A DNA stretch of 64,000 bases, taken from Candidatus Rifleibacteriota bacterium. Its GTDB lineage: Bacteria > Muiribacteriota > Ozemobacteria > Ozemobacterales > Ozemobacteraceae. The stretch is taken from the NCBI GenBank assembly GCA_012517355.1, contig JAAYVD010000023.1, positions 62,001-126,000 of the forward strand. The letters are read 5' to 3'. Numbering within the stretch: the first letter of the stretch is position 1; the number at the start of each line of letters is the position of its first letter. The notes below the pieces were generated by a model that was given only the letters and a program-made list of their open reading frames with translations, was not told where the DNA came from and made no database searches. Shown one piece after another: positions 1 to 64,000 of this stretch. Both the position numbers and the translations under genes were made by a program.

Positions 1-334
1 GCTTCGCGCACAAGGCCCGGAAAGGCCCGTCGGCCACCCCGGCCATCGGGGCCAGGACGAGGCTGTTGGCCAGTTCCACCGGCCCGATGCGGAACCCTGC
101 CAGGCGGCCCGTCGCCGGCCGGCCGGCCGGAAGCCCCCACTCGGGCTCTGGAACCGGGTGGCCCGGCTGGGCGATTCCGGCCGCCGGCCGCGGGGCGGGC
201 AACGGCACGGGCGACGGCACGGGCGAGGACACGGGCAGCGGCACGGGCGACGGGGCGGAGGACGGAGCGGGGGTCAGTCCCCCCCCCTCCGCCTGCCCCT
301 GGCCCCGGATGGGCGGGGAAGAGGGGAGGCTCAT
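1..334 (-). CDS. dus: tRNA-dihydrouridine synthase, N-terminal part (runs off left edge)
   Basis: This ORF is not in the ORF track because its stop lies outside the window. Translation from the ATG at 334 gives about 111 residues. The first ~75 are low complexity, rich in Pro, Ala, Val and Ser, with repeated PVP/SPV units. After them comes FRIGPVELANSLVLAPMAG followed by VADGPFRALC, which matches the FMN-binding start of the DusB/Nifr3 family (usual form IGPxxLxNxxxxAPMAGxTDxPFR). Family members reduce uridine to dihydrouridine in tRNA. The ATG overlaps the stop of the upstream diguanylate cyclase (ATGA), so translational coupling is likely. The proline-rich extension is unusual, and a start inside it (several GTG codons) cannot be excluded. 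The family call is firm; the subfamily (A, B or C) is not. Confidence 0.82.
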   Translation of the reverse strand, partial: MSLPSSPPIRGQGQAEGGGLTPAPSSAPSPVPLPVSSPVPSPVPLPAPRPAAGIAQPGHPVPEPEWGLPAGRPATGRLAGFRIGPVELANSLVLAPMAGVADGPFRALCAK

Positions 335-2115
335 TCGGTCATCGTGTCGTTGAAGACGGAGGAGCAGTTCCGGCCGATCTTCTTGCAGTTGTAGAGGGCG
401 ATGTCCGACTTCTTGATGAGCACCTGCTTGGTCGAGGCATGATCGGGGAAACAGGCGATGCCCAGCGAGATCGTCACGTGCAGGGGCTTGTCCTGACCGG
501 GGAAGCCGTGCGCCTCGATGTTGCGCCGCAACCGCTCGGCCACCAGCTGTCCACCCGCCGCGTCGGTCTCCGGCAGGATGATGGCGAACTCCTCGCCGCC
601 GTAGCGCGCAGGGATGTCGACTGTATCGCGCACGGTCTGCTTCAGGATCTTGGCCACCTCCATCAGCACGATGTCGCCCTGCTGGTGGCCGTAGGTGTCG
701 TTGAACTTCTTGAAATGGTCGATGTCGAACAGGATCAACGCCACCGTCGTGTGGTAGCGCTTGGCGCGCAGGATCTCCTCCTCGAGGCGGGCCTGGAAGT
801 AGCGGTGGATGAACAGGCGGGTCAGCCCGTCGGTGATGGCCAGTTCGTACAACCGCGCCTGCTCGACCGCCATGGCGGCCTGCTGGGCCAGGGCTTCCAT
901 CAGCCGCTGGTCGTCGGGGTTGAAGCCGCCCTCGATCTTGTTCACCACGTTGATCACGCCGGTCACCCGGTCACGCACCTTCAGAGGAACGGCGATGAGG
1001 TTCCGGATCTGCTGCTCGTAGTCCACCGTCGAATCGAAGCTCTTGAACAGGGTGCCGTGACACCCCTCGTTGTCGATGATCGAGGTCTGCTTCTCCAGCA
1101 CCGTGCCGGCGACCCCTTCCCCGCTCTTGATGCGGGTGGTGCTCTGCAGGGGCACCCCAGGGTCGATCCCTTCCACGCCCCAGACGATCTTGGTGACCAG
1201 CTCGTCGGTCTGGTCGACCCGCAGCATCATCGAGGCCCGCTCGGCCTTCAACGCCTTGGCGGCCATCTCCAGGATCTGCCGCACCAGCTTGTCGGTGTCG
1301 TTCTGGAAATTCATCGCCTGGCTGGCCTTGAACAGGGTCTCGATCTCGAAGATCTTGCGGTCGAGGGCGTTGCGGCTCTGCTCCAGGGTTCCGATCATGT
1401 CGTTGAAGCGGTTCGCCAGCATGCCGATCTCGTCCTCCGAGGGGATCGCCAACCGATAGGCCAGGTCGCCCGTCGATACCACCTGGGTGCCCTTCATCAA
1501 CTGGTCGAGCCCCGAGGTGATGAACTGGGCCAGCATCACCGACAGCAGGACGCCGGCCAGCATCGCCACCAGCGAGATCAGCAGGATCCGCCGCCGGCTG
1601 GTCGACTGGGCCTCCGACAGGCGGTTGAAGGTGAACTGCAGCACGATCGTGCCGAACCGGGAGGACCCGACCTTGATGGGGGCCACATATTCGACCAGTT
1701 CGGCGTCGTCCATGGCCAGGCGGGTCGGCCGATCAACCGCATCGAAGCGGTCCCGGGCGGCCTGCGCCAGCGTCTCGCCCAGCCGGGTGGCGGTGTCGCC
1801 CCGGACCCGGTGGGCGATGTACTTGCCGTCGAGGTCGAAGATCGAGATCTCGCGGATGTCCTCGCCGCCCAGGATGACCCGTTCGGTGTAGGGAATGAGC
1901 TCGTCGTAGGCTTCCCGGATCATCGGGTCCTGGCAGGCCAGGGCGAGGGTCCCGACCAGCAGCAGGCCGTTCTGGTCCATGCTCTGGGAAAGCAGCAGTT
2001 CCTCGCGGCGGGAGGTGTTGAACGAGGTCAGGGCGATGATCAGCCCGACCAGCAGGGCAATGCCGCAGATGAACTTGTACTTGAGCGAGAAACGGATCTT
2101 CGGAGGTGTGGTCAC
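331..2115 (-). CDS. membrane-bound diguanylate cyclase (sensor-HAMP-GAF-GGDEF)
   Basis: Predicted to make cyclic di-GMP from two GTP at the inner membrane. Order: TM1 at about residues 13-31, an external sensor region to ~170, TM2 ~176-198, HAMP ~199-250, GAF ~270-420, GGDEF ~430-590. The active-site motif reads RYGGEEF and should be functional. The inhibitory I-site position (RxxD just before it) reads DTVD with Arg one residue early, so product inhibition may be weak or lost. The ORF track starts at 2130, but GGAGGG lies 7 nt before a GTG at 2115, and that start is preferred (594 aa). The gene follows a PhnD-like binding protein by about 30 bp and overlaps dus. The context suggests that ligand capture by the binding protein feeds the sensor domain; this is inference. 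Confidence 0.9.
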   Translation of the reverse strand: MTTPPKIRFSLKYKFICGIALLVGLIIALTSFNTSRREELLLSQSMDQNGLLLVGTLALACQDPMIREAYDELIPYTERVILGGEDIREISIFDLDGKYIAHRVRGDTATRLGETLAQAARDRFDAVDRPTRLAMDDAELVEYVAPIKVGSSRFGTIVLQFTFNRLSEAQSTSRRRILLISLVAMLAGVLLSVMLAQFITSGLDQLMKGTQVVSTGDLAYRLAIPSEDEIGMLANRFNDMIGTLEQSRNALDRKIFEIETLFKASQAMNFQNDTDKLVRQILEMAAKALKAERASMMLRVDQTDELVTKIVWGVEGIDPGVPLQSTTRIKSGEGVAGTVLEKQTSIIDNEGCHGTLFKSFDSTVDYEQQIRNLIAVPLKVRDRVTGVINVVNKIEGGFNPDDQRLMEALAQQAAMAVEQARLYELAITDGLTRLFIHRYFQARLEEEILRAKRYHTTVALILFDIDHFKKFNDTYGHQQGDIVLMEVAKILKQTVRDTVDIPARYGGEEFAIILPETDAAGGQLVAERLRRNIEAHGFPGQDKPLHVTISLGIACFPDHASTKQVLIKKSDIALYNCKKIGRNCSSVFNDTMTE

Positions 2116-2146
2116 CGTCCGACCCTCCATCCGGGCGCCATCGGGA

Positions 2147-3121
2147 TTACTGGCGGTTCTTCAACAGCTCGTACACCTCGCGGGTGTACTCGTACTCGTT
2201 GTCGGCGGCAGGCATGAACCCCTGCACGTCGGTACAATCCTCGAGGACCTTCTTGTACTGCGGGTCTTCGATCTTCAGCTTGAGGAAGGCCTTCTTGATC
2301 TTCTCGGCGAGGTCCGCGGGCAGGTCAGCCCGGCAGACGATCGGCTCGTTGCTGATGTCCTGGGTGGTGGCCAGGATGGTCAGTTCGTCGATCTTCTCCT
2401 TCTCCCGGAGGGTCTTGCGGGCATCGTCGTAGCAGGCGCCCGCGTCGTATTTACCCAGCAGGACGTTGAGCACGACCGAATCGTGCTTCTGCAGAAAGCT
2501 CGCCTCGGCGAAGTCCTTGTCGGGATCGACGCCGCCCTTGATCAGCAGCGCCTTGGGAAAGACATAACCGGAAGCCGAATCCTTCTCGACCCAGGCGAAC
2601 TTCTTCCCCTTCAGGTCGGCCAGCGTGCGGATGCCGCTGTCGCCACGGGCGATGATGATGCCCCGGTAGGAGGTGGTGCCGAACCGCACGGGCTTCACGA
2701 GCAGGCGCATCGGCACCTTCCCCATGACTTCGGCGTAGGACAGGGTGCCCAGCCAGGCGATATCGATCTCGCCCCGGGTCAGCTTGTTGACGATGCCGTT
2801 GTAGTCAGAGGCGAGGACCAGCCTGGTTTCCTTCACGCCCAGTTCGTCCTTGAGATACTTCATCAGCATCTCGTGCTTGACCACCATCTCGGAAGCGTTG
2901 GTGAAGGGAATGCGCCCGATCTTCAGGACGGTGTCACGGTAGGCGCCACTGCCTGCCACCGCCTCGGCTGGGCTGGTCGTCGTGCCCGGCGTGGTGGCGG
3001 TGCCGGACGCGGAGCCGCCGGAGGGCGCCCCGCCCGGGCCGCCGCATCCGCCGGCCCAGATGGTGATGGCCGCCAGCAGCAATGCCAGCGGGACAGACGT
3101 GACCTTCGGGAACATCCTCAT
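2147..3121 (-). CDS. PhnD-like phosphate/phosphonate-type solute-binding lipoprotein
   Basis: 324 residues from the ATG at 3121 (the ORF track starts 18 codons earlier, before the signal peptide). The N-terminus is a signal peptide ending in AGGC, probably a lipobox, so a lipidated periplasmic protein is expected. The body fits the PhnD/phosphite-binding family: an IGRIPFT opening strand, an IDIAWLG hinge segment, DSASGYVFPKALL (the usual ligand-loop region) and GKYDAGACYDD. No ABC permease or ATPase gene is adjacent. Instead it sits ~30 bp upstream of a sensor diguanylate cyclase, so it may act as a chemosensory binding protein rather than in transport. A perfect palindrome lies over its putative promoter. 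Ligand unknown: phosphate, phosphite and phosphonate are the family precedents. Confidence 0.85.
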   Translation of the reverse strand: MRMFPKVTSVPLALLLAAITIWAGGCGGPGGAPSGGSASGTATTPGTTTSPAEAVAGSGAYRDTVLKIGRIPFTNASEMVVKHEMLMKYLKDELGVKETRLVLASDYNGIVNKLTRGEIDIAWLGTLSYAEVMGKVPMRLLVKPVRFGTTSYRGIIIARGDSGIRTLADLKGKKFAWVEKDSASGYVFPKALLIKGGVDPDKDFAEASFLQKHDSVVLNVLLGKYDAGACYDDARKTLREKEKIDELTILATTQDISNEPIVCRADLPADLAEKIKKAFLKLKIEDPQYKKVLEDCTDVQGFMPAADNEYEYTREVYELLKNRQ

Positions 3122-3192
3122 GGGTTGTCTCAGCCTCCCGGTGGGGAATGGTGGTTCACAGGACAGGTACGACAAGAGAGGGATGTCTCCAG

Positions 3193-3204
3193 GTGGTATA
3201 CCAC
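3193..3204. promoter_or_regulatory. 12-bp palindrome GTGGTATACCAC upstream of phnD-like gene
   Basis: A perfect palindrome about 70 bp upstream of the phnD-like start. Its core TATACC could serve as the -10 of the minus-strand promoter. TGGTATACCA resembles operators of GntR/HutC-family repressors; PhnF sites near phnDCE in mycobacteria have a TGGTNNNNACCA form. No regulator gene is nearby, and a 12-bp palindrome can occur by chance several times in 64 kb. Confidence 0.4.
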
Positions 3205-3247
3205 AAAACGCGGGCAGGGGGAACGATGGTTCGGCCCGCCCTTCTTC

Positions 3248-4672
3248 CTATTTCCTGGCCATGGGCAGGGAAATCGAGATGTCCACCTTGTCGGGAAGGA
3301 TCCGGGTGAGGAACTCCAGGTTGCCCAGTTCGCCCGCCACGTCGAGGTTGGGGACGGGGGGGATGTCTTTTCCCGTGAGCAGGGGCGACTGGAGGAACTG
3401 CTGCAACTGCTCGTTCAACCGGCTGAAGGCGATCCGCCAGTAGCGGTGCACCCCGGCGGGAACGGGGAAGGCGGCCAGGCGCCCCGTGTCGATCTCGTCC
3501 ATCCGCTTCACCAGCTCCACCATCAGGTCCCGGTGGGTGGCGAACAGCAGCAGTTCCCCCCGCATGGCCACGTGCACCCCGATCTGGGGGGCCATGAAAT
3601 AGCTGAGCCGGAAGGAGGGCGGGGCATCGAGGAAGGGGGCGACGAAGATGCCCAGCGACATGGCCAGTTGTTTGAGGTTGGGGGCGATGGTCAGCAGTTT
3701 GAGCGGGTCCTTCACCCGGGCGAACCCCTGCAGGTCGGGGATCCCGCCTTCCCCGCGCGGGGTCAGGTTGATCGAGACCACCGTCTCCTTGCCGGGATTG
3801 TCGAGGATGTCCTTTTCCAGGTCGAGACCGGCCGAGGCGAGGAAACACTCCACCGTCTTCGTCTGGGGGAACTCGCGCAGGCTCTGCATCAATCCGGCGG
3901 CCGTCTGTCCCATGTGCACCTGGGCGAAGGTCACCAGGCTGTCGGGGGATACGTATTTCACGGTCGTCAGAGGGGCGGGAGGGCCGCCGGTCTCCTGCAG
4001 GTTCTCCTTGTACATCGGCCCGCCGAGCATCTGCACGCGGAATTCCAGGCCCTCGTGACTCAGGATGCCCGCGAACACGATCAGGTCGGCCACCTGGAGC
4101 ACGGGAAGGACGCGGTTCCGCAGCTTGAACACCTGCGACTGGCGCAACCCCTCGGGGATCTTTCCCGATTCCAATGCCGAGGCCAGGGGCCCGACCAGGC
4201 CCTTGGGATCGAACACCCCGCGGAACGACAAACCCTCCTTGGCCGCCGGCAGCCCGCCGGCCAGCGTCGCCAGGACCGGCTCCGCCTGGGCCAGGAGCTG
4301 CTCCACCGCCTTCTTCTGGGGCCCGCTCCAGTCACGGGCGAACAGCCGGTCCTGGAACAGGTTCCCCAGCGCGAACGAGGAACCGTAGAAGCCGGCCATC
4401 CGCAACTGGTCATCCGCGAACAGGTTGGACTGACCCAGCACCACCCTTCCCACCCGCCGGAAGAATTCCGTGGGTTCTTTCTCGGGCTCTTGCAGGAACC
4501 CGCCCAGCCGGGCGATGGAAAGCACGTACATGGCGGTTTCCGGCTCGGCGGCCGGAGTGGCGGCCTGGGCCAGGGAAACGGCCGGCCAGAAGGGAATGGC
4601 CGCCAGGGCCAGGATCAGGGCAAGGGCCCAGGAACCGGTGGGCAACCTCTGGCTGCAGGAGTGGTGCTTCAT
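3248..4672 (-). CDS. secreted protein of unknown function (474 aa)
   Basis: I do not recognise this family. Residues ~15-36 form a clear signal peptide (hydrophobic stretch ending SLAQA), so export is likely. The rest is soluble and mixed alpha/beta, with no Cys clusters, repeats or catalytic motif I can name. It has its own good promoter (TTGTCG, 17 bp, TATACT) at 4703-4731 and an AGGAGG-like ribosome site just before the ATG. It faces away from the pseudopilin operon that begins at 4781. The phnD-like gene follows 126 bp downstream on the same strand but appears to have its own control region. Something resembling the DUF3352 class of secreted proteins is possible but not shown. Confidence 0.75.
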   Translation of the reverse strand: MKHHSCSQRLPTGSWALALILALAAIPFWPAVSLAQAATPAAEPETAMYVLSIARLGGFLQEPEKEPTEFFRRVGRVVLGQSNLFADDQLRMAGFYGSSFALGNLFQDRLFARDWSGPQKKAVEQLLAQAEPVLATLAGGLPAAKEGLSFRGVFDPKGLVGPLASALESGKIPEGLRQSQVFKLRNRVLPVLQVADLIVFAGILSHEGLEFRVQMLGGPMYKENLQETGGPPAPLTTVKYVSPDSLVTFAQVHMGQTAAGLMQSLREFPQTKTVECFLASAGLDLEKDILDNPGKETVVSINLTPRGEGGIPDLQGFARVKDPLKLLTIAPNLKQLAMSLGIFVAPFLDAPPSFRLSYFMAPQIGVHVAMRGELLLFATHRDLMVELVKRMDEIDTGRLAAFPVPAGVHRYWRIAFSRLNEQLQQFLQSPLLTGKDIPPVPNLDVAGELGNLEFLTRILPDKVDISISLPMARK

Positions 4673-4702
4673 GGGGAAGCCTCCTTCGGGGAATTATTCT
4701 GG

Positions 4703-4731
4703 AGTATAAGCCAGATGGTTCCCTCCGACAA
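4703..4731 (-). promoter_or_regulatory. sigma-70 type promoter for the 3248-4672 gene
   Basis: On the minus strand: TTGTCG, 17 bp spacer, TATACT, with the predicted RNA start ~25 bp before the ATG. Confidence 0.65.
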
Positions 4732-4765
4732 CCACAGGCCAAATACCATTCATCTGGTAGGAGTA

Positions 4766-4774
4766 TGATAGAAT
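4766..4774 (+). promoter_or_regulatory. extended -10 element (TGATAGAAT) of the first pseudopilin operon
   Basis: TG-A-TAGAAT ends 7 bp before the GTG at 4781, so the message would start at or next to the start codon (leaderless or nearly so). No clear -35 is seen. Confidence 0.45.
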
Positions 4775-4780
4775 GGTTCC

Positions 4781-7402
4781 GTGCGACAGCAGGAACCGCC
4801 CCCCACCTCAGGTGCCGGTGCCGGCCACGACCGACACGAGGTCGGCCATACCCCTTGGCCGCCACGGATGGCCCCACGAAACGCCCGTTTCGCGGCCCGC
4901 CAAGGGGCCCACCGACCGGGGCGCCCGTTTCCGCGCCGCACCGCCGGCTTCCTGCTGCTGGTCATCATCACCATCATCCTGGCGATGGCCATCCTCATCT
5001 TCGCCCTGTCGTCGCACAAGAGCGGCGCCATCGAGCAGCTCGCCCGCACCGTCGACCAGAACCGCCTCGCCATCCTCGCCCAGTCGGGCAACAACGAGAT
5101 GGTGGCCTTCATCAAGGACAACGCCAACAACCTCGGGTCGACCTACGTGTTCAACAAATTCCGGGAGGTCTTCACCGCGGCCACACCCCCGGCCCTGCCC
5201 AAGACCATCCGCCTCTACCCGCAGGGCACCTCGTCCGAATACTGCCCGCAGGAAACCCAGAAGATCGCCCAGGACGCGGGCTACAACATCCGGATCGTCA
5301 GCAAGGCAGACCTCGTCTTGTTCGGGGCTTCCGAGGTCGATGACATGCGCGCCTGGCAGGGCTATCTCGAGGTGGTCTCCCGGGCTTCCCATGCCGACCG
5401 GCCCGACAACATGGTCGAAATCAAGGAACGCCGCGACGTCAAGCTCGTCGACCTGCGCCACTTCTTCGACCAGTACGTCTTCTTCTGCAAGAACTACATG
5501 CCCGACTACAACCATCCCCGCAAGCGGCTCATCCTCAAGGGGGTCAAGACCCCGAGTTTCGCCAAGGGATGCTATTCCCGGGCGTATTTCGGCAACCGCT
5601 GTTATCCCGACAACAAGGAGTTCCCCGACGGCGAGGGCCGGCTCTGGTTCGACGCCTCCTACAACGAACAGAAAGATCTCCTGGGCCCCCTGGTCAAGGT
5701 GGGAAACCGCGTGTCCTTCCCCACCAGCCCCGAAGACTACCTCTACTGGGCGAACGTCGCCACCTTCAGCTTCATCAAGGGCCCGCTCGATACCCCCGAC
5801 TTCTACCGGGTCGAGGCGGCCAAGCACGTCTTCGAGACCATCGTCAACGCGGCGGCCGAACGGAAATGGCCGGTCACCAAGTTCGACCGCGGCAAGGCCC
5901 TTTGGGAAAAGGCCAGAACCTCGATGGGCAGTAACATCAACGACAAGTCCGCCGCCTACAAGATCTGCGAGGATTTCACGGGCAACGACATCGCCAACGC
6001 CACCGCCCGCAATTACGGGGCCTGCGCCGGCTTCCGCCAGGTGGTGAAGACCTGTTTCGAAAAATGGCGCGTCCAGTGGGGATACACCGACGCCGAATCG
6101 GTCTGGAAGGTCAAGGAGCGCGATCTGAGCGCCCTGCCCCAACCGAAGGAATGGGTCAAGAACCTCCAGTACGGTGGCCTGGCCTCGGAAACCTACGAAA
6201 TCGACGGCCAGAAGATGGGCGCCTATTTCTACGAATACCTGAAAGACGCCTCCGGCGATCTTCCCAACAAGGAACGCTGCCGCGTCGGCATCATGGCGCA
6301 GGTGTTCGGCACCCCCTCCGACCGCCGGCCCCTCCTGATCGAGGGCCGCGCCTACCTGCGATTCTTCAAGATTGCGTTCCTCGACGATTTCACGACTGAC
6401 TTCGAAACCCTGACCGACCTCAAAGCCCCGGAGTTCGCCGGCACCACCGTGGTCTTTCCCCCGGTCCCCGTCGATTTCCGCCGCCCCGAACCCGCCACCG
6501 CGGACAACAAGACCTTCCAGAACACCGACCTGGGCAACAACCTGTTGACCCACGCCAAGACCGAGACCCGAGAGCCGGCCGACCGCTCGTATCTCGCCCC
6601 CTACCTGGAAAAATACCTGATGAGCCGCGACATCTCCACCATCCCCCTCAACTGCCTGCTCGGCACCTCGATGCAGATCCCCGCCCCCGGCGGCGAGACC
6701 TCCTACGACCCCTGGAGCGGCGTCATCAACAACCCCTGCGCCGAATTCAACCCGAAAAGCGGCGACAAATACTACCGCTGCATCGACTGGACGATGCTCA
6801 GCCGCGACTACCAGACCGGCGCCGACTTCGTCGCCGACCGCGTCCAGGACGACGGCAGCAAAAAGGTCCTGTATCTCGACGGCGTCATGCTGATCCGCAA
6901 AGGCCCCCTCGACCTGTCGCAGGTCAGCCGGTTCGTCGGAAAAGGGCTGCTGTTCGTCGGCGAGGGCGATTGCTATCTGGGCACCCTCAAAAAAGCCGCC
7001 GCCGGCTCCTTCGGCGAGAACCATCTGCGCATCTACCTGCACGGGGGCGACTTCGAGATCCGCTCCTCCACCTCCGACGTCGAGATCGAGGCGTCCCTCA
7101 CCGCCCTCACCTACAAGGGGAAGAACCCGCCCAACCCGGGCGCGGCCGAGAACCAGGGCAACCTGTACTGCAACGGCAAGAATGTCACCATTTTCGGCAA
7201 CCTCATCCTCGACTACCTCCAGCTCGAATGGGGGTCCCGCGGCCTCCCCATCGACGGCACCCTGACCGTCGAGCACGACCCGCTCATCTTCAATCCCGAA
7301 TCGCCGACCACCAGCGGAGGCCCCAAGCAGGACCCCTACCGCGTCAGCATCGGCGAAGTCCGCACCCTCTACAGCATGAACGCCGGGGAAAGGAGCTTCT
7401 GA
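4781..7402 (+). CDS. very large GspK/PilX-like pseudopilin (873 aa)
   Basis: The N-terminus has a basic stretch, then TAG before FLLLVIITIILAMAILIFAL and a long polar helix. This is the layout of a type IV pilin-like leader and N-terminal helix, but position +5 is not Glu. Loss of Glu5 is typical of GspK/PilX-type subunits. The remaining ~800 residues are far longer than usual for that family (roughly 200-350) and contain several Cys residues; I see no known domain. The GTG at 4781 gives a ~49-residue leader. ATG 4868 is an in-frame alternative with a shorter leader. It is the first gene of a run with a small membrane protein and two Glu5-containing pseudopilins, which supports a role in a pilus-like or type II secretion-like fibre. 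Confidence 0.72.
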   Translation: MRQQEPPPTSGAGAGHDRHEVGHTPWPPRMAPRNARFAARQGAHRPGRPFPRRTAGFLLLVIITIILAMAILIFALSSHKSGAIEQLARTVDQNRLAILAQSGNNEMVAFIKDNANNLGSTYVFNKFREVFTAATPPALPKTIRLYPQGTSSEYCPQETQKIAQDAGYNIRIVSKADLVLFGASEVDDMRAWQGYLEVVSRASHADRPDNMVEIKERRDVKLVDLRHFFDQYVFFCKNYMPDYNHPRKRLILKGVKTPSFAKGCYSRAYFGNRCYPDNKEFPDGEGRLWFDASYNEQKDLLGPLVKVGNRVSFPTSPEDYLYWANVATFSFIKGPLDTPDFYRVEAAKHVFETIVNAAAERKWPVTKFDRGKALWEKARTSMGSNINDKSAAYKICEDFTGNDIANATARNYGACAGFRQVVKTCFEKWRVQWGYTDAESVWKVKERDLSALPQPKEWVKNLQYGGLASETYEIDGQKMGAYFYEYLKDASGDLPNKERCRVGIMAQVFGTPSDRRPLLIEGRAYLRFFKIAFLDDFTTDFETLTDLKAPEFAGTTVVFPPVPVDFRRPEPATADNKTFQNTDLGNNLLTHAKTETREPADRSYLAPYLEKYLMSRDISTIPLNCLLGTSMQIPAPGGETSYDPWSGVINNPCAEFNPKSGDKYYRCIDWTMLSRDYQTGADFVADRVQDDGSKKVLYLDGVMLIRKGPLDLSQVSRFVGKGLLFVGEGDCYLGTLKKAAAGSFGENHLRIYLHGGDFEIRSSTSDVEIEASLTALTYKGKNPPNPGAAENQGNLYCNGKNVTIFGNLILDYLQLEWGSRGLPIDGTLTVEHDPLIFNPESPTTSGGPKQDPYRVSIGEVRTLYSMNAGERSF

Positions 7403-7403
7403 C

Positions 7404-7754
7404 ATGGACCAGACCCGGCTGTTCATCGTCTTCACCGTCGTCCTGTGCATGATCTTCACCCTGGGCATCCTCCACCACTACAGCCGCCAACCAGCTTCCC
7501 CACGGTCCCCGGCCGCCTCCGGGCCGGGCTGGTCGGCCGGCAACCCCGCCGGAACCGACTCCCCCACCCCCGTCCCTCCCCCGGAAAACCCCTTCACCAG
7601 CGATGCCAACCGGCCCAACGTGGTCGTCCTCCCCCCCCCCTCCTTCTGCTACGGCACCACCTCCCCCGACGAGACCGACCAGTCATTCCGGGACGGCGCC
7701 GAACGCATGAGCCCCGCGCCACCCCCAAAGGAAACCGGCCGTGCGACAGAATGA
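7404..7754 (+). CDS. small proline-rich single-pass membrane protein (116 aa)
   Basis: Starts one base after the stop of the 873-aa gene and overlaps the next gene by 14 bp, so it is clearly part of the operon. Residues ~5-24 form one membrane helix (IVFTVVLCMIFTLGILHH). The rest is a low-complexity Pro/Ser/Ala-rich segment without predicted fold, presumably periplasmic. I recognise no family. By position it could be an accessory or linker protein of the pseudopilin complex, as small membrane proteins often occur in such operons; this is inference. The overlapping arrangement and a clear membrane helix argue that it is a real gene rather than a shadow ORF. Confidence 0.65.
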   Translation: MDQTRLFIVFTVVLCMIFTLGILHHYSRQPASPRSPAASGPGWSAGNPAGTDSPTPVPPPENPFTSDANRPNVVVLPPPSFCYGTTSPDETDQSFRDGAERMSPAPPPKETGRATE

Positions 7755-8301
7755 ACGAAGGGGCCTGAGCTTCCCCGAGATCATGGTGGCCGTGGTGGTC
7801 ATTTCCCTGTGCGTCGTCCCCCTGCTCTGGGTGCTGAATTCCTCCCGCACCGACACGTCGAAGGCCATCAACTACCTGCGGGCCGTCGAACTGGCCAACG
7901 AGGCCATCGAGTGGGCCAGCGTGGCCCCCCTCTACCGCAAAGGCTACACCAACGACACCGTCCGGCAGATCGGCGGTTCCCTCGTCACCGCCGTCGGCTC
8001 CGGGTTCTCCCCGGCCCCCATCGACGTCACCCCCAGCGCCAACGGGGACTGGCAGGCCGAGGGCCTGCTGGCCCCCTCCCTGACCTATTCCGAGCAATAC
8101 AACAGCGCCTTCTTCTTCCGGACCATCGACGTTCAGGACGTCACAGGAGGCATCCGGCAGGGCTTCCTGCGCCGCGTCACCGTGACCGTCGAGTGGGCCG
8201 AGGGGAAAAAGCCCCAGCACCTCGACCAGCCCGGCGGCGAGCGCAACAAGAAGATCGTCCTCACCACCCTCATCCTCGACGACAAGCAGCTGATCTACTG
8301 A
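7741..8301 (+). CDS. type IV pilin-like protein, PilV/GspI type
   Basis: 186 residues from a GTG start. The prepilin leader is short and basic (RQNERRG), followed by LSFPEIMVAVVVISL. The cut would fall after Gly with Glu at +5, the hallmark of prepilin peptidase substrates. The N-terminal helix is followed by a region starting RAVELANEAIEWAS, as in PilV/GspI minor pseudopilins. It overlaps the preceding gene and its TGA shares one base with the next ATG (TGATG), so coupled translation is likely. The product should be inserted in the inner membrane, processed and assembled at the tip of a pilus-like fibre. No prepilin peptidase gene lies in the window. Confidence 0.85.
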   Translation: MRQNERRGLSFPEIMVAVVVISLCVVPLLWVLNSSRTDTSKAINYLRAVELANEAIEWASVAPLYRKGYTNDTVRQIGGSLVTAVGSGFSPAPIDVTPSANGDWQAEGLLAPSLTYSEQYNSAFFFRTIDVQDVTGGIRQGFLRRVTVTVEWAEGKKPQHLDQPGGERNKKIVLTTLILDDKQLIY

Positions 8302-8996
8302 TGAGCAAGCACAACCACCGCCGCCGACGCCCCGGGTTCACCATGGTCGAGATGATCGTCACCATGGCCATCGGCATCCTCGTGTTCATGATGGTCAGCC
8401 GGTTCCTGACCGGCACCCGGTTCCAGTTCATGCACGGCACCGTCAACCTCCAGAACCTGCAGGACGCCCGCCTGGCCATCAACCATCTCCGCCGCGACTT
8501 CTCCTCGGCGACCATCTTCTTCGGCAGCACCTACACCAAGACCACCTACAAGACCGTCCGCGCCCTCCAGGCGCGCACGTTCAGCCAGCCCACCGTCGAT
8601 CCCGCCAACCCGACCGAGAAGCTGATCTCCATCAAGGCCCCGCACCAGATCGCCTTCTACCGGTTCACCTTCGAGACCGCCGGCGAGAAACCCACCGTCG
8701 AGCGCGTCCAGTACCGCTTCGACCCCGCCGCGAAAACCTTGACGCGGACGTCCCCCAGCCGTAGCATTGAGTTCAAGGGCTTCGAGGACGTCGAGTTCCG
8801 CCTCTATTGCCATGGCCTCAACCCCGACGTCCCCCTTCTCTGGGCCCGGTTCCTGATCCACGAAGGAGAGGAGATCTACGGGAAGGCCGACATCGGCAAG
8901 GCCCTCGAACTCACCACCACCATTTCCAGCCCGTTTTTGACCAGCAGCCTGCAAAACCTGTCCTGGAACTTCGAAACCCACCAGGTGAAAAAATAG
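8301..8996 (+). CDS. type IV pilin-like protein, PilW/GspJ type
   Basis: 231 residues from the ATG at 8301, which shares a base with the preceding stop; the ORF track extends it upstream only because no stop intervenes. The leader KHNHRRRRPG is followed by FTMVEMIVTMAIGILVF, a textbook prepilin cleavage site with Glu5. The segment LQNLQDARLAINHLRRDFSSAT resembles the second half of the N-terminal helix in PilW/GspJ subunits. Third pseudopilin-like subunit of the operon; together with the K-like and I-like products it could form the minor-subunit tip complex known from type II secretion (GspIJK). Whether the fibre is a pilus or a secretion pseudopilus cannot be decided here. Confidence 0.87.
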   Translation: MSKHNHRRRRPGFTMVEMIVTMAIGILVFMMVSRFLTGTRFQFMHGTVNLQNLQDARLAINHLRRDFSSATIFFGSTYTKTTYKTVRALQARTFSQPTVDPANPTEKLISIKAPHQIAFYRFTFETAGEKPTVERVQYRFDPAAKTLTRTSPSRSIEFKGFEDVEFRLYCHGLNPDVPLLWARFLIHEGEEIYGKADIGKALELTTTISSPFLTSSLQNLSWNFETHQVKK

Positions 8997-9071
8997 TGTG
9001 AACCGTCCGGGCAACCGGATCGTCTGACGAGTGAAATCACCCGCAAGGGAAAATCTGGAGGAGGGAATCCC

Positions 9072-9953
9072 ATGAAAACCATCCGCAAATCGGTCGCCTG
9101 GATCCTGATGGGCCTGTTGATCATCAACCCCCTGGTTTTTGAAGCCGTTGCCTGGGCCGAGGATTCGGCCACCACCGCATCCGGCACCGAGGATGCCACC
9201 GCCAGCGCCGACAAGGGCGCCGCCGATACCGCCGCGGCCAGCGACAAGCTGAATTCCACCAAGAACGCCAAGACCAACTCCTTCATGAGCAGCGGCACCA
9301 AGAACAAGATCAAGGATGCCAACAAGCAGCTCAACACGGCGAAAGACCAGGTCAACGATGTCAAGGGCAGCGCCAAGGACACCGCCGACTCGGTCAAGGG
9401 CATTGCTGACGCCGCCTCCGGCAAGGATGACTCCACCTTCTCCAAGCTGACCAAGGTCCAGGCCGCCGTCCAGAAGGCCCTGATCAAGGTCGGACAGCTC
9501 CTCCAGAAGATCGGCCAGTTGCTCAAGACCGTCGGCCAGGCCCTCATGGCCATCGGCCAGGTCCTCTCCGGCATTCCCTGGACCGCCGCCATCGGCGCCG
9601 CCCTCATCAAGGTCGGCAAGGTCCTGGTCACCGTCGGCACCATGCTCGATACGGTCGGCAAGGCCATCGAGAAGGTCGGACAGGTGGCCGGCAAGGCAGA
9701 CATGAACTTCAAGGACGCCCTGAGCGGCATCGTCACCGCCGCCAAGGACGGCTGGAAGGAAGGCCAGACCAAGGCCGACGCCATGGAAAAGGAAACCAAG
9801 GAGAAATACGGCCAGGATTCCTCCTCCTCCACCGACACCAGCACCGCCGCCGATGATGCCACCTCCGACGACAGCGCGAACGACGCCGGCGACGAATCCG
9901 ACGACCGCCCCGCCCAGGATTCGGACGACGCGGACGCCACCGCCGACGAGTAA
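9072..9953 (+). CDS. secreted protein with hydrophobic glycine heptads and an acidic tail (293 aa)
   Basis: I do not recognise a family. A signal peptide (residues ~1-30, ending AVAWA) is followed by an Ala/Ser/Thr/Asp-rich part and a Lys/Asp-rich helix. The centre (~135-205) has repeated hydrophobic heptads of the kind IKVGQLLQKIGQLLKTVGQ, with Gly at a fixed position. The C-terminal ~50 residues are Asp/Ser/Ala/Thr only, strongly acidic and probably disordered. Gly-zipper helices of this sort can pack against each other or membranes, so a surface, membrane-active or phasin-like role is possible but unproven. A strong ribosome site (GGAGGAGGG) precedes the ATG, and a terminator follows at once. 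It closes the first pseudopilin operon, 75 bp after the W/J-like gene. Confidence 0.72.
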   Translation: MKTIRKSVAWILMGLLIINPLVFEAVAWAEDSATTASGTEDATASADKGAADTAAASDKLNSTKNAKTNSFMSSGTKNKIKDANKQLNTAKDQVNDVKGSAKDTADSVKGIADAASGKDDSTFSKLTKVQAAVQKALIKVGQLLQKIGQLLKTVGQALMAIGQVLSGIPWTAAIGAALIKVGKVLVTVGTMLDTVGKAIEKVGQVAGKADMNFKDALSGIVTAAKDGWKEGQTKADAMEKETKEKYGQDSSSSTDTSTAADDATSDDSANDAGDESDDRPAQDSDDADATADE

Positions 9954-9973
9954 TCCCCGACCCGCAACGATCG

Positions 9974-10009
9974 AAACCCCCGGGGGACCTCCCCGGGGGT
10001 TTCGCTTTT
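9974..10009 (+). terminator. intrinsic terminator closing the first pseudopilin operon
   Basis: A 12-bp perfect stem (AAACCCCCGGGG / CCCCGGGGGTTT) with a 5-nt loop, followed by CGCTTTT. Confidence 0.9.
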
Positions 10010-10263
10010 CCCGTCTGAACGGGGTTTCGGCCAGGAACCGCGACGGTTCCGGAAATACCCGTCAGCCACCTTCCGGCAGGTCCCTGGTCACGGATGAGTT
10101 TTCCGGGGGGTGGCAGACATTCCCGCTTGGCGCCGGCACCTGGAACAGGGGTCCTTGCCGCTGATGATCGTTGATGGCGCTGATACCGTGCCGCCCTCAT
10201 TTCGCGAACAGCCGGCTCCATCCGCCGCGGCCCGTTTTCCACCCGGTGCTGCCAAAATCAACA

Positions 10264-10403
10264 ATGATCCGCATGAAGGCTTTCCGAAGGGGCTTTGCCC
10301 CTTCACCCCACCAGGGCCGATGGCCCTGGACCCTTTCTGCTGGCGGGGGGAACGCTGACGCGTTCACCTCGCGGAAGCTCCGCTTCGCGGTTCGTTAGCC
10401 CTG
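10264..10403. repeat. 140-bp multi-hairpin intergenic element, copy 1
   Basis: Aligns without gaps to 16520-16659, with about 128 of 140 bases identical by eye. It contains successive inverted repeats: GAAGGGGC-TTT-GCCCCTTC, CAGGGCC-GAT-GGCCCTG, GAACGC-TGAC-GCGTTC, and an imperfect GCGGAAGC/GCTTCGC. Similarity fades outside the core, though both copies are flanked by A-rich segments. Confidence 0.85.
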
Positions 10404-10469
10404 GACCGGACGGTAGAAAATCAAAGCGGCCAGCGGACGCGACAGATACGTTGGGCCCGCCCCAAAGAC

Positions 10470-10615
10470 GGAGAGAAGGCTTCCCCCCTTCCACCTCGGA
10501 TGGCGGTGCGAAACCTCCGTTTTGCGCAACGCAAGGGGGCCAACCCTTCCCGTGGCACAGGGTTGCTGGAAGTCAGCCCTTGGCGCAATCCTCCCGGCGT
10601 CGTCGCGAATGCGTG
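10470..10615 (-). repeat. 84-bp repeat family, two diverged units
   Basis: The segment CGGATGGCGGTGCGAAACC and its continuation match the reverse complement of the 33.2 kb units. A second unit, about 84 bp later (GAAGTCAGCCCTTGGCGCAA), best matches the degenerate first unit there. Orientation is opposite to the 33 kb array. Confidence 0.6.
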
Positions 10616-10619
10616 GGAA

Positions 10620-11285
10620 TCAGGCGGCGGAGGAGGTGGCAGGGCCAGCCACGGAGAGCAGTGGCTCGAGCAGGTCGCGCAGCTCGGCGCGGGCCTTGAA
10701 CAACCGTGACTTGGCGGTCCCTTCCGGGATGTTGAGCAGTTCCGCCACCTCGTGCAAGGGAAGATCGAGCAGATACCGCATCACCAGGATCTCCCGATGC
10801 ATCTCGGGCAACCGGGCGAGGCAGGCGTGCACCTGGGTGGCGTCCTCCCGCAGCAGGACCTCCCGTTCGGGAGCCGGGCTGACGTCCCGGATCGCTCCCG
10901 CCAGCACCGCGGGGTCGAGGGGCCGCGGCACGCTCTTGCGGCGATGTGACACGGCCAGGTTCCGGGCGATGGTCATCAGCCAGGCCCGGAACGACAGGGC
11001 GGGGTTGTGCAGAGCGGCCTTGCGATGGACGAGCAGGAAGGTCTCCTGCGTGATGTCCTCGGCGTCGGTGGCGTTGCCCAGGTAATGGAACAGGAAGCGG
11101 TACACCATTCCCTGGTGGCGCCGAACCAGCGCTTCGAAGGCGTCGAGATCCCCCCCCAGGATGCCCTGGAGGAGGACCTGATCGGAAGCGTCGGGGGTGG
11201 GCTTCACGGGGAGCCGCGGGGGGGAAGGATCAATCCTGGGGAACCTCCGGGCGGTCGGAATCCGGGACGACGGTCGAACTGGCAT
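10620..11285 (-). CDS. ECF-type RNA polymerase sigma factor
   Basis: Region 2 is clear: DLDAFEALVRRHQGMVYRFLFHYLGNATDAEDITQETFL, followed by RAWLMTIARNLAVSHRR. Region 4 is AcLPEMHREILVMRYLLDLPLHEVAELLNIPEGTAKSRLFKAR, a typical ECF helix-turn-helix. It directs RNA polymerase to a small regulon, held inactive by an anti-sigma factor. The likely partner is the FecR-like gene just upstream on the same strand, an order reversed from the usual sigma-first arrangement. Start uncertain: ATG 11285 would overlap the anti-sigma gene by 56 bp, while GTG 11207 (KPTPDASDQ) gives a 22-bp gap and a product of ~195 residues, nearer the family length. Neither has a good ribosome site. Confidence 0.88.
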   Translation of the reverse strand: MPVRPSSRIPTARRFPRIDPSPPRLPVKPTPDASDQVLLQGILGGDLDAFEALVRRHQGMVYRFLFHYLGNATDAEDITQETFLLVHRKAALHNPALSFRAWLMTIARNLAVSHRRKSVPRPLDPAVLAGAIRDVSPAPEREVLLREDATQVHACLARLPEMHREILVMRYLLDLPLHEVAELLNIPEGTAKSRLFKARAELRDLLEPLLSVAGPATSSAA

Positions 11286-12144
11286 CGCTGCCGGGAAGGG
11301 CTTCCCAGCCGGAGGGGCCCACCCGCAGTTCCTCGCCCGGGCCGAGCACCTTCCGCCCCGAACCCGCCTCGACCTGCACTCGCCCTGCGCTTACCTGCAC
11401 CAGCAGGCGCCGCTCGCTCAATTCCAGGGTGAACCCGGTTCCCATGACGGTGACCGTGGCCAGGGGGGTGAGCACCCGGAACGCGGGGGCCCCCTCGGAC
11501 ACCGGTCTGACCTGCACCTTCGCCCGTCCCCCGGACAGCCGGAACCCGTATTCCTGCAAGGTCAGGCGGGCCCCCTCGACCTCCACCTCGGCCTGCCCGG
11601 GCAAGCGGAACCGGGCCCGGGAGGCGGGGGGGAAGGCCAATTCCGCGCCGGCGGGGAAGGTGGTGCCCGCCTCGGGGGCGGCCGCCACCCCGCCGGGCCC
11701 CGTCACCGTGGGTTGTCCACCGTGCAGCATCGTCATCTGCCAGGCGTGCTTTCCGGCGGCGGCAGGCCCTTCGGTCCGGGGCGGCACCCGGGCCAAGACC
11801 GCCCACAACAGCACAAAGATGATGGAGCCCGCAGCCGCGTAGAACAGGCTCGATTTCAGCGGAGAGGTGGGAGCCAGGAACTGGACCCAGGCGATCAGCC
11901 GGTCGCCGAGCGACGGTCCGGCCGCGTCCACCGGCCCGGCCGCCGCGGCCGCCTGGCGGATCCGGGGGGCGAGATCGGGCACCCGGGCGCAACCGCGCAC
12001 CACCGCCAGACCTTCGAGCAGGCGGCGCGAGGCTTCCAGCTTGCGCCGACAGGCCATGCAGGTGCGGGCATGCGCCTGCTCCTCGGCAGAAGGGGTGTAG
12101 GGGTCGCGGGTATCGAGACCGTTCTGGAAATCCTGGCAGTTCAT
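11230..12144 (-). CDS. FecR-like anti-sigma factor with zinc-finger N-terminus
   Basis: 304 residues. ATG 12144 is chosen because GGAGG sits 6 nt upstream; the nearby ATG at 12150 is too close to that site. The N-terminus carries HARTCMACRR, the Hx3Cx2C zinc anti-sigma motif, which binds a cognate ECF sigma. One membrane helix follows at about residues 105-125 (LFYAAAGSIIFVLLWAVLA), then an external FecR domain: GTTFPAGAELAFP, VRVLTPLATVTVMGTGFTLE-like strands, LLVQVSAGRVQVE and LGPGEELRV. The design is a membrane sensor that holds the sigma factor at the membrane until an outside signal arrives. It shares a transcript with the downstream sigma gene, driven by the promoter at 12220-12248. Confidence 0.86.
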   Translation of the reverse strand: MNCQDFQNGLDTRDPYTPSAEEQAHARTCMACRRKLEASRRLLEGLAVVRGCARVPDLAPRIRQAAAAAGPVDAAGPSLGDRLIAWVQFLAPTSPLKSSLFYAAAGSIIFVLLWAVLARVPPRTEGPAAAGKHAWQMTMLHGGQPTVTGPGGVAAAPEAGTTFPAGAELAFPPASRARFRLPGQAEVEVEGARLTLQEYGFRLSGGRAKVQVRPVSEGAPAFRVLTPLATVTVMGTGFTLELSERRLLVQVSAGRVQVEAGSGRKVLGPGEELRVGPSGWEALPGSDASSTVVPDSDRPEVPQD

Positions 12145-12219
12145 TTCCATCCTCCACCCTGAGAGACGCCCCGTCTCCCCGATCGGTTCACGAGAAACGT
12201 GACCATCTTTTCCCCGGAC

Positions 12220-12248
12220 ATGGTAGACGAATTCCCCCCCGGGAACAA
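12220..12248 (-). promoter_or_regulatory. sigma-70 type promoter for fecR-like/ECF sigma pair
   Basis: On the minus strand: TTGTTC, 17 bp, TACCAT; predicted start ~70 bp before the fecR-like ATG. Confidence 0.55.
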
Positions 12249-12518
12249 CCGCCCCTTCCAGCCCAGGCGTGGCGACCGCCTGGAAGGTCGGATCCCAGGC
12301 GGGGTCCGATGGTCCGGTCAGGAACCGCCAGGGTGACCGGGGGCTGTTCCCCGGGACCGCGACCAGCAACTCGGCGCGGCGACAGGGGCGGCCCGGGGTC
12401 CGCCGCCGGCCGTCCCTCCTAACCTGCATCGCTGGCGGAACAGAACACCCGTATCGTGCACCGCCCGGGGGTCCAGTGAAGATCATGTGCCGAAGTGGCC
12501 CCCGGGATGGACCTGGGG

Positions 12519-12524
12519 TATACT
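12519..12524 (+). promoter_or_regulatory. -10 box TATACT for the kinase gene
   Basis: The predicted RNA start near 12531 leaves only ~8 nt before the ATG at 12539, and no Shine-Dalgarno is visible. The message may be close to leaderless. Confidence 0.4.
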
Positions 12525-12538
12525 TTCTGCAGACGACT

Positions 12539-14215
12539 ATGATCAAGAAGATCGCCTGTCCCGCCTGTGGCATCGAATTCGAGGCGGTCAGCTTTCCCCA
12601 GGCGCAGGGCATCTTCTGCCCCAACTGCGCCACCGAGGTCGATCCCAACCACGGGGTCGCCCTCGAGGAGCTGGGCGGGTACAAACTCGCCGGCCTCCTG
12701 GGGCAGGGCGGCATGGGGCAGGTCTACCGGGCCGCCTCCCCCACCGGGGCACCCGTGGCCGTCAAGGTGATGGCCCAGGAGATGAGCGAATCCCCCGAAC
12801 TCCAGGAGCGCTTCGACCGCGAGATGGAGATCATGGCCGGCCTCGACCATCCCAACATCGTCAAGGTGCTCGACCGCGGCAAGACCAGCCTGTTCAAGTT
12901 CTTCGTCATGGAACTCATCGAAGGGACCACCCTGCGGCACCTGATCCGTGACGGCAAGCTGAACGAGGCCGCCATCTTCGACATCGCCGTCCAGACCCTG
13001 CGGGCCCTCGGACACGCCCACGCCCACGGCATCATCCACCGGGACATCAAGCCCGAGAACATCCTGCTCGACCACTCCGGCGTGGTCAAGGTCACCGATT
13101 TCGGCCTGGCCCGCAAAGTCTCCTTCGAAGGCCCGGCCCTCACGGCCACCAACGCCTTCATGGGCACAGAAAACTACATGTCTCCCGAGCAGAAGATCAA
13201 CCCGAAGGCCGTGACCCATCGGTGCGACATCTATTCCTTCGGGGTCGTGCTCTACGAGATGCTGACGGGCGGCATGCTCCCGTTGGGCATCTTCCAGCCC
13301 CCCTCGTTCTACCGGCCCCTCCACGAGTTCTGGGATGCCCTCACCTTCCGGCTCCTCGACCTCAACCCCGACATGCGTCCCGGCAACTGCGACGACATCA
13401 TCCGGGAAATGGAGGGCTTCCTGAAGGAACCCGCCGCCGCCCGGCGCCCGCATCCCCCCAGCGACCGCCCGCCCGCCCCTCCTCCCGGCGAGCACCCCTC
13501 GAACGACGGGCTGATGAAAAAGGAAGAGGCGCGCATCCACCAGCATTTCCAGGACCTTTCCCAAAAAGCCTACGAACGGTTCCAGAGGGGCGAGTTCGAG
13601 ACCGCCGCCCGCCACTGGGAGGAAGCCCTGGCCTTCACCTCGGATCCCGACGAACGCGAGAACATCGTCAACTGGAAACGGGCCTGCCAGGAAAAGCTCG
13701 CCGAGCGGAAGGTCAAGAACGCCCTCGTCTTCCTCTGCCCACGGTGCCTCAAACCGTTCTCCCAGGACCCCGAGCAGCCGGTCCCCGGCCGCCTCGACTG
13801 CCCCACCTGCGGCGGCGCCATCTTCTACGATTCCCTCCGCAAGAAATGGCACGCCGGCGAAGGCCAGGCCGTTAACAAACCGGCGACCCCTGCCGAAAAA
13901 CCCTCCAGAAAGGAGAAACCCCAGACCGGGTCCCCCTCCGGCTCGATCCTGTGGCAACTCTTTCTGGCGGCGGTGGTGGCAGCCCTCCTGATCGACCTGT
14001 GGAGCCCCGACCAGCTCGACCAGATGCTCCAGCGGGTCCTGGCCCTGGTTCCCGCCTTCGGACTGTCGCAGGGAAGTGTCGGCCTCATCATCCGCTTCGT
14101 GATCTACCTGTTCGTCATCTACTGGGGATGCGGTCTGGCCTATTCCCTATATGATTCCAACCGAACCCCGCCGGATTCCCCACCCGACGATCTCACCACC
14201 TTCCGCCGGAAGTAG
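12539..14215 (+). CDS. Ser/Thr protein kinase with two zinc ribbons and C-terminal membrane helices
   Basis: 558 residues from ATG 12539. Order: zinc ribbon 1 (CPAC at 7-10, CPNC at 27-30); Hanks-type kinase domain with Gly loop GQGGMG (~55), VAVK (Lys ~76), HRDIKPEN (~167) and DFG (~187), so catalytically complete; a Pro-rich linker; a helical TPR-like segment (AYERFQRGEFETAARHWEEAL); zinc ribbon 2 (CPRC and CPTC); and two membrane helices near the C-terminus. It should sit on the inner membrane with the kinase in the cytoplasm and phosphorylate Ser/Thr on unknown partners. The TPR-protein gene downstream overlaps it by 65 bp. A SpoIIE-type phosphatase at 43.8 kb is a distant candidate opponent. 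Confidence 0.9.
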   Translation: MIKKIACPACGIEFEAVSFPQAQGIFCPNCATEVDPNHGVALEELGGYKLAGLLGQGGMGQVYRAASPTGAPVAVKVMAQEMSESPELQERFDREMEIMAGLDHPNIVKVLDRGKTSLFKFFVMELIEGTTLRHLIRDGKLNEAAIFDIAVQTLRALGHAHAHGIIHRDIKPENILLDHSGVVKVTDFGLARKVSFEGPALTATNAFMGTENYMSPEQKINPKAVTHRCDIYSFGVVLYEMLTGGMLPLGIFQPPSFYRPLHEFWDALTFRLLDLNPDMRPGNCDDIIREMEGFLKEPAAARRPHPPSDRPPAPPPGEHPSNDGLMKKEEARIHQHFQDLSQKAYERFQRGEFETAARHWEEALAFTSDPDERENIVNWKRACQEKLAERKVKNALVFLCPRCLKPFSQDPEQPVPGRLDCPTCGGAIFYDSLRKKWHAGEGQAVNKPATPAEKPSRKEKPQTGSPSGSILWQLFLAAVVAALLIDLWSPDQLDQMLQRVLALVPAFGLSQGSVGLIIRFVIYLFVIYWGCGLAYSLYDSNRTPPDSPPDDLTTFRRK

Positions 14216-14705
14216 GCTCCTGCGGCTGGTCATCGCCGGGGCCACCGCCCTCGCCCTGCTGGTCCCCCTGTTCCCTTCGAGCTTCGGCGGAGATCCCGGG
14301 CTCGTCGGCATCGAGGTGCGCGACCGCGAACGCTTCCTGCACCGGCTGAAGTTCCTCCGGATGAAACGCCCGCAGGACGCGGAAATCACCTACCAGATCG
14401 GGAACCTGTACTACAGTCTCAAAATGGAAGACGACGCCATCAAGGAATACCGGCGCTGCCTCAAGACCGACCCCGCCCATTACGAGGCGAAATGGTTCCT
14501 GAGCCATGTTCTGGCCAGCAAAGGCTACCTGGAGGAGTCCTTCCGCCTCGCCCGCGAACTCCTCGACACCCGCCCCGACGACGCCGAGACCTATTTCTGG
14601 GCCGGTGAGATCCTGCGCAAGATGGACCTTCCCGAGATCGCCCGCGACTACGAGCGGCGCTGGGAGGAAATCCTCTGGGAGAAAAAGGGAAAACCCCTCG
14701 GCTGA
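14151..14705 (+). CDS. TPR protein with N-terminal membrane segment (184 aa)
   Basis: The ATG lies 65 bp inside the end of the kinase gene, in another frame, so co-translation is expected. Residues ~22-45 are hydrophobic (LLRLVIAGATALALLVPLF) and act as signal peptide or anchor. The rest is about three tetratricopeptide-like helix pairs: EITYQIGNLYYSLKMEDDAIKEYRRCLKTDP, then AKWFLSHVLASKGYLEESFRLARELLDTRPDDAETYFWAGEILRK. TPR domains bind partner proteins; the kinase is the obvious candidate, but that is inference. The start could be internal (no strong ribosome site), but the hydrophobic segment argues for the ATG given. It ends 9 bp from the convergent PspA-like gene. Confidence 0.72.
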   Translation: MIPTEPRRIPHPTISPPSAGSRLLRLVIAGATALALLVPLFPSSFGGDPGLVGIEVRDRERFLHRLKFLRMKRPQDAEITYQIGNLYYSLKMEDDAIKEYRRCLKTDPAHYEAKWFLSHVLASKGYLEESFRLARELLDTRPDDAETYFWAGEILRKMDLPEIARDYERRWEEILWEKKGKPLG

Positions 14706-14714
14706 CGCAGGCCG

Positions 14715-15383
14715 TCAGGCGGTCCGCCGCACCTCTTCCTTGAGCTGGGCCAGCTCCGCGTCGACCTCCTCCTCCTGGCTCACCAGCTTGAGGGAATCGC
14801 CGAGCTGCAGCCGCTCCGAAGCCAGCGTGGCATCCGCCATCGCCTCGCGGTGGACCGAACCGTCCGGAAGGGCCAGCCGTTCGTCACAGGATTCCACGCT
14901 CCGGGTCGTCTCTTCCAGAATGCCCGACAGGGCCAGCTTGGTGTCCGCCCGCCGCTGCCGGCCGGCCGCCACCTCGGCCTGGATCCTGGCCTCGGCCAGC
15001 CTGCCTTCCAGCACCTGGAAACTGTCCTGCAGAAGGCGGACCGTCTTGCGCTGTTCCTCGAGTTCGGGCCGCAGGGTGGCGGCGTTCTGCAGGTGGGTCT
15101 TCTTCTGACGCAGGCAGGTGCGGGCGGCTTCTTCCTTCCCATCCCCCAGGAAAGTCATCGCCTCCTGGGTGCATTGCTCGGCCAGTTGCTCGAATTGGGC
15201 CAGCCGGACGGCCAGCGACCGCTCCTGCTGGATGGCCTTGGCCAGCTGCATCTTGACCCCGCGCTGGCCCTCCTCGAGACTCGCGATGTGCCTCTCGAGG
15301 TCCGAACCCGGGTTCCGGCCCCGGTTGGCCAGCCAGTTCCAGATGCCGCCCACGACCTTCCCCAGCATTTCACGCACGTTCAT
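14715..15383 (-). CDS. PspA/IM30-family membrane stress protein
   Basis: 222 residues, almost entirely coiled coil. ATG 15383 is preferred over the ORF-track start at 15431: AGGAG lies 7 nt upstream, and the upstream extension would run into a probable sigma-54 promoter. The start MNVREMLGKVVGGIWNWLANRGRNP fits the amphipathic helix and hinge of PspA-like proteins, followed by long charged heptads (LERHIASLEEGQRGVKMQLAKAI). Family members form rings or rods on the cytoplasmic side of the inner membrane and protect it when proton leakage occurs. No PspF, PspB or PspC gene is adjacent. The C-terminal part is Glu-rich (SQEEEVDAELAQLKEEV). The protein is short and diverged, so the family call is probable rather than certain. 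Confidence 0.75.
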   Translation of the reverse strand: MNVREMLGKVVGGIWNWLANRGRNPGSDLERHIASLEEGQRGVKMQLAKAIQQERSLAVRLAQFEQLAEQCTQEAMTFLGDGKEEAARTCLRQKKTHLQNAATLRPELEEQRKTVRLLQDSFQVLEGRLAEARIQAEVAAGRQRRADTKLALSGILEETTRSVESCDERLALPDGSVHREAMADATLASERLQLGDSLKLVSQEEEVDAELAQLKEEVRRTA

Positions 15384-15424
15384 GCCCCGCTCCTCGTTTC
15401 CCAGGTTCTGCTGGAGAAATTCCC

Positions 15425-15439
15425 GCAACAAACGTACCT
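15425..15439 (-). promoter_or_regulatory. probable sigma-54 promoter upstream of pspA-like gene
   Basis: The minus strand reads AGGTACG-TTTG-TTGCG against the consensus TGGCACG-NNNN-TTGCW; the -24 GG and -12 GC are exactly spaced. The predicted RNA start is ~30 nt before the ATG at 15383. PspA genes in enterobacteria are sigma-54 dependent. A TTGACA overlaps upstream but lacks a matching -10. Confidence 0.6.
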
Positions 15440-15660
15440 GTCAACCCTGAACTTCCATTCCCTCTCTGGGAGCCCATCTCCAGGGAAGGATGGAGATGGT
15501 CCCCACCCGGCTGTGTCATTCGTGTCCCAACTCCCTCGGTCAGGCCTGCCGCACCCGGAACCGTGGAGAGTCCGCAACCGAACCTCGGCGAAAGGGCCTG
15601 GCCGTGTCTGCTCCCCTCGTCAGGGTGCTCCCCTCGTCCTGGGCTTCCGGTCGCCCGGAT

Positions 15661-16248
15661 TCACCATTTCCCAGGCTCGATCCCTTCCTCGCGGTACCGT
15701 TGCCGGACCTGCGCCACGAAGTCCGGGCCCAGGGTTTTTTCGAGCGTGTCGGCAAAGGCCAGAAGGATGGGCGGGGCGTCGGGCAGACTGCGGCAGAATT
15801 CCGCCTCGTAGACATTGATCAGGCACCCGGTGGCGGTATCCCGCAGGACCAGGGGGTAGAACTGGCACCAGACGGGCTTCACGAGAAAGACCGGCAACCC
15901 CTCCTCCTCCGCCAGGTCATGCAGGCTGCACAGCAGCACCCCGTGGCCATCGATCAGTCCCAGCGGACAGGGGTGGTTGCGGGCCATCTCCCGGATGTGC
16001 AGACGGCCCCGATACGTCTCGGTCAACCCTTCGGCGGCCAGGAACTTCCGGTTCTTTTCGGGCAGCCGGGGCAGAAGGCGGGGAAGCATCCCCTCGAGCC
16101 GCGCCGCCTCTTCCGGCAGCAGGCTGGCTCCCAGGTCGCCGATCCGGCAGCAGGACCCTTTGCAGCCGGCCAGATCGCAGGCGAACCGCTTCGCCCAGAC
16201 CTCGTCGGAAACGATGATCTCCCCGATGGCATGCCGGAACACGTGCAT
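15661..16248 (-). CDS. DUF3109-type cysteine-rich protein
   Basis: 195 residues from ATG 16248; the ORF track extends it upstream through its own promoter. It resembles the DUF3109 (YkgJ-like) family: FACDLAGCKGSCCRIGDLGASL supplies a CxxxxCxxxCC metal-type cluster, and further Cys residues occur at HPCPL, LLCSLHD, VWCQFYP and EFCRSL. The pattern suggests a bound metal ion or iron-sulphur cluster; the biochemical role of the family is unknown to me. The promoter TTGACC-17-TACAAT at 16303-16331 places the message start ~48 nt before the ATG. The gene is monocistronic, with rnpB upstream and the pspA-like gene downstream on the same strand, separated by about 280 bp. Confidence 0.78.
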   Translation of the reverse strand: MHVFRHAIGEIIVSDEVWAKRFACDLAGCKGSCCRIGDLGASLLPEEAARLEGMLPRLLPRLPEKNRKFLAAEGLTETYRGRLHIREMARNHPCPLGLIDGHGVLLCSLHDLAEEEGLPVFLVKPVWCQFYPLVLRDTATGCLINVYEAEFCRSLPDAPPILLAFADTLEKTLGPDFVAQVRQRYREEGIEPGKW

Positions 16249-16302
16249 TTCGTGCCCCCCGGGCCGAGAATTCCCGCCTCGCGGAAGGATGGCCCGGCCG
16301 AG

Positions 16303-16331
16303 ATTGTAGCGCACCCTCCCCCCGGGGTCAA
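16303..16331 (-). promoter_or_regulatory. sigma-70 type promoter for DUF3109 gene
   Basis: On the minus strand: TTGACC, 17 bp, TACAAT. It supports the ATG at 16248 as the start. Confidence 0.75.
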
Positions 16332-16519
16332 AACCGCGCGGGGTCCACGGACCAGAGGGGAAGGCGGCCGGCCGGCCCCGACACTCCTGGGATCGGCCGG
16401 GGGAACGCCCCTGACATCCCGGGGAGGCAGGCAGCCCCCGGGTTCGCCGGGGGTTGGGCTTCCCCGACCCCGCCCGGAACCCGCCACCTGGAGTGCGGTC
16501 CGGTGCGGAAAAAAAGACC

Positions 16520-16659
16520 ATGATCCGCACAAAGGCTTGCCGAAGGGGCGTTGCCCCTTCACCCCACCAGGGCCAATGGCCCTGGACCCTTTCTGCTGGC
16601 GAGATGAACGCTGACGCATTCACCTCGCGGGAGCTCCGCTTCGCGGTCCGTCAGCCCTG
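16520..16659. repeat. 140-bp multi-hairpin intergenic element, copy 2
   Basis: Same length and orientation as 10264-10403 and about 91 percent identical by eye. The hairpins GCCCCTTC/GAAGGGGC and CAGGGCC-AAT-GGCCCTG are kept. It lies just past the 3' end of rnpB. Confidence 0.85.
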
Positions 16660-16680
16660 AAGCGGATGGAAGAAAAAATA

Positions 16681-17057
16681 AGGCAGACCGGCCTGTAAGC
16701 CGGGTTCTGTGCCCCGTGAGGGGCGTCGGTCATCTATCTGGGATCACGGTTACCCGTGACCTCGAGCGACCAACCCGGGGGAATTGGAACGGGCCACTCC
16801 GTCCCCCTGTTAGGTCTTGCTCCAGACGGGGTTTTCCAGAACCTTCCGTCACCGGAAGGCCGGTGCGCTCTTACCGCACCATTTCACCCTTGCCTGTGTT
16901 CTTGCGAACCATCGGCGGTGTCTTTTCTGTTGCACTTTCCGTCCCCAGGGGATTCCTCCCCTGAAGCCTGGGCGTTACCCAGCGTCCTGCCCTGTGGAGC
17001 CCGGACTTTCCTCATCTTCCCCGAGGGGGGAAGACGCGACCGACCGGCCGGCCTGCC
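16681..17057 (-). ncRNA. rnpB: RNase P RNA (bacterial type A)
   Basis: The catalytic RNA that matures tRNA 5' ends. The minus strand carries the conserved pieces in order: GAGGAAAGTCCGGGCTCC near the 5' end, then CAGGGCAGGACGCTGGGTAA, later CCCCGTCTGGAGCAAGACC, and at the 3' end ACAGAACCCGGCTTACAG. Its 5' end is set by the promoter at 17064-17093. The 3' end runs into CTTATTTTTTC, which together with the terminal helix can act as a terminator. Ends are accurate to about 10 nt. Confidence 0.95.
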
Positions 17058-17063
17058 GGTGCT

Positions 17064-17093
17064 ATTGTATCTCAGCCGCCCTGGTCGTGTCTA
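17064..17093 (-). promoter_or_regulatory. rnpB promoter
   Basis: On the minus strand: TAGACA, 18 bp, TACAAT, ~7 nt before the RNase P RNA 5' end. It sits at the 3' end of the TPM gene and slightly overlaps it. Confidence 0.75.
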
Positions 17094-18001
17094 TCGTCGG
17101 CCGACAGGTCGCGGTCCACCCCCGGCGGATTGCCGATCCGGACGTTGCGCCGGGTGCCCAGCAGCCACATCTGGAAGCCTGCCCACCCCGAAGGATACAG
17201 GGGTTCCTTCTTGCGTCGCGAGAACCCGCATCGGTCACAGGAGAAGATCTTGCGGCGCAGGCCGAGAGTGTTGTTGCCGGGCTCCTTGAGCGTCTCGTGC
17301 GTGGTGCGCAGGGTGCCGTTGCACCGGGGGCACCGCTCGACGAAGAAGACGAAATAGCACAGGAACAGGCCGACCAGCATGGCCAGGAAGATCTCCTTGG
17401 AAGCCCACAGGAAGCTGAGCAGGTCGAACGGCCCGGCCGGGGTTCCCCGCCGCTGGTCCTCGCGCTTGAGTTCGTCGAGCAGCATCCGCTTGATGGTCAG
17501 GACCCCCTCGAGGAAGCCGCGTCCGTCGTTGTTCTCGGCATTGTTCGGCAGGATGACCCGATTGAGGATCTTCTCGCCCATCTCGCGGGTGATCAGGTAT
17601 TTGAGCCCGATCCCGACCCGGAGGTTGAACTTGCCGTGCAGGGAATCATGCGGCAGGGCCGCATACAGGAGGATTCCCTTCTTGTCGAGACCGATGGAGC
17701 GGATCCATTCCGAGAAGAAGGTCTCGACGCGATCCCCGTAGACGGTCATATCCTCGAGGATCTCGGTCTTGATGAGGATCCGGATACCCATCTTGGTCTC
17801 GATCTCGTGGCAGGCCGCCAGGATCTGCGCGGTGATGGGGTCCCGCACCAGCTTCGCCTCGTCGACCAGGTACCGCTCGGGGGCGAACTCGAACGAGGCG
17901 CTGGCGGTCTGCGCGGAAACCGCGGGCGCCCAGAGCGCGGCCAGCAGGAACAGGCCGGCCAGGACCGGCGGCAGGGCGTGGAGCAGGCGGCGGCAGGCCA
18001 T
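17072..18001 (-). CDS. TPM-domain membrane protein with zinc ribbon
   Basis: 309 residues. ATG 18001 follows the stop of the upstream gene by 5 bp; the ORF track's longer start would overlap that gene. A signal peptide (~1-30, ending AVSAQ) leads into a TPM (TLP18.3/Psb32/MOLO-1) domain: YLVDEAKLVRDPITAQILAACHEIETKMGIRILIKT, then GILLYAALPHDSLHGKFNLRVGIGLKYLIT. A membrane helix (EIFLAMLVGLFLCYFVFFV) is followed by a cytoplasmic zinc ribbon (CPRC ... CDRCGF). TPM domains are exported domains of poorly defined role, sometimes with phosphatase activity reported. It probably shares a transcript with the coiled-coil zinc-ribbon gene; the rnpB promoter lies in its last codons. Confidence 0.82.
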   Translation of the reverse strand: MACRRLLHALPPVLAGLFLLAALWAPAVSAQTASASFEFAPERYLVDEAKLVRDPITAQILAACHEIETKMGIRILIKTEILEDMTVYGDRVETFFSEWIRSIGLDKKGILLYAALPHDSLHGKFNLRVGIGLKYLITREMGEKILNRVILPNNAENNDGRGFLEGVLTIKRMLLDELKREDQRRGTPAGPFDLLSFLWASKEIFLAMLVGLFLCYFVFFVERCPRCNGTLRTTHETLKEPGNNTLGLRRKIFSCDRCGFSRRKKEPLYPSGWAGFQMWLLGTRRNVRIGNPPGVDRDLSADDRHDQGG

Positions 18002-18006
18002 GGTCG

Positions 18007-18729
18007 TTACTGCCGGATGGAGTCGAGCAGGCCGGTCCAACGGATCAGGACCTTGCAGTAGGGGCAATGGTCGGCGGATGGCCGCCCCACCAGCGCGGTC
18101 ACGAAGCTTGCGGGCAGGGACATCCCACAGGCGGGACACCCGCTCGTCTCGGTATCCCAGATGATGCGGCCCTTCTTGGTGTGACGCAGGTCCTCGTAGA
18201 TTTCGAGAGCCTGGCCCTGGATCTTCAGCGCGACCTGGTTGCGCTTCGTCCGCGCCAGATCCTTTTCCTGGGCCAGGGCGGCCAGTTCGCCGGCCTGACG
18301 GGCCTTGATCTCGTCCAGGTGGAGGCGCTGGCCGGCGAGGATTTTCTGGCCTTTGGCCAGATCTTTTTCGAGGGTTTCCTGCTTCTCCATGTCCTCGAGG
18401 ACTTTGGACTCGAGTGCCGAGATCTTTTCCTTGAGCCCGGCGATCTCCTTTTCCAGGGCCAGGTAGGTGGCCGGCGCCGAGGCATTGTGAAGCTTGGCCT
18501 CAAGGGATTTCAGCTGGTCGGAGTGACCGGCCAGTTCCGTCTCGGAACCCTTCTTGCGGACCTGGATCTTCTTGAGGAGGGCCGCTTTCTTGTCCAGCAG
18601 GTCCTGGTCTTTCTGGAGGTCGGCTGCCAGGCGGGCGGCCTTCTCCTGGATCTGGCGGGTCTTCTCCTCGAGCCGGTCGAGTTCGAGATCGTGTTCCTGC
18701 AGGACCAGAAGTTCCGTGCAATCGATCAC
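18007..18729 (-). CDS. C4 zinc-ribbon coiled-coil protein (DUF164/CdsZ-like)
   Basis: 240 residues from a GTG start with GGGGA upstream. Residues ~10-175 form a long antiparallel coiled coil (LLDKKAALLKKIQVRKKGSETELAG and later LEKEIAGLKEKISALESKV). The C-terminus carries CPACGMSL ... CPYCKVLIR, a C4 zinc ribbon. This is the layout of the widespread DUF164 family, with CdsZ and HP0958 (FlgZ) as studied examples that act in RNA or protein binding. It is divergent from der across a 193-bp region holding both promoters and is followed by the TPM gene at a 5-bp spacing, so they form a two-gene operon. Confidence 0.85.
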   Translation of the reverse strand: MIDCTELLVLQEHDLELDRLEEKTRQIQEKAARLAADLQKDQDLLDKKAALLKKIQVRKKGSETELAGHSDQLKSLEAKLHNASAPATYLALEKEIAGLKEKISALESKVLEDMEKQETLEKDLAKGQKILAGQRLHLDEIKARQAGELAALAQEKDLARTKRNQVALKIQGQALEIYEDLRHTKKGRIIWDTETSGCPACGMSLPASFVTALVGRPSADHCPYCKVLIRWTGLLDSIRQ

Positions 18730-18759
18730 CGGGGATTCCCCTCAGGCGGATTTTGGGAA

Positions 18760-18788
18760 AGGGTAGCAGATGACCCGGCGGGTGTCAA
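18760..18788 (-). promoter_or_regulatory. promoter for the zinc-ribbon/TPM operon
   Basis: On the minus strand: TTGACA, 17 bp, TACCCT with TG in the extended -10 position. Confidence 0.75.
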
Positions 18789-18874
18789 TCCGCCAAAACC
18801 CTGTTCCCATCGTCGGCACGAGGGGGTTCTGGCCCGCGCCGGCCGAGCCAAAGTCGCATGCCATCAGGGTTCCA

Positions 18875-18903
18875 TTGACTCGCCGGGCGGCGGGTGATAC
18901 AAT
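18875..18903 (+). promoter_or_regulatory. promoter of the der operon
   Basis: TTGACT, 17 bp, TACAAT; predicted start ~13 nt before der, with GGAG 6 nt ahead of the ATG. Confidence 0.85.
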
Positions 18904-18922
18904 CGGTTGTTTGGAGAAACCC

Positions 18923-20251
18923 ATGCCGAAGATTCCCACCATTGCCATCGTCGGCCGACCCAATGTCGGCAAGTCCTCCCTCCTCAACCGCATCGTCGGC
19001 CGTCGGCACGCCATCGTCGACCCGACTCCCGGCGTCACCCGCGACCGCAACTACGCCGACGCCCGCTGGAACGGCCGCCACTTCTACGTCATCGACACCG
19101 GCGGTCTGGATCCCGACGACACCCAGCCGATCCAGCAGGCCATCAAGGCCCAGGTCGAATTCGCCCTGCACGAGTCGGACGCCATCATCCTGGCCTGCGA
19201 CGCGCACCAGGGGCTGCTCCCCGACGACCGCGCCATCCTCAACCTTCTGCGGCGCGCCTGCGCCGACAAACCCGTCTACGTGACGGTCAACAAGCTCGAC
19301 AACCCCAACGATGACAGCGAGATGGTCGATTTCTACGGCCTCGGCGTCGATCGGCTGTTCCCCGTGTCAGCCGTCCACGGCCACGGGGTGGCCGACCTCC
19401 TCGACGCGGTCGTCGAACCCCTCCCCCGCGAGGCCGAGGTGGTCGAGGAACAAACCGACGAGCCGGGCCGGATCGCCATCGTGGGCCGCCCCAACGTCGG
19501 CAAGTCCTCCCTGTTCAACCGCCTGATCGGGCAGGAGCGCTCCATCGTCGACGACGCCCCCGGCACCACCCGCGACACCATCATCTACACCATCGAGCGC
19601 CACGGCCGCACCTACCGGTTCATCGACACCGCCGGCATGCGGCGTCCCGCCCGCCAGAAGGATTCCGTCGAGTTCTTCTCGGTCTACCGGACCCTCGACA
19701 CCATCCGCCGCTCCGACCTCGCCGTGCTCGTCCTCGACGCCTCCGCCGGCGAGATCTCCCAGCAGGACAAGCGCATCGCCAGCCGCATCATCGAGGTCGG
19801 CTCGGGCTGCCTCATCCTCTGGAACAAATGGGACATCGCCGACCACGACGACCAGGTCTGGCGGAAGATGCAACAGGCCACCCGGGAGGAATTCCCCCTG
19901 CTGGAATTCGCCCCCATCATGTCCTGTTCGGCCAAAACCGGCCTCCGGGTCAACAAGGTCTTCGACCAGCTCGACCAGGTGCAGCAGGCCGGAAATATGC
20001 GCATCCCCCCCGACCGCCTGAGGACGATCCTGTTCGATGCCCTCACCATGCAACCGCCCCCGCCGTTCGCCGGACGCCCCGTCCGCATTTCCTCCCTCCA
20101 ACAGGCGGACGGCCCCCCCATCGTCTTCCGCGTCGCCTGCAACGAGCCGGAAGGCCTGCACTTCTCCTACCAGCGCTACCTGCTGAACCGCCTCCGCGAG
20201 GATACCCCCTTCGAAGGATGGCCCGTCCGGCTGGTCGTGAAGAAGAAGTGA
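18923..20251 (+). CDS. der: ribosome assembly GTPase Der (EngA)
   Basis: 442 residues from ATG 18923, which has GGAG at the right distance; the ORF-track start 51 codons upstream includes the promoter. Two tandem GTPase domains are visible: the first with GRPNVGKSSLLNR, DTGG and NKLD, the second with GRPNVGKSSLFNR, DTAGMRR and NKWD. The C-terminal KH-like domain closes the protein. Der helps assemble the 50S ribosomal subunit in the cytoplasm and is normally essential. It opens a six-gene operon with plsY, gpsA, vanW-like, NHL/TPR and lepA. The gene is complete and of usual length. Confidence 0.97.
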   Translation: MPKIPTIAIVGRPNVGKSSLLNRIVGRRHAIVDPTPGVTRDRNYADARWNGRHFYVIDTGGLDPDDTQPIQQAIKAQVEFALHESDAIILACDAHQGLLPDDRAILNLLRRACADKPVYVTVNKLDNPNDDSEMVDFYGLGVDRLFPVSAVHGHGVADLLDAVVEPLPREAEVVEEQTDEPGRIAIVGRPNVGKSSLFNRLIGQERSIVDDAPGTTRDTIIYTIERHGRTYRFIDTAGMRRPARQKDSVEFFSVYRTLDTIRRSDLAVLVLDASAGEISQQDKRIASRIIEVGSGCLILWNKWDIADHDDQVWRKMQQATREEFPLLEFAPIMSCSAKTGLRVNKVFDQLDQVQQAGNMRIPPDRLRTILFDALTMQPPPPFAGRPVRISSLQQADGPPIVFRVACNEPEGLHFSYQRYLLNRLREDTPFEGWPVRLVVKKK

Positions 20252-20267
20252 GGGGAAGGGAAGCGGC

Positions 20268-20915
20268 ATGCCCACCTCCTATCTGCTGGCCGCCCTGCTC
20301 GGCTACCTCTGCGGGTCCATCCCCACAGCCTACTGGCTGGGTCTGGCGGTCTATCGGGTCAACATCTTCGAACTCGGCAGCCGCAACATGGGGGCCACCA
20401 ACGTCCATCGGGTCCTCGGAAAGGTCCCCTTCGCCATCACCCTGGCCCTCGACATCCTCAAAGGCATGGTCCCGGTCCTGCTCGCCCCCCGGCTGGTGAC
20501 CGACCCCGCCAGCCTGATGCCCCATTGCCTGACCGCCGGCCTCGCCGCGGTCGCCGGGCACACCCTTTCCTTCTGGGTGAAGTTCCGCGGCGGCAAAGGA
20601 GTCGCCACCGGCCTGGGCGTCTTTCTGGCCCTCGCCCCCAAATCCTCCATCCTGGCCATGGGCATCTTCCTCGTCACCCTGATCGCCACGGGCTTCGTCT
20701 CCCTCGGCTCGATGGTGGCCGCCGTCGCCCTGCCCGTCATGATCTTCGCCTTCCAGGAAGGTGGCCCCGACTGGCATCGCCCTCTGGCCCTGGCCGCCGC
20801 CGCCATCGCCGCGTTCATCGTGTTCAAACACCGGGCCAACATCCGCCGCCTCCTCAATGGGGAAGAACTCGCCCTGGGAACCAAACCACCCCCTACCCTG
20901 GAAGAGGGGAAATGA
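20268..20915 (+). CDS. plsY: acyl-phosphate:glycerol-3-phosphate acyltransferase PlsY
   Basis: 215 residues with about six membrane helices. Family motifs are present: YLCGSIPTAYW near the start, GSRNMGATNVHRVLGK (substrate-binding loop) and HTLSFWVKFRGGKGVATGLGVF. It adds the first acyl chain to glycerol-3-phosphate from acyl phosphate in the inner membrane. Its substrate comes from GpsA, encoded next with a 4-bp overlap (ATGA), so the pair supplies early phospholipid precursors. It follows der by 16 bp with a GGGAAGGGAAG ribosome site. No PlsX is in the window. Confidence 0.96.
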   Translation: MPTSYLLAALLGYLCGSIPTAYWLGLAVYRVNIFELGSRNMGATNVHRVLGKVPFAITLALDILKGMVPVLLAPRLVTDPASLMPHCLTAGLAAVAGHTLSFWVKFRGGKGVATGLGVFLALAPKSSILAMGIFLVTLIATGFVSLGSMVAAVALPVMIFAFQEGGPDWHRPLALAAAAIAAFIVFKHRANIRRLLNGEELALGTKPPPTLEEGK

Positions 20916-21946
20916 ATCCTTCCCAGGAAAAACCTCTCAAGGTGGGGGTCGTGGGCGCCGGGTCGTGGGGCACCACCCTCGCCGACCTGCTCGCCCGCAA
21001 GGGGCACTGCGTCACCCTCTGGGCGCGCGAACCCGAGGTGGTCGACGGCATCCGTTCTACCCGCCACAACCCGTTCTTCGTCCCTGAGCACGAGGTGTCG
21101 CCCGCGCTCGCGGTCACCTCGGATATCCGCGAAGCGGTAGACGGCGTCGACCTCATCCTGCTCGCCGTCCCTTCCGCCCACCTCCGGCCTTCCATCCATC
21201 CGATCCGGGAATACCTGGCCACCGCCCCGATGATCGTGAACGTGGCCAAAGGCCTCGAATCGGGCTCCGGCTCGCGGCTTTCCCAGGTCATCCTCGAGGA
21301 GGTGGGCACGGGGAACCCTTCCCCCCCCGACCGCCTGGCCGTCCTGTCCGGGCCCAACCTGGCCACCGAGATCGCCGGGGGCAAGATCGGCGCCTGCGTC
21401 ATCGCCTGCCCCCGGGAAGACATCGGGGTGCACCTGCAGGAGGCCTTTTCCCTTCCGACCTTCCGCGCCTACCGGCACACCGACCGCACCGGCGTCGAAC
21501 TCGGGGGCACCTTGAAGAACATCTTCGCCATCGGGGCGGGCATCGTCGATGGCCTCGGCCTGGGTGACAACGCCAAGGCCGCCTACCTCACCCGCAGCCT
21601 GCACGAGATGGTCCGCCTGGGCACCCGTCTGGGTGGGCGCCCCACCACGTTCTACGGCCTCTCGGGTTTGGGCGACCTGATGGCCACCGCCGCTTCTCCC
21701 CTCTCCCGGAACCACCGGCTCGGCCAGGCCCTCGCCCGCGGGGAAAAAGCCTCCGACATCCTCTCCCACAGCCGGATGGTCGTCGAAGGGGTCGAAACCA
21801 CCCGCATGGCGGCGGAATGGGGAAAAAGACTAACCATTAGCCTCCCGATTACCGAAGAGATATCCAGGGTCCTTTTCGACGACCTGTCCCCCAGGGAGGC
21901 CGCCCGCAACCTCATGACCCGCTCCCTGAAGGACGAGGAAGAATAA
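20912..21946 (+). CDS. gpsA: glycerol-3-phosphate dehydrogenase [NAD(P)+]
   Basis: 344 residues; ATG 20912 overlaps the plsY stop. The nucleotide-binding start VGVVGAGSWGTTLADLLARKG, LAVLSGPNLATEIAGG (GPSxAxE-type motif, here GPNLATE) and GGTLKNIFAIGAGIVDGLGLGDNAKAAYLTR (catalytic Lys region) identify GpsA. It reduces dihydroxyacetone phosphate to sn-glycerol-3-phosphate in the cytoplasm, supplying PlsY. The ORF-track version extends 129 codons into plsY and is not real in that part. Complete and of normal length. Confidence 0.96.
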   Translation: MNPSQEKPLKVGVVGAGSWGTTLADLLARKGHCVTLWAREPEVVDGIRSTRHNPFFVPEHEVSPALAVTSDIREAVDGVDLILLAVPSAHLRPSIHPIREYLATAPMIVNVAKGLESGSGSRLSQVILEEVGTGNPSPPDRLAVLSGPNLATEIAGGKIGACVIACPREDIGVHLQEAFSLPTFRAYRHTDRTGVELGGTLKNIFAIGAGIVDGLGLGDNAKAAYLTRSLHEMVRLGTRLGGRPTTFYGLSGLGDLMATAASPLSRNHRLGQALARGEKASDILSHSRMVVEGVETTRMAAEWGKRLTISLPITEEISRVLFDDLSPREAARNLMTRSLKDEEE

Positions 21947-21969
21947 ACCCGCTTCCGGAGTCACGTGGA

Positions 21970-23241
21970 ATGCGCAAGATTGCCTTTTCGATCCTGGGAA
22001 TCGTCTGCCTTTCAGGCTTTCTGATCTTCATCTTCTGGGGCATCACCCAGCTGCAACGGTGGTCCGGCGCGCCTGCCACGCCGGCCGGAACCCCCTCCCC
22101 GACCGGACCCACGGAGGCGCCCATGACCACGTCCACCAAACCGACCACGCCCGCCCCCACCCCCGTGGAAGTCGTCTTCCACCTGAACGACCAGGCCATC
22201 AGCGCCGGGAAGGTGCCCCTGCTGAAGCCTCCCGCCCCGGACGCCTCCACCGCCCCCCCCACCCTCGATGCCGAGGTCGCCCGCCAGCTCGTCTCCCAGC
22301 TGCCCGAACCGACCCCGGTCGCCCCCCCCAAAGCCGCCATGGTCGAGACCGACAAGAAGGGCAACCCCCGCAAGATCCTCCGGGGGTCGCCCGGAGAAAT
22401 CATCGACCGCGAGGGCACCCTGCACCGCCTCGCCGAAACCGTCAAGCGGGTTCCGCCTTCCCAGCCTCTCCGGATCACCGTCATGAAAAAGGAGAACAAC
22501 GCCCTCGAAACCCTGTCCTCCCTCCGCACCAAGCTGGGGTTCACCGAATGCCTGGCCGAGTTCGAGACGGTGCACGACAAGGACCACATCGACGACGAGG
22601 GCCGCAACGTCAACCTGCGGGTGGCCGCCGACAAGATCGATGGCATCATCATCCAGCCCGGCGAGGAATTCAGCTTCAACCGCGTCGTCGGGGCCCGCGG
22701 CCGCAAGGAAGGCTTCCAGCCCGCCGGGGTCATCTCCAACGGCAAGGTCATCAAAGGCCTCGGCGGCGGTGTCTGCCAGGTCAGCACCACCCTGTATCGC
22801 TGCGCCCTGATGAGCAACATGAAGATCACCGAGCGGTACAACCACTCGATCTACGACGGGATCGCCTACGCCCAGCGCGGCCTCGACGCCGCCGTCGTCT
22901 GGGGGTCGAAGGATTTCCGGTTCGTCAACACCCTCAAATCGCCCCTGCTGATCACCTGCCGGGCCGGCAAGGGAACGGTCAAGGTCGCCTTCTACGCCGA
23001 TCACCGCCCCTTCGAGAAGATCGAACTGGCGACCCGCAACGAGGTGAAACACCCCTTCGACGTCCAGGTCCGGAAGAACACCCGGCTGAAGTCCGGCGAG
23101 AAACGGGTCGTCCAGCCCGGCGTCACCGGCTACACCGTCGAAGCCTACCGCGTCGTCATCGTCAAGGGAGTGGCCCGCGAAGAGCGACTCAGCAAGGACC
23201 GCTACCAGACCTTCCCCCGGATCGAGGAGACCAGCAACTGA
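21970..23241 (+). CDS. VanW-family membrane-anchored protein
   Basis: 423 residues. One N-terminal membrane helix (~4-28) is followed by a Pro/Thr-rich linker and a middle region. The VanW domain spans about 190-350: LGFTECLAEFETVHDKDHIDDEGRNVNLRVAADKIDGIIIQPGEEFSFN, then GGGVCQVSTTLYRCALMSNMKITERYNHS. The last ~70 residues look like a small beta domain similar in position to G5 domains. VanW proteins occur in glycopeptide-resistance clusters and many other bacteria; their function is unknown, though cell-wall association is presumed. No other van genes are present, so drug resistance should not be inferred. It is 23 bp after gpsA and 1 bp before the NHL-repeat gene. Confidence 0.88.
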   Translation: MRKIAFSILGIVCLSGFLIFIFWGITQLQRWSGAPATPAGTPSPTGPTEAPMTTSTKPTTPAPTPVEVVFHLNDQAISAGKVPLLKPPAPDASTAPPTLDAEVARQLVSQLPEPTPVAPPKAAMVETDKKGNPRKILRGSPGEIIDREGTLHRLAETVKRVPPSQPLRITVMKKENNALETLSSLRTKLGFTECLAEFETVHDKDHIDDEGRNVNLRVAADKIDGIIIQPGEEFSFNRVVGARGRKEGFQPAGVISNGKVIKGLGGGVCQVSTTLYRCALMSNMKITERYNHSIYDGIAYAQRGLDAAVVWGSKDFRFVNTLKSPLLITCRAGKGTVKVAFYADHRPFEKIELATRNEVKHPFDVQVRKNTRLKSGEKRVVQPGVTGYTVEAYRVVIVKGVAREERLSKDRYQTFPRIEETSN

Positions 23242-23242
23242 C

Positions 23243-24724
23243 ATGACTACCTTCCGCACCCGCCTCCCGGCCTTCCTCCTGCTCCTCGTCCTGGGCCTCG
23301 CCGTATCACCCGTCGCCGCCCTCGACTTCTCCGAGTTCGTCACCAAGGGGTACGAAGGCAAGGGGGAACTCGAGTTCATCGCCCCCGAAGACCTGATTCT
23401 CGGCCCCGCGGGGGAAATCGTGGTGGCCGACCAGAAGAACAACCGCATCCAGGTCCTCCGCCCCGACGGGACGTTCGCCCGCTTCATCACCTCCCGCGTG
23501 GACGGGGTGACCCAGGCCCTCCTGCCGGAAGAGGTGGCCCGCCACCGCCGGCGCGGCACCCCTGCGCCCGCCCCGACCAAACCCGAGGTCAAGAAGAAGG
23601 ATCTCGTCCCTCCCCCGACCAAGGGCCTGGTCTGGTTCTCCGAAACCGCGACCGACACCACCGTCCTGCTGGCCAGACCGGTCGGCCTCGCTCTCGATGC
23701 GATGGGACGGTTGTGGGTCTCCTGCGCCGGGTCCCACCGGGTCTACATCCTGCGGTTTTCCGACGGCAAGCCGCTGGGCGAGATCGGCGGCCAGGGCCGT
23801 CAGCCCGGCCAGTTCGACAATCCCCAGGACATCGACGTCCGGGCCGACGGCTTTTTCGCCGTCGCCGACGGCAACAACAAGCGGGTCCAGATCTTCAACC
23901 CCGCCGGGGAGTGCATTCGCCAGATCCACTATAAGGAAGAGTTGAAGAAGGGCGGCCTGCGCGACATCCCGCCCCACGGCGTCCTGTGGGCCCGCGACGG
24001 TTCCCTGATCGTCACCTACCCGACCTATCACCAGGTCACCAGCTGGGATCTCAACGGCAACTTGCTGTGGCGGTATGGGGTCCTCGGCAACGGCAAGGGC
24101 GAATTGAACCAGCCCTCCAACCTGGTCCTGGTCAAGGACGGCCACCTGCTGGTGGCCGACAGCGGCAACCACCGCGTCGTCGAACTCGACGGCAAGGGCA
24201 TGCTCATCCGCAACTTCCCCTTCTCCCGCGGCACCGCCCCCGGCCGCTTGCTCTGGCCGCGAGGCCTCGCCCTGACCGCCAAGGAGAGCCTGATCATTTC
24301 CGACCAGGGCAACAACCGGGTGCATTTCTTCAACCCCGGCAAGGCCCAGTTGCTGCTGCGCGAGGCCCAGACCCTGGCCCGCACCGACCAGTGGGACCAG
24401 GCCTATGCCCGGCTCGAACAGATCCTGAACCTCACCCCGAACAACGAGGATGCCCGAGAACTGATGGTCGGCGCCCTCCACTTCTTCGGCGACCGGTCCC
24501 TCCAGAAGTGCGATTTCACCAAGGCCGAGGAGTCCTACCGGCGCATCCTCATCTACCGCCCCAACGACGAACTCGTCCCCCAGAAACTCGATGCCATCTT
24601 CTGGGCCGAGAATCGGGACTTGATCATCAAGCTGGTTTTTGGGATCATGGCGGTGATCGCCGCCCTGATCCTTTCGTGGATCGTGCGGATGACCTTCAAC
24701 AAGGTGGTGTTCGGTCACCCCTAG
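23243..24724 (+). CDS. NHL-repeat protein with TPR segment and C-terminal membrane anchor
   Basis: 493 residues. A signal peptide (~1-27, ending PVAAL) is followed by several NHL-type beta-propeller blades, each with a pattern like PEDLILGPAGEIVVADQKNNRIQVL, DNPQDIDVRADGFFAVADGNNKRVQIF and PSNLVLVKDGHLLVADSGNHRVVEL. A helical TPR-like region follows (EAQTLARTDQWDQAYARLEQILNLTPNNEDA) and then one membrane helix near the C-terminus (IIKLVFGIMAVIAALILSWIVRM). The propeller should face the periplasm, held at the membrane, probably as a binding platform. The ATG lies 1 bp after the vanW-like stop and the gene is 9 bp before lepA, so all are co-transcribed. Confidence 0.82.
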   Translation: MTTFRTRLPAFLLLLVLGLAVSPVAALDFSEFVTKGYEGKGELEFIAPEDLILGPAGEIVVADQKNNRIQVLRPDGTFARFITSRVDGVTQALLPEEVARHRRRGTPAPAPTKPEVKKKDLVPPPTKGLVWFSETATDTTVLLARPVGLALDAMGRLWVSCAGSHRVYILRFSDGKPLGEIGGQGRQPGQFDNPQDIDVRADGFFAVADGNNKRVQIFNPAGECIRQIHYKEELKKGGLRDIPPHGVLWARDGSLIVTYPTYHQVTSWDLNGNLLWRYGVLGNGKGELNQPSNLVLVKDGHLLVADSGNHRVVELDGKGMLIRNFPFSRGTAPGRLLWPRGLALTAKESLIISDQGNNRVHFFNPGKAQLLLREAQTLARTDQWDQAYARLEQILNLTPNNEDARELMVGALHFFGDRSLQKCDFTKAEESYRRILIYRPNDELVPQKLDAIFWAENRDLIIKLVFGIMAVIAALILSWIVRMTFNKVVFGHP

Positions 24725-24733
24725 GAGCCCGCA

Positions 24734-26533
24734 TTGTCACAGGATTCCATTCGCAACTTCTGCATCATCGCCCACATCGACCACGGCAAATCGACCCTCG
24801 CCGACCGCCTCCTCGAATGCACCGAGACCGTCAGCAAGCGCGAGATGCGCGACCAGCTCCTCGATTCCATGGACCTCGAACGGGAGCGCGGCATCACGAT
24901 CAAGGCCCAGGCCGTCCGCATGATCTACCACGCGAAGGACGGCAAGGAATACACCTACAACCTCATCGATACCCCCGGCCACGTCGACTTTTCCTATGAG
25001 GTGTCCCGCTCCATCGCCGCCTGCGAGGGCGCCGTGCTGGTCGTCGACGCCACCCAGGGGGTCGAGGCCCAGACCATGGCCAACGTCACCATGGCCCTGG
25101 CCCAGAACCTCGAGATCATCCCCGTCATCAACAAGATCGACCTCCCTTCCGCCGACCCCGAGCGGGTGAAGAAGGAGATCGAGGCCCTCATCGGCCTCGA
25201 CTGTTCCGACGCCGTCCTGGTCTCGGCCAAGGAGGGAACCGGGGTCCCCGAACTGCTCGAGACCATCGCCCGCCGCGTGCCCCCGCCCACAGGCGACGAG
25301 AAGGCGCCGCTGCGCGCCCTCGTCTTCGACGCCCGCTACGACTCGTACAAGGGCGTCGTCGTCTACTGCCGGTTCTACGACGGCACCCTGAAGGTCGGCG
25401 ACCGCATCAGGTTCCATTCGACCCAGTCCGGCTTCGAGGTCATCGAAACCGGCGTGTTCACCCCCAAGCCCTTGATCCAGAAGACCCTCGCGGCCGGCGG
25501 GGTCGGCTACTTCTGCGCCACGATCAAGGAGATGGGCCACGTCCGCATCGGCGACACGCTCATCCACGAGGGAAAGACCCAGGTCGAACCCATTCCCGGC
25601 TTCAAGGAGGCCAAGCAGATGGTCTTCTGCGGCCTCTACCCGGTCGAGGCCAACGACTTCGACGAACTGCGCAACGCCCTCGAGAAACTGTCCCTGAACG
25701 ACTCGAGTTTCTCGTTCGTCCCCGAAAACTCCCTGGCCCTGGGTTTCGGCTTCCGGTGCGGGTTCCTCGGCCTCCTCCACATGGAGATCGTTCAGGAGCG
25801 CCTCGAGCGCGAGTTCGACCTCGACCTGGTGACCACCTCCCCGAACGTCGTCTACCAGATCATGAAAACCAGCGGCGAGGTGTTCGAGCTCGATTCCCCG
25901 GCCAAGATGCCGGCCCCGACGCTGATCCAGGAGATCCGTGAGCCGTTCGTCCATTCCTCGATGTTCATGCCGAAGGAGTTCATCGGCACCATCATGGACC
26001 TCTGCACCGAGCGGCGCGGCACCATGAAGCACATGGAGTTCATCTCCGAGAACCGGGTGTCGATCTCGTTCGATCTGCCCCTGTCGGAAATCATCGTCGA
26101 CTTCTACGACAAGCTCAAGAGCCGCACCCGCGGCTACGCCTCGATGGACTACGAGCACATCGGCTACCGCGCCGCCGAGATCGACAAGGTCGACATCCTG
26201 GTCAACAGCGAGCCGGTCGACGCCCTGTCCTTCCTCTGCCACCGTGACCGGGCTGTCCAGCGCGGCCGGTTCGTCATCGAGAAGCTTCGCAAGCTGATCC
26301 CGCGCCATCAGTTCCAGATCCCGCTGCAGGCGGCCATCGGCGCCAAGATCATCGCCCGCGAAAACATCTCGGGCTACCGCAAGGACGTGCTGGCCAAGTG
26401 CTACGGCGGCGACATCTCCCGCAAGCGCAAGCTCCTCGAGAAACAGAAGGAAGGCAAGAAGCGCATGAAGATGGTCGGCCGCGTCGAGATCCCCCAGGAA
26501 GCCTTCATGGCGGTGCTCAAACCGGAGGATTAG
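24734..26533 (+). CDS. lepA: elongation factor 4 (LepA)
   Basis: 599 residues, the usual length. The start is TTG at 24734 with AGGAG 6 nt upstream. GTPase motifs: [49 protein letters not shown]. The LepA-specific C-terminal domain ends [34 protein letters not shown]. LepA is a ribosome-bound GTPase acting in translation initiation or ribosome biogenesis. It is the last gene of the der operon. No terminator hairpin is visible after it; the next gene has its own promoter. Confidence 0.98.
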
Positions 26534-26559
26534 ACGCCTCTAATTTCTGGGTGTATAAT
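26531..26559 (+). promoter_or_regulatory. promoter for permease/methyltransferase pair
   Basis: TAGACG, 17 bp, TATAAT, with TG just upstream of the -10; overlaps the lepA stop. Confidence 0.7.
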
Positions 26560-26636
26560 GGTCCGGCGGGGGTCTGTTCAGCTTCCTGCTCGCGACCATT
26601 CCTTCAGGCCCCTGACGACAACGGAGGCAATCTGGC

Positions 26637-27962
26637 ATGGCCGAAACCCCACCGGTCCCCCTTCCCGTCGCCTGTGACGACCCCCTTCCCGAACCCGCTC
26701 CCGACCAGGGAAAGGGCAAGAAGAAGAAACGGGAGGAACGCCGCGAGAAGGGCCCTGCCGAGAAGGCCGCCCTGACCATCGCCTGGCTCTTCCTGCTGGG
26801 CGCCTTGGCGGCCAGCTGGTTCTGGAAGCCACCCGAAGGGCAGCAGGCCACCTCGCTCCTGCTCCGGGGGGCGCTCGCCGGCTCGAAGGAACTGATCGCC
26901 TTCCTGTACGAACACCTCGTGTCGGCGATGATCCCGGCCTTCTTCCTGGCCGCCGCCATCTCGACGTTCTTCTCGAAGGAGACCATCATCAAGGCCATGG
27001 GCCGCCAGGCCAACCCGTTCGTCTCCTATCCCATCGCCTCGCTGGCCGGGGCCATCCTGACCGTCTGCTCCTGCGGCGTGCTTCCCATCTTCATGAGCAT
27101 CCTGCAGAGCGGGGCGGGCCTCGGCCCGGCCATCACCTTCCTCTATGCCTCGCCCGCCATCAACCTGATCTCCCTCATCTACACCTGGAAGATCCTGCCC
27201 GCCTCGATGCTCTGGGGCCGGGTCATCAGCGTGGCCGTCTCCTCGATCGCCATCGGCGTGATCATGTTCCTCCTGTTCCGCGACACTCCTTCAGAGACGG
27301 AAACCGAAGACACGCCGGGCAAACCCACCACCCGCACCGCCACCCAGGAGGGCGTGTTCTTCCTCCTCCTGGTACTGGTGATGCTCACCTCGACCGACGC
27401 CCTCGCCTTCGTGACCCGCCGGCTCGTCCCACCCGGGGTGTTCGCCTCGGCCGATCCGGAGTGGGCCATCCGCATGGCCGCCCTCGCCGGAAAACTGCTC
27501 GCCATCGGCATCGAGGTGGTCGTCGTCGTCCTCGTCCTGCGCGCCTGGTTCACCTGGGACGAAACCCGCAAATGGCTGAAGCGCACGGGACGGCAGGCTT
27601 CCGAGATCATTCCCATGGTCTTCCTGGGCATCTTCTACTCCGGCATGCTCGGCGGCGCCCCTTCGATGGTCGACTACCTCGGCCTCGTCCGGGAAAACAC
27701 CGTGGTCGCCAACCTCCTGGCCGCAGCCATCGGCGCCGTCATGTATTTCGGTTCCATCGTCGGCGTCAACGTCGTCGACCTGTTCATGCGGTGGGGCATG
27801 CACAAGGGCCCCGCCCTGGCCCTCCTCCTGGCCGGGCCAACCGTCAGCCTGCCCAGTGTCCTCGCGCTGCTTCCCATCATCGGCCGCACCAAGACCTTCG
27901 TCTTTCTCGCCCTCGTCGTCCTGTTCTCGGCGGCCGGGGGCCTCATCGCCGGCTGGTTCTGA
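26637..27962 (+). CDS. YraQ/ArsP-type permease (DUF318)
   Basis: 441 residues with about ten membrane helices, preceded by a charged Lys/Arg-rich cytoplasmic segment (KGKKKKREERREK). The family mark is ILTVCSCGVLPIFMSILQSGAGLGPAITFLYASPAINL, matching the CSCGV(I/L)P motif of DUF318/YraQ and ArsP permeases, plus a second-half repeat (GSIVGVNVVDLFMRWGM ... LLLAGPTVSLPSVLALLPIIG). ArsP members export organoarsenicals; most others have no known substrate. GGAGG stands 9 nt before the ATG. A methyltransferase gene follows after 9 bp. Metalloid handling is a possible theme, but the methyltransferase lacks the Cys-rich marks of ArsM, so I would not claim it. Confidence 0.85.
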   Translation: MAETPPVPLPVACDDPLPEPAPDQGKGKKKKREERREKGPAEKAALTIAWLFLLGALAASWFWKPPEGQQATSLLLRGALAGSKELIAFLYEHLVSAMIPAFFLAAAISTFFSKETIIKAMGRQANPFVSYPIASLAGAILTVCSCGVLPIFMSILQSGAGLGPAITFLYASPAINLISLIYTWKILPASMLWGRVISVAVSSIAIGVIMFLLFRDTPSETETEDTPGKPTTRTATQEGVFFLLLVLVMLTSTDALAFVTRRLVPPGVFASADPEWAIRMAALAGKLLAIGIEVVVVVLVLRAWFTWDETRKWLKRTGRQASEIIPMVFLGIFYSGMLGGAPSMVDYLGLVRENTVVANLLAAAIGAVMYFGSIVGVNVVDLFMRWGMHKGPALALLLAGPTVSLPSVLALLPIIGRTKTFVFLALVVLFSAAGGLIAGWF

Positions 27963-27971
27963 GCCCACCCA

Positions 27972-28628
27972 ATGAACACCCAGGAACCATCCCGCCAGGA
28001 AGGGTTCGCGGATTCCTACATCCCGCAGAGCGAGCAGGCCCTACGCCCGATCTTCCCCTTCCTGGCCGATTTCGTCCGCCGCCGGATCCCCGTCGACCTG
28101 CACGGCCGGACCGTCCTCGACCTCGGCGGGGGAACCGGGCAATGGCTGCTGGCCCTGATGGAACGGGGCCTGGGCAGCGGCATCCTCCTCGACGAAGACG
28201 CGGCGATGGTCGCCCATGCCCGGCGCGCGGCCGCCGCCACCAGCCCCCCGGTGCCGCTTCTGATCCTGCTCGGCAGGGCGGAGCACATCCCCTTGCGGAA
28301 CGGCGTGGTCGATCTCGTCGTGAGCCGCAATTCCATGCACCTGTGGCACGACCTGGCACGAGCCTGGCACGAGATCGGGCGGATCCTCGCCCCGGGCGGC
28401 TGGGCCTTCCTCGGCCGGGGGTTCGGCCCCGACCTGCCCGAAGAGGTCCGGCTCCAGGTGAAACAAGCCCGCCAGGCGCTTCGCAATCCCCAGGAACCGC
28501 CCCCCCAGGAACCGCCATCCCCCGAACCCTCGACCGTGGACGCTCTGGCGCGTCAAGCCGGGGTGCAGCCGGTCGCCATCGTCCCCGACCATCATTCCTG
28601 GTGGTTTTTGGGGCAGCGATTGCCCTGA
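27972..28628 (+). CDS. class I SAM-dependent methyltransferase
   Basis: 218 residues. Motif I VLDLGGGTGQWLLALMERG binds S-adenosylmethionine; the acidic end of strand 2 is GILLDED; the later motif VDLVVSRNSMHLWHDLARAWHEIGRILAPGGWAFLGRGFG matches the Methyltransf_11 group. A Pro-rich insertion (PPPQEPPSPEP) precedes the C-terminal strand. Substrate unknown; the upstream permease, 9 bp away, suggests a linked pathway. Cytoplasmic, no signal. No terminator is evident downstream; the 267 bp to the convergent FmdE-like gene show nothing recognisable. Confidence 0.85.
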   Translation: MNTQEPSRQEGFADSYIPQSEQALRPIFPFLADFVRRRIPVDLHGRTVLDLGGGTGQWLLALMERGLGSGILLDEDAAMVAHARRAAAATSPPVPLLILLGRAEHIPLRNGVVDLVVSRNSMHLWHDLARAWHEIGRILAPGGWAFLGRGFGPDLPEEVRLQVKQARQALRNPQEPPPQEPPSPEPSTVDALARQAGVQPVAIVPDHHSWWFLGQRLP

Positions 28629-28895
28629 CCGCCAAAGAAGACGGCCCTTTCCCGGTCCCGCCCAGCCATGGCCCCGGTTCGCCCCGGTTCGCCGGGTTCA
28701 GGCGGCCCCGGAGGATGGCCCCAACCCCGCACGGACAACCCGCCATCCCACCACGGAGATGGCCCCGGGGCCCACCACCGGCCACCGCCCGACAAGGAGG
28801 CCGGCCCTGCCCCTCCGTCACCATGGAGGCAGGCGCGCTACAGCCGTGTTTCGAATCGGGGTGGCTTTCCCTGGACCCTCACCTGGGGTCGGCGA

Positions 28896-29507
28896 TCAGC
28901 CCTCAAACGGCTCAAAATACCGGGACAAACCGGAACAGACATCGCATTGCCCGTGCTGGTCATCCCGCTGCAGGTACGACTCGTGGCAGGACGGGCAGAC
29001 CCTCGCCGGGAGCATGGCCGGCTTCCCGACCTGGAGGACCCTGACCCGCTGGGTTCCAAACAGGTCCCGATGGATCGAGGCGAATTCCACCATGATCAGC
29101 CGCCCCGAAGCCTCGCGAGCCTCGCCCCCCCGCTCCACCGCCTCACCACGCTCCCGCAGGAAAAACTTGTGGAGTTCGGGAGTTTTGACAGGATCGATTT
29201 TCCGAAAGTCGACGAAGACCCTCACCCCGATACCGGTATCCCGATCGAACATGGTCAGAGCATAACGGCCCAGATCCTTCAGGATCTTCAGATACCGGTT
29301 GCCGATGGTGCATCCGGTCATCACCTGGACCACGTCCGAGAGGCAGGCCTGGCTCTCGGCGATGACGTTCAACCGCCCTTTCACCGGCCCCAGGCGTTCA
29401 CGGGCCAGATCCACCATGGCCACGGCGATGGGGATGCCGGGAGCCCGCTTGGTGTGGAACCGGAAGATCTCCTCGGTGATCCGATCGAATTCCGTGTCAC
29501 TCAGCAT
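28896..29507 (-). CDS. FmdE-like protein (formylmethanofuran dehydrogenase subunit E family)
   Basis: 203 residues with an AGGAGG ribosome site before ATG 29507. The core FHTKRAPGIPIAVAMVDLARERLGPVKGRLNVIAESQACLSDVVQVMTGCTIGNRYLKI fits the FmdE/FwdE domain, where the usual HGHxCPG is here HTKRAPG: the first Cys is replaced by Ala. QACLSD and TGCTIGN keep the later Cys residues. The C-terminus has CPSCHESY ... CDVCSG, a zinc knuckle as in many family members. In methanogens the protein belongs to a molybdenum/tungsten enzyme; bacterial relatives lack an assigned role. No methanofuran genes are near, so a C1 role should not be assumed. Confidence 0.85.
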   Translation of the reverse strand: MLSDTEFDRITEEIFRFHTKRAPGIPIAVAMVDLARERLGPVKGRLNVIAESQACLSDVVQVMTGCTIGNRYLKILKDLGRYALTMFDRDTGIGVRVFVDFRKIDPVKTPELHKFFLRERGEAVERGGEAREASGRLIMVEFASIHRDLFGTQRVRVLQVGKPAMLPARVCPSCHESYLQRDDQHGQCDVCSGLSRYFEPFEG

Positions 29508-29580
29508 GGGTTCCTCCTGTTTCGCGAAAGGTGGGCATTCTGGGGGGACCCGGGGGCCCCGGCGGATCCGACGAGCCTGA

Positions 29581-30327
29581 TCACTTGCCTCCTGCCTGTT
29601 CCCGGGCCTTGGTGTTCATCTTTCCGAAGGCGTCCTCGGTGATCCCCACCAACATGTTCAGGGTGACGGACAGGGTTCCCGGCGCTTCGGCATACGTGCG
29701 CTGCAACTGATCTACCCGGTCGAGAAAGGCGAGGGCTTCCGCGCTCGTCGGACTGGCGAGGTTGGCCCGGAAGAGGAGGGCGCCGCTCGCCAGGTCGGCC
29801 AGACCGAGTTCGAAAGTCTTCACGTCGCGAGTCTGCACCGCCTCCGAAAGGGTCTGAAACCCCATCGAGAAGGAGATCAACGCTTCCTTGTCGGGGGTTT
29901 TGGGCATCTGGTCGAACAGCTTGACCAGCTTGCGGACGAAGGCCAGCACCTTGATGTGGGCAGGCGCCGTCTGGCCCGCCCGGAAATCCCGGTCGATCGC
30001 CCCGATGTCATCGGCAAGTTCCTTGAACTTGGGGGTCCACTGGCCGTCCGCGGCAGCCCACGAAGGAGGGGATTGGCTGAACCGGTTGTCAAAGGTGACC
30101 CAGGTCTTCATGAGGGTGGCCAGGGCCTCCGCCGCCCCCTTCTCCGGATCGTCGATGGAACTGCCAAATGCCTTGGCCTGGACGGCCAGGAGATTGACCG
30201 ACTGGAGAAAGACGTCGTTGGGACGTTCCCCCGTGAACAAGGCGACCAGGTCGGCATCGCACGCGGACACGGGCGGCCCAGCCAGCCCCAGGAGGACAAC
30301 AAAGACCAACGCCAGACGTGAACGCAT
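29581..30327 (-). CDS. secreted helical protein of unknown function (248 aa)
   Basis: I do not recognise this family. ATG 30327 is preferred: AAGGAG stands 9 nt upstream, and the signal peptide (MRSRLALVFVVLLGLAGPPVSA) then begins at once; the ORF-track start adds 14 residues. The mature part is mostly alpha-helical, with no catalytic motif, and one Cys directly after the signal cleavage region (SACDADL), so a lipoprotein is conceivable though the site is not a classic lipobox. It precedes the FmdE-like gene on the same strand by 73 bp; they may be co-transcribed. The upstream 500 bp contain the 137-bp tandem repeat. Confidence 0.68.
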   Translation of the reverse strand: MRSRLALVFVVLLGLAGPPVSACDADLVALFTGERPNDVFLQSVNLLAVQAKAFGSSIDDPEKGAAEALATLMKTWVTFDNRFSQSPPSWAAADGQWTPKFKELADDIGAIDRDFRAGQTAPAHIKVLAFVRKLVKLFDQMPKTPDKEALISFSMGFQTLSEAVQTRDVKTFELGLADLASGALLFRANLASPTSAEALAFLDRVDQLQRTYAEAPGTLSVTLNMLVGITEDAFGKMNTKAREQAGGK

Positions 30328-30831
30328 CGAACGATTCTCCTTCGCCATGGGCTTTCCCATTTCTACCATGCTTCGGGCCCGGAGGAAACCCTCCCGGACG
30401 CGCCCCGGAAATTCTCACTCATCGTTCCGAAGCTTTTCTGATGAACAGGGATTTCCGCAGGCCTGTGCCCACTCAGCAAGTCAGACCAGAACAACCCGGA
30501 GAACCGCTTCAGCAGCCATGGTGAGAATTGCTGGACGCACCCCAGGAATTCCCACGCATCGATCCGAAGCTTTTCCGATGAACAGGGATTTTCGCAGGCC
30601 TTGTCCCCATCGATACGTCAAGGCGAAGCAGCCAGGAAATCCTCTGCAGAGATCCTGGCGCGAATGGCTGGGCGCGCCCACCCCTGGCGATTTCCTGGGC
30701 CTCGGCAAAGGATCGCCGGAGGGGCCGGCAACAGTCATCAGCACGGGACGGGCACGGAGGCAGAAGGACCGGTGGGCGGTCTTCCCGGACCGCACCTGAC
30801 CAGGGATCAGGAGGACGCCCTCCCGTCCCGG
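30328..30831. other. gene-free region with tandem repeat
   Basis: No credible gene on either strand. About half is the 137-bp tandem duplication at 30404-30677; the ORF 29888-30799 in the track only reads through it. Confidence 0.65.
30404..30677. repeat. 137-bp tandem repeat, two units
   Basis: Units 30404-30540 and 30541-30677. Best-conserved block: CCGAAGCTTTTCTGATGAAC against CCGAAGCTTTTCCGATGAAC, continuing AGGGATTTCCGCAGGCC against AGGGATTTTCGCAGGCC, exactly 137 bp apart. The second half of each unit is more diverged. Confidence 0.8.
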
Positions 30832-32961
30832 TCACGAGGCCGGGCCGCCGGCCGCCCGGTGCGCATCGTACGCCTGCAGGCCGGTCCGGGCCACCCGCTT
30901 GACGTCCGGGGAGGCGTCCTTGCCGGCCAGGTCCTCGAGGAACCGGACTGCCCGAAGATCCTGGAACGATCCAAGCATCCGGGCGAAGGCGTAGCGGACC
31001 TCCTCCGAGGGGTCGGCGAGACATTTCTCCAGGGCGGGAAGCACGTCGGGATCTCCCACCTTCCCCAGCGAGGCCAGGGCGGTGGCCCGGACATACTCGT
31101 GGTCGTCCTGGAGGGCGGTCAGCAGGAGCTGGTTCACGGCGGGGCCACGGAAATCCCCCAAGGCGTTGGCGGCACACCCGCGCACGTTGGGGCTGGCATG
31201 TTGCAAGGCCACCGACAGTTTCTCCAGCGCGGCCGCCTGTTCCTCGTTCTTCTTCAGGCCGATGGTCGAATACGCCTTGAACTGGGTGGTCTCGTCTCCT
31301 TCCGGAGCCAGGGCGGGGATGGGCGCCCCTGCCCCTTCGCCACCGAGCCATTCCATGAGTTCCTTGTCGAGACGGCGGGAAGCTTCGATCAAGTCGTCGA
31401 GGGTGTCCAGGTTCTTGTGTTCCATCAGGGCCAGCGAGGCCCGGTAGCTCAGGTCGGTATCGGGGTCGCGCAGCACCTTCCGCAGGATCTCGATCGCGTG
31501 ATCGTCCTTGATCTGACCAAGCACCTCGACCAGCGCCAGCCGCATGGTGCGATCCGCCCGGGCAAGACGGGCCTCCAGCTCCTGCAGGACCGGCTGGCCG
31601 GGAAACCGGCCCAGGGCCTCGGCCACCGAGAACCGGACCCCCTCGTGCTGGTCGTTGACCGCCCCGAACAGCGCCTCGAGCGCCCGGGAATCCCCGATCT
31701 TGCCCAACGCGAAGGCGACCTGGGAACGCACGAACTCGTTCTCGTCCCGCAGGGCCTCGACCAGCCCCTTCACCGCGGTTTCCCCTCCCAGATTGCTCAG
31801 GGCCGAAGCCGCCGAATACCGGACCGCCACGTTTTCGTCCCCGAGGGCGTCGAGCAGGGGCGCCGCGGCGGCCTCCGCCTCCATCTCGCCCAGGGCTTCC
31901 GCGGCCAGGTAGCGCACCGATTCGACCTCATACGGGTTCTTCAACGTGTCGATCAGGACAGGCACCAGGTCGGCATCACGCATCCCGATCGCCGCCTTCG
32001 CCGCCATTTTCCGGAGCTGCTGGTCGTTGTCCTTCAAACCCCGCTGGACCAACTCCTTGCGCGGAATGGGCGTGCCGTCGGCCTGGAAATACTCCTTGGG
32101 GAGGAGGTCGATCTTGAAAACCGTCAACTCCTTGTAGTTGAAGGGGTTCTGCTGCTTGGCCGCCTCCGGCGATTCCTCCTGTTCCCCCGAAACCGGCTCG
32201 GTGGGCGCTTCGGGCCTCCCCGGCCCCTGGGGTATGGCCGCCGTCAGCTTCAGGTCGTTCCGCCGGGTCACCTCGAGCAACGGCTCGATCGCCCGGGGGT
32301 CGCCGATCCTTCCCAGGCTTTCCGCCGCCGCCACCGAGACCGCCGGATCGGGTTCATACAGGATCTCGATGAGAGCGGGAACCGCCGCCACCACCTGGCG
32401 GTCCCCCGCCACCCGGATCGCCCGGAAACGCACGGCGTGCGGAGCCGCATAATTGCTGACCAGATCGATGATCTGCTGGTCGGACCACATCGACGGGTCC
32501 TCGGCCGGGACCTCTACCGGTTTTCCCGGTCCGCCCCCGGAGGCCTGGAGCGACGGCGAACCCCCGGCGGATCCCCTGACCTGGGAACCAGAGGAATCCT
32601 CCCGGGGTTTGGTCTCCGCCGACTCCCGCGGGCCCGCTGGCGTGGGCTCCCTGGCGACCTCTGGCGTGGGCAGGCCAGGGCCCTCCGGCGCAGGGCTTTC
32701 CCCGCCGCCTGGGATGCCGCCCGCGAACTCTTCCCGGAAAGGCCCACCGGGGGTTCCGGGGGTCCCCGCCGTTCCAGGCTTCTCCGGCGGGACCGCCGGG
32801 GGCGGTTGGCGGGAAACCATTCTGGCTCCTGATTCGCGGACCGGCAGGGAACCTTCCGGGGGCCCCGCCGCCGATCGCCGACGGATCCAGTAGATGCGCA
32901 ACCCGACGATCAGGAAAAGGATTCCGACCGTCAGAAACAGGATGCTATCTATGCTCGGCAT
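30832..32961 (-). CDS. HEAT-repeat protein with N-terminal membrane anchor (709 aa)
   Basis: Residues ~6-25 form a single membrane helix (ILFLTVGILFLIVGLRIYWI), followed by ~130 residues of Pro/Gly/Ser-rich linker. The rest is a chain of HEAT/PBS-lyase-type repeats, each like AVSVAAAESLGRIGDPRAIEPLLE, DENVAVRYSAASALSNLGGETAVKGLVEALRD and DPSEEVRYAFARMLGSFQDLRAVRFLEDLA, perhaps 11-13 in all with one non-repeat insert near the middle. Such arrays bind other proteins; no enzyme motif is seen. A fair promoter (TTGCCA, 18 bp, TAAGAT) lies upstream, but no ribosome site precedes the ATG. A second HEAT protein occurs at 40998-42449. Confidence 0.82.
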   Translation of the reverse strand: MPSIDSILFLTVGILFLIVGLRIYWIRRRSAAGPPEGSLPVRESGARMVSRQPPPAVPPEKPGTAGTPGTPGGPFREEFAGGIPGGGESPAPEGPGLPTPEVAREPTPAGPRESAETKPREDSSGSQVRGSAGGSPSLQASGGGPGKPVEVPAEDPSMWSDQQIIDLVSNYAAPHAVRFRAIRVAGDRQVVAAVPALIEILYEPDPAVSVAAAESLGRIGDPRAIEPLLEVTRRNDLKLTAAIPQGPGRPEAPTEPVSGEQEESPEAAKQQNPFNYKELTVFKIDLLPKEYFQADGTPIPRKELVQRGLKDNDQQLRKMAAKAAIGMRDADLVPVLIDTLKNPYEVESVRYLAAEALGEMEAEAAAAPLLDALGDENVAVRYSAASALSNLGGETAVKGLVEALRDENEFVRSQVAFALGKIGDSRALEALFGAVNDQHEGVRFSVAEALGRFPGQPVLQELEARLARADRTMRLALVEVLGQIKDDHAIEILRKVLRDPDTDLSYRASLALMEHKNLDTLDDLIEASRRLDKELMEWLGGEGAGAPIPALAPEGDETTQFKAYSTIGLKKNEEQAAALEKLSVALQHASPNVRGCAANALGDFRGPAVNQLLLTALQDDHEYVRATALASLGKVGDPDVLPALEKCLADPSEEVRYAFARMLGSFQDLRAVRFLEDLAGKDASPDVKRVARTGLQAYDAHRAAGGPAS

Positions 32962-32984
32962 GGGAAATTCGGGTACGGCCCTCT

Positions 32985-33014
32985 ATCTTAAGACGAAACG
33001 TCGCCGTTTGGCAA
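32985..33014 (-). promoter_or_regulatory. promoter for HEAT-repeat gene
   Basis: On the minus strand: TTGCCA, 18 bp, TAAGAT; predicted start ~17 nt before the ATG. Confidence 0.55.
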
Positions 33015-33086
33015 TGCCCGCACCGGCTGGCAGCAGCGACGCGATCGTTGCAACAGGGGGAGGAATCGGGGGGATGCCGATCGATC

Positions 33087-33420
33087 CGCCGGGAAACCCC
33101 TTCGCTGACCCGTTGGCGGTGCGCCAAGCGCGGATTTCATGCACCCACAGTGAGCCCTTCCCCTTCGTGTCGGTCGGCCCCTTTTCGATGCGCGAAACGG
33201 GCATCTCACGCCGCCATCCGTGGCGAAAAGGAGGAAGCCCTTCCAACGCCGTGCCGGTCGGCCACCTTGCGATGCGCGAAGCGGGCTTTTCGCGCCGCCC
33301 TCCGTGGAGAAAAGGGGAGAGCGTTTCCGACGTCGTGGCGGTCGGGTCTGCGCCAACCCAGCGTCCGGCCAGGAATTTCCCTGTCCACCGGGTGGCGGAA
33401 ACGGGCTGGCCGGGCTGAAC
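33087..33420 (+). repeat. 84-bp tandem repeat array
   Basis: Units 33171-33254 and 33255-33338 are each exactly 84 bp and ~80 percent identical (start CGGTCGGCC, inner GATGCGCGAA). A degenerate unit precedes (~33087-33170) and a weak partial one follows (to ~33420). Because 84 is a multiple of 3, spurious ORFs stay open through the array on both strands. Nothing else is seen between 32962 and 33507. Confidence 0.8.
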
Positions 33421-33507
33421 GGGGTCGGCAGTTCCCCGTGTCGCCATGGTCGAGGCGGCGGGACATGCCCTTGTCGACCAGGCCAGAGGACCCTTCCTGC
33501 CCGCCCT

Positions 33508-34398
33508 TCAGGGACCACCACCCCCGGGGGCCCGCCTGGTTCCCCGGTCCGTTTCCCACGCCCGCACGAACATGCGCAGGGACAGCAGGAGCACGAACAT
33601 GGCCAGGGTCAGGGTCAGGCCCCCGGTTCTGGCCTGCCGGGGCGGTGTCCAATCCCCGAATTCCTCGTTCCCCCGCAGGAACATGAGGCGGGGCAGCAGG
33701 AAGGGGTCGTCTTCCCCCCTTTGCACGGCCCACGGCTCGACGGTGAAACCGAACCGCAGGCCGGAGGAGGCGACCAGGTCGCGCGTGGCCGTCGAGTAGA
33801 CTCCGTAGGGATACGCGAAGAACTCCACAAGGTTCCCGGTCAGGGTTTCGAGGGTGGCCTTGCCCACCCGCACCTCGGCCGCCAGGTCGCGGCCTTCCTG
33901 GAGGATTTTCGGGAACTCCTCGTGCGTCTTTCCGTGCAACCCGAACACGCACCCGGCATCGGAGGCCAGGCGCCGCAGATCCTCGGGGGTGGCGTATCCC
34001 GGGCGTCCCAGCAGATCGGTGACGATGAACCAGAGACAGCGGATACCCTGCTTCCGGGCCAATTTCGCGATCGCCTGCCCGGAACTGGTCAACCCGTCGT
34101 CGAACGTCACCAGAAACCGCCGGCCGGAAGGGAGGGAACCTTGCCACCAGGCCTGGAAATCGGCCGGAGCGATGGGCACGTAGCCGTGCCGCTGCAACCG
34201 TTGCAGGGTCTCGTCGAGCGTGGCGGGCGTGACCTCCCACGGCTGGGTGGGCTGTTCCACCACCCCGTGGAAAGTCAGGACCACCAGGACGTCTTCCGAA
34301 ATCTGCCGCCAACCCTGGTAGAACCCGCCCAGCGCCACCAGGAGCAAGGCGATCCCCATCACCCGGTACAGGACCGCGGGCCTGGTGGAACGGGCCAT
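33508..34398 (-). CDS. polysaccharide deacetylase (CE4 type), membrane protein
   Basis: 296 residues. An N-terminal membrane segment (~12-27) is followed by a NodB-type domain: VVLTFHGV opening strand, RRFLVTFDDGLTSSGQAIAKLARKQ (TFDDG with the catalytic and metal Asp), FGLHGKTHEEFP (metal His pair in the form HxxxH) and LVEFFAYPYGVYSTATRDLV. A second hydrophobic stretch lies near the C-terminus (LTLTLAMFVLLLSLRMFV). Family members remove N- or O-acetyl groups from peptidoglycan, chitin-like or exopolysaccharide chains in the periplasm. It follows the CbiX-like gene by 3 bp, so both are probably on one transcript, although the functions look unrelated. Confidence 0.88.
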   Translation of the reverse strand: MARSTRPAVLYRVMGIALLLVALGGFYQGWRQISEDVLVVLTFHGVVEQPTQPWEVTPATLDETLQRLQRHGYVPIAPADFQAWWQGSLPSGRRFLVTFDDGLTSSGQAIAKLARKQGIRCLWFIVTDLLGRPGYATPEDLRRLASDAGCVFGLHGKTHEEFPKILQEGRDLAAEVRVGKATLETLTGNLVEFFAYPYGVYSTATRDLVASSGLRFGFTVEPWAVQRGEDDPFLLPRLMFLRGNEEFGDWTPPRQARTGGLTLTLAMFVLLLSLRMFVRAWETDRGTRRAPGGGGP

Positions 34399-34401
34399 GG
34401 A

Positions 34402-34797
34402 TCAGGGCTCCCTGGTCGCCGGGGCGGCCACCCGCTCCGTCAGCCAATCCCGCAGCCAGCCGACGAACGCGCGATTCTCCCCGAGGGCGGGCCCAACCTC
34501 GACGTGGACGGCAGGGTGGGCCGCCCGGAAAGCCCTCACCAGGTCGGGGATCTCCTCGACCAGGTGCTGCCCCGGAAAGACGAACAGCGGCACGACGAGA
34601 AGCCGCCGGAATCCCTCGCGGGCCGCGGCTTCCATGGATTCGGGCAACTGGGGCTCGCTCATGCGCAGGAAACAGAGCCTGGCGGGCGCGGGCAGGCCGG
34701 CCGCCCCCAGTTCCGCCTCGAACCGGGAAGCCGACGACCTGGCGTCCGGATGCTTCGACCCGTGCACGACCAGGAGAATGCAGGTTCCTTTTTCCAT
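34402..34797 (-). CDS. CbiX/SirB-type chelatase, short form
   Basis: 131 residues from ATG 34797. ILLVVHGSKHPDARSSASRFEAEL carries the HGS motif with the metal-inserting His, and RRLLVVPLFVFPGQHLVEEIPDLV matches the second half (PLFLxxGxHxxxDIP), supplying the second His. This is the single-domain CbiX(S)/SirB layout, which inserts cobalt or iron into sirohydrochlorin for cobalamin or siroheme. No other tetrapyrrole genes are nearby. The promoter at 34804-34831 would start the RNA at or within a base or two of the ATG, and no ribosome site exists, so translation may be leaderless. The ORF-track start at 34875 lies upstream of the promoter. Confidence 0.85.
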   Translation of the reverse strand: MEKGTCILLVVHGSKHPDARSSASRFEAELGAAGLPAPARLCFLRMSEPQLPESMEAAAREGFRRLLVVPLFVFPGQHLVEEIPDLVRAFRAAHPAVHVEVGPALGENRAFVGWLRDWLTERVAAPATREP

Positions 34798-34803
34798 GGG
34801 GCA

Positions 34804-34831
34804 ATGATACCCTAGCCGCGGGGAACTGCAA
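34804..34831 (-). promoter_or_regulatory. promoter for cbiX-like/deacetylase pair, leaderless arrangement
   Basis: On the minus strand: TTGCAG, 16 bp, TATCAT; the ATG begins 6 nt after the -10. Confidence 0.55.
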
Positions 34832-34852
34832 AGCGCCTGTTTCCCGCTTCCC

Positions 34853-35785
34853 ATGATCGTCACCATCACGCCCAACCCGCTGTTGAACTACGTCCTCCAC
34901 CTGCCGTCCTTTCCCCCCGACGGCCCCCGGCGCCTTCCCACCCTTCCCTGGACGGTCGGCGGCAAAGGCATCAACGTGGCCCGCCTGCTCAAGACCCTGG
35001 GCCGGCCCGCCGTGGCCATCGGTTTCGGGGGCGGCCCGAACGGCGACAAGATCCGGCAGCGCCTGCAGGACAGCGGCATCACCGCCCGCCTGATCCCCAC
35101 ATCGGGGGAAACCCGGGTCGGCATCGACCTGGTCATCGATCACCCCCCTGCCCATCATTGGTGGATGGAGAACGGTTCCGACCTGACGCCGGGCGAGGTC
35201 CTCGCCCTGGTCGAGGAGGCGGAACGGTGGCGCGACCGGGCCGGATTCGTCGCCATGTCCGGCACCCTCCCGGGAAATGGCCAGACCGACCTGTATCGCC
35301 GGCTGCTCGAATGCCTCCATGGATCGCGGGCGGAGATCTATCTCGATGCCCGCGGGGCCCCTCTGCTGGAAGCCCTCGCCGTCGGCGGGTTCTTCGTCAA
35401 ACACAACCGGCAGGAATTCTCCGAGACCTTCCAGGCCGACCCGTTCGTCGATCCCGGGTCGAACCCCGCCTTCGGCCGGCTGGCCCGGAGCCGGGTGCCC
35501 GGGGCCCTCATCACCGACGGCGCGGGGCCGGCCCTCCTGTGGGATCCCCCCCATTTCCACGTCCTCGTCCCCCCATGCGTCCGGCAGGTCAGTTCGGTCG
35601 GCAGCGGAGACGCGGCCCTCGCCGGTTTCATCTACGCCCGCACCCTCGGCCACCCGCCTCTCGAGGCCGCCCGCTGGGCCATGGCCGCGGGGGCGGCCGA
35701 CGCCTGCCACGCCGGCCCCTGCGAGGCGACCTTCGACGAGGTGGCCACCCTGTTGCCCCAGGTCGCAACCAGGCGTCTGCCCTGA
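34853..35785 (+). CDS. PfkB-family sugar kinase (1-phosphofructokinase/LacC type)
   Basis: 310 residues. The opening MIVTITPNPLLNYVLHLPSF resembles the TxNPAxD start of FruK/LacC/PfkB, but Leu-Asn stands where the substrate-binding Asp usually is. The Gly-rich loop TVGGKGINVARLLKTLG is typical of the family. The C-terminal signature is VSSVGSGDAALAGFIYA, with catalytic Asp in GSGD. Likely phosphorylates a sugar phosphate such as fructose-1-phosphate or tagatose-6-phosphate with ATP. No sugar-transport (PTS) genes are near, so substrate is open. It diverges from the cbiX-like gene across 55 bp. Confidence 0.87.
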   Translation: MIVTITPNPLLNYVLHLPSFPPDGPRRLPTLPWTVGGKGINVARLLKTLGRPAVAIGFGGGPNGDKIRQRLQDSGITARLIPTSGETRVGIDLVIDHPPAHHWWMENGSDLTPGEVLALVEEAERWRDRAGFVAMSGTLPGNGQTDLYRRLLECLHGSRAEIYLDARGAPLLEALAVGGFFVKHNRQEFSETFQADPFVDPGSNPAFGRLARSRVPGALITDGAGPALLWDPPHFHVLVPPCVRQVSSVGSGDAALAGFIYARTLGHPPLEAARWAMAAGAADACHAGPCEATFDEVATLLPQVATRRLP

Positions 35786-35903
35786 CGCCCTGCCTCCCGT
35801 CACCAACGCCGCGACCAGAGGCGGAAGGAATCCTGCTGGTGGCACTGCCAGATCTGGTCAGGTGACACCCATTCAGCCGCCCCGGAGCAATCAAGTGAGG
35901 CCT

Positions 35904-35935
35904 TTGCCAGCGATCCATTGGCGCAAGTTTTTTTT
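35904..35935 (+). terminator. possible intrinsic terminator after the PfkB gene
   Basis: Imperfect stem TTGCCA/TGGCGCAA (one bulge) followed by AG and eight T. It lies 118 bp past the stop; the stem is weak but the T run is unmistakable. Confidence 0.5.
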
Positions 35936-36070
35936 ACTTCCAGGTGCCCCCAGGCCGGCAATTGCCGCAGGAACCCAGGAAATTCCCAGTTAAGATGTAA
36001 CAAAATACCACCTTCACCCGGTATGACATCATGGAATCTGTCCGAGATGGTAGTGGCCCCCCCGGATATC

Positions 36071-36079
36071 TGGTAAAAT
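36071..36079 (+). promoter_or_regulatory. extended -10 (TGGTAAAAT) of the second pseudopilin operon
   Basis: TG-G-TAAAAT; predicted start ~20 nt before the ATG at 36106. No good -35. Confidence 0.5.
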
Positions 36080-36105
36080 TGGGTACGACACGGAAAAGAG
36101 GACAC

Positions 36106-36744
36106 ATGCGAGCTTACCGACATCCGGCCCAAGGCGTGACCCTGGTGGAGATCCTGATCGCCGCAATGGTGATCAGCATGACCTTTTCCGCGGTCTATTT
36201 CGTCTACCGCGGGGTGACCAGGTCGTTCACCGCCACCAACTGGTCGCTCACCATGCAAACCCACGCCCGTAACGGGCTCAGCTTCCTCCGTGAAGAGATG
36301 CAGCGCGCTTCCTACAAGACCACCATCAAGATCAGCGAGGTCCAGATCGAGGAAGACAAACAGATGAAGGTGAAGGAAGGGACCACCCAGGCCAATGCCG
36401 TCCTGGCCGAATGGTTCATCGGAATCCCGTTCCGCACCGACGTCCCCAGCTCCGGAGCCTGTTTCAAGAGTTCCGTGGAACTTTCGGGGGGCAAGCTCCT
36501 GTACAAGAAAGCCCTCGAATCCGGCACCAACCCGGGGGAGCCGGTGTTCAACGGCCGGGTGCTGATGGAAAACGTCAGTTCCGCCAGCATCGCGGTCAGT
36601 GCCTTCGACATCGAGGCCGCCACCGGCAGCCAGCTGGTGACCATTGCCGTCGAACTCCACCACCCCGACCGCGACCATTTCCCCAACACCAAGGTGATCG
36701 AACAGACCGCCGCCAAAGTCGACGTGAAAGTGGGCCACCTGTGA
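36106..36744 (+). CDS. type IV pilin-like protein, PilW/GspJ type
   Basis: 212 residues; ATG 36106 with GAGG just upstream is preferred to the track start 25 codons earlier. The leader RAYRHPAQG is followed by VTLVEILIAAMVISMTFSAVYF: cut after Gly, Glu at +5. The following segment (THARNGLSFLREEMQRASY) is like that of PilW/GspJ subunits. It opens the second pseudopilin operon; the next gene overlaps by 4 bp (GTGA). Its product should be an inner-membrane minor pilin processed by a prepilin peptidase encoded elsewhere. It is only distantly similar to the 8301-8996 product, so the operons are not recent duplicates. Confidence 0.87.
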   Translation: MRAYRHPAQGVTLVEILIAAMVISMTFSAVYFVYRGVTRSFTATNWSLTMQTHARNGLSFLREEMQRASYKTTIKISEVQIEEDKQMKVKEGTTQANAVLAEWFIGIPFRTDVPSSGACFKSSVELSGGKLLYKKALESGTNPGEPVFNGRVLMENVSSASIAVSAFDIEAATGSQLVTIAVELHHPDRDHFPNTKVIEQTAAKVDVKVGHL

Positions 36745-37277
36745 GACGAACCGGCACCACGCTGACCGAGGTCATGCTGGCCATCGCCATCCTGGCGGTG
36801 GCCATGATGCCCATCTTCCACATGATGAGCGCCTCCAACACCGCCTCCCGCATGCAGAAAGTCGAAGGGGTGGCGGCCAACCTCGCCAAGGAGGAGATGA
36901 ACCGCTGGATGTACGTGCTCGACCCCGGCAATTTTCCGGACGACGGCGACGAGCACCTGGTCAACGTCTTCAACATCGAGGGCAACGAGATCGAGATCAA
37001 GGTGCGGGTCTATCGCCACGGCAACACCTCGACCAACGTCAAGTATCCCGAGTTCGACTGGCACGATTTCCGCACCAGTTGCGGCGGCGGCCGGGAAGGC
37101 AACGACCTGACGGGCATGACCCACGACCGGTCCCGCCCCATCCAGGAGGTCACCCGCGACGAGGACCGCACCTTCCGGCTGGTCGACATCGTCATGATCG
37201 TGCGCTGGCGCACGCCCAACACCGCCTGGTCTGACGTCAACCGGTTCTACCTGCTGTCGCGAAGGGGGTACATGTGA
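36741..37277 (+). CDS. type IV pilin-like protein, PilV/GspI type
   Basis: 178 residues from GTG 36741, which overlaps the preceding stop (GTGA); the track's start 110 codons upstream lies inside the previous gene. Very short leader RRTG, then TTLTEVMLAIAILAVAMMPIFHMMS: prepilin cleavage after Gly with Glu5. The continuation (SRMQKVEGVAANLAKEEMNRWM) resembles the GspI/PilV helix. The last codons overlap the next gene by 4 bp, so all three pilin-like genes are translationally coupled. Role as a minor subunit of a pilus or pseudopilus is inferred from the cleavage motif and gene order. Confidence 0.87.
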   Translation: MRRTGTTLTEVMLAIAILAVAMMPIFHMMSASNTASRMQKVEGVAANLAKEEMNRWMYVLDPGNFPDDGDEHLVNVFNIEGNEIEIKVRVYRHGNTSTNVKYPEFDWHDFRTSCGGGREGNDLTGMTHDRSRPIQEVTRDEDRTFRLVDIVMIVRWRTPNTAWSDVNRFYLLSRRGYM

Positions 37278-37873
37278 GCGAAGACCGCATCACCGGCCAG
37301 CCAACCCGCCCCTCCCCGCGGCAAGGCATCGCCGTGGTCCTCGTCCTGACCTTCGTCGTCTGCACCCTTTCCCTGGCCATTGGCATGTTCTCCTTCCGGA
37401 AGGAGGTCAAGCAGGCCAACGTCTCCAACGTCAACTTCCTGCAGGCCAACTTCCTTGCCCAGGCCGGCGTTCAGCATGCCCTTTTGAAATGCCGCATCCT
37501 CCCCCAGGAGGCCTACGATTCCGGCATGGCCTTCCAGGGCTACTGCCCGCTGCAGGCGGTCCTCGCCGGAGGAAGTCCCACCCGTGGGACGAGCAGTGCC
37601 CGGGCCATGGAGATCTTCATCAGCGACTGCAACTCCACGGACGTCCCCTGGGACCCCCGCATCTCTTCAGACCTGGGGCTGAACCTGGCCGACTGGAAAT
37701 ACGAGGTGGCCAGCATGACCGTCATCGCCGCGTTCACCAACACCGACCAGAAGCTGTTCGTCCTGACCTCGCAGATCATCGCCAGCGGCACCGTCATCGA
37801 ACATCGGGGCGGCCGCGGGCCTCGCTGCGAGCGCATGGTGAAGACCATCGAACTGTCGCGAAAGATCAACTGA
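37274..37873 (+). CDS. PilX/GspK-like pseudopilin lacking Glu5
   Basis: 199 residues from a GTG overlapping the previous stop. A basic leader (PTRPSPRQG) precedes IAVVLVLTFVVCTLSLAIGMF, then KEVKQANVSNVNFLQANFLAQAGVQHALLKC. The hydrophobic helix after Gly is pilin-like but has no Glu at +5, as in PilX/GspK. The segment QANFLAQAGVQHAL matches the region in PilX-type proteins where Ala-Gly-rich helices follow the membrane part. Unlike the 873-residue K-like protein in the first operon, this one has ordinary length. It is followed 24 bp later by an 891-residue-ORF secreted protein that may replace the missing bulk. Confidence 0.78.
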   Translation: MSEDRITGQPTRPSPRQGIAVVLVLTFVVCTLSLAIGMFSFRKEVKQANVSNVNFLQANFLAQAGVQHALLKCRILPQEAYDSGMAFQGYCPLQAVLAGGSPTRGTSSARAMEIFISDCNSTDVPWDPRISSDLGLNLADWKYEVASMTVIAAFTNTDQKLFVLTSQIIASGTVIEHRGGRGPRCERMVKTIELSRKIN

Positions 37874-37897
37874 CACCAAGGGGTGAAGGAGGGGTAT

Positions 37898-40558
37898 ATG
37901 ACCAGATTCCGGGTGGCTGTGATGCTTTGGCTCGTTTTCCTCTGCGGAACGGCATTCGCCTGTAGCCTGCCGGCCGAACCGTCCGCCGCCGTCGTTCCTG
38001 ACACCAGCGATCCAGATTACGCCAAGATCAAGTATGTCGAGGAAGGAGGCAGCTTCTACTTCCTCCTGCCCGAAAACACCAACGTCAAGCTGCGCATCGT
38101 CTGGGACCCCTACGACCACAACGGCGGCAACCTCCAGGACAAATACGACTGGGTCGCGCGCTCGGACAAGGGGAATGTTCCGGGTGACCCCTACGCACCG
38201 GTCACCCTGGGCCGCAAGTATTTCCCCTTGAGCGCCATGGCCGCGTTCTTCCAGGTCAGCGGCAACCGCAACTCGATCGTCGAGGCGTTCAACCGCTCGG
38301 TCGGCTCCCCGCCCAACAACACCTTCCAGTCCGACAGCGGCATGGGGCCTTCATTCATGCTGAGGAATTCCTTCGTCAAACCCGGCCAGGGCGGCAAGAT
38401 CACCATCTTCAACGACCAGCGGGCCCCGGGATATCCCGATGCGTCGCTGCTGTGCTCCCCTTCAGGTGACGAAGTGGATGTCGACGAATTGGATTCCACC
38501 CTCCCCAATGACGGCAGCGCATTTACCTCGAAAACCTCGGCTGCGGTCGAATTCTCCAGAAACGGCAAAGACTACCAGAGAATGGTCGAGTATTCCATTG
38601 GGAAGGCCGGCCTGTATCTCAGCGAGTTGAGCATCGCGCTGACCACCCTTCACAACGAAGACTACAAAGCCTACATCGTGGCCGGGGAACCCAACGTCTG
38701 GCAGGAGGATACCATCCCCATCATCCCTGAGAACTCGGAGGGCGGCGTCGGCAACAGCACCGGCGAGATCGAGATGACCTTCCACACCCCGAACGTCGGG
38801 GCTGCCGCCCCCACGAAACTCAAGGTGAACTGCCCGGCCGCCGGGTTTGAGGTCACCAACCTCTTCTGGTGCTGGGAGGAAAAGGTCACCACGAAAGTCG
38901 CCAGTGACACCGACAACGACGGGGACACCGACAGTTTCGTTGACGATCCCGCTGATCCCGTCTGTACCAATGCACAGCCGATCAAATGTAGTGTCGGCCT
39001 GAAGATCGTCATCACCAAGCCTGCCGCCTCCAACGGCTACACCGCCTTCAAGGTCTACGCCACCCAACCCCCCATCGCTTCCAAACTCACTCTCACCGAA
39101 CCCGACAAGGTGTACAAGGTGGCCGAAAACGGGGTCACCGTTCCCTTCTCCATGGACGTCTACGGTTCCGACCCCTTCGCCGACAAACCGGTCAGCGGCA
39201 TGACCGGGAAGGACGGCACGGTCATCAAGCACAACGTTGACGAAATGAAGAGTTCGGTCAAGTTCTTCATGTCCTACCCGGTCTACGATTTCAAGTCCAC
39301 CGGCGGCTTGGGCGTGAGCGATTTCTACGACGTGGCCAAGGTCAACCTGGGCCTGATGGACTTCGACAGCCGCACCACCCCGACCTGGAAGGGATCCTAC
39401 TACGAACCCAAGTGGGTCTGGCGGAAGGCCGACTCGGTTTCGATCACCTCCGCCAACTTCCAGAAGTTGACCGCCGACGGGTCGACCCTCTGGGGCGGCG
39501 GCAAGTGGACCATTGCCGGCAACGCCGTGTTCAACGTCCCCGGGCCCCAGCACTTCTCCACCGAGGGTGGAGGCAAATCCCTCGGATACGAAGCGCACGG
39601 GGCGGAATACCCCGCCGCCGACAAGCCGGATGCCGAAAAACTCTGGAAGGTCTGCGCGGTGGCGGCCGACACCTCCGGCCACAACTGCATGTACTACAGC
39701 GACATGGTGAGCGGAGCTGACGGCACCACCGCCCGTCCGTCCGCCGGCATGGAACTGGAAGACGGGGTCGTCGTGCCGGCTGACCCCGGAACCGTCATGA
39801 AGATTGCCTATGACCAGGAGCCGCCACTCGCCACCAAGATCCCCTCCGACATCCCTCATTCCGGCAGTGAGTACACCTGGCAGAAATACCAGACCCTCAA
39901 ATGCAACGACGACAACACCCCGCCCGAGATCCAGGTGATCGTCTTCGACACCCGCAACAACCGGTACCACATCTTCGGCACCAAGGCCGGCGGCGACGAC
40001 AAGCTCTCTTCGCCCGACTATGCAGCCTATCAGGCAGCCAACCCCTACAGCACCACGGACAACGGTGCCATCACCGGCGGGCTGTCCTTCACCAACTACG
40101 ACCAGACCCTCTACGACAAGTTCCTCAATGATCCCGCCGGCGGCCTCAGCACGGTGGGCGGATCCTGTCCCGCGGGCAGCGGGTTCGTCTGCCAGGCCAA
40201 CACCCGCCTCATCTTCTACATCCGCGCCTGGGACAACATGAACACCTTCAACGGCGCCAAGACCTTCGGCGTCCAGGAAGTCACCTACTCGGTCGCCGAC
40301 TTCTTCGCCACCGGGGCGGACACCCCTCCCAGCGGCGGCGGCACCTACGATCCCGTCGACCTGATGCAGAACCCGCCGGTGTGGCAGTTCCGCGCCCCGA
40401 ACGTCAACGGCGGCAGCCCGGAATCAGGCAAGGATTGCAGCCTGACCGTCACCGCCAAGGACTTCAACGGCGCCACCCGCACGCTCACCCTGAAGGTCTT
40501 CGTCCTGGCCCACGACCTGACCATCCGCTCTCTCGAGGAAAAGCGCAACCGGAACTGA
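37898..40558 (+). CDS. large secreted protein of the second pseudopilin operon (886 aa)
   Basis: ATG 37898 is preferred (AGGAGG with 7-nt spacing); the track starts 5 codons earlier. A signal peptide (FRVAVMLWLVFLCGTAFA) ends before CSLPAE, which could also be a weak lipobox. The mature protein has a beta-rich look, many Asp/Gly/Tyr/Pro residues, and paired Cys. No domain is recognised; segments such as CNDDNTPPEIQVIVFDTRNNRYHIF and VKLRIVWDP suggest immunoglobulin-like or other beta-sandwich units. Its place as last gene after three overlapping pilin genes suggests an adhesin or secreted partner carried by the fibre; this is inference. A strong hairpin follows the stop. Confidence 0.75.
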   Translation: MTRFRVAVMLWLVFLCGTAFACSLPAEPSAAVVPDTSDPDYAKIKYVEEGGSFYFLLPENTNVKLRIVWDPYDHNGGNLQDKYDWVARSDKGNVPGDPYAPVTLGRKYFPLSAMAAFFQVSGNRNSIVEAFNRSVGSPPNNTFQSDSGMGPSFMLRNSFVKPGQGGKITIFNDQRAPGYPDASLLCSPSGDEVDVDELDSTLPNDGSAFTSKTSAAVEFSRNGKDYQRMVEYSIGKAGLYLSELSIALTTLHNEDYKAYIVAGEPNVWQEDTIPIIPENSEGGVGNSTGEIEMTFHTPNVGAAAPTKLKVNCPAAGFEVTNLFWCWEEKVTTKVASDTDNDGDTDSFVDDPADPVCTNAQPIKCSVGLKIVITKPAASNGYTAFKVYATQPPIASKLTLTEPDKVYKVAENGVTVPFSMDVYGSDPFADKPVSGMTGKDGTVIKHNVDEMKSSVKFFMSYPVYDFKSTGGLGVSDFYDVAKVNLGLMDFDSRTTPTWKGSYYEPKWVWRKADSVSITSANFQKLTADGSTLWGGGKWTIAGNAVFNVPGPQHFSTEGGGKSLGYEAHGAEYPAADKPDAEKLWKVCAVAADTSGHNCMYYSDMVSGADGTTARPSAGMELEDGVVVPADPGTVMKIAYDQEPPLATKIPSDIPHSGSEYTWQKYQTLKCNDDNTPPEIQVIVFDTRNNRYHIFGTKAGGDDKLSSPDYAAYQAANPYSTTDNGAITGGLSFTNYDQTLYDKFLNDPAGGLSTVGGSCPAGSGFVCQANTRLIFYIRAWDNMNTFNGAKTFGVQEVTYSVADFFATGADTPPSGGGTYDPVDLMQNPPVWQFRAPNVNGGSPESGKDCSLTVTAKDFNGATRTLTLKVFVLAHDLTIRSLEEKRNRN

Positions 40559-40586
40559 TTCCAGGTTCCCCCCGAAGGTTCTCCTG

Positions 40587-40618
40587 AACCCTCTCCCCTC
40601 GTGGGGAGAGGGTTCTTC
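40587..40618 (+). terminator. hairpin closing the second pseudopilin operon
   Basis: 12-bp perfect stem AACCCTCTCCCC / GGGGAGAGGGTT with TCGT loop, followed by CTTCGTCT; the U tract is poor. Confidence 0.7.
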
Positions 40619-40997
40619 GTCTGGGCTGAATCCCTGGCGAGCGCAAGGGGTCGAAGCAAGCGTCCGGCCTTTTCCGACCTCGGAGGCCGCTTGCCCTGGA
40701 GGCCTGAAGGGATCGCCTTGGCCGAGAAGGCGCCCTTTTCTTCTGAATGAAGTGCCCCCCCCACGTGGCGGCCGCCCGTGGTGGACGCGATGGGCGGGCG
40801 CCTGGATACCGTGCGGTCAAGGATGGTTCCGGTGGCAGAGAGGAGCCAGAGGGAAGACCGAACATCCAGGGAGGGGTTCTTTCGGAGCACCAAATCGGCG
40901 TTGCGCGCCGTCATCCATGGGGGCAAAGGGGCCCTTCCGGCGTGAAGTCGTGTGTCCGCCGGCTGGTCGAAAGGGGCGCGGAAGGCGATCCGGTGGA
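40619..40997. other. gene-free stretch with a degenerate 84-bp repeat
   Basis: No credible gene. At about 40885-40955 the sequence (GCGCGCCGTCATCCATGG, then GGCCCTTCCGGCG) aligns with one 84-bp unit of the 33 kb array. Confidence 0.5.
40885..40955 (+). repeat. 84-bp repeat family, single diverged unit
   Basis: Similar to 33171-33254 on the same strand but clearly decayed; recognised by eye over ~65 bp. Confidence 0.45.
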
Positions 40998-42449
40998 TCA
41001 GCCTCCGGTGATGGCCGTGAGGATGTCCTGGATGGCCTTCTTCAGCGGGCCGTCGGCCCCGGACAGCGATTCCGTCAGGACCGGGACCGCATCTTTGCCG
41101 TATCGCATGAGGGCATCCCGGGCATTGTATTCGACCAGCTTGTTCTCGTCCTTCAGGCACTTCACGATGGCGGGAACGGCCACCGGGGCATTGGAGCGGA
41201 TCTTCCCGAGACACAGCAGGCTCTGGATCTTCATCCCCGGCAGCTCGCTCTCAGTAACCTCCAGGACTGCCGGCACGGCGTCGGCCGCGCCCGGTCCGAT
41301 TTTTCCGAGGGCCTCGAGAGCGGTGGTGACCAGGGTCCGGTCGTCGTTCTGCAGGGCCTTGGACAGCCCCTCGAGGGCTTCGGGGGTGGCCACCCGGAAG
41401 GTGCCCAGCCGGTAGGCGGCGGCCGCCGCCACCCGCGGATCGGTATCCTTCACCTGGGCGACCGCCTCTTTGTACCGCGGGGTCCTGGTCACCTCGTCGG
41501 AAGGGGCGAAGGCCCGGGCCGAGGAGAGAGCGATCTCCGCTTCTTCGGCGGGGGAAACGGCGGGGCCTGCCACCCGGCTCGCCCCCGGGGCGACCTGGCC
41601 GCCGGAGGCAGGAGGGGGTGCCCCCTTGTCGAGGACGGCCGGGGCAGCGGCCTTGGCCCGGGCTTTCTCCTCTTCGAGGCGCTTCTTCAGTTCTTCGGCG
41701 CGGGCGGCGGCGGTGAGGGTCTCTTCGGTGGTCTGCTGGTGCCGGACGGTCTTCAGCCACTTCTCGGCGACCGCAGCCAGCTCGGGGGCCGGTTTGCCGG
41801 CCAGGAAGGTGGTCAGGCCCCGCTCGGCGGTCTCGCGCTCGCCGCGGAAGAAGCGGTAGATGGCTTGCCAGAGGGGGGCCGAGGGATCCTTGGAGAACTT
41901 GACCTTGGCGTCGTAGTGGGTGATGGCGGCATCGATCATCCCCTCGTCGTTGCCCCCGAGGTAGGCGATGTCGAGGTCGACACACTCGGTGAACACCTCG
42001 AAGGCCTGGTCGAAGTTGCCGTTCCCTTTCTCCTTCAGGGCCTTCCGGAACAGGGCCCGCGCCTTGTTCTGCGCCGGGGTCAGGGCGGGGTCGTCGGGGA
42101 TGGCGTCAGGATCGGTGCCCAATGAGGCCTGCAGGTTCTTGATCCGGTTGGCCAGGCCGGGGAAGGTGGGCTTCAGGCGCAGAGCCTGTTTGAAGGCTTC
42201 CAGGGCTTTCTGGGGCTGTTTGTCGAGTTCGTGGGCATAGCCCAGGGCGTAGTGGAACTGGGCATTGAGCGGCTGCTTCTTCAGTTCGGCCTCGAGCAGG
42301 GCGACGGCCTGGCCGGCCTGTTTCGCCTGCAGCAGGTCCTTCACCTTGACGAGAACGGGGTTCTGGCCGCCGTCCAGGGGGTCGGCGCGACCCGACAGCG
42401 GGGCCAGGGCGAGGAACAGACACACACCGAACGTCACGGTTTTCCGCAT
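40998..42449 (-). CDS. secreted TPR + HEAT-repeat protein (483 aa)
   Basis: A signal peptide (MRKTVTFGVCLFLALAPLSGRA) is followed by a TPR region (~28-110: VALLEAELKKQPLNAQFHYALGYAHELDKQPQKALEAFKQALRLKP), a further helical part (~140-240), an Ala/Lys/Glu-rich segment with a Pro/Gly linker (~245-310), and four or five HEAT repeats to the end (KDTDPRVAAAAAYRLGTFRVATPEALEGLSKAL, KDENKLVEYNARDALMRYGKDAVPVLTESL). It should work in the periplasm as a protein-binding scaffold. It lies 2 bp after another secreted TPR gene on the same strand, forming an operon. Combining TPR and HEAT in one exported protein is unusual. Confidence 0.82.
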   Translation of the reverse strand: MRKTVTFGVCLFLALAPLSGRADPLDGGQNPVLVKVKDLLQAKQAGQAVALLEAELKKQPLNAQFHYALGYAHELDKQPQKALEAFKQALRLKPTFPGLANRIKNLQASLGTDPDAIPDDPALTPAQNKARALFRKALKEKGNGNFDQAFEVFTECVDLDIAYLGGNDEGMIDAAITHYDAKVKFSKDPSAPLWQAIYRFFRGERETAERGLTTFLAGKPAPELAAVAEKWLKTVRHQQTTEETLTAAARAEELKKRLEEEKARAKAAAPAVLDKGAPPPASGGQVAPGASRVAGPAVSPAEEAEIALSSARAFAPSDEVTRTPRYKEAVAQVKDTDPRVAAAAAYRLGTFRVATPEALEGLSKALQNDDRTLVTTALEALGKIGPGAADAVPAVLEVTESELPGMKIQSLLCLGKIRSNAPVAVPAIVKCLKDENKLVEYNARDALMRYGKDAVPVLTESLSGADGPLKKAIQDILTAITGG

Positions 42450-42451
42450 GA

Positions 42452-43474
42452 TCAGAGACCCTTCTCTTTCATGTATTCTTCCATGGTCTTGCCTTCCTTC
42501 TTGAGCTTTTCGTTCAGCTTTTCCTGGCCGGGAAGCTCGCCGCGCTTCTGTTTCTCGATGATGCTCGCCTTGATCTCTTCGAGCACGGACTCGCGCTCCT
42601 CTTCGGACGAAGCGTTCTCGAGCTTGGACCGGGCCTCGGAGATCATGTCGTCAATCTTCTTGCGGTCTTCTTCGTTGACCTTCTCGGTTCCGCTGCCCAT
42701 CAGTTCCTCGAGGTCTTTCTGGGAGAACTCGCCCGCCTCGATGGTGTCGAGGAGCTTCTCCTTGTTGGACCGGTTGAGGTAGTCGAACTTGTGGGTGATG
42801 ACGAACTCCTCGTTCGGGTCTTCCACGTAGTCGAGGGCCCGCATGTAGACTTCCGCGGCCTTGTCCTTCTTGTTGGCGATCTCGTACAGGAAGGCCAGCT
42901 GCAACATCGGCTGTTTCTGCCATTCCTGGCCCTGGAAGCACTTCTGGAGGGCCTCCTCGTAGATGTCGGTGGCGGTTTTCAGCTCGTCGTAGTTCTTGTA
43001 CCGGAGGGGCGGATTGAGGCGGAACGCCTGGTAGAGGGTGACCGCCAATTGGATCTTCTTCTTGCTGTCCTGATTTTTCAGGTAGAGGTCGAACTTCTTC
43101 TGACCTTCGTCGTTGAAGGCGTCCTGCAGGGTCTTGATCTTCTTCTTGAAGTTCTTCAGCTTGTCGTTGTATTCGGCGCCCTTCTCCGTGTTGGGGCGCG
43201 AACGACCCACGATCTCGAAGTTCTCGCGGGCGCCCAGGAAATCGCCCTTTTCCATGAGGATCTTGCCGAGGATGTAGCGGAACACCGCATTGTCGGGTTC
43301 CTTCTTCAGGGCCTCCACCAGGACTCCGACGGCCTTGTCCAGCTCCTTGGCCTTGTAGGCCGCCTCCGCCTGCCCATAGAGGGCCGCCGCCTCGGGATTG
43401 AGGCCGGCCGCCCAGAGCGTTCCCGCCAGGGCCGAGACTGCCACCACCAGGAGGAAACACCGAAGTTTGCTCAT
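42452..43474 (-). CDS. secreted TPR-like protein (340 aa)
   Basis: ATG 43474 has GAGGA 5-6 nt upstream; the track start 176 codons further up is not credible. Signal peptide MSKLRCFLLVVAVSALAGTLWA. Two or three TPR units follow (AALYGQAEAAYKAKELDKAVGVLVEALKKEPDNAVFRYILGKILMEKGDF), then a long charged helical domain with another TPR-like pair (LQLAFLYEIANKKDKAAEVYMRALDYVEDP) and a Lys/Glu-rich coiled-coil tail (KASIIEKQKRGELPGQEKLNEKLKKEGKTMEEYMKEK). Function unknown. It is followed by the TPR-HEAT gene 2 bp downstream and driven by an extended -10 at 43507-43515. Confidence 0.82.
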   Translation of the reverse strand: MSKLRCFLLVVAVSALAGTLWAAGLNPEAAALYGQAEAAYKAKELDKAVGVLVEALKKEPDNAVFRYILGKILMEKGDFLGARENFEIVGRSRPNTEKGAEYNDKLKNFKKKIKTLQDAFNDEGQKKFDLYLKNQDSKKKIQLAVTLYQAFRLNPPLRYKNYDELKTATDIYEEALQKCFQGQEWQKQPMLQLAFLYEIANKKDKAAEVYMRALDYVEDPNEEFVITHKFDYLNRSNKEKLLDTIEAGEFSQKDLEELMGSGTEKVNEEDRKKIDDMISEARSKLENASSEEERESVLEEIKASIIEKQKRGELPGQEKLNEKLKKEGKTMEEYMKEKGL

Positions 43475-43506
43475 ACCATTCCTCACAGAGGGAATTTCGC
43501 TTCCGC

Positions 43507-43515
43507 ATTCTACCA
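43507..43515 (-). promoter_or_regulatory. extended -10 (TGGTAGAAT) for the TPR/TPR-HEAT operon
   Basis: Minus strand TG-G-TAGAAT; a TTGGAA lies 19 bp further up. Confidence 0.5.
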
Positions 43516-43659
43516 CACGGAGACAGGACTTTTCCAAGTTCTCTCCCCACTGGTAACGGACGTCATCCACCCCGGATTTTCCCGGGTTCTCCCCGGTCCG
43601 CGCCCAGCCCGAGGTCTCCGGCGACCTCGAGGGGCACGGATGCGCCTGGGAACCGAACC

Positions 43660-43668
43660 TGCTATAAT
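43660..43668 (+). promoter_or_regulatory. extended -10 (TGCTATAAT) for the phosphatase gene
   Basis: Perfect TATAAT with TG in the extended position; leader of ~115 nt to the ATG. Confidence 0.6.
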
Positions 43669-43790
43669 CCTGCGCAACTCCCAGCTCCTGTGCCATTCTC
43701 CCGAAAGGCTTTCCGCATGCCCGCTCCCCCGCCCGGCGACGGAACCCTGCCGCCCCGTTTCCTGACCGAACGGGGAAATGCCGCCGTCCG

Positions 43791-46700
43791 ATGAATACCC
43801 CTCCGGCGACCGGCACCATCCGGGGTCTTCCCGGGTGCCTCGCGGCCGTGGTGTTTTTTGCGGGGCTCCCGATCGCCCTGCTGTTGCTGGGTTGGCAGTT
43901 CCTGGCCACCCAGGAGTTCCAGCGGGTGACCCGCCAGCACCTCGCCCGCCTCGAACGGAACCTCTTCCGCCTGCACCGGGAAGGCACGGAAGCCTCGTTC
44001 ATCCAGAAGGAACTGAATTTCTTCTACGGTTTGCTGGGCGAGGAACGCCTGACCCCCGCCACCGCCCAGAAAGCCTATCTCCGGCTGAAGAAGTCCCGTC
44101 TCCCCTTCCTCACGCTGTACCTGTTCGACGCGAATGGCGACTTCATTCCCTGCCCGGGCGAAAACCGGAAATACAAAGCCATGATCCAGAAACTGTTCCT
44201 GGCCCTGGCGGAACCGGAAATGAAGGGTCAGAGCAAACTGCTGGCACGCTACCGGTCCCTGTTCACCTCATTCCTCGGGGACATCGAACCGTCGGACATC
44301 GTCTATGACAAATCCGCCCTCCTCAGGGTCCACCTGAACGGGAAACCGGGCTTCTTCTATTGGAACACCCTCTACCTCAACGCCGGCGGCCCCGAAACCG
44401 CCGCGGGCGAGAACCGCCACGGGGAGGCCGGAGCCGCTTTCCAGGGCGGAATCGTCGCCTTCTTCGAGGAAAAAGAGATTCCACCGCAACTGGCCATCAA
44501 GACCATGATCCGCGATTTCAACGGGGCGGCCGGCCCGGCCGAGACCTATGCCCTGCTCGACCTGTCCCGACCGGCCGGATCCTACTTCCCGAAGGCCGCC
44601 CGCCAACGGTCGGGCGAGACCCTCGGGCAGCTCCTGCGCGAGACCCGCTGGATGAAGCGCCAGTTCGCCCGCGAACGGATCGACTCGGACCGGGTGCTGG
44701 CCATGTTCCCCTTCGAGACCGGGAAGGTGCTCGTCGGCCTGCAGCGGATGGCCCCGACCGGGAAGGGTCATGTCCGCTGGCTGGTCTGGGGGACGGCCCT
44801 CCTCGTCCTCCTCCTGGTGGGGTCCTGGAGCAACCGCCTGTTCCTGGCGGAAAACCCCGTCTACACTTCGATCAAGAAGAAGCTGGTCGTCCTTTTCCTG
44901 TATGCGACGGCCATTCCGGTCACCTCCTTCCTCCTGTTGGGCTCCCAGTATGCCATGGAAGAGCGCCAGGTCATGATCCAGGAACGGTTCGCCCAGCTCG
45001 GCTCCCTGATCGAGAACATCGACGAAAATTTCAACTCAGCCATGCAGTCCCTGCACGCTCTGTTCATGAGGTTCAGCCGCCTTCCTGCCGTCGCCCGCCT
45101 CGATCAGGACCGGCTGAAGAAGCTCGGCCTCCGGATGCGTGAGCAGAATCTCGTGTCGCAGGTCTTCCTGGTGGACCAGCGGGGCCGGTTCAAGTTCGAT
45201 CTGGGCCTGGAAAAGGGCCGCGACCTCATCGCCAAGTTCATCCCCACCATGGCCCGCAAGCTTTTCTCCAGCCGGTTCGGCAGTGCCACGGACGACCTGG
45301 GGGCCCGCATGTCCGACGTGATGATGGAATCCCTCACCGACAGCTTCGCCGAGCTCGTGACCCGTGATGGAGGCGGCAAATCGGCCTTCGCCCGGTTGTT
45401 CGAGCAGACCGACCAGCTCCACGAGTTCTGGTTCGGCCGCGGGTGCTACTTCATCTTCACTTCCTTCGTCCCCGAGGTGGGACAGAAGCACCCCAACGTC
45501 CTGATCCTGATGGAAAATGCCCAGGTCCTGGCCAGGAAGTATCTCAAAGCGGTCGTCCAGCAGAACCTGCGGGCGCGCGAGGAGGAGAAACCTGTGCGCC
45601 TGGCGATGATGTCGCGACGCCGCGACTACTCCCCCTACCCCGCCGGCTTTTCCAAGTATCCCTTCGGGAAGGAGCTCTACGACAAGGTTCTGACCACCGA
45701 GACCCAGCACACCAGCATCGAGGAGGTGGGAGGCGCCCCCTACCTGGTGGTGGCTTCGCCTCTCAAGAAGCTTCCCGACTTCCTGCTGTTCGCCATGTAT
45801 CCCAAGTCGAGGATCGACGAGGTCATCGACCGGCTGACCTGGCGGATCGCCCTCATTTCGGCGATCAGCGGCCTGTTCGCCTTCCTCATCGGGGTGCTCC
45901 TGGCCCAGAGCTTCCTGTGGCCGATCACCAGCCTGTCGCAAGGCATCGCCGCCATCGAGCGCCGCGATTTCGTCTACCGGATCCCGCCCCTGGCCGCCGA
46001 CGAGTTCGGCGATTTGGGGGCCACCTTCAACCGGGTGATCTCGAGCCTCGAGGAACTGGCCGTCGGCAAGGTGGTCCAGGAGACCCTGTTCCCATCCGGA
46101 CCCCTCCGTCTCGGGGAATTCGAGATCACGGGGTTTTCGCAGGCGGTGAGCGATCTCGGGGGGGACTACTTCGACTACTTCGCCGTCGACGACCGGTATG
46201 CCGTCGTCCTCATCGGCGACGTGACCGGCCACGGGGTGCCCGCCGCCCTGCTGATGGCCATGGCCAAGAGCGCGGTGAAGATCCGGCCCGGCAGCGAGGC
46301 CATCCGGCCGGTGGCCACCCTGGACGCGATCAATGCCCACCTGTTCGAGACGATCAAGCGCAAGCGGTTGATGACCATGGTCTACGGAGTCCTCGACACC
46401 CGGGAGGCACGGTTCGTCTTCGCCAACGCCGGCCACACCTTCCCTTACGCCTTCCAGGCCGGCCCGGGCACCGTGACCATGCTGGACTGCCCCGCGTTCC
46501 CTCTCGGGGCGCGAAAAAAGGGGAATTTCGAGGAAAGCCGGTTCGGGTTCGGCCCGGGCGACGCCATCGTCCTCTACACGGATGGCCTGGTGGAGACGCC
46601 GGCCACCGACGGGCGGCCGCTCGGGTATGAACGGTTCCAGCGCGTGTTGCAGGACGCCTGCCGGCGCGAGCCCACCGCGGGTGCGCTCATGGAGGCCATC

Positions 46701-46793
46701 CTGCGGGATTTCCGTGCCATCACGGGGGGAAGGCCGTGCGAAGACGACCTCACCCTGATCGTCCTGCAACGCGGAAAGTCGGCCAGCGCCTGA
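43791..46793 (+). CDS. membrane SpoIIE/RsbU-type serine phosphatase with HAMP domain (1000 aa)
   Basis: Three membrane regions: residues ~14-37, ~322-395 (two helices: WLVWGTALLVLLLVGSW and KKLVVLFLYATAIPVTSFLLLG) and ~675-705 (IALISAISGLFAFLIGVLLAQSF). Two external sensor regions lie between them. A HAMP domain follows (LWPITSLSQGIAAIERRDFVYRIPPLAADEFGDLGATFNRV). The C-terminal ~235 residues are a PP2C-type phosphatase: SDLGGDYFDYF, LIGDVTGHGVPAALLMAMAKS, FANAGHTFPY and DAIVLYTDGLVE, with the metal-binding Asp residues kept. Such proteins dephosphorylate anti-sigma-antagonists or other Ser/Thr phosphoproteins. No STAS or anti-sigma partner is adjacent; the kinase at 12.5 kb is a conceivable counterpart. 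No clear ribosome site precedes the ATG. Confidence 0.9.
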   Translation: MNTPPATGTIRGLPGCLAAVVFFAGLPIALLLLGWQFLATQEFQRVTRQHLARLERNLFRLHREGTEASFIQKELNFFYGLLGEERLTPATAQKAYLRLKKSRLPFLTLYLFDANGDFIPCPGENRKYKAMIQKLFLALAEPEMKGQSKLLARYRSLFTSFLGDIEPSDIVYDKSALLRVHLNGKPGFFYWNTLYLNAGGPETAAGENRHGEAGAAFQGGIVAFFEEKEIPPQLAIKTMIRDFNGAAGPAETYALLDLSRPAGSYFPKAARQRSGETLGQLLRETRWMKRQFARERIDSDRVLAMFPFETGKVLVGLQRMAPTGKGHVRWLVWGTALLVLLLVGSWSNRLFLAENPVYTSIKKKLVVLFLYATAIPVTSFLLLGSQYAMEERQVMIQERFAQLGSLIENIDENFNSAMQSLHALFMRFSRLPAVARLDQDRLKKLGLRMREQNLVSQVFLVDQRGRFKFDLGLEKGRDLIAKFIPTMARKLFSSRFGSATDDLGARMSDVMMESLTDSFAELVTRDGGGKSAFARLFEQTDQLHEFWFGRGCYFIFTSFVPEVGQKHPNVLILMENAQVLARKYLKAVVQQNLRAREEEKPVRLAMMSRRRDYSPYPAGFSKYPFGKELYDKVLTTETQHTSIEEVGGAPYLVVASPLKKLPDFLLFAMYPKSRIDEVIDRLTWRIALISAISGLFAFLIGVLLAQSFLWPITSLSQGIAAIERRDFVYRIPPLAADEFGDLGATFNRVISSLEELAVGKVVQETLFPSGPLRLGEFEITGFSQAVSDLGGDYFDYFAVDDRYAVVLIGDVTGHGVPAALLMAMAKSAVKIRPGSEAIRPVATLDAINAHLFETIKRKRLMTMVYGVLDTREARFVFANAGHTFPYAFQAGPGTVTMLDCPAFPLGARKKGNFEESRFGFGPGDAIVLYTDGLVETPATDGRPLGYERFQRVLQDACRREPTAGALMEAILRDFRAITGGRPCEDDLTLIVLQRGKSASA

Positions 46794-46798
46794 GCAAT

Positions 46799-46836
46799 CC
46801 GGGCCGGGGCTTTCCCGTTTGGGAGAAGGGCTCCGG
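46799..46836 (+). terminator. strong hairpin after the phosphatase gene
   Basis: GGCCGGGGC pairs with GCTCCGGCC, extended inside by TTCCC/GGGAGAA. No U tract, so a terminator role is only possible. Confidence 0.45.
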
Positions 46837-47032
46837 CCAGGTGATTCCAGCCGTTTTCGTCCCTTCCAGCGTGTTGGCCGGAGAAACGCCGGGAACGAAC
46901 GGTCCGGCAGTGACCAGGCCGTCGTTGTTGATCTGTGTTTATCGGTGGGTGCCTGTATGTTTCTGCGGTTCGATCGGCTTCTCGTCGGTCACCCTGCGGA
47001 AGTCCCGGTTTTCGCCGCCGGCCGAAACCTGT

Positions 47033-47061
47033 TTGACATTCGATCAATCATTTGGTACCAT
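47033..47061 (+). promoter_or_regulatory. dnaG-rpoD promoter
   Basis: TTGACA, 17 bp, TACCAT with TG in extended position; predicted start near 47068. Confidence 0.85.
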
Positions 47062-47090
47062 CAAAAGTTCCAACCTGATCGGGGACGGGT

Positions 47091-48911
47091 GTGACATCTT
47101 TGATGCGACGAGGTATGACGGCTCTTTTGCCCACCATCTCCAGCGATATCAAGGCAGAGATCCGGGCCAGGACGGATATCTTCAAGCTGGTCGGCGAGTA
47201 TGTCCGGCTGGTACCTTCCGGGCGTACCTACAAGGGCCTGTGCCCGTTCCACCAGGAAAAAACCCCCAGCTTCTACGTCATCCCGCACAAGCAGATGTTC
47301 CATTGCTTCGGGTGCGGCAAGGGCGGTGACGCGTTCGCCTTCGTCATGGAGGCCGAGCGGCTGACCTTCCCCGAGGCGGTCCGGTTGCTGGCCCGCCGGA
47401 TCGGCATCGAGCTCCCCGAATACCAGGACCCCGAGGCTGCCGGCAAAGAGAAGTTCTTCGCCATCCTCGAGGCGGCGGCCAAGTTCTACGCCGCCCAACT
47501 CTACCAGGCGCAGACCGGGGCCCCGGCGCGCGACTACCTGAAGACCCGCGCCATCGCCTGGGAAACCGCCCGCCAGTTCCAGCTGGGGTTCGCCCCCCCG
47601 CAGGGCGACGCGCTGACCCGGCGCCTGGCGAAGGACCCCGACGCCACCGTCCTGCTCGAAAAGGTGGGCCTGATCAAACCCCAGCCGTCCGGCACCGGTC
47701 ACTACGACGCGTTCCGCAACCGTCTGATGATCCCCATCCTCGACACCCACGGGCGCGTGATCGGCTTCGGCGGCCGCGTCCTGACCAAAGGTGACGAACC
47801 CAAGTATCTCAACAGCCCCGAGTCCGAGATCTTCAACAAGCGGCGGGTGCTGTTCAACTTCAAGGAAGCCCTGCCCCAGATCCGGCGCCTGAACGCAGCC
47901 ATCGTGGTGGAAGGCTTCCTCGACGTCATCTCCCTCGTCCAGAGTGGCATCCACCATGTGGTGGCCACCCTCGGCACCTCGATCACCCCCGATCATCTCC
48001 AGTTGCTGTCCCGCAACGCCCAGACCCTCTACCTGTCCTACGACGCGGACGAAGCGGGCCAGCGGGCCACCCTGCGGGCGGTTTCGATGCAACGCGACAC
48101 CTCCCTCAACGCCCGCATCCTGTCCTTCCCCGATCCCAAGGATGATCCCGACAGCTTCGTCCGTCGGGAGGGTCCGCAGAAGTTTCTCGAGAGCCTGCAG
48201 GCCTCGCGGGACATCTACACCTTCCTCGTGGAAACGCGCACCCGCGGTCTGAACCGCCCGTTGGAGGTCCATGTCAAGGAAAGCCTGGTCCGTGAGTTCC
48301 GGGATTATATCAAGGCCATCGAGAGCCCGATAGCCCGCAGCGAAACCATCAGGACCCTGGCCCGCCTGCTCGACCTGGACGTCTCCCTGCTGGAGTCGCA
48401 GTTTTCCCAGGAAAAACCCAGATCCCCCGCCCCGCCTGCCGACAAGCCCGCCCCCTCCGCCCCTCCGGCGCCGCCCGCGCAACGAAAGCGCGAGGAGTGG
48501 GTTCTCAAGCACCTTCTCGACCATCCCGACGAGTTCCCCCGCACCCGCAGTCTCCTGTCCCCGGCCGACTTCACCGATCCCGACCTCCGCAAGATCTTCC
48601 ATCTCATCCGTGACACGATCGAACGTGGCGAGGGCCCTCTGCAACCCGCCGACCTCCTCGGCGCCCTGGAAGAACCCAGCCTGGCGTCCCGATTGAGCGG
48701 CCTGATCATTGCGCTCGAGGAAGCCCCCCCCGAACCGTTCATGGAATGCGTGAAAGGCATGGTGATGCACCGGTTGAAACAGGAATCCCAGGATCTCCAG
48801 GCGCAGATCCAGAAAGCCGAACGGGCCGGCAACGGCCTGGTCGTCGCCGACCTCCAACGCCAACAGTTCGATCTGCGCCGGAAGATCGACCTCCTCGGTA
48901 GAAATGTCTAA
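47091..48911 (+). CDS. dnaG: DNA primase DnaG
   Basis: 606 residues from GTG 47091 (GGGGA 5 nt upstream). ATG 47103 or 47115 are alternatives; the family normally begins close to the last ([25 protein letters not shown]). The zinc-binding domain shows [13 protein letters not shown] ... [14 protein letters not shown]. The catalytic TOPRIM region includes [17 protein letters not shown] and [19 protein letters not shown] Pro-rich linker (~440-465) leads to a helical C-terminal domain that would bind DnaB helicase. DnaG lays RNA primers at the replication fork. It overlaps the track's start of rpoD by 8 bp; the usual rpsU gene is absent from the front of the operon. Confidence 0.96.
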
Positions 48912-48927
48912 GAAAAAGGAACCACCC

Positions 48928-50064
48928 ATGAGCAGCTCAGCCCAGGCTCAAGCCGTCGCCACGCAAGCCGGTCCTGCCCCCGCCAAATCCTTGGAAGAGA
49001 TCCGGCAGGAACTGATCAAGAAGGGAAAGGAGCAGGGGTACCTCAGCTATCAGGAGATCAACAAGGTCCTCCCCGACGGCCTCGACACGATGGCCTTCGA
49101 GGAGGTCATCGACCACCTCATGGAAGCCAACGTCGAACTGGTCGACGACGACGAAATCCAGCTCAAAGAAAAGCTCCGGATGCCGGAAGACAAGAAGGAG
49201 GAGAATTACACCGAAGCGCAGCAGGACTTCGACGACATCGATGATTCCGTGCGCGTCTACCTCCGCGAGATCGGCAAGATCCGGCTCCTGACCACCCAGG
49301 AAGAGATCACCCTCGCCAAGCGCATCGAGCACGGGGACCAGGAGGCCCAGCGCAAGCTCATCGAGGCCAACCTCCGGCTGGTCGTCTCGGTCGCCAAGAA
49401 GTACACCAAACGCGGCCTCCTCTTCCTCGATCTGATCCAGGAAGGCAACCAGGGCCTGATCCGCGCCGTCGAGAAGTTCAAATACCGCAAGGGGTACAAG
49501 TTCTCCACCTACGCCATCTGGTGGATCCGGCAGGCGATCACCCGCGCCATCGCCGACCAGGCGCGCACCATCCGCATTCCCGTCCACATGGTCGAAACGA
49601 TCAACAAGCTGCGCAAAGCCAGCCGGAAGATGATGCAGAAGCTCGGTCGCGAGCCGACGATCGAGGAACTGGCCTCGGAAGTGGGACTGCCGGTCGAGAA
49701 GGTCAAGAACATCATGAAGACCGCGATGGATCCCATCTCGCTGGAAACCCCCATCAACGGCGAGGAGGACTCCCACCTGGGCGACTTCGTCGAGGACAAG
49801 TCGGCCCTGCCCCCGGCCGAAACGGCCTTCAACCTCATCCTCAAGGAACAGATCAACCGCGTGCTGTCGACCCTGACCGAACGTGAGTCGCGGGTCATCA
49901 AGTACCGGTTCGGTCTCGAAGACGGCTGGCAACGCACCCTCGAGGAGGTCGGCCAGAAATTCGGGGTGACCCGCGAGCGGATCCGCCAGATCGAGGCGAA
50001 AGCCCTGCGCAAGCTCCGGCACCCCAGCCGGTCCAAGAAGCTGAAAGAGTTCTACATGGAATAA
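48928..50064 (+). CDS. rpoD: primary RNA polymerase sigma factor RpoD (SigA)
   Basis: 378 residues from ATG 48928, which has AAAGGA 7 nt upstream; ATG 48904 (386 aa, overlapping dnaG) is possible but poorly served. Region 1.1 is present at the N-terminus ([27 protein letters not shown]). Then 1.2 ([18 protein letters not shown]), 2 ([60 protein letters not shown]), 3, and 4 ([19 protein letters not shown] ... [22 protein letters not shown]). The large non-conserved insert of E. coli RpoD is missing, as in Gram-positive SigA. It directs housekeeping transcription; its promoter type matches the TTGACA/TACAAT-like sites seen across the window. Confidence 0.97.
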
Positions 50065-50067
50065 TGC

Positions 50068-50096
50068 TTGCCCGGGGTTCCCGGGTATGCTAGAAT
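50068..50096 (+). promoter_or_regulatory. promoter of the tRNA pair
   Basis: TTGCCC, 17 bp, TAGAAT with TG in the extended -10 position; start ~6 nt before the first tRNA. Confidence 0.8.
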
Positions 50097-50108
50097 GTCA
50101 GAACTTCC

Positions 50109-50181
50109 GGGCCTATAGCTCAGTGGTTAGAGCTGCCGGCTCATAACCGGCTGGTCGCAGGTTCGATCCCTGCTGGGCCCA
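50109..50181 (+). tRNA. tRNA with CAU anticodon (Met elongator or Ile2)
   Basis: 73 nt. Acceptor GGGCCTA pairs with TGGGCCC, discriminator A; D arm GCTCAGTGGTTAGAGC; anticodon arm GCCGGCTCATAACCGGC; T arm GCAGGTTCGATCCCTGC. CCA is not encoded. Whether it reads AUG or (after lysidine change) AUA cannot be told from the sequence by eye. Confidence 0.95.
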
Positions 50182-50201
50182 ACCCCGAACCAAGGCAACA
50201 T

Positions 50202-50274
50202 GCCCCCATCGTCTAGCGGCCTAGGACACAGCCCTTTCAAGGCTGCGGCATGGGTTCGAATCCCATTGGGGGCG
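50202..50274 (+). tRNA. tRNA-Glu (UUC)
   Basis: 73 nt. Acceptor GCCCCCA with TGGGGGC, anticodon loop CTTTCAA (anticodon TTC), T arm TGGGTTCGAATCCCA. No encoded CCA. Co-transcribed with the CAU tRNA, 20 nt away. Confidence 0.96.
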
Positions 50275-50281
50275 GTTTACG

Positions 50282-50312
50282 AAACGAGGTGTCATCCGAC
50301 ACCTCGTTTTTT
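50282..50312 (+). terminator. intrinsic terminator of the tRNA pair
   Basis: 10-bp perfect stem ACGAGGTGTC / GACACCTCGT with ATCC loop, then a T run. Confidence 0.95.
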
Positions 50313-50339
50313 CGTTCGCGATTTTTTCATGCCACGCCG

Positions 50340-50368
50340 TTGCGCCTCCGGGGTACGGGTGCTACAAT
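50340..50368 (+). promoter_or_regulatory. promoter of the metallopeptidase gene
   Basis: TTGCGC, 17 bp, TACAAT with TG in the extended -10 position; AAGGAG precedes the ATG at 50397. Confidence 0.8.
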
Positions 50369-50396
50369 GAAAATACTTTCGTAAGGAGTATAGAAG

Positions 50397-52037
50397 ATGA
50401 GAAGAATCCCGGTCATGGTTGTTGCCCTGGTCCTGGCGGCCTCTTGTTGTACGTTCGCCTTCGACGTCTCCCCGACCACCGTCCGCAGCAAACCCGTGGC
50501 GGCGCCCAGCGTCAAGGTCTCCAGCGACCTGTTGGATTCGCTCTTCGAAGACGAAACCCTCGCCAGCGGCATCGAACTGATGCAGGTGGCCCCCGACGGC
50601 AGCCGCATCCAGAGCATGCGGGGCGCCCTCTCCACCCCCCTTTCCGGCGACCTCGCCGCGGCGGCCCGGACCTTCATCACCGACCACGCCAAGGTCTTCA
50701 ACCTGCAAGACACCAAGGACGTCTACCTCCTCGCCAATGTCCGCAACGAGGAAATCGGCGGGGCTTCCCACGTGGCCTACCAGATGACCATCGACGGCGT
50801 GAAAGTGCATGACGCCGTCATCTCCGTGCACATCGGCAAGGACCGCCGGGTGAACCTGGTGTCAGGCTCCCTCCCCACCATCCGCGAGTTCGCCAACCAG
50901 ATCACCCTGGGCCGCATCCAGGCCATCGCCGCCGCCAAGCGCGCCGTCGGCGCCAAGGCGATCGTCGGCATTCCCAAGGCCGAACTGAACGTGCTGCCCG
51001 TCGCCGGCGAGCGCGGCCTGATGGTCTTCAACGTGAAGCTTTCCTCCCGCGAACCGCTGGGCGACTGGGAAGTGCTGATCGACGCCGAATCGGGCAAGGA
51101 AGTCTCCCGCCTCAACCAGATGGCCTTCGCCACCGGCCAGGGCTCGGTCTACCTGAACCACCCGCTGGCTGGTGAACCCACCACCGTCGAGCTGCCCCAC
51201 CTGACCGCCCACACCCTGAAGGGCTTGTACGCGGTCGCCGACAACGAGGATGTCCCCGAAGCCGTGGCGACCGATGACGTCCACATCTACGAACCGGCCA
51301 ACACCCACTTCGACGAGGTCAACATCTACCACTACATCACCCGGGTGCATGACTTCTTCAAGTCCATGGGCTTCAACAAACTCGACACCCCCATCACCGC
51401 CACCGTCCATTACGGCGACAAATACGACAACGCCTACTTCAGCCCCTGGTCGAATTCGATGGCCTTCGGCGACGGCAACCGCCTGAACGACCTGGCCAAG
51501 GAAGAGAGCGTCTGCTTCCACGAGTATTCCCACGCGATGATCAACCAGATCGTCCGCCTCAATTACAGCGCCGAATCCGGCGCCATGAACGAAGGCCAGG
51601 CCGACTACTTCGCCTGCACCCTGTCGAACGATGAGAAGCTCGGCGAGTACGCCGTGGCCAAGATGGGCAAGCCCTACCTGCGCATCATGACCAACACCCT
51701 GCATTACCCCGATAACATCGCCGGCGAAGTCCACGCCGACGGCCAGATCTGGGGCGCCGTCCTCTGGGACCTCCGCGCCGCCCTCGGCCCTGAGATCTCC
51801 GACAAGCTGATCTACAACAGCTTCTACTACCTGAAGGCCGGCAGCCCGAAGTTCCTCGACGGCGCCAACGCCATCTTCACCGCCGACAAGAACCTGTTCG
51901 ATGGCGCCAACCAGGCTGCCCTCGCCAAGGTCTTCAACGCCCGCGGCATCACCAGCAAGTCGGCCTACAACGGTTCCGTTCTCGACGCCAAGGACATCAA
52001 GCGGATCGGCCTGTTCCGCGTCGTCCACGGCGAATAA
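50397..52037 (+). CDS. secreted FTP-domain zinc metallopeptidase (M4/M36-like)
   Basis: 546 residues. Signal peptide (~1-21, ending CTFAF). An FTP/PepSY-type propeptide fills the N-terminal half (ARTFITDHAKVFNLQDTKDVYLLANV, ASHVAYQMTIDGVKVHDAVISVHIG). The catalytic part starts near 280: active site HEYSH at ~375-379 (HExxH, two zinc His and the catalytic Glu), then SGAMNEGQADYFA, where Glu is the third zinc ligand. The order fits thermolysin-like M4/M36 proteases that process their own propeptide after export. It is shorter than most fungalysins and lacks an obvious C-terminal binding domain. Monocistronic, with its own promoter and terminator. Confidence 0.9.
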   Translation: MRRIPVMVVALVLAASCCTFAFDVSPTTVRSKPVAAPSVKVSSDLLDSLFEDETLASGIELMQVAPDGSRIQSMRGALSTPLSGDLAAAARTFITDHAKVFNLQDTKDVYLLANVRNEEIGGASHVAYQMTIDGVKVHDAVISVHIGKDRRVNLVSGSLPTIREFANQITLGRIQAIAAAKRAVGAKAIVGIPKAELNVLPVAGERGLMVFNVKLSSREPLGDWEVLIDAESGKEVSRLNQMAFATGQGSVYLNHPLAGEPTTVELPHLTAHTLKGLYAVADNEDVPEAVATDDVHIYEPANTHFDEVNIYHYITRVHDFFKSMGFNKLDTPITATVHYGDKYDNAYFSPWSNSMAFGDGNRLNDLAKEESVCFHEYSHAMINQIVRLNYSAESGAMNEGQADYFACTLSNDEKLGEYAVAKMGKPYLRIMTNTLHYPDNIAGEVHADGQIWGAVLWDLRAALGPEISDKLIYNSFYYLKAGSPKFLDGANAIFTADKNLFDGANQAALAKVFNARGITSKSAYNGSVLDAKDIKRIGLFRVVHGE

Positions 52038-52057
52038 TCCCGACGTTCAAGCAGGAG

Positions 52058-52090
52058 AAAGGCTGGGAGCGACCCTTCCAGCCTTTTTCC
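52058..52090 (+). terminator. intrinsic terminator after the metallopeptidase gene
   Basis: 9-bp stem AAAGGCTGG / CCAGCCTTT with 11-nt loop, followed by TTCC. Confidence 0.75.
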
Positions 52091-52129
52091 TTCCCGGGAA
52101 ACTGAAAAATCCGTCTGGGGGAAACATCC

Positions 52130-53404
52130 ATGAGTTTCTGTGTGTTCTGCGGCAAGGACCTCCGCAAGGGGGGCGATTTCGTGCAGAGCCGCGACGGCCT
52201 GCTCCTGTGCAAGACCTGTGTCGATACGGCCGAAGACATCTTCCGCCGCAAGAACGCCCGCGACAAGACCTCCCTGGTCAAGGAAGGCGGGAAGGGAACG
52301 ATCGACCTGAAGAAGCTGGTCAAGGACTACTCCCCCAAGCGCATCTTCGATGCCCTGTCGGATTACGTGGTCGGCCAGGAGACCGCCAAGAAGGTCATCT
52401 CCCTGGCGGTGTACAATCACTACAAGATCCTGTCGCTGATCGACTCGACCGACGTGGAATTCGAAAAGTCGAACATCCTGCTGATCGGGCCGACGGGCAG
52501 CGGCAAGACCCTGCTGGCGCGTACCCTGTCCAAGATCCTGCGGGTTCCCTTCGCCATCGGTGACTGCACCAGCTACACCGAGGCGGGGTATGTCGGCGAC
52601 GACGTCGAGAACGTCCTGCTGTCGCTGCTGATCGATGCCAACTACGAGGTCGAGGACTGCCAGAAGGGCATCGTGTATCTCGACGAGATCGACAAAAAAG
52701 CCAAAACCAGCAACAACGTCTCCATCTCCCGCGACGTCTCGGGGGAAGGGGTCCAACAGTCCTTCCTGAAGCTGATCGAGGGCACCGTCGCCAACGTCCC
52801 CCTGACCGCCGGCCGCAAGAACCCCATGTCGCAGCAGGTCGTGAAGATCGATACCAGGCACGTTTTGTTCATCTGCGGCGGGGCGTTCGTCGGTCTCGAA
52901 AAGATCATCGAGCGCCGGCTCCGGAAGGACAGCGCCATCGGCTTCAATGCCGACCCCCTTCCCAAAGACCAGGCCGACTTCAGCCTCTTCCATCACGTCG
53001 ATACCGGTGATCTGCTGCAATTCGGCTTCATTCCCGAATTCATCGGCCGCCTGCCGATCAAGGTCGCCCTGGATGGCCTGAAACGGGCCGACTTCCTCCG
53101 CATCCTGCGCGAGCCGAAAAACTCGATCGTCCGGCAGTTCACCAAGCTCTGCGAAATGGACGGCTGCGAACTTTCTTTCACCGACGACGGCCTCGAGCGG
53201 GTGGTGGACGTGGCCATGGAGCGCAAGACGGGGGCGCGCGGCCTGCGCGACGTCTTCGAGCGGATCCTCCGCCACGACATGTTCCTCCTGCGCGAAGAGG
53301 GCACCAAAGGCCTGCGCGTGGACCGGGCCTACGTCGAACGGCAGCTCGATCTTCTCGAATCCCAGCGGGTGGCCGAGAAGAAAGACGAAATGAAGGCCGC
53401 CTGA
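52130..53404 (+). CDS. clpX: ClpX-type AAA+ unfoldase
   Basis: 424 residues. N-terminal zinc domain CVFCGKDLR ... CKTCVD. AAA+ core: GPTGSGKTLLARTL (Walker A), GYVGDDVENVL (pore loop), GIVYLDEIDKKAK (Walker B), RDVSGEGVQQSFLKLIEG, and IPEFIGRLP plus TGARGLRDVFE (sensor regions). The sequence IGF occurs in DSAIGFNADP, where ClpX carries the loop that docks on ClpP, so partnership with ClpP is likely. However, neither clpP nor tig is adjacent, unlike the common tig-clpP-clpX order. ClpX unfolds tagged or damaged proteins in the cytoplasm. GGGGGAA precedes the ATG. Placed between a protease gene and pckA. Confidence 0.93.
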   Translation: MSFCVFCGKDLRKGGDFVQSRDGLLLCKTCVDTAEDIFRRKNARDKTSLVKEGGKGTIDLKKLVKDYSPKRIFDALSDYVVGQETAKKVISLAVYNHYKILSLIDSTDVEFEKSNILLIGPTGSGKTLLARTLSKILRVPFAIGDCTSYTEAGYVGDDVENVLLSLLIDANYEVEDCQKGIVYLDEIDKKAKTSNNVSISRDVSGEGVQQSFLKLIEGTVANVPLTAGRKNPMSQQVVKIDTRHVLFICGGAFVGLEKIIERRLRKDSAIGFNADPLPKDQADFSLFHHVDTGDLLQFGFIPEFIGRLPIKVALDGLKRADFLRILREPKNSIVRQFTKLCEMDGCELSFTDDGLERVVDVAMERKTGARGLRDVFERILRHDMFLLREEGTKGLRVDRAYVERQLDLLESQRVAEKKDEMKAA

Positions 53405-53429
53405 AGGGGATCGTTGCCAGGCTGAGCGA

Positions 53430-53466
53430 AAACGCCCCGGGACCAAGATCGGTCCTGGGGCGTTCC
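53430..53466. terminator. bidirectional terminator between clpX and pckA
   Basis: Stem AACGCCCCGGGACC / GGTCCTGGGGCGTT (one G-T pair, 14 bp) around AAGATC; serves both convergent genes, though the flanking U runs are short. Confidence 0.8.
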
Positions 53467-53482
53467 TGTTGGTGGAGGGACG

Positions 53483-55084
53483 TCAGCGTTTGGCGGAGGC
53501 GGCCTCCGGCGGCCGGGGACCGGCCTTGATGACTTCCGGGGCGACGCGGTCTTCGAACTCCTTGAAGTTCGCGACGAACTTGGCGGCCAGGTCCGCGGCG
53601 GCCCGGTCGAAGGCTGCCTTGTCCGCCCAGGTGTTCCGGGGTTGCAGGATCTCGGCGGGCACGCCGGGGCATTCTCTGGGGATCCCGACTCCGAAGACCG
53701 GATCAGGCACGAAGGCAACCTTGTCGAGGGCACCCGACAAGGCGGCCGTCAACAGGGCGCGGGTGTAGCCGATCTTCATCCGTTTGCCGATCCCGTAACC
53801 ACCCCCGCTCCATCCGGTGTTAACCAGCCAGAGACGGGTTCCGTGCTTTTTCATCTTCTCGCCCAACATCTGGGCGTAGGTGAAGGGGTGGTGCACCAGG
53901 AAGGGTGCACCGAAACAGGCCGAGAAGGTGGTGGTGGGCTCGACCACGCCAGCCTCGGTTCCCGCCAGTTTTGCCGTGTACCCTGACAGGAAATGGTACA
54001 TGGCCTGTTCCGGTGAAAGGAGGGAAATCGGCGGCAGAACGCCGAACGCATCGGCGGCCAGGAAGAAGACGTTCTTCGGATGCCCCCCTACCCCTTCGAG
54101 AACGCAATTGTCGATGTGTTGCACGGGGTAGGTGGCGCGCGTGTTTTCCGTCAGGGTCCCGTCGTCGAAATTGGGTCGGCGGCGTTCGTCGAGGACAACG
54201 TTTTCGAGCACGGAACCGAACCGGATGGCGTTGTAGATCTGGGGCTCGTTCTCCTTCGACAGCTTGATGCACTTGGCGTAGCACCCGCCTTCGAAGTTGA
54301 AGATCCCTTCGGGGGTCCAGCCGTGCTCGTCGTCACCGATCAGCCGGCGGTCGGGGTCGGCCGACAGGGTGGTCTTGCCGGTCCCTGAAAGGCCGAAGAA
54401 CAGGGCGGTATCCCCTTGTTTGCCGATGTTGGCAGAGCAGTGCATGGGGAAAATGCCCTTCTTGGGCAGAAGGTAGTTCATGACCGAAAAGATGCTCTTC
54501 TTGATCTCCCCGGCATAACTCGATCCCCCGATGAGGACCATCCGCTCGGCGAAGTTCACGACGATGAACACGCCGGAATTCAGACCGATCTCCTTGAAAT
54601 CGGGGGCCACCAGCCCGCACACGTTGAGGACGGTGAAGTCGGGGGGATCCTGGAGGGTGGCGTCCGGTGGGGGGACGATGAACAAGGTTCGCGAAAACAG
54701 GGCATGCCAAGCCCGTTCCGCGATGACCCGAACCTGGAGGCGGTGGTTGGCATCGGCCCCGGCATACCCGTTGAACACGAATACGTCGCGGTTCTGCAGG
54801 TAACTGCAGGCATTGGCCATCAGGCGGTCCCAGACTTCCTTGGTGATCGGGCGGTTGACCGAGCCCCACCAGACGTCGGCGCAATCGCCGGTCTTCACGA
54901 CATACTTGTCCTTGGGCGAGCGCCCCGAGGGGGCTCCCGTCTCCACGACGAGGGCCCCGTTCGCGGCCAGACGGCCTTCCTGGCGGCGCAGAGCTTCCTC
55001 GACAAGGACGGGAACCGGCTCGTTCCAGAAAACCTGGCGAACCTGCTTCAAACCAACCTTGGACAGACTCTTTTCGTGTTTCAC
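53483..55084 (-). CDS. pckA: phosphoenolpyruvate carboxykinase (ATP)
   Basis: 533 residues from GTG 55084, chosen for AAGGAG 8 nt upstream and normal family length; the track adds 48 residues that cross the promoter. Motifs: TGAPSGRSPKDKYVV (oxaloacetate site), MHCSANIG, FFGLSGTGKTTLSADPDRRLIGDDEHGW (P-loop and metal-binding Asp), and ENTRATYPVQHIDN. It converts oxaloacetate and ATP to PEP, CO2 and ADP in gluconeogenesis, or runs the other way in some fermenters. Single-gene unit with promoter at 55143-55171 and a terminator shared with clpX. Confidence 0.97.
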   Translation of the reverse strand: MKHEKSLSKVGLKQVRQVFWNEPVPVLVEEALRRQEGRLAANGALVVETGAPSGRSPKDKYVVKTGDCADVWWGSVNRPITKEVWDRLMANACSYLQNRDVFVFNGYAGADANHRLQVRVIAERAWHALFSRTLFIVPPPDATLQDPPDFTVLNVCGLVAPDFKEIGLNSGVFIVVNFAERMVLIGGSSYAGEIKKSIFSVMNYLLPKKGIFPMHCSANIGKQGDTALFFGLSGTGKTTLSADPDRRLIGDDEHGWTPEGIFNFEGGCYAKCIKLSKENEPQIYNAIRFGSVLENVVLDERRRPNFDDGTLTENTRATYPVQHIDNCVLEGVGGHPKNVFFLAADAFGVLPPISLLSPEQAMYHFLSGYTAKLAGTEAGVVEPTTTFSACFGAPFLVHHPFTYAQMLGEKMKKHGTRLWLVNTGWSGGGYGIGKRMKIGYTRALLTAALSGALDKVAFVPDPVFGVGIPRECPGVPAEILQPRNTWADKAAFDRAAADLAAKFVANFKEFEDRVAPEVIKAGPRPPEAASAKR

Positions 55085-55142
55085 GACACGAACTCCTTTC
55101 CCGGTAGGCAGGCAAAAACCGGGCCTGCCTCTTTCTCGCGAC

Positions 55143-55171
55143 AGTCTACCCCTCTCCTCCCCGCATGACAA
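55143..55171 (-). promoter_or_regulatory. pckA promoter
   Basis: On the minus strand: TTGTCA, 17 bp, TAGACT; leader of ~50 nt. Confidence 0.75.
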
Positions 55172-55237
55172 GAAGGACCTTGGGACCACGACCGACAAAC
55201 CCCCACCGCCGCGGGGCAACATCAACAAACGAAGACG

Positions 55238-55271
55238 GACATCCCCCGGACCGAGGGGCCCGGGGGATGCG
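55238..55271 (-). terminator. terminator after the 1781-aa gene
   Basis: 10-bp perfect stem CATCCCCCGG / CCGGGGGATG with a ~10-nt loop, just past the stop; followed by TCCGTCTTCG rather than a clean U run. Confidence 0.65.
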
Positions 55272-55280
55272 GGAAGGAGA

Positions 55281-58200
55281 TCAGACGGGTTTCGAAGGGA
55301 CGGCAGGGGAACCCGAAGTGGTCCCGGAGGAAGACGGGGAGGACGCCGTCGCGGGGGGCTCGGGAATCAACAGTATCCACAGGAGGAAGAACAGGGCGCC
55401 GGCCTGCAACCCGGAAATGTAGGCCTGCCTGGCCTGGGCGGGGATGCCCGAAAACGCCCCGAAGAACTCCTCGAGGAGGAAGACGGTCACCCCGAGCAGG
55501 ACGGTCATCAGGAATCCCGCGCTCAGACCCTTCCAGGAGTTGCGCCAGACGTCGGTCAGGGCCCAGGCCAGGAAACCGGCGACCACGAAGGACAGCAGCA
55601 ACAGGATTTCCGAGAAGACCCACTCACGGACATACAGCAGGCGCAGATGAGTCGGGCCCGAGGTCGAGACGAGCTTCTTGTTGACCACGATCTGGTTGCC
55701 GGTGGCGGGAATGGTGGGCACGACGGGCAGGACCCCGCCCATCGACCGTTCTCCCGCTCCGGCCTCCGCGGCCGTTTTCTTCATGACCGACTGGGTCATC
55801 GCGTTCGAGAGCATCTGGCGGCTCTGGCCTTCCCCGCGAACGAGGCCGGGCAGGGAGGTGATCCCGCCGGCCCCCAATTGGAAGTCGGGGCTGGCTTCCT
55901 GGATGGTGGTGCCGTCCGGCATGGAGACGATCCAGGTCAGTTCGCTGGCATCGAGGGACATGGCCGGCAGGAACAGCTCCACTTTTCCCCGTCGGGCCAT
56001 CAGGGGAACGCGACTTTCGAAGTAGATGACCACCCCGAACGGCTGCAGGACCTTGTTCACCTGCGGAGACCGGATCAGGGGTATGAACACCTCGCCCGCC
56101 TCGCCGAGGCCGGGTTTCACCGGTTCCCCGTTCAGGACCACGGAAAGCACCCTGGTCGTGGGGGGAAGCTTGTCGAGGATCAGGAACTGGTTGTTGTTGT
56201 TGCGGACGACCAGCTCGAGCTGGGTCAGGACCTTCCCGTCGCGGGAGACCAGAGACCGCGCGATCGCCCCGTCGATCTGGGCGGTGCTGACCGTCACCTC
56301 CTGGTGCTTGGTGAGACCGATGCGGGGGGTGACCCGGGCCAGGAATTTGAAGGCGAAGGCCAGGAATCCCTGGGCCTGGTCGCGGACCGCGCCCGGCAGT
56401 TCGCCCGGATCGACCATGGTTGCCGGTTGCTGGTCGAGGATGCGGGCTTCGATGCCCTCGCCCACCTCGACCCCGAAATACCCCTTCTGCCGCTCGAGCC
56501 GGGCGTGTGCCCCAGCCGACTGCATCCAGGGGATGTCCAGGGGGAACTCCCCGTTGATGGCCGGGGTGGCCCGCTCCATCTCGATGGCCAGAGAAACCTG
56601 GTCGCGCCGACGGGCATGCAGGGCCACCTTCAACTCCTGCCCCTTCGCCCCGGCAGACACGGCGCTCCAACTGGCCACATCGGGCCCGGCGACGTCCATC
56701 ACCTCGGCCCCTGGCGGAACGAGAAAGGCGAACTCGCCAACGGAATTCTGCTCGATCGTCAGGGTCACCAGATCGCGGATGGTGATGACCCCCTCGGTGA
56801 TCCCGAACAGGACGGCATGGTCGATGAACACCTTGGCTTCCTGGACGACCGGGGGTTGGGTGGCCACGACCGTCTCGGGCACCGCCGGAACGGAGGGGGC
56901 CTTGACCCGGTCGCGCCACTCGACGCGCAACAGGCTGGCGGGCTGCAGGACGGCCGCCACCCGGGTTCCGGTGGCCTGATCGAGGGTGGTCACCTGCGCG
57001 GCCGGTTCGATCTCGACGAACTGCCGGGGGCGGTCGAGAACCAGGTCGAGCTTCCCTGCCCCGAACGGGGGCAGGCCGAGAGTGAACCCCTCCTTGGCCC
57101 GGACAGCCTGTCCGCGACCCAGGAGGTCTTTCACCAGGTCGGCCTCGATGACGACACGCCCCTCCCGGTCCGTGATGATGGCGTGGCCGGGGGCCGCATC
57201 ATTCCAGGTGTTGGCCGGATCGTTGAGGGCCTGGGGGGCCATGTTCATCTGGGCGGTCTGGGCGATGTCCACCTGGCGCTGCTGCTGGGCCGCGCCCTGG
57301 GCCCATGGCCCGGCCGGAGCCCCGGCGAACGGTGGCAGGGGGGCCAGGACGGCCGGGCTGCCATCGAGGGTCAGGCTCTGGATGCCCACCTGGGAGGTCG
57401 GGAAGGGGATGGACTTGAACCCCTTCCCGAGGAGATCGGCTTCCATGCGAAGTCTCAGGATAACGACGTCGTCGTGCACCATCCCGGTCAGGGAGCAGGA
57501 GACATAGGTCACCCCCACAGGCGGCAGCCACAGGGTCGGGTCAGGCTCGGGCAGGCCGAGGTCGTGCAGGTAGCGGTAATCCTCGTATTTCAGGAAGACC
57601 AGCGGAGAATCGGTCGCCAAGCGTTCTCCCAACTGCGAGTAGGGAATGAACACATCGATGGTCTGTTCCACGCGGGGATCCTTCTCGCCCGGAGGGAGGC
57701 CCGTCGCGGCCGTCCCCGCCGCAGGAACCGCCAGCAGGAGCAGCACGGCGACGACCGTCTTCCCACCGCCGAGGACACGGAGATACGCCCACACACGCCA
57801 GAGAACGACCACCCCGAAGCAGGCGGCGATGGCCAGGAGGCCGGGATCCTGCAGGCCGGGGAACCGCTCCTCGAGGGCCAGGAGGGCGGCGGAATACCCC
57901 AGGGCCACGAGCCAGGTGAGGAATCCCCGACCACGCCGGGCCAGGGCGCGCACAACCAGGAAGACGAAGAATCCGGCGAGGGCCAAGGCCAGAGTCAGGG
58001 CGAAACGGACCGGTTCCCACAACACGAAGACCCGCAGGCTGGGGGTTTCGAGGGCGGCGATGTCGTTGCGGGTGACGAAGATCGAGTTCCCGGTGCGGGG
58101 GATGATCGGATCGACGGGGAGGGCGCCCCGGTCCCGGCCGGCCTTCATCCGTTGTTTCGGGGGTGGCGGAGCAGACGAGGAGGGGGCGGCCGCCCCGCCG

Positions 58201-60626
58201 GACGGGGACAGCGACTGGGCGGCGGGCATGTTCATGTCGTCCGCCTTCGATTTGAGCGACATGACGGACGATTCCCTCCGGACATCCTGTCGGATCCCGT
58301 CGGACAAGGCCTCCTCGTCCATCGCGATCTCCTGCTCCTGGGGTGGGGCATAGACCGAGGGCGTGGGGAGGGATGTGCCGACGGTTTCGAACATGCGGGC
58401 GGCGCGGTGGGTTCCCATCGAGGTCGTCATGGAGGCGATGAGCACGACCAGCACCCCCACCACGGCGAGGCTGCCCAGGGCACGGCCCCAGGCGAAGCCT
58501 GGCTGGTCCTGGCCGGGGGCAGGCTGGGTCACCCAGTTCCACAACCGTTTGGCCAGCCACAGAATCAGGATGAGGAGGAGCAGGAAGGGATGGGCCAGGG
58601 CCTCGCACAGTTCGGCCAGCACGGCGAACGGGTGGAAGACGGCCTTTTGGTAGACCCGCTCGACGCCGGATGGCAACAGCAGCAGCGCGTTCCATTCCGG
58701 CGCATAGACGGTCCACTCCAGGCGGCTGGTGCGGACATCCAGCTTGGGCAGAGGCACCTGCAGGTTCCGCTTCCAACCGAACTCGGGGATGGGAGCCCGG
58801 TAGGTAAGCCTGACCCGGAATGAACTGGCGGCGGACCGGCGGGCACTGCCGCCCCCCAGCGGGATCAGGTAGGAGGAATCCCCGCGGCTGGACGGCTTGA
58901 CGGGGGCGCCGTTCAACTCGGCCGAGAGGATCTCCGCACCGGAGGCCAGCCAGGTTTCGAGATACTGGCGGCCATTGTTCTTCACCTCGAGATCGAGGCT
59001 GGTCAACGCCTGCCGGTTCAACCCGAGGAAGGTGGTGGCCCGCAGGTGGTCGATCGCGGCGGTCAGGGTATCGACCTCGCTGTGCCGGATGACCTGGACG
59101 GTCACGGCCGGGTCGAAGGGAGGGGTGAAATAGCGGTAGGACAGCAGGATCGGCCGGATGGCGCGGCGGGTGAGGTCGGGCGGCAGGTCGGTCACGTCGA
59201 CCCCCGACACCTGAAGATCGGAGGAGGTTTCGGCACCCTTTCGGATCTCGATGGAGGTACGGGCCTCGACGCCGATGAAACCGGCGTCGCGCTCCACGCC
59301 TTCCAGGCGGTGGACGGGCAGGCCCACGGCCTGGCTGGTTTCGGCCATCTTGGTGTCGCAGACCATCGACAGTTCGCAGGACTGCCGGACCTGGGCAGAG
59401 AACACGCAGACGACGCGGGTGGCGGTGGCCAGGGCCTCGATCCGGTGACTTTCCAGGTTGGGCGACTGCAGGTCCAGCAGTTCGGTGCCCGACGGCAGGA
59501 GGAGGGAGATCCCGTCGATCCCGGAGCGGGCGATGCGCAGCCGGATCTGGGCCTCGGAGCGGATGAACCCTTCGCCGACCGAGAGCAGGGTGGCGCTGTC
59601 GGCGTAGACCCTGGGGGGTTCCGGGGGTGCGGCGGGGACGGCATCCGGCTCCGGAGGGGTACCGGTGGCGGAGTCGGGGGCGGTCTCTTCGGGCTGCCGG
59701 TCGGCGGGGGGCTCGATGACGCCGGCCCCGGACCGGGGCGCCCAGCGGACGGTGAACCGGTCGGTGGGACCGAGAACCCCTTCGACCACGGTATGCCCGT
59801 CGTCGTCGCGGCAGCGGGTTCCTTCGGACCGGTCGACCTCCCCGAACTGGCCAGGAGTATCGAGGGTTACGGCGAAGGTGTTCATGGGCATGCGGGGGAT
59901 GCGGAAGGTCAGTTCGTTGCGTTCGGGGTCATCGACCTGGGGGCAGACCAGGACGACCTTCACGGTGTGCCGGCCGACCCCGCGGACGGCGAGGAGGAAA
60001 TCGTTGGAGGCGCCGCGGCGGCCGGAGACCAGGGCGGAGCGGCGGACGGCCGCGGCAGGCGCTTTCCGCTTCTGCTGCAGGATCTCCACGTTGCCCTTGG
60101 GGGCCTCAGGGTCCTGGATTCCGGAGAATCGGTTCACGGTCACGCCGACCGGCCTGCCGTCGAGGGTCACCTGCTCGAGGCCGATGTCCCCGCCGGGCAG
60201 GGGGAACAGGGCCCACCGGTCGTTGGGCATTTCGAAGACGAACTCGGCCTCGAACCGGCCCACCTTTTCGGAGATGGTCCCGGTGAAGGTCGACCGGCCC
60301 TGGACAAAATCCGCATCGAGCCGGGGTTGCGGGCTGGCGGGGGTACGGGCCAGAAAGGCTTCCTTGTCCCGTTTGAGGCGTTCGAATTCGGCGCGTGGGA
60401 TGAGCATCCCCCGCGGGTTCGCCTGCCAGGTCTCCTCCAGGTCGGTGAACGGGATGTAGCGGACGTTGGCCGACAACCGCCCGCCGCTGACGGCCGGGGC
60501 GGCGAACGGTTCGGGGGCCGCCGGGTCGTTCTGGGCGACCAGGACGGGGCAAAACATTCCCACCAGACCCGCCACCAGGATGAGCATGCACCAGCCGGCA
60601 CGGCTGGACCATCGGATTCCCGACAT
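55281..60626 (-). CDS. giant duplicated membrane/periplasmic protein (1781 aa)
   Basis: ATG 60626 has GGGGGAGG upstream and starts a signal peptide; the track start is 31 codons earlier. The protein has two related halves. Matching blocks include VRYIPFTDLEETW / IDVFIPYSQLGERL, GFIGVEARTSIEIR / GYFGVEVGEGIEAR, SAELNGAPVKPSSRG / SVVLNGEPVKPGLGE and IIPRTGNSIFVTRND / TIPATGNQIVVNKKL. Each half is a large beta-rich periplasmic part followed by membrane helices. Around residue ~954 a second signal-peptide-like stretch (KTVVAVLLLLAVPAAGTAA) begins the second half, pointing to fusion of two tandem genes. I know no name for the family. It has its own promoter and lies downstream of two pilT-like genes on the same strand. 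Confidence 0.8.
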   Translation of the reverse strand: MSGIRWSSRAGWCMLILVAGLVGMFCPVLVAQNDPAAPEPFAAPAVSGGRLSANVRYIPFTDLEETWQANPRGMLIPRAEFERLKRDKEAFLARTPASPQPRLDADFVQGRSTFTGTISEKVGRFEAEFVFEMPNDRWALFPLPGGDIGLEQVTLDGRPVGVTVNRFSGIQDPEAPKGNVEILQQKRKAPAAAVRRSALVSGRRGASNDFLLAVRGVGRHTVKVVLVCPQVDDPERNELTFRIPRMPMNTFAVTLDTPGQFGEVDRSEGTRCRDDDGHTVVEGVLGPTDRFTVRWAPRSGAGVIEPPADRQPEETAPDSATGTPPEPDAVPAAPPEPPRVYADSATLLSVGEGFIRSEAQIRLRIARSGIDGISLLLPSGTELLDLQSPNLESHRIEALATATRVVCVFSAQVRQSCELSMVCDTKMAETSQAVGLPVHRLEGVERDAGFIGVEARTSIEIRKGAETSSDLQVSGVDVTDLPPDLTRRAIRPILLSYRYFTPPFDPAVTVQVIRHSEVDTLTAAIDHLRATTFLGLNRQALTSLDLEVKNNGRQYLETWLASGAEILSAELNGAPVKPSSRGDSSYLIPLGGGSARRSAASSFRVRLTYRAPIPEFGWKRNLQVPLPKLDVRTSRLEWTVYAPEWNALLLLPSGVERVYQKAVFHPFAVLAELCEALAHPFLLLLILILWLAKRLWNWVTQPAPGQDQPGFAWGRALGSLAVVGVLVVLIASMTTSMGTHRAARMFETVGTSLPTPSVYAPPQEQEIAMDEEALSDGIRQDVRRESSVMSLKSKADDMNMPAAQSLSPSGGAAAPSSSAPPPPKQRMKAGRDRGALPVDPIIPRTGNSIFVTRNDIAALETPSLRVFVLWEPVRFALTLALALAGFFVFLVVRALARRGRGFLTWLVALGYSAALLALEERFPGLQDPGLLAIAACFGVVVLWRVWAYLRVLGGGKTVVAVLLLLAVPAAGTAATGLPPGEKDPRVEQTIDVFIPYSQLGERLATDSPLVFLKYEDYRYLHDLGLPEPDPTLWLPPVGVTYVSCSLTGMVHDDVVILRLRMEADLLGKGFKSIPFPTSQVGIQSLTLDGSPAVLAPLPPFAGAPAGPWAQGAAQQQRQVDIAQTAQMNMAPQALNDPANTWNDAAPGHAIITDREGRVVIEADLVKDLLGRGQAVRAKEGFTLGLPPFGAGKLDLVLDRPRQFVEIEPAAQVTTLDQATGTRVAAVLQPASLLRVEWRDRVKAPSVPAVPETVVATQPPVVQEAKVFIDHAVLFGITEGVITIRDLVTLTIEQNSVGEFAFLVPPGAEVMDVAGPDVASWSAVSAGAKGQELKVALHARRRDQVSLAIEMERATPAINGEFPLDIPWMQSAGAHARLERQKGYFGVEVGEGIEARILDQQPATMVDPGELPGAVRDQAQGFLAFAFKFLARVTPRIGLTKHQEVTVSTAQIDGAIARSLVSRDGKVLTQLELVVRNNNNQFLILDKLPPTTRVLSVVLNGEPVKPGLGEAGEVFIPLIRSPQVNKVLQPFGVVIYFESRVPLMARRGKVELFLPAMSLDASELTWIVSMPDGTTIQEASPDFQLGAGGITSLPGLVRGEGQSRQMLSNAMTQSVMKKTAAEAGAGERSMGGVLPVVPTIPATGNQIVVNKKLVSTSGPTHLRLLYVREWVFSEILLLLSFVVAGFLAWALTDVWRNSWKGLSAGFLMTVLLGVTVFLLEEFFGAFSGIPAQARQAYISGLQAGALFFLLWILLIPEPPATASSPSSSGTTSGSPAVPSKPV

Positions 60627-60689
60627 TCTGGGCACCTCCCCCTCTCTTGTCTGGAGCCGATGTATCAGAACCCGGCTCTCTACCGGACG

Positions 60690-60719
60690 ATGGTAGGTTC
60701 CCCACGGGGGGTTTGTCAA
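60690..60719 (-). promoter_or_regulatory. promoter of the 1781-aa gene
   Basis: On the minus strand: TTGACA, 18 bp, TACCAT; predicted leader ~55 nt. Confidence 0.75.
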
Positions 60720-60779
60720 ACGCGGCGCGCCGGTTTCTACCCGGGGTCGTCCGCCCAGGCGGGGGGAATCCGCGGGGCC

Positions 60780-61826
60780 CTACCTTCCCTCGATCTTCAG
60801 CTCGGGAGGCACATCCGAGGATTTGACCTGGCCGGACTTCACCAGTTCCTGGATGGAGAGGTACATGGGAATGCAGCCGGACCGCCGACCCACCCGCAGG
60901 ATGGAGCTGATCTCGTGGATCTTTTTCTGGCGGATGAGGTTGCAGACCGAGGGGGGCATGGGCAGGACCTCGAAAGCCAGGGCGCGCCCCTTGCGGCTGG
61001 CCAGGGGGATCAGGGTTTGGGAGAGGATGACCTTCAGGCAGCTGGAGAGCATGAACCGGATGGTGTCGCGTTGGTGGGAGGGGAAGATATTGATGAGGCG
61101 CAGGATGCTCTGGGTGGCGTCGGCGGTGTGCAGGGTCCCCACCACCAGGTGGCCGGTCTCGGCGGCTTTCAGGCAGGTTTCGACGGTTTCCTGGTCACGC
61201 AGCTCGCCGATGAACAGGACGTCGGGGTCCTGACGCAAGGCAGCGGTGAGGCCACGGTGGAACGTGGTGGCGTCCTCCCCGACCTGCCTCTGGCTGACGA
61301 TCGAATGCTGGTAGGTCCCGAACAGGTACTCGACCGGGTCTTCGATGGTGATGATGTGGAGGGAATTTTCCTGGGCCAGGGTATCGATGAGGCTGGCCGC
61401 GGTGGTCGACTTTCCCGAGTTGGTCGCCCCGGTGATGAGGACCATTCCCCGGGTGGCCTTCTTCAGCAGGTCGATGGCCTCTTTCGAGAAGCCGAGCTGT
61501 CCGAGGGCCGGCGGCTTCCCTGGAATGAGGCGCAGCGAAAGGGCCAGACTGTTCCGCTGCAGGAAGATGTTGGCGCGGGCCCGGAACCCGTTGACCAGTT
61601 CAAAGGAGCAGTCGATCTGCCCGCGGGCCTTGAAGGACTGCAGGCGCCGTTCGTCGAGGACCTGGACCACCAGGCGCTCCAGATCCTTGGGGGAGGAGGG
61701 AGGGAACTCGAGACGCCGGATCTCGTCGGCGACCCGCACGATCGGGGGAAAGGCCGCCTTGAGGTGCACGTCGTGGGCGCCCAGTTCCAGGGCCTTGGTC
61801 ACGATCTGGTTGAGCGTGTCGATCAT
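60780..61826 (-). CDS. PilT-like type IV pilus retraction ATPase (downstream copy)
   Basis: 348 residues. N-terminal domain ALELGAHDVHLKAAFPPIVRV; Walker A GATNSGKST, where Asn replaces the usual Gly but GxxxxGKS is kept; ITIEDPVEYLF (Asp box), LRQDPDVLFIGELRDQETVETCLKAAETGHLVVGTLHTADA (Walker B and His box). Near the end, PSVCNLIRQKKIHEI takes the place of the PilT AIRNLIRE motif, which is needed for retraction. Cytoplasmic hexamer powering pilus disassembly. It overlaps the upstream pilT-like gene by 4 bp (ATGA), and the giant membrane protein gene follows with its own promoter. Confidence 0.92.
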   Translation of the reverse strand: MIDTLNQIVTKALELGAHDVHLKAAFPPIVRVADEIRRLEFPPSSPKDLERLVVQVLDERRLQSFKARGQIDCSFELVNGFRARANIFLQRNSLALSLRLIPGKPPALGQLGFSKEAIDLLKKATRGMVLITGATNSGKSTTAASLIDTLAQENSLHIITIEDPVEYLFGTYQHSIVSQRQVGEDATTFHRGLTAALRQDPDVLFIGELRDQETVETCLKAAETGHLVVGTLHTADATQSILRLINIFPSHQRDTIRFMLSSCLKVILSQTLIPLASRKGRALAFEVLPMPPSVCNLIRQKKIHEISSILRVGRRSGCIPMYLSIQELVKSGQVKSSDVPPELKIEGR

Positions 61827-62899
61827 AGGATCCCCTTCCGTTCGAACCGCGAGAGCAGGGCTTCAGGATCGGGGCTGTAGGGGAAGGCCTGATCCGAGTC
61901 GATGAGCCGGCCGACCACCATCTCCTCCAGGGTGGAATTCATCGAGACCATACCCGAATCGGTGGCATTCTCGAGGAACATGGGGATCTGCTCGTGCTTC
62001 TCGTTGCGGATCAGGCTCGAGATGCCGGAATTGTTGATCAGGATCTCGCGGGCGGCCAGCCGGACGGCGGGGTCCTTCCTGGCCGGGATCAGGGCCTGGG
62101 CGACGATGCCGATCAGGACCGCGGCCAGCTGGTCGCGGACGAACTCGCGCGCGTCGGCGGGGAACATGCCCAGGAGGCGGGCCACTGCCGAAGCCGTGCT
62201 GCTGGCGTGCAGGGCGGAGATGACCAGATGGCCGGTCTCGGCGGCGGTCATCGCCAGTTCGACGGTCTCGCTCTCCCGCATCTCGCCCACCATGATGATG
62301 TCCGGGTCCTGGCGCAGGGTCGCGCGCAGGGCTTCGGGAAAACTGGTGAAGTCGCGCCGCAGTTCCCGCTGGAGGAATTCGCCCTTCTCGTCGCGGAACA
62401 AGAATTCGATGGGGTCCTCCAGGGTGACGATGCGGACCTGGTGGCTGGCGTTGATGTGCTGCAGAAGGGCGGCAATCGTGGTGCTCTTGCCCGACCCGGT
62501 CGGGCCGCAGAGGAGGAACAGGCCGGCCGGCCGTTGGACGGCTTCGATGACGACCGTGGGGATCTTGACCGAGTCGATGGTGGGCAGGCTGAAGGGGATC
62601 TGCCGGAAGACGAAGGCCAGTCGCCCCTTTTGATGGAAGCAGTTGACCCGAAACCGGCTGACCCCCGGCAGGGAGACGGAATAGTCGACGTCCCTCTGGG
62701 TGTCGAGCAACTTGTGGGTGGCGGGGGGGGCGGTTTTTTCGAAAAACCGCTTCAGAACGTCGTTCTCCAAGGGAAGCCCCGAGGTGATCTGAATCTTCCC
62801 GGCAACCCGGTAGACCGGTGGGAGTCCGGCCCGCAGATGCACATCCGAAGCGCCCAGTTTCTTGCACTGGGACAGGATTTCCGCCAGTTGCTCGTCCAT
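61823..62899 (-). CDS. PilT/PilU-like type IV pilus ATPase (upstream copy)
   Basis: 358 residues from ATG 62899 (AGAGGGGAAGG upstream; the track adds 37 residues). N-terminus ILSQCKKLGASDVHLRAGLPPVYRVAG, Walker A GPTGSGKST, IVTLEDPIEFLF, LRQDPDIIMVGEMRESETVELAMTAAETGHLVISALHASS. In the Walker B region RESET replaces the usual RDxET, and the His-box Thr is Ala. SGISSLIRNEKHEQI corresponds to the AIRNLIRE region, and MVSMNSTLEEMV resembles the PilT C-terminal MxTxxxSL helix. Two unequal PilT homologues in tandem recall PilT-PilU. With pseudopilin operons elsewhere in the window, a functional pilus machine in this organism is likely. Confidence 0.92.
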   Translation of the reverse strand: MDEQLAEILSQCKKLGASDVHLRAGLPPVYRVAGKIQITSGLPLENDVLKRFFEKTAPPATHKLLDTQRDVDYSVSLPGVSRFRVNCFHQKGRLAFVFRQIPFSLPTIDSVKIPTVVIEAVQRPAGLFLLCGPTGSGKSTTIAALLQHINASHQVRIVTLEDPIEFLFRDEKGEFLQRELRRDFTSFPEALRATLRQDPDIIMVGEMRESETVELAMTAAETGHLVISALHASSTASAVARLLGMFPADAREFVRDQLAAVLIGIVAQALIPARKDPAVRLAAREILINNSGISSLIRNEKHEQIPMFLENATDSGMVSMNSTLEEMVVGRLIDSDQAFPYSPDPEALLSRFERKGIL

Positions 62900-63026
62900 G
62901 CCTTCCCCTCTCTGGGCCGCCGGATGATCGCCGGGCCCATGCGAAACCGGCCGTTCTTTCTGGTATCGGTCGAATTGGTTGCCGGCCTGAGCCGGCGTCA
63001 CCCCTCCCATTCCGGCTCCTCCTGCT

Positions 63027-63035
63027 ATGGTAGCA
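63027..63035 (-). promoter_or_regulatory. extended -10 (TGCTACCAT) for the pilT pair
   Basis: Minus strand TG-C-TACCAT; leader ~120 nt; no clear -35. Confidence 0.45.
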
Positions 63036-63119
63036 TGCCCGGGAAAGTTTCACCCCCTCCCGGCCCCGAACCGTTTTGGCCCCCCATGCCCCCCCCGAAA
63101 ACCTGCATGATTCCAGGTG

Positions 63120-63148
63120 TTGCTGCACCCCCGTTTTCCTGATAGACT
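63120..63148 (+). promoter_or_regulatory. promoter of the HD-domain gene
   Basis: TTGCTG, 17 bp, TAGACT; predicted start ~30 nt before the ATG. Confidence 0.65.
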
Positions 63149-63185
63149 GACCCGATCCGGAAAAAAGGGGTAGGGAGAGGACACC

Positions 63186-64000
63186 ATGTTCAACCCGATG
63201 GAACACATGATCGACGAGTTCATCAGCCAACTGCAGGCCGGATACCACCGCACGTTCGGGGGAATGAACCCGGACTACGCCGACATCATCGGCTGGGCCG
63301 GCAGCATGGCCCTGGAGAACATCGCCAACAGTGACGCGCTCTATCACAACGTCGAGCACACCGTCCTCGTCACCATGGTCGGGCAGGAGATCCTGCGGGG
63401 CAAACACCTCCGCGAGGGCGGAGTGACCGGCCAGGACTGGCTGAACTTCGTGGTTTCCCTGGTCTGCCACGACATCGGATACGTGAAAGGGGTCTGCCAG
63501 GCCGACGGTGACGGGCGCTACGCCACCGGCAAAGGGGGCCGGACCATCGCTCTGCCTCCCGGAGCGACCGACGCCGCCCTGACCCCCTACCACGTCGATC
63601 GCGCCAAGCTGTTCATCGACGAACGGTTCGCCGGCCACAAACTCATCAATGCCCGGCAGATCAAGCGCAACATCGAACTCACCCGGTTCCCCGTCCCCGA
63701 GGAGACCGACGAACAGGATACCGAGGATTTCGCCGGGTTCCTGCGGGCCTCCGACCTGATCGGCCAGTTGAGCGACCCCCGCTACCTCAAGAAGGTGGCC
63801 GCCCTGTTCCACGAGTTCGAGGAGACGGGGGTCAATGAAAAGCTCAACTACACGACCCCGGCCGACCTTCGCGAATGCTACCCGAAATTCTATTGGAACA
63901 GCGTCTACCCGTTCATCAAGGACATCATCCCCTTCCTGAGCCTCACCCAGAACGGCAAGCAGATCCTCGCCAGCCTGTACTCGAATGTTTTCGTGGTCGA
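63186..64000 (+). CDS. HD-domain metal-dependent phosphohydrolase (runs off right edge)
   Basis: 271 residues lie in the window and the frame is still open. ATG 63186 has GAGG 5 nt upstream. The metal site is visible as NVEHTVLV (His) and LVCHDIGYVKG (His-Asp pair), the HD-domain signature; HKLINARQIKRNIELTRFP probably adds a further ligand helix. The opening MFNPMEHMIDEFISQLQAGYHRTFGG reminded me of the cyanobacterial Npun_R2479-type HD metalloproteins, which are uncharacterised. The substrate could be a nucleotide or cyclic nucleotide. It is divergent from the pilT pair. Complete length and any C-terminal domain are unknown. Confidence 0.82.
   Translation, partial: MFNPMEHMIDEFISQLQAGYHRTFGGMNPDYADIIGWAGSMALENIANSDALYHNVEHTVLVTMVGQEILRGKHLREGGVTGQDWLNFVVSLVCHDIGYVKGVCQADGDGRYATGKGGRTIALPPGATDAALTPYHVDRAKLFIDERFAGHKLINARQIKRNIELTRFPVPEETDEQDTEDFAGFLRASDLIGQLSDPRYLKKVAALFHEFEETGVNEKLNYTTPADLRECYPKFYWNSVYPFIKDIIPFLSLTQNGKQILASLYSNVFVV

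What the first reader, a model, noticed from the sequence alone, without database searches (positions are those of the whole stretch)
55281..62899. 1781-residue duplicated membrane protein next to a tandem PilT pair
The protein consists of two homologous halves, each a large periplasmic part followed by membrane helices. A second signal-peptide-like segment at ~954 marks where two ancestral genes were joined. It follows two pilT-like genes on the same strand. A partner in a pilus or gliding machine is possible. The family is unknown to me.
Basis: partly seen in the sequence, partly recalled or inferred. Interest (0 to 1): 0.65.

Follow-up and report, generated by a model that had tools for sequence, protein, structure and literature searches.

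The report
Twin-half envelope protein beside pilT
A very large bacterial membrane protein that really is two related copies joined end to end, from a widespread but undescribed family in which such pairing arose several times; the pilus-motor genes beside it appear to be chance neighbours, not partners.

Summary
The 55281-60626(-) ORF encodes 1781 aa. Its halves align at E=3e-28 (108 bits; 100 shuffles max 25.8). Each half has periplasm-type beta-sandwich domains, then C-terminal membrane helices, and a second signal-peptide-like segment at ~958-976 marks the join. The organism is a Candidatus Ozemobacter relative (Riflebacteria). The family is absent from Pfam and NCBIfam. It occurs in 32/40 searched genomes of the phylum and in 24 genomes from other phyla, as single genes, overlapping tandem pairs, fused doubles or four-unit giants. 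A single ancient duplication is rejected (AU p~1e-128), so pairing arose repeatedly. Junction helices carry signal-peptidase-I-like motifs like those of N-terminal signal peptides (p=2e-7 against other helices). I infer a fused pair, probably cut into two equimolar subunits. The pilus reading is not supported for this protein: the pilT genes belong to a conserved pilT-pilT-adenylate cyclase operon, usually not linked to this family; the window genome has lost its third gene, and the big ORF has its own conserved promoter. One twist: the genome's paralogue carries an embedded type IV prepilin segment, degenerate in the window protein. The fold search points to ribophorin I/OST1, without sequence support.

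The parts
55281..60626 (-). 1781-aa two-unit membrane protein (window-type member of the family)
   Evidence: ORF; half-to-half alignment; orthologues at 33-59% identity over nearly the whole length
60534..60590 (-). N-terminal signal peptide core (aa 13-31)
   Evidence: hydropathy
58692..59618 (-). half A conserved ~307-aa unit (aa 337-645)
   Evidence: HMM built from both halves
58425..58610 (-). helix pair of half A (aa 673-734); the second helix sits where the paralogue carries a prepilin-like segment
57771..58016 (-). three-helix block ending half A (about aa 871-952)
57699..57755 (-). internal signal-peptide-like segment (aa 958-976, VVAVLLLLAVPAAGTAATG), possible signal peptidase I cut after A973 or A974
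   Evidence: hydropathy; motif test across 33 junctions
55911..56840 (-). half B conserved ~307-aa unit (aa 1263-1572)
55365..55622 (-). three C-terminal helices of half B (aa 1669-1754)
60690..60719 (-). sigma-70-like promoter TTGACA-18-TACCAT of the big ORF
   Evidence: similar promoters before the orthologues in L036 (7109-7137) and L037 (5736-5765)
60780..61826 (-). PilT/PilU-family ATPase, second of the tandem pair (neighbour, not part of the system)
   Evidence: TIGR01420
61823..62899 (-). PilT/PilU-family ATPase, first of the tandem pair (neighbour; ORF opens at 63010, orthologues start at 62899)
   Evidence: TIGR01420

Best explanation
The ORF encodes two paralogous, membrane-anchored envelope proteins (A and B) made as one chain. 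Each has a tandem of beta-sandwich domains outside the inner membrane and a helical anchor at its C-terminal end. The hydrophobic segment at ~958-976 is the former signal peptide of B: it re-initiates export after the last helix of A. In most members it still looks cleavable by signal peptidase I, so the chain is probably cut into A and B in a 1:1 ratio, which then work together as a heterodimeric, non-enzymatic scaffold or receptor in the envelope. SHOWN: homology of the halves, even unit number in most intact fused proteins, separate and overlapping tandem genes elsewhere, repeated independent pairing, signal-peptide-like junctions, an own promoter, and no conserved pil linkage. INFERRED: periplasmic location, cleavage, the A-B complex, and a scaffold or receptor role (no catalytic motif or enzyme family found).
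For: Half alignment E=3e-28, shuffle control. The unit HMM finds 95 copies in 49 proteins, with 2 or 4 copies in most intact fused proteins. Elsewhere: separate adjacent genes, some overlapping by a few bases (L114, L115, L116, L117), and single genes in eight genomes (L123-L130), all. One common duplication rejected, p-AU 1.9e-128, with A and B of the Ozemobacteraceae already separate in the best tree. Junction helices score like N-terminal signal peptides (medians 4.7 and 4.98) and above the other helices (2.36), Mann-Whitney p=1.8e-7. Beta-sandwich models. Own promoter in three species.
Against: Cleavage is not shown. In the window protein the junction motif is moderate (score 4.4), some junctions lack a good motif, and my motif score is a home-made two-position matrix. 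Models are medium confidence (pLDDT 71 and 69, shallow alignments). Some multi-unit members show only one full unit per gene with extra half-units (L060, L062, L099), so 'always in pairs' is a tendency, not a rule. No experimental data were found for any member. Location and scaffold role rest on architecture alone.
Confidence: 0.5

Rival explanations
1. A single uncut ten-helix membrane protein: the internal signal-like segment is simply another transmembrane helix, and both beta-regions stay on one chain as a large receptor or scaffold.
For: The helix count gives a consistent topology without cleavage. The window's own junction motif is only moderate. Half A ends in its own three-helix block, so a linker helix is needed anyway.
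Against: Junction segments score like N-terminal signal peptides and differ from the other helices of the same proteins. Many have clear A-X-A ends, e.g. FPLGAQA|QE in Ozemobacter sibiricus and ATLPAFA|QE in L049.
Confidence: 0.3
2. A partner of a type IV pilus or gliding machine, working with the adjacent PilT pair.
For: Same strand, directly downstream of two PilT-family genes. The paralogue and its orthologues carry a prepilin-like segment in the middle (TIGR02532 above its cut-off in L034, L048, L049; PDB pilins at E=6e-7 with the half-1 profile). That segment is 54% identical to a free pilin gene lying next to a PilT-family ATPase hit in the own genome (C74). The genome has prepilin peptidases.
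Against: PilT is near the big ORF in 3 of 8 orthologous loci, all in one clade. The conserved partner of the pair is a cyclase. Own promoter. No pilT match in the 20 loci from other phyla. The window protein has no recognisable pilin motif.
Confidence: 0.12
3. A sensor or scaffold for cyclic-AMP signalling: family members in this bacterial family often sit beside a GAF or zinc-ribbon class III cyclase.
For: Cyclase genes flank the big ORF in O. sibiricus and G010 and follow the paralogue in L044, L046, L049 and L070.
Against: The genome holds 87 cyclase domain matches, so a neighbouring cyclase is expected often by chance. The window genome lacks the nearby cyclase.
Confidence: 0.08
4. A bacterial relative of ribophorin I/OST1, i.e. 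a chaperone-like subunit of a membrane enzyme complex.
For: Best Foldseek matches of both halves, run separately, are OST1/ribophorin I (E=1.9e-9 and 1.6e-8, probability 1.00), followed by integrin alpha and M1 aminopeptidase-type beta domains.
Against: TM-scores are low (at most ~0.3 by target). No Ribophorin_I profile match in the own genome, no matching chain in profile searches of PDB sequences, no STT3 in four genomes. It may be a generic multi-beta-sandwich resemblance.
Confidence: 0.05

Closest known systems
Ribophorin I / OST1 luminal region (PF04597)
   Same: Predicted fold: chain of beta-sandwiches ahead of a C-terminal membrane anchor; best PDB match for both halves
   Different: No sequence-level match, no oligosaccharyltransferase catalytic subunit in the genome; paired units, several helices per anchor
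PilT/PilU type IV pilus retraction ATPases (TIGR01420)
   Same: They are the neighbours upstream
   Different: Separate conserved unit with a class III cyclase; linkage to the big ORF confined to one clade
Type IV pilins / GspG pseudopilins
   Same: The paralogue has an embedded segment with a GFxxxE-type cleavage motif, N-terminal helix and a Cys-containing pilin-like region
   Different: In the window protein only a degenerate helix remains; pilins are small single proteins
Integrin alpha ectodomain, inter-alpha-inhibitor heavy chain, M1 aminopeptidase N-domain (by fold only)
   Same: Multi-domain beta-sandwich architecture
   Different: No sequence similarity found; no enzymatic domain

Membership tests
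Type IV pilus / gliding machine component | Conserved genomic linkage with pil genes across relatives | tested here: not met
   3 of 8 orthologous loci, one clade; none in 20 loci of other phyla
Type IV pilus / gliding machine component | Recognisable T4P domain in the protein itself | tested here: not met
   No Pfam or NCBIfam match for the 1781-aa protein; degenerate helix only
Type IV pilus / gliding machine component | Effect on piliation or motility | not testable with these tools
   needs a mutant
PilT/PilU family (the two neighbours) | TIGR01420 above curated cut-off; Walker A, Asp box | tested here: met
   369 and 368 bits against 319.1; GATNSGKST / GPTGSGKST and GELRD / GEMRE
Ribophorin I / OST1 | Match to the Ribophorin_I profile PF04597 | tested here: not met
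   no match at E<=10 in the own genome; no Pfam match
Ribophorin I / OST1 | Fold of the luminal domains | tested here: inconclusive
   Foldseek E 1e-8 to 1e-9, probability 1.00, but low TM-scores and medium-confidence models
Ribophorin I / OST1 | Co-occurrence with STT3 | tested here: not met
   0 of 4 genomes
Type IV prepilin (embedded segment of the paralogue, not the window protein) | GFxxxE cleavage/methylation motif above TIGR02532 cut-off | tested here: met
   L034 16.4, L048 20.7, L049 23.1 bits against 16.3; lost in L067, L057
Two-unit family described here | Two copies of the ~307-aa unit in one intact chain | tested here: met
   unit HMM E=4e-104 and 5e-94

The most novel reading that the evidence does not exclude
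A bacterial polyprotein: one gene makes two exported membrane proteins joined through a still-functional internal signal peptide, which signal peptidase I cuts to give an equimolar heterodimer. This arrangement evolved several times from tandem genes, and one sister lineage additionally took up a whole prepilin at a place where prepilin peptidase could cut it.
Probability: 0.3. Interest if true: 0.65.

Novelty: new variant of a known kind. Interest (0 to 1): 0.5.

Why it matters
The family is large, widespread and unnamed: it is in 32 of 40 genomes searched of the phylum and in 24 genomes of other phyla, with no Pfam or NCBIfam entry. Its repeated, independent conversion from tandem genes to fused pairs suggests that the two subunits must be made together, which makes a heterodimer a concrete, testable prediction. 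If the internal signal peptide is cut, it would be a clear natural case of polyprotein processing by signal peptidase I in a free-living bacterium. It also shows how a tempting operon reading (pilT + giant membrane protein) can arise from loss of one gene between two unrelated transcription units.

Tried and rejected
Pfam and NCBIfam scans of the window protein and Pfam scans of 18 diverse members: nothing. Unit alignment A1 as a genome-contig query: too divergent; the closer A2 worked. pilT linkage as evidence for a pilus role: rejected. G011 has a PilB-type ATPase near its family member, but with radical SAM, chemotaxis-type and microcompartment-type genes around it, not a pil operon. A strict A-X-A count at junctions was not significant (p=0.14); a two-position signal peptidase motif score was, so both are reported. 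Remnant of the missing cyclase in the window: none found. Ribophorin homology by sequence: none. A DNA alignment of upstream regions did not bring the promoters into register. Alignment A6 had a mis-framed window row and is not used. Literature on Riflebacteria/Ozemobacter did not turn up this family (one paper opened).

Full report
OBSERVATION. The minus-strand ORF 55281-60626 encodes 1781 aa starting at an ATG preceded by a purine-rich ribosome-binding-like stretch. Its halves are homologous: 24% identity over ~570 residues, E=3e-28, plus a second block around LPVxPxIPxTGN and the following helices. The score is 108 bits against at most 25.8 in 100 shuffles. Helices lie at 13-31, 673-691, 716-734, 877-895, 924-947, 958-976, 1669-1687, 1700-1718 and 1736-1754; the model adds a helix near 901-921. 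The two upstream genes are PilT/PilU-family ATPases above the curated cut-off.

WHERE IT COMES FROM. Relatives with names are Candidatus Ozemobacter sibiricus, other Ozemobacteraceae and other Riflebacteria; the genome in which the window lies is in the same genus as the O. sibiricus assembly. The genome holds one further two-unit paralogue, on contig C124, 28% identical.

FAMILY. A profile made from the two halves and refined on relatives defines a ~307-aa unit, 95 copies in 49 proteins. With unit alignment A1, 32 of 40 genomes of the phylum and 24 of the genomes from other phyla have it. Pfam scans of 18 diverse members find no domain family. Architectures: single genes of 660-830 aa (L123-L130); two adjacent genes, some overlapping by a few bases (L051, L112-L118); fused doubles (window, C124 type, L053, L054, L065, L119-L122); four-unit proteins of ~2800-3165 aa (L052, L059, L063, L064); and in L068/L069 the four-unit protein split as 2+2. 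Some members add extra copies of the first half-unit (L060, L062, L099, L131).

REPEATED PAIRING. In a tree of 72 units, A of the window type and A of the C124 type form one clade (99/96), and the B units form two separate clades. The two halves of L119 are each other's sisters (99/92), and so are the two genes of L112/L113 (100/98). Forcing all first units against all second units costs 171 log-likelihood units (p-AU 1.9e-128). Duplication therefore happened more than once, and fusion too; long branches limit the finer detail.

THE JUNCTION. At 33 A/B junctions the last helix before the next half was scored for a signal peptidase I site by a simple -3/-1 matrix. The median was 4.7, against 4.98 for N-terminal signal peptides and 2.36 for 289 other helices of the same proteins, p=1.8e-7. 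A strict A-X-A count alone was not significant. The window's own site (VPAAGTAA|TG) scores 4.4; O. sibiricus has a clear FPLGAQA|QE. This fits a retained internal signal peptide. Cleavage itself is inferred.

NEIGHBOURS. The pilT pair is part of a three-gene unit, pilT2-pilT1-class III cyclase, in eight relatives (cyclase identified as PF00211 plus zinc ribbon). In five of them (G003, G007, G008, G014, G017) it is not beside the big ORF. In O. sibiricus and G010 it lies directly upstream; in G002 the contig ends inside the cyclase. In the window genome the cyclase orthologue is gone (best remaining match 33%; no remnant), so pilT1 now abuts the big gene. In G004 the order HDIG, big ORF, PEPCK, clpX-like is kept with no pilT. 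A TTGACA-17/18-TASCAT promoter lies about 40-65 bases before the big ORF in the window, O. sibiricus and G004 (about 0 expected by chance in each). So the big ORF is probably its own transcription unit and its link with pilT is secondary.

THE PILIN TWIST. The C124-type paralogue and its orthologues carry, after a membrane helix, a segment like TGKGFRLAELMIVVxxxGxLxAxAxPNFRKAREQARxKACYANQRVL. It exceeds the NCBIfam GFxxxE cut-off in L034, L048 and L049, and the half-1 profile built from these rows finds solved type IV pilins at E=6e-7. The site is placed where prepilin peptidase would expect it, and the genome has prepilin peptidases. A free pilin 54% identical lies next to a PilT-family match on C74. 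In the window type only a degenerate helix is left (PGFAWGRALGSLAVVGVLVVLIASM), with no pilin match.

STRUCTURE. AlphaFold models (pLDDT 71.3 for half 2, 68.9 for half 1) show beta-sandwich chains followed by helices. Best PDB matches for both, searched separately, are OST1/ribophorin I (E=1.9e-9, 1.6e-8), then integrin alpha, inter-alpha-inhibitor heavy chain and M1 aminopeptidase-type domains. TM-scores are low, there is no sequence match and STT3 is absent in four genomes. I treat this as a resemblance of fold only.

MECHANISM. Most likely the gene makes two membrane-anchored envelope proteins in equal amounts, either cut at the internal signal peptide (preferred) or left joined, that act together as a non-enzymatic scaffold or receptor. 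A pilus role is not excluded for the family, because of the pilin segment in the paralogue, but it is not supported for this protein. Function remains untested as far as I could find; the literature searches here found no description.

Noticed in passing
own genome G000, all contigs: 87 class III adenylate/guanylate cyclase domain matches (PF00211, E<=0.001) in one bacterial genome of 7.1 Mb, many in pairs inside ORFs of 2000-2700 aa. Unusually high count.
   Followed up: no
L034:6849-12488(-) (own genome C124) and orthologues L045, L046, L047, L048, L049, L055: Paralogue with a prepilin-like segment embedded in the middle of a ~1850-aa membrane protein; usual neighbours are a TrkA-type potassium channel upstream and an M50B-type membrane peptidase downstream.
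   Followed up: partly
L036, L075-L081: Conserved three-gene unit pilT-pilT-class III cyclase in Ozemobacteraceae, linking pilus retraction ATPases with cyclic nucleotide synthesis.
   Followed up: partly
G000:C74:15459-16973(+): PilT-family ATPase followed by a small pilin gene whose sequence is 54% identical to the segment embedded in the paralogue; the same arrangement in G001 (C45) and G017 (C6).
   Followed up: no
L040:8326-10929(-): Bacterial major-vault-protein-like gene (MVP shoulder domain, E=2.8e-29) near the orthologue in G003.
   Followed up: no
L099:7248-16618(+): Chthoniobacteraceae contig (Verrucomicrobiota) with three consecutive family genes, each with extra half-units.
   Followed up: no
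G000:C54:7207-7527 and G000:C57:6473-8116: Large ORFs (720-870 aa) that match the globular part of the pilin-like segment without its helix, some in several copies; possibly a mobile Cys-containing domain.
   Followed up: no
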